From a bacterium (GTDB lineage: Bacteria; Blakebacterota; Blakebacteria; Blakebacterales; Blakebacteraceae): DNA of 7,033 nt. Position 1 is the first letter of the stretch, and the number at the start of each line of letters is the position of its first letter. The notes beneath the pieces are model-generated. The model ran no database searches. It was not told where the DNA came from and saw nothing but the letters and a program-made list of their open reading frames with translations. Of the stretch, positions 1 through 7,033 are shown piece by piece. Position numbers and translations under genes: made by a program. Where the stretch lies: NCBI GenBank assembly GCA_025774205.1, contig JALGWK010000095.1, positions 1-7,033 of the forward strand, in the 5' to 3' direction.

Positions 1-1
1 A

Positions 2-1558
2 TTCAGTGAACCGGAGACTCAGGCGGTCCGGGCGGTCTTCGACCGGCGATCCTTTCAGTTCTGCCTCAACTATCACGCCTACGGCAACGTCTACCTCTAC
101 CCGTGGAGTTACACCGCGACGTCGATGGACAGCCTCGAGGCCTATAATCGGTGGCTGAGCCGTCTCACTCCATTCAACCATTTTACATACGGTACCGGCA
201 CCGAGATGATCGGGTATCACAGCAATGGCAGCGCGGCCGACTGGCAGTACGGTGACCGGGGGACCATGTCGGTAGTCCCTGAAGTGGGGACCTTGTTCGA
301 TTACTTCTGGCCGCCGACGCTGCGCATTCCCGCCCTGATGAGGGAGCAGATCGGACCAAATCACCTGACAGCCTGGATGGCCGGCGGGGTTCTCCTGCCT
401 GATGGAGTGGCAACAGTGGAGGTGACAGGGAACAGTAACGGCTGGATCGATCCTGATGAGATGGTGGACATCACGCTGACCTGGACCAATGCCGGATTCA
501 CCCGGGCGGTCACCGGGGCGACGGCCACCCTCACCATGCTCGGTCCCGACGCGACGGTCGTCGACGGAACGTCCGCGATCGGTAATCTTGCGGTCGGCGA
601 GAGCCGGGACGACGCCGATCCCTTCCGGCTCCGGGTCGATGCCGTCCCGCGGGGGCGGAGGCTGGAGTTCGCGGTACGGGTAGACGCCGCCGGGGGGTAC
701 ACCCGGGTCGACACCCTGGCCGTAATGGTGGGGGAGCCTGCCCGCCTGCTGGAGGAGGGTGGGGAGGATGGTCTGATCGGGTGGGATGTGAATGGCGGTT
801 TCGCCCTTACCGAAACAGATCCCTGGGCCGGCGCGTTCAGTATCTCCGACGCGCCGAACGGCTATCTGACCCATGGTGAGAGCCAGATCACGCTCGAGGC
901 GCCCATCAGCCTGCGTGGCTATCATGGCGCCGTACTCAGGTTCATGGGACGCCAGCGTGTCGGCCCCCGCAATATCGCGGCTGTCATCATCAGCACTGAT
1001 AATGAGGTGAGCCCGTGGCCGCTCGATCCGACAGTCGATATCGATCCGGTCATTTACTACAGCACCGGGCTCGGGGAGGGATGGGCAGAGGTCGAGATCG
1101 ACCTGACACCGTTCGCCGGCACCGACCGGTTGTGGCTTGGATGGTATGCCGGCTACCAGAGTCCGGATATCGGGGAGCACAGCTGGAGCATTGATGATAT
1201 CAGGGTGGAAGCCTGGTCATCGACGACCGGTAACCTGGTGGCTGATATCGGGTCGATTTCACTGGGATATTCATTCCCGAATCCGTCAAATCCGGTACCG
1301 GGTCGCGCGGTGTACCTCCCGGCCGATCTCTCCGACCTCGGGAGCGGCTGGTCGTCGGCAACCCTGAAGGTGTTCGATGTCCGCGGACGGCTGGTGAGGA
1401 CCCTCGTGGATGGCTCCCTCGAGAACAGGGTGTACGACCGGTTGCCGGGGTGGGACGGTTACGACGACCGGGGAAGCAGGGTACCGTCAGGCATCTACCT
1501 GGTTGAACTCACTGCCGGTGGTGCCAGAGCGAGCCGCAAACTCCTCATCCTCCGCTGA
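2..1558 (+). CDS. Secreted M14 zinc carboxypeptidase with C-terminal FlgD-like sorting domain (5'-truncated)
   Basis: The frame is open from the first bases of the window, so the N-terminus (signal peptide, HxxE zinc motif) lies upstream. Visible M14 landmarks are SEPET near the start, the third zinc ligand in NYHAYGN (His codon 74-76), the substrate-tyrosine region GSAADWQYG (233-253) and the catalytic Glu in VVPEVG (codon 281-283). In this family the enzyme trims C-terminal residues from peptides, probably outside the cell. After the catalytic domain come a beta-rich Ig-like stretch (about 410-740), a jelly-roll/MAM-like module (about 780-1220, ending SWSIDDIRVE) and a C-terminal module with the pattern YSFPNPSNP...LKVFDVRGRLVRTL...GWDGYDDRG...SGIYLVEL...ASRKLLILR. 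That last module is typical of FlgD-like/T9SS type A sorting domains in FCB-group bacteria, and implies export and surface attachment or release. It stops with TGA at 1556-1558. Exact substrate and secretion route are inferred. An internal ATG at 125 is not the real start, because conserved M14 sequence precedes it. Confidence 0.88.
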   Translation, partial: FSEPETQAVRAVFDRRSFQFCLNYHAYGNVYLYPWSYTATSMDSLEAYNRWLSRLTPFNHFTYGTGTEMIGYHSNGSAADWQYGDRGTMSVVPEVGTLFDYFWPPTLRIPALMREQIGPNHLTAWMAGGVLLPDGVATVEVTGNSNGWIDPDEMVDITLTWTNAGFTRAVTGATATLTMLGPDATVVDGTSAIGNLAVGESRDDADPFRLRVDAVPRGRRLEFAVRVDAAGGYTRVDTLAVMVGEPARLLEEGGEDGLIGWDVNGGFALTETDPWAGAFSISDAPNGYLTHGESQITLEAPISLRGYHGAVLRFMGRQRVGPRNIAAVIISTDNEVSPWPLDPTVDIDPVIYYSTGLGEGWAEVEIDLTPFAGTDRLWLGWYAGYQSPDIGEHSWSIDDIRVEAWSSTTGNLVADIGSISLGYSFPNPSNPVPGRAVYLPADLSDLGSGWSSATLKVFDVRGRLVRTLVDGSLENRVYDRLPGWDGYDDRGSRVPSGIYLVELTAGGARASRKLLILR

Positions 1559-1603
1559 TATCCCGACCTCTTCCCGATCAGGATCCGGGTCAGGCGGTTC
1601 CGG

Positions 1604-1632
1604 TTGACACCCCCCCGGCAGAGTGGTATTCT
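1604..1632 (+). promoter_or_regulatory. Predicted sigma70-type promoter of the feo operon
   Basis: A perfect -35 box TTGACA (1604-1609) is followed after exactly 17 bp by TATTCT (1627-1632), a 4/6 match to TATAAT. The expected transcription start is about 1638-1640, directly on the iron-box-like operator. This is the only good promoter between the carboxypeptidase stop and the regulator gene. Use by a housekeeping sigma factor of this organism is inferred. Confidence 0.6.
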
Positions 1633-1637
1633 GACAA

Positions 1638-1656
1638 AAAAATTAGGCTAACCTAA
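1638..1656 (+). promoter_or_regulatory. Iron-box-like operator (DtxR/IdeR type)
   Basis: The 14 bases TTAGGCTAACCTAA (1643-1656) contain the inverted arms TTAGG and CCTAA. Taken as a 19-mer from 1638, 16 of 19 positions match the actinobacterial DtxR/IdeR consensus TWAGGTTAGSCTAACCTWA, with mismatches only in the poly-A left edge. It begins at the predicted transcription start of the operon, the position expected for repression. The first gene of the operon encodes a DtxR-family protein, so iron-dependent autoregulation is the natural reading, although another DtxR-family protein could be the ligand. Confidence 0.65.
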
Positions 1657-1747
1657 ATTATGTTCCGGACGGTTCCGGCACGTTCCCGCGCCGGACGAAA
1701 CCGTGACGGCCCTCCCGGAACGATCAGGAGCGGAGAAAGATCAGCCC

Positions 1748-2779
1748 GTGTCAGATCCCCTGGTAGCGCTCATACTCGCCACGCTGGCCGGAATCGGTCT
1801 CTTCGTGGTCTTCCGTCCGGGGACGGGATGGTTCTGGCGGTGGCAGTCCACACGGGTGGTCACGGAAAGGGTCAGGCGTGAGGATGCTCTGAAGCATCTC
1901 CACCATCAGGAGTACCAGGGACAGCCGGGCAACCTCCAGTCGATTGCAGGCGCGGTCGGCATCACGACCGGTGAAGCCGCGGAACTGGCAGGGGAACTGA
2001 TCGGGCACGGGTACACCCGGCTGGAGGATGACCGATACAGACTTACGAACAGCGGCCGGAGTTACGCCCTGCAGGTGATCCGGGCCCATCGCCTCTGGGA
2101 ACGGTACCTGGCGGACGAGACCGACGTGGAGGACGCGGAGATCCACCTGAGGGCCGATAAGGCTGAACACCTGCTGACCCCCACCGAAGCCGACGAGCTG
2201 GACGCGCGGCTCGGGTACCCCCGTTTCGATCCTCATGGTGATCCGATCCCGACCGCAGACGGGGAAGTGGAGGAGGGCGAGGGTATGCTGATGACCAGGT
2301 GGCCTCTCGACCAGCCGGGGAGGATCGTCCACCTTGAAGATGAGCCGCCTGAGGTCTACCAGCAGTTGATGGTCGAAGGAGTCCGTCTCGGTGAAGACGT
2401 GCGCATCCTGGAGCGCTCCCCGACCGAGGTCAGGTTCTTCACCGAGGAACGCGAATACGTTGTAGCCTCGATCGTCGCCGCCAATATCACCCTGGCGTCA
2501 GTTCCCGAGAAAGAAGTGTTGGAGGGTCCCTTCTGCCTGCTCGCCGATCTCGATGAGGGTGCCACCGGAGTGGTCAAGGGACTGGCGGAAGCGTGCCGGG
2601 GCCTGACCCGGCGACGCCTCCTCGATCTCGGATTCACGCCGGGGGCCGAAATCGTCGTGGATCTGACCGGTCCCTTCGGCGAACCCCGGGCATTCAGGGT
2701 GCGCGGGACCATGATCGCCCTGCGCCGTGAACAGGCTGAGATGGTGCTGCTCGAATGCGACGCCGGTCACGTGACATGA
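1748..2779 (+). CDS. Membrane-anchored DtxR-family metal regulator with two FeoA/SH3 domains
   Basis: Predicted 343 aa from the GTG at 1748. An in-frame GTG at 1703 would add 15 residues but has no ribosome-binding site, whereas GGAG lies at 1732-1735 before 1748. Order of parts: a transmembrane helix at about residues 5-23 (VALILATLAGIGLFVVF); a winged helix at about 45-105; a DtxR dimerization/metal-binding part at about 106-170 (AHRLWERYL, IHLRADKAEHLLT, then FDPHGDPIPT); a first FeoA/SH3 domain at about 180-250; and a second, textbook FeoA domain at about 262-337 (RRRLLDLGFTPGAEIVV...RGTMIALRREQAEMVLL). Aligned by eye to DtxR/MntR, the candidate metal ligands are Asp46, His114, Glu118, His133, Asp137, Glu140 and His141. 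DtxR proteins repress iron uptake when metal-bound; FeoA domains bind FeoB. The gene overlaps feoB by ATGA, so sensing and transport are probably coupled. DNA binding by a membrane-tethered form is inferred. The alternative is a purely FeoA-like accessory protein that no longer represses. Confidence 0.85.
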   Translation: MSDPLVALILATLAGIGLFVVFRPGTGWFWRWQSTRVVTERVRREDALKHLHHQEYQGQPGNLQSIAGAVGITTGEAAELAGELIGHGYTRLEDDRYRLTNSGRSYALQVIRAHRLWERYLADETDVEDAEIHLRADKAEHLLTPTEADELDARLGYPRFDPHGDPIPTADGEVEEGEGMLMTRWPLDQPGRIVHLEDEPPEVYQQLMVEGVRLGEDVRILERSPTEVRFFTEEREYVVASIVAANITLASVPEKEVLEGPFCLLADLDEGATGVVKGLAEACRGLTRRRLLDLGFTPGAEIVVDLTGPFGEPRAFRVRGTMIALRREQAEMVLLECDAGHVT

Positions 2780-3492
2780 CACTGGATCGAACCGGCATAG
2801 ATCATGTGGTCGCCCTGGCGGGCAATCCGAACACCGGCAAGAGTACGGTCTTCAACGCCCTGACCGGCCTTCGGCAGCATACCGGCAACTGGCCGGGGAA
2901 GACGGTCACGAGAGCCGAGGGGGACTACCTTCATGAGGGCCTGCGCTACCGGCTGATAGACCTTCCCGGGACCTACTCGCTCCTCTCCGCTTCGGTGGAT
3001 GAGGAGATTGCCCGTGATTTCATCCTCTTCGGTCGACCCGACTGCACGATCGTGGTGGTCGACGCCACCTCGCTGGAACGGAACCTGAACCTGGCCCTGC
3101 AAGTGATCGAGATCACCGACCGCGTGGTGGTCTGTCTCAATCTGATGGATGAGGCGGGCCGGAGGGGGATCGCAGTAGACCATGAGGGATTGGCGGCAGA
3201 ACTCGGGGTTCCGGTTGTGCCGACCACGGCCCGGTATGGCAAGGGGCTGGACCATCTGACGGCGGAGGTCTCCCGGATGGTCTCCGGGGAAACCGTCACG
3301 ACTCCCAGGCAGCTGAAGATCACCGGCGATCTCAGCGAGGCGCTCGATGAGCTCGTTCCGATGATCGAGGATCTCCATCACGATCTTCCGAACGCGCGAT
3401 GGGTAGCACTGCGACTCCTGGACGGCGACTACGCCGTTCGACAGGCCCTGCTCGATGGCAGTATCGGTGAGCTGGCGGGAGGGGATCGCTGA
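2776..3492 (+). CDS. feoB: FeoB, separate N-terminal G-protein (GTPase) part
   Basis: 238 aa, cytosolic. It carries the GTP-binding motifs of FeoB: G1 GNPNTGKST (residues 16-24), the switch I signature RQHTGNWPGKTV (33-44), G3 DLPG (62-65), the FeoB-specific DATSLERNLNLALQ (96-109), G4 NLMD (122-125) and G5 TTARYGKG (150-157). A helical extension follows (about 180-230) and corresponds to the start of the helical domain that links the G domain to the membrane in one-piece FeoB. FeoB imports Fe(II), and the G domain gates the channel. The ATG at 2776 is preferred over the one at 2755 because it makes a 4-base ATGA overlap with the regulator stop and places the G1 motif at the usual distance. 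The gene stops before the membrane region, with TGA at 3490-3492. The rest of FeoB follows in another frame, so this is a split FeoB or, less likely, a frameshift. Confidence 0.9.
   Translation: MTLDRTGIDHVVALAGNPNTGKSTVFNALTGLRQHTGNWPGKTVTRAEGDYLHEGLRYRLIDLPGTYSLLSASVDEEIARDFILFGRPDCTIVVVDATSLERNLNLALQVIEITDRVVVCLNLMDEAGRRGIAVDHEGLAAELGVPVVPTTARYGKGLDHLTAEVSRMVSGETVTTPRQLKITGDLSEALDELVPMIEDLHHDLPNARWVALRLLDGDYAVRQALLDGSIGELAGGDR
3477..3484 (+). promoter_or_regulatory. Strong Shine-Dalgarno for the FeoB membrane gene
   Basis: GGGAGGGG lies at the very end of the G-protein gene. The GGAGG core (3478-3482) is 9 nt before the ATG at 3492, and TGATG joins the stop and start. This decides the start of the second FeoB gene and argues that the split is a genuine coupled gene pair and not a random frameshift. 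Confidence 0.7.
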
Positions 3493-4889
3493 TGGCAGGT
3501 CCGGCTGAACCACGCGATGTACTCTCGAAGGCCGACCTGCTGCAGCGACGTCTGGGCGCGGATCTGCGCGACCGCATGGTCGACTCGATCTACACCGACG
3601 CCGGTGACCTGAGCCGCAGGTTCGTGACCGTCAGCCGTGATCGTCGGACCGATTACGATCGAGCGCTCGATCGTATCATCACCAGCCGCATCTTCGGGCT
3701 CCCCCTCATGTTCCTCGGTCTGGTGGCAGTCTTCTGGATAACGGTTGCCGGCGCCAATGTTCCCTCGAGCATGCTCGCCAATGCTCTCTTCTGGGTGGAA
3801 GAGCTGGGAGCGTCGCTTTTCGACGCCATCGGCATGCCGTGGTGGCTTACAGGCTTCATCTGGCACGGCACGTTCAAAGGGCTGGCCTGGGTCATAGCGG
3901 TGATGCTGCCACCGATGGCGATCTTCTTCCCGCTCTTCACGTTCTTCGAGGACCTGGGATACCTGCCGCGGGTGGCGTTCAACATGGACCGCTTCTTCAA
4001 GTGGGCGGGGGCCCATGGCAAGCAGGCTCTCTCCATGAGCATGGGCTTCGGCTGCAATGCCGCCGGGATCATAGCCACCCGGATCATCGATTCCCCCCGG
4101 GAGCGCCTGATCGCCATCCTGACCAACAACTTCGTGCCGTGCAACGGACGCTTCCCAACCCTCATCATGCTGGCGACGATCTTCGTCGGCACGGCAGTCC
4201 CGCCCGCCCTGGCTTCATTCGCCGCTGCCGGCACGGTCGTAATGGTGGTGGTGGTCGGGGTGGTGATGACGCTGCTGGTCTCGGCCTTCCTCTCCCGGAC
4301 GGTTCTGAAGGGAGAGGCTTCGAGTTTCACCCTTGAACTGCCGCCGTACCGGCGACCCAACTTCGGCCGGATCCTCTATACCTCGATGATCGACCGCACC
4401 CTTTTCGTGCTGAAGCGGGCGATCTACATGGCCGCGCCCGCCGGCGCGCTCATCTGGCTGTTGAGCGCGATCCATATCGGGGACCAGAACCTGACGACCA
4501 TCCTCTCGACAGCCTTCGATTCATTCGGTCAGGCCCTCGGTCTCGATGGAGTGATCATCCTGGCCTATATCATCGCCATCCCCGCCAACGAGATCGTGGT
4601 TCCCACGATCCTGATGGCCTACACCGGCGCGACCCAGATGGTCGACATCACAGGTCTCGGTGAACTGCATGGGATCCTGGCCGGCGAACAGGGCTGGACG
4701 CTGCTGACGGCGGTCTCTCTGATGCTCTTCAGCCTGCTTCACAACCCATGTTCCACGACGATAATGACGACCTGGAAGGAGACCGGCAGCCGGAAATGGA
4801 CGACGGTCGGGGCGCTCATGCCCCTGGCAATCGCCTTCGCGGTCTGCTTCCTGGTGGCGAACCTCTGGAGGCTCTTCGCGGGTGTCTGA
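3492..4889 (+). CDS. feoB: FeoB, separate membrane permease part (Fe(II) transport)
   Basis: 465 aa. An N-terminal soluble stretch (about 1-65; DLRDRMVDSIYTDAGDLSRRFV) matches the last part of the FeoB helical domain. It is followed by hydrophobic segments with both Gate-type repeats and the FeoB C-terminal region. Signature positions are FFEDLGYLPRVAF (151-163), GFGCNAAGIIATR (185-197; Cys188), FVPCNGRFPTLI (214-225; Cys217), PANEIVVPTILMAYTG (364-379) and LLHNPCSTTIMT (415-426; Cys420) followed by KETGSRKW. In FeoB these conserved Cys-containing helices line the iron path. With the preceding 238-aa GTPase it totals about 703 aa, the length of a normal one-piece FeoB, so no domain is missing and the two products should assemble into one transporter. 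The ATG overlaps the upstream stop (TGATG) and has a strong ribosome-binding site. The CNGRFP form differs from the CSARLP form of E. coli FeoB, and from memory is typical of some other lineages. Confidence 0.9.
   Translation: MAGPAEPRDVLSKADLLQRRLGADLRDRMVDSIYTDAGDLSRRFVTVSRDRRTDYDRALDRIITSRIFGLPLMFLGLVAVFWITVAGANVPSSMLANALFWVEELGASLFDAIGMPWWLTGFIWHGTFKGLAWVIAVMLPPMAIFFPLFTFFEDLGYLPRVAFNMDRFFKWAGAHGKQALSMSMGFGCNAAGIIATRIIDSPRERLIAILTNNFVPCNGRFPTLIMLATIFVGTAVPPALASFAAAGTVVMVVVVGVVMTLLVSAFLSRTVLKGEASSFTLELPPYRRPNFGRILYTSMIDRTLFVLKRAIYMAAPAGALIWLLSAIHIGDQNLTTILSTAFDSFGQALGLDGVIILAYIIAIPANEIVVPTILMAYTGATQMVDITGLGELHGILAGEQGWTLLTAVSLMLFSLLHNPCSTTIMTTWKETGSRKWTTVGALMPLAIAFAVCFLVANLWRLFAGV
3654..3675. 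repeat. 22-bp perfect palindrome inside the FeoB membrane gene
   Basis: The arm TACGATCGAGC (3654-3664) is followed immediately by its exact reverse complement (3665-3675). It lies about 165 nt into the gene, in the codons for DYDRALDRI, and contains two GATC sites. It could form a stem of about 9 bp with a 4-nt loop in the mRNA, or be a dyad binding site. The repeated Asp-Arg codons explain part of the symmetry. No function is known. Confidence 0.5.
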
Positions 4890-4902
4890 GTCCGACGCGG
4901 AC
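4890..4902. terminator. Small hairpin between convergent genes (weak terminator candidate)
   Basis: GTCCG (4890-4894) and CGGAC (4898-4902) form a perfect 5-bp stem with loop ACG. It sits in the 24-bp gap between the convergent stops of the FeoB gene and the glycosyltransferase. No T-run follows on either strand, so it is only a weak candidate for a shared transcription end. Confidence 0.2.
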
Positions 4903-4913
4903 ACGTATCCGGA

Positions 4914-6164
4914 CTATCCGAATAGCAGGCTGTCCCCTGAGTTCCGCGATTCGTCCCAGCGCTTGATGAGGTAGTACTTCTCCGCCTCGAACACTCTGAT
5001 GATGTTCTCGAGGTATTCCTCGGTCTCACGGATGCCGTGATTCATCGTCTTGTTCACGAACGAGAGTACGCGTGAGTGGTAGAAGGGGATCAGTGACTCA
5101 AGCAGCTTGTTCCGGTCAATATCCCCCTGCTTGTAAGCGACCGCGAAATTGAAGAGGACCCTGGCCCACAGGTCGCTGTGGTAGTAGAAGGTGTCGACGT
5201 CGCTTTCATGGGCGATCTTCTCGCACTGAACCATCTCGGGCATGGGGAGGACCTCTTCCCAGAGGTCCCGGTACTCTTTGCACCCGTTGCGGAAGCTTTC
5301 GAACAGCTTGTCGGTGCTGACGTGGATTTCGGGCGGTTTCTCGTCGACGCCGAGACCGAAGCCGAAGATGCTGCTCGGACGACTCTCTCCAAGCCCTCTC
5401 CAGAGATATTCGAACTCCATCATCAGATCGAAGAGAGTGGAAACGACCTGGGTGAACATCGTACTCAGGTCCTCGGCCGGATCCTTGGCGCGATGGATCT
5501 TCGGGCTGCCGAGAAAGGCCTGGCAGACATTGAACCCGCGGGCGATGGCAATGGTGGTCATCCAGATGTCGATCCCGAAATTCGCGATCTTGTCGTTCCA
5601 CAGTTTTTCGGAGAGAAAGGCCCGGGCCATCGTGCCGGAGAACCCGAAATCGCCCCCGATCGGCTGCCGTACACGGAGCCCGAAAAGGCTCCTGAGGAGC
5701 GGGTAGGTGATGTTGTTGGTGATGGTACCGTCGTATTTATGACGCACGTAGATCGGAGTGACATAGTCGAACCGGCCCATCAGCGGCTCGCCGAGGTACC
5801 TGATCCAGGAGGGAGTGATGCTCTTGAGATCGGCGTCCACCATGACCACAGCTTTCGCGTTCAACTCCACCGTCGCCCGGAAGAGGTTCCTGATGTTGTT
5901 CCCTTTCCCCTTCACACCTTCCGGGGTGGAGATGTAGACCTTCGGTGTCTTCGTCGGGGTGTTCAGGAACGCTTCCCGGGTGCCGTCCTGGGAGTTGTTA
6001 TCGACATTGATGATGACGGCCTTGAGACCGGGGAAGAACTCACGCAGTCCGTGGTCGGAGACATCGACGGGGAAGGCGATGCTGTCGGCCTCGTTGTAGG
6101 ATGGGATCCCCACGATCATGTCAGCCGACTTCACATTATCCGGGTTGATCACATTGTCATGCAT
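4914..6164 (-). CDS. GT-A glycosyltransferase resembling mannosylglycerate/glucosylglycerate synthase
   Basis: 416 aa with no signal peptide or membrane helix, so probably cytosolic. The start has the GT-A nucleotide-sugar fold: VGIPSYNEAD (residues 18-27), VDNNSQDGT (54-62), KGKGNN (85-90) and the metal-binding DAD (110-112) in VVMVDADLKSITPSW. Further motifs are RQPIGGDFGFS (166-176), NFGIDIWMTTIAIARG (195-210) and KIHRAKDP (222-229). These follow, in the same order, the motifs I recall from Rhodothermus marinus mannosylglycerate synthase (GT78): PGKGDGMN, YDAD, QPLGGE, DWGIDT and a catalytic His. They also resemble bacterial glucosylglycerate synthases. Such enzymes transfer a sugar from GDP-mannose or a glucose nucleotide to glycerate, making an osmolyte. 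The sugar donor cannot be decided from sequence alone, and an unrelated GT2 role is possible. The C-terminal 180 residues are helical with no motif I recognise. The ATG at 6164-6162 has only a weak AAGG upstream; ATG codon 16 is an alternative start. It is a single gene, convergent with feoB and divergent from thiC. Confidence 0.75.
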   Translation of the reverse strand: MHDNVINPDNVKSADMIVGIPSYNEADSIAFPVDVSDHGLREFFPGLKAVIINVDNNSQDGTREAFLNTPTKTPKVYISTPEGVKGKGNNIRNLFRATVELNAKAVVMVDADLKSITPSWIRYLGEPLMGRFDYVTPIYVRHKYDGTITNNITYPLLRSLFGLRVRQPIGGDFGFSGTMARAFLSEKLWNDKIANFGIDIWMTTIAIARGFNVCQAFLGSPKIHRAKDPAEDLSTMFTQVVSTLFDLMMEFEYLWRGLGESRPSSIFGFGLGVDEKPPEIHVSTDKLFESFRNGCKEYRDLWEEVLPMPEMVQCEKIAHESDVDTFYYHSDLWARVLFNFAVAYKQGDIDRNKLLESLIPFYHSRVLSFVNKTMNHGIRETEEYLENIIRVFEAEKYYLIKRWDESRNSGDSLLFG

Positions 6165-6262
6165 GGGCAGTAGCAGAGCCTTTTCTTGATCGTATGACCG
6201 GTGGCAGAACCCGGTATATTGTTATTGAGACATCCGACATCTGATTGTCCGCCCATCCTATC

Positions 6263-6281
6263 GCATCCCGTTCGGGAATGC
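6263..6281. repeat. Imperfect palindrome between the glycosyltransferase and thiC
   Basis: GCATCCCG and CGGGAATGC face each other around TT. The arms are complementary except for one bulged A (6277 or 6278). The palindrome lies in the divergent intergenic region, upstream of the predicted thiC promoter. It could be an operator or a leader hairpin; apart from it and the promoter and riboswitch downstream, I see nothing else convincing in 6165-6309. Confidence 0.25.
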
Positions 6282-6309
6282 ATCCGAATCAGCAGCTTCA
6301 GCCGTCAGG

Positions 6310-6338
6310 TTGCCGTTTACCGGACCGCTCCCTATCTT
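6310..6338 (+). promoter_or_regulatory. Predicted thiC promoter
   Basis: TTGCCG (6310-6315; 4/6 to TTGACA) and TATCTT (6333-6338; 4/6 to TATAAT) are separated by exactly 17 bp. The predicted start at about 6345 falls a few bases before the TPP aptamer, as expected for a riboswitch leader. The boxes are only moderate matches. Confidence 0.4.
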
Positions 6339-6351
6339 TCACCTGTCATTG

Positions 6352-6437
6352 TTCGCTAGGGGTGTTCCGCGGGAGACGCGGGGCTGAGAACAGACCCTCG
6401 AACCTGATCCGGGTAATACCGGCGCAGGAAAGCAGAA
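6352..6437 (+). promoter_or_regulatory. TPP riboswitch (THI element) upstream of thiC
   Basis: The conserved core is present: TAGGGGTG (6357-6364), CTGAGA (6383-6388), ACCC (6394-6397), GAACCTGATCCGGGTAATAC (6400-6419) and GCGCAGGAAAGC (6422-6433). Helices can be drawn as follows: P1, GCT 6355-6357 with AGC 6431-6433, possibly extended by TTC with GAA; P2, GGGT 6360-6363 with ACCC; P3, a perfect CCGCG/CGCGG hairpin 6367-6381; P4, CCTG 6403-6406 with CAGG 6425-6428; P5, CCGG 6409-6412 with CCGG 6419-6422. THI elements bind thiamine pyrophosphate and switch off thiamine genes. No terminator stem with a T-run follows. The Shine-Dalgarno directly abuts P1, so control of translation initiation is likely. 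Confidence 0.95.
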
Positions 6438-6441
6438 GAGG
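6436..6441 (+). promoter_or_regulatory. Ribosome-binding site of thiC, abutting riboswitch P1
   Basis: AAGAGG ends 6 nt before the ATG at 6448. It begins inside the possible 3' strand of P1, so ligand-stabilised P1 could mask it directly. It supports 6448 as the native start of thiC, in frame 1 of the window. Confidence 0.6.
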
Positions 6442-6447
6442 TATTCC

Positions 6448-7033
6448 ATGAGCGCTCAGCGCGCTGAAGATAACGAATCATCCCGCTTTGAACACGTCGC
6501 TTCCGGCAACGATCCGTCGAGCACGAACGCAGGTTCCACTCCGGGGAGTTTCGCCCGCCCGGCCGGCCGACTGGCAGGTGACCGATGGATTGCCGGTTCC
6601 GCCTTCAGGATTCGAGGCCGTAACTCAGCTCGAGCACGCGCGGCTCGGGAGGGTGACGCCCGAGATGAGAAGGGTAGCGGAGCGGGAAGCGCACCTCACC
6701 GAGGAGCAGGTACGGGAGGAGATCGCCGCCGGACGCCTGCTCATAACCGCCAACCGGATACATCTCTCGTACAACCTCGAACCGATGGCGGTGCGGACAC
6801 CGCCATGGATCTGTCGACCGGCGGAGATCTGGATGAGTGCCGCGAAGCGATCATCCACCATTCAAGCGTGCCTATCGGCACGGTTCCGATCTATTCGATG
6901 ATCATTGACCGGGACGTCCGGGATCTGACCCATGAGGACATCATTGCGGAGATAGAGAAGCAGGCGAAACAGGGGGTTGATTTCTTCACGATCCATGCCG
7001 GGCTGCTTCGGGAACATCTGCCGTATATCGCCC
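6448..7033 (+). pseudogene. thiC: thiC, phosphomethylpyrimidine synthase, N-terminal part, frame-disrupted (runs off the window)
   Basis: ThiC is the radical-SAM enzyme that turns aminoimidazole ribotide into the thiamine pyrimidine (HMP-P). The TPP riboswitch and ribosome-binding site lead into the ATG at 6448, which opens frame 1. ThiC homology first appears in frame 2, about 6578-6790: [20 protein letters not shown], then [18 protein letters not shown] and LEPMA. It then returns to frame 1 from about 6790: [52 protein letters not shown]. Frame 1 has no stop from 6448 to the end, but its middle (about 6600-6790) is Arg/Gly-rich and unlike ThiC. The stretch normally between LEPMxIG and GADTVMDL, about 36 residues in E. 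coli ThiC and including the NANIG motif, is missing. As written no single frame encodes a working ThiC. It is either a real pseudogene or an assembly/sequencing error. The Fe-S and C-terminal part lies beyond the window. Confidence 0.8.
6785..6806. repeat. Perfect 9-bp inverted repeat at the thiC deletion junction
   Basis: ATGGCGGTG (6785-6793) and CACCGCCAT (6798-6806) are exact reverse complements around CGGA. The left arm begins in the LEPMA codons of frame 2 and the right arm lies in the ADTAM codons of frame 1, so the dyad straddles the place where the conserved segment is missing. Confidence 0.7.

Follow-up and report, generated by a model that had tools for sequence, protein, structure and literature searches.

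Described systems related to the locus

Soluble DtxR proteins with twin FeoA domains (PMC4805248) and fusions of FeoA with FeoB (PMC8980893) are already known. PgMntR (PG1044) of P. gingivalis combines a DtxR domain with two FeoA domains and is encoded together with the FeoB protein PG1043, a Mn transporter. It binds the promoter DNA of its own operon in vitro, and the second FeoA domain is required for this binding (PMC4805248). The Mn-transporting FeoB of P. gingivalis is referred to as 'Meo' in a survey of Feo evolution, which mentions paired FeoA-like domains, not DtxR (PMC8749426). In B. fragilis FeoAB, the FeoA domain is fused to the G domain of FeoB, and FeoA was found experimentally to stabilise the GTP-bound state of that G domain (NFeoB); the survey in the same study excluded DtxR-FeoA fusions from its data (PMC8980893). 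Both the effect of FeoA on FeoB and the shut-off of FeoB at metal sufficiency are open questions, on which the present locus bears.

The DNA analysed here, referred to as the window, is the whole stretch of 7,033 nucleotides from a bacterium of the Blakebacterota. It encodes a membrane-anchored DtxR-FeoA-FeoA protein directly in front of a FeoB that is divided into two genes. Like PgMntR, this protein unites a DtxR domain with two FeoA domains beside FeoB. The predicted ligands of PgMntR (H85, E89, H104, C108, E111, H112, D132, H134, H166, D169, and E170) each stand 29 below the corresponding residue number of the window protein (PMC4805248). By this published ligand numbering, PgMntR appears colinear with the anchored family, including the H-x-x-D-E motif of the first FeoA domain. 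Unlike the window protein, it is 310 aa long, has no described transmembrane helix, and carries Cys at position 137, where the window has Asp and the family mostly Glu. The statement in the original prediction that ordinary DtxR/IdeR proteins possess at most one SH3 domain is thus inaccurate, since the soluble twin-FeoA PgMntR was described in 2016 (PMC4805248).

The soluble DtxR/IdeR/MntR proteins, such as M. tuberculosis 5zr6 and D. radiodurans DR2539, share with the window protein the fold of residues 43–252, the metal ligands, and the DPHGDPIP motif. They differ from it in lacking a transmembrane helix, in having one SH3/FeoA domain, and in their conserved recognition helix and wing. In both B. 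fragilis FeoAB and the window protein a FeoA domain is physically committed to its FeoB system; in the window, however, the fusion partner of FeoA is a metal sensor, and the G domain is a protein of its own. In an open-access literature search, neither the anchored form nor its DNA-face loss or conserved operon was found described, which is weak evidence.

Gene and domain architecture of the anchored protein

The gene occupies positions 1748–2779 of the forward strand, from GTG at 1748 to the TGA ending at 2779, and encodes 343 aa. The start at 1748 was favoured over a longer frame from GTG 1703 because the homologue of a same-genus relative (genome G001), which is 79% identical to the window protein, aligns from an identical N-terminus. 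Pfam analysis of the window protein revealed Fe_dep_repr_C (PF02742) at residues 100–169 (E 2.6e-22) and FeoA (PF04023) at residues 265–336 (E 6.7e-22; 77.8 bits against a cut-off of 23), while the DtxR DNA-binding domain (PF01325) found no match. A PHROGs search gave no match.

The AlphaFold2 model, built on a 75-row alignment of true relatives, was very confident (mean pLDDT 94.5, pTM 0.80). It begins with a hydrophobic helix at residues 4–21 (1757–1810, forward strand, as are all domains below; hydropathy 2.55 over 19 residues), predicted to be transmembrane, followed by a short PGTG turn and a long helix at residues 28–56, which forms the first helix of the winged-helix domain (residues 28–99; 1829–2044). 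The remainder of that domain consists of helices a2 (63–70) and a3 (74–86) and the wing (90–99); its DNA-contact face is unconserved, and the net charge of residues 45–98 is -5. The DtxR metal-binding and dimerisation domain (residues 100–169; 2045–2254) contributes the ligands H114, E118, H133, D137, E140, and H141, which act with D46. In the model it is followed by a first SH3/FeoA fold at approximately 180–251 (2285–2500), bearing the motif H195-x-E-D-E-P200, and by a second at approximately 262–337. The Pfam-delimited second FeoA domain (residues 265–336; 2540–2755) is canonical, with invariant R288, R290, G295, and R326. Residues 43–252, which include the first SH3/FeoA domain, superpose on the Mn-dependent repressor 5zr6 with a Z of 24.2 and an rmsd of 1.4 Å over 206 residues. 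The reading frame, the Pfam matches, and the model thus bear out the architecture that had been proposed from the letters alone, in which a transmembrane helix, a winged helix, a DtxR metal and dimer part, an SH3/FeoA domain, and a complete second FeoA domain are joined in one protein.

Metal-binding site

The residues of the metal site are intact. Among the relatives, H114, E118, H133, E140, and H141 are kept in 100% and D46 in 96%, and position 137 is acidic in 81% (E 66%, D 15%, the window having D). According to the published alignment, D46 and residue 137 correspond to Met10 and Cys102 of Fe-type DtxR and to Asp8 and Glu99 of B. subtilis MntR (PMC4805248). The position of MntR Glu11 is occupied by K49 in the window protein, as it is by Lys in DR2539, a dual sensor of Mn and Fe (PMC3327659). 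With D46, E/D137, and K49, the ligand set therefore resembles that of Mn or dual Mn/Fe sensors more closely than that of Fe-type DtxR. Given this set, PgMntR, and the Mn-transporting FeoB of P. gingivalis (PMC4805248), the sensed metal is no less likely to be Mn(II) than Fe(II).

The H195-x-E-D-E-P motif of the first FeoA domain is missing from the soluble neighbours, and its residues could possibly serve as extra metal ligands. The conservation of DPHGD and I-x-H-x-EDEP in the genome-contig set is partly a selection effect, as these peptides were scan patterns, and HxEDEP was kept in 16 of 17 members of an independent sample.

Split FeoB and operon linkage

The sensor gene is followed on the forward strand by a separate gene for the N-terminal part of FeoB (2776–3492; PF02421, E 6e-59), comprising the G domain and the first half of the cytosolic helical (GDI) domain, and then by a gene for the membrane channel (3492–4889; Gate, PF07670, E 8.9e-28; FeoB_C, PF07664, E 4.9e-16). 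Stop and start codons overlap across the three genes, the ATG of the first FeoB gene overlapping the stop of the sensor gene. By Pfam, the G domain and the Gate-type membrane core of FeoB are all present, in two genes instead of one. The break falls within the cytosolic helical (GDI) domain, and the membrane part matched no solved structure by sequence.

Scanning a genome-contig collection with peptide patterns that included DPHGD and I-x-H-x-EDEP yielded 80 relatives. These were distributed over at least 11 phyla: Chloroflexota, Bacteroidota (including cultured Maribacter, Cyclobacterium, and Tamlana), Ignavibacteriota, Gemmatimonadota, Acidobacteriota, Planctomycetota, Verrucomicrobiota, Calditrichota, Balneolota, Chlorobiota, and Myxococcota. 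For the linkage count 84 proteins were analysed, and at all 80 loci with at least 400 bases of 3' sequence the next gene downstream was FeoB. The suspected association of the homologues with feoB is thus essentially universal. FeoB was split in 53 and unsplit in 23 of the 76 readable loci, so that the split form predominates in operons with the anchored protein. The conserved operon order is dtxR, anchored dtxR-feoA-feoA, feoBN, and feoBC. A soluble dtxR, the anchored protein, and a split feoB are all present at the locus of the cultured Maribacter polysiphoniae (L045).

In a separate sample of 386 genomes, 18 encoded the anchored protein at E 1e-77 or better, other DtxR proteins following only at 1e-55 after a clear gap, and FeoB adjoined the anchored protein in every non-window locus whose contig extends far enough. 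The plasmid collection held no relative at E 1e-30. Besides the first FeoA domain, the second is the sole FeoA-like candidate in these operons, and no stand-alone FeoA was found in the window's genome (86% complete). A general rule that genomes with the system lack any other FeoA was rejected, as about half of 17 such genomes have one elsewhere, often adjoining another DtxR.

Conservation of the membrane helix

The hydrophobic N-terminal helix was present in 78 of the 84 relatives and in 14 of 17 in the independent sample, as called by hydropathy together with the window model; no comparable conserved N-terminal helix occurred in the soluble DtxR neighbours. The membrane anchor is therefore real and conserved. 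The exceptions (e.g., L098, L103, L106, L109, and L126–L128) retained the feoB linkage, and one further helix-lacking relative (L094) is cut by a contig end. Because the few helix-less relatives are still linked to feoB, the anchor is, on these sequences, not indispensable.

A restriction of the helix to systems with split FeoB was considered and rejected, since most of the 23 unsplit-FeoB loci have a transmembrane protein. Some helix-less members beside split FeoB also contradict such a coupling.

Degeneration of the DNA-reading face

A matched control came from 29 operons in which the gene of the anchored protein is immediately preceded, in the same orientation, by a gene for a classical soluble DtxR. 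The entropy of the exposed recognition-helix positions was 2.96 bits in the anchored proteins against 1.24 in the soluble ones, and that of the wing 2.98 against 1.29, whereas the dimer domain was equal (1.30 and 1.31) and the metal ligands were equally conserved (0.22 and 0.28). The first FeoA domain was better conserved in the anchored protein (1.74 bits against 2.35). The difference in the recognition helix was reached in none of 500 within-pair label swaps. The mean net charge of the winged-helix domain was -3.1 in the anchored proteins and +1.8 in the soluble ones, and PF01325 matched 10 of 75 anchored proteins compared to all 30 soluble DtxRs.

These contrasts in entropy, charge, and PF01325 suggest that the winged-helix fold has been retained while its reading face is under no common constraint. 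Of the DNA-binding winged helix that had been predicted, the fold stands in the model and the contact face proved degenerate, an outcome that had been named beforehand as refuting. It counts against a DNA-binding role but is not proof of absent binding; DNA binding may still persist. Arginine-rich recognition helices occur in some Gemmatimonadota and Chloroflexota members, and two small genomes (G092 and G360) contain no other DtxR-type protein.

Promoter, operator, and the soluble DtxR

A sigma-70-like promoter (TTGACA-17-TATTCT; 1604–1632, forward strand; 10 of 12 matches) precedes the operon, and its hexamers align in G001. The region contained two promoter-like sites, compared with 0.0 in shuffles. 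A putative operator, TTAGGCTAACCTAA (1643–1656), with the palindrome TTAGGNNNNCCTAA, follows closely on the -10 hexamer. The layout of promoter and box is repeated in G001, and the same box occurs upstream of related operons in many phyla. Among 80 upstream regions, 13 contain TTAGGNNNNCCTAA exactly, where shuffles predict 0.1. Allowing up to one mismatch raises the count to 25 (1.0 expected) and allowing up to two to 51 (9.9 expected), which leaves 29 regions without the box. It occurred irrespective of a soluble dtxR leading the operon. In operons with the box, the recognition helices of the anchored proteins are unrelated, while the soluble DtxRs share one.

At most one mismatch to the palindrome was found at three sites only in the whole genome: in front of the window operon, at the start of a soluble dtxR gene on contig C106, and at G000:C499:9913-9926 (L179), just before a TetR-like regulator gene. 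In G001 the box likewise overlaps the start of the soluble dtxR. The operator was thus assigned by its context. Because the box overlaps the start of the soluble dtxR both here and in G001, the soluble DtxR is likely to be the repressor of itself and of the window operon. Control of the operon promoter by the anchored protein, which had been offered as one of its roles, is disfavoured, as its DNA-contact face is degenerate and the operator fits the soluble DtxR elsewhere in the genome.

Proposed role and alternative explanations

We consider that the anchored protein is a metal-sensing FeoA subunit of the split FeoB, which provides post-translational feedback and leaves transcription to the soluble DtxR; a probability of about 0.6 is given to this reading. 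The dimeric sensor would be cytosolic, placed at the mouth of the channel, where it would bind incoming Mn(II) or Fe(II). Metal binding would re-order the sensor and the first FeoA domain and so change the hold of the second FeoA domain on the FeoB G domain, a contact for which B. fragilis FeoA-NFeoB offers a precedent (PMC8980893). FeoB would thereby come under post-translational feedback, probably being inhibited at high metal supply, although the direction of control is an inference. Transcription of the operon would be left to the separate soluble DtxR acting at TTAGGNNNNCCTAA.

The strongest counter-evidence to the FeoA-subunit reading is PgMntR. Because this apparently helix-less relative needs its second FeoA domain for DNA binding, the corresponding domain of the window protein may serve the sensor rather than FeoB. 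PgMntR also lends weight to a membrane-bound one-component repressor with a CadC/ToxR-like layout, in which the metal-loaded tethered dimer would bind TTAGGNNNNCCTAA and repress its own operon, as this twin-FeoA relative binds its operon's promoter in vitro (PMC4805248). The intact winged-helix fold in the model and the arginine-rich recognition helices of some Gemmatimonadota and Chloroflexota members are in keeping with such a repressor, as is the lack of another DtxR in G092 and G360, which also counts against the FeoA-subunit reading. Even so, a tethered repressor is judged unlikely: a single shared operator stands alongside transmembrane proteins with completely different recognition helices and also fronts the canonical soluble dtxR gene here and in the sister genome, the recognition helix and wing are unconserved in an acidic domain, and PF01325 was missed in 65 of 75 proteins.

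Somewhat more doubtful is a metal-independent tether, in which the DtxR part would serve only as a dimerising scaffold that, where FeoB is split, recruits the second FeoA domain and the detached G domain to the membrane. Such a tether would be of advantage to a detached G domain, and FeoB is split in 53 of the 76 readable loci; however, the metal ligands belong to the best-conserved positions, 23 loci pair an unsplit FeoB with the same kind of protein, and some helix-less members adjoin a split FeoB. A very improbable reading is that of an ordinary DtxR repressor whose hydrophobic N-terminal extension is of no consequence and goes back to a fusion with an ABC permease. Outside the family, the closest relatives are indeed ABC-3 permease-DtxR fusions, whose last permease helix and P-x-x-G turn align with the N-terminus of the window protein, but retention of the helix in 78 of 84 relatives across phyla is unexpected of a relic, and the DNA face has been lost.

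A wider claim is about evenly balanced, namely that across many phyla a DtxR-family repressor has been converted into a membrane-bound, non-DNA-binding sensor that is the FeoA subunit of FeoB and directly feeds back, at the post-translational level, on the import of Fe(II)/Mn(II), alongside a soluble DtxR often encoded in the same operon. The conserved weld of metal sensor, FeoA, and membrane would make post-import feedback directly testable, and annotating such anchored proteins as transcriptional regulators would lead to a misreading of the genomes concerned.

Relationship to transporter-tethered DtxR proteins

The ABC-3 metal permease-DtxR(-FeoA) fusions (L010, L132, L133, and L009) form a second class of transporter-tethered DtxR. 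As in the window, a DtxR sensor is tethered to a metal transporter, and the approach to their winged-helix domain, with its transmembrane helix, P-x-x-G turn, and connecting helix, resembles the N-terminus of the window protein. They differ in that an entire ABC permease is present (PF00950 matched all three tested) together with at most one FeoA, and no FeoB lies alongside in the stretches read. A FeoA domain was identified by Pfam in L010 and L132, and L133 was placed with the ABC-3 fusions by the tree only. The window protein has one transmembrane helix only and no PF00950 match, and thus no ABC-3 permease domain.

The tree, built on dimer-domain and first-FeoA columns, separated the anchored family, its helix-less members, and three ABC-3 fusions from the soluble DtxRs with branch support of 97/91; the fourth fusion (L009) fell elsewhere on a long branch. 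It is plausible that the anchored family derived from, or shares an origin with, a transporter-tethered DtxR, and a route from transcription factor to transporter subunit would be common to it and the ABC permease-DtxR fusions. A soluble twin-FeoA protein beside FeoB (L143) grouped with the soluble DtxRs, so the twin FeoA may have arisen more than once. At one locus (L011, genome G055) the pieces are separate, as a soluble DtxR, a 104-aa FeoA that is 55% identical to the second FeoA domain of the window, and an unsplit FeoB that is 57% and 51% identical to the two FeoB parts of the window. This arrangement speaks for the second FeoA domain of the anchored protein being equivalent to FeoA.

Other observations in the window and the genome

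A second, more distant FeoB (667 aa frame) was found in the same genome at positions 4182–7073 of L021 (G000:C285:6000-13963). The protein encoded after it, DtxR-like and 236 aa long, contains an unusual CPHGRPIPKGACC stretch, and a TTAGGNNNNCCTAA box is missing from both genes. At the end of the window, thiC (6448–7033) lies behind a TPP riboswitch (6348–6447) and is broken in this contig: ThiC positions 1–47 and 84–170 are in different frames, and positions 48–83 are missing. The remainder of the gene is on contig C1, and thiC is intact in G001. The break is either an assembly error at the contig end or a real deletion. The reverse strand at 4914–6164 encodes a glycosyltransferase related to mannosylglycerate synthase (PF21969, E 2.6e-9), which is 91% identical in the sister genome and has the same neighbourhood there.
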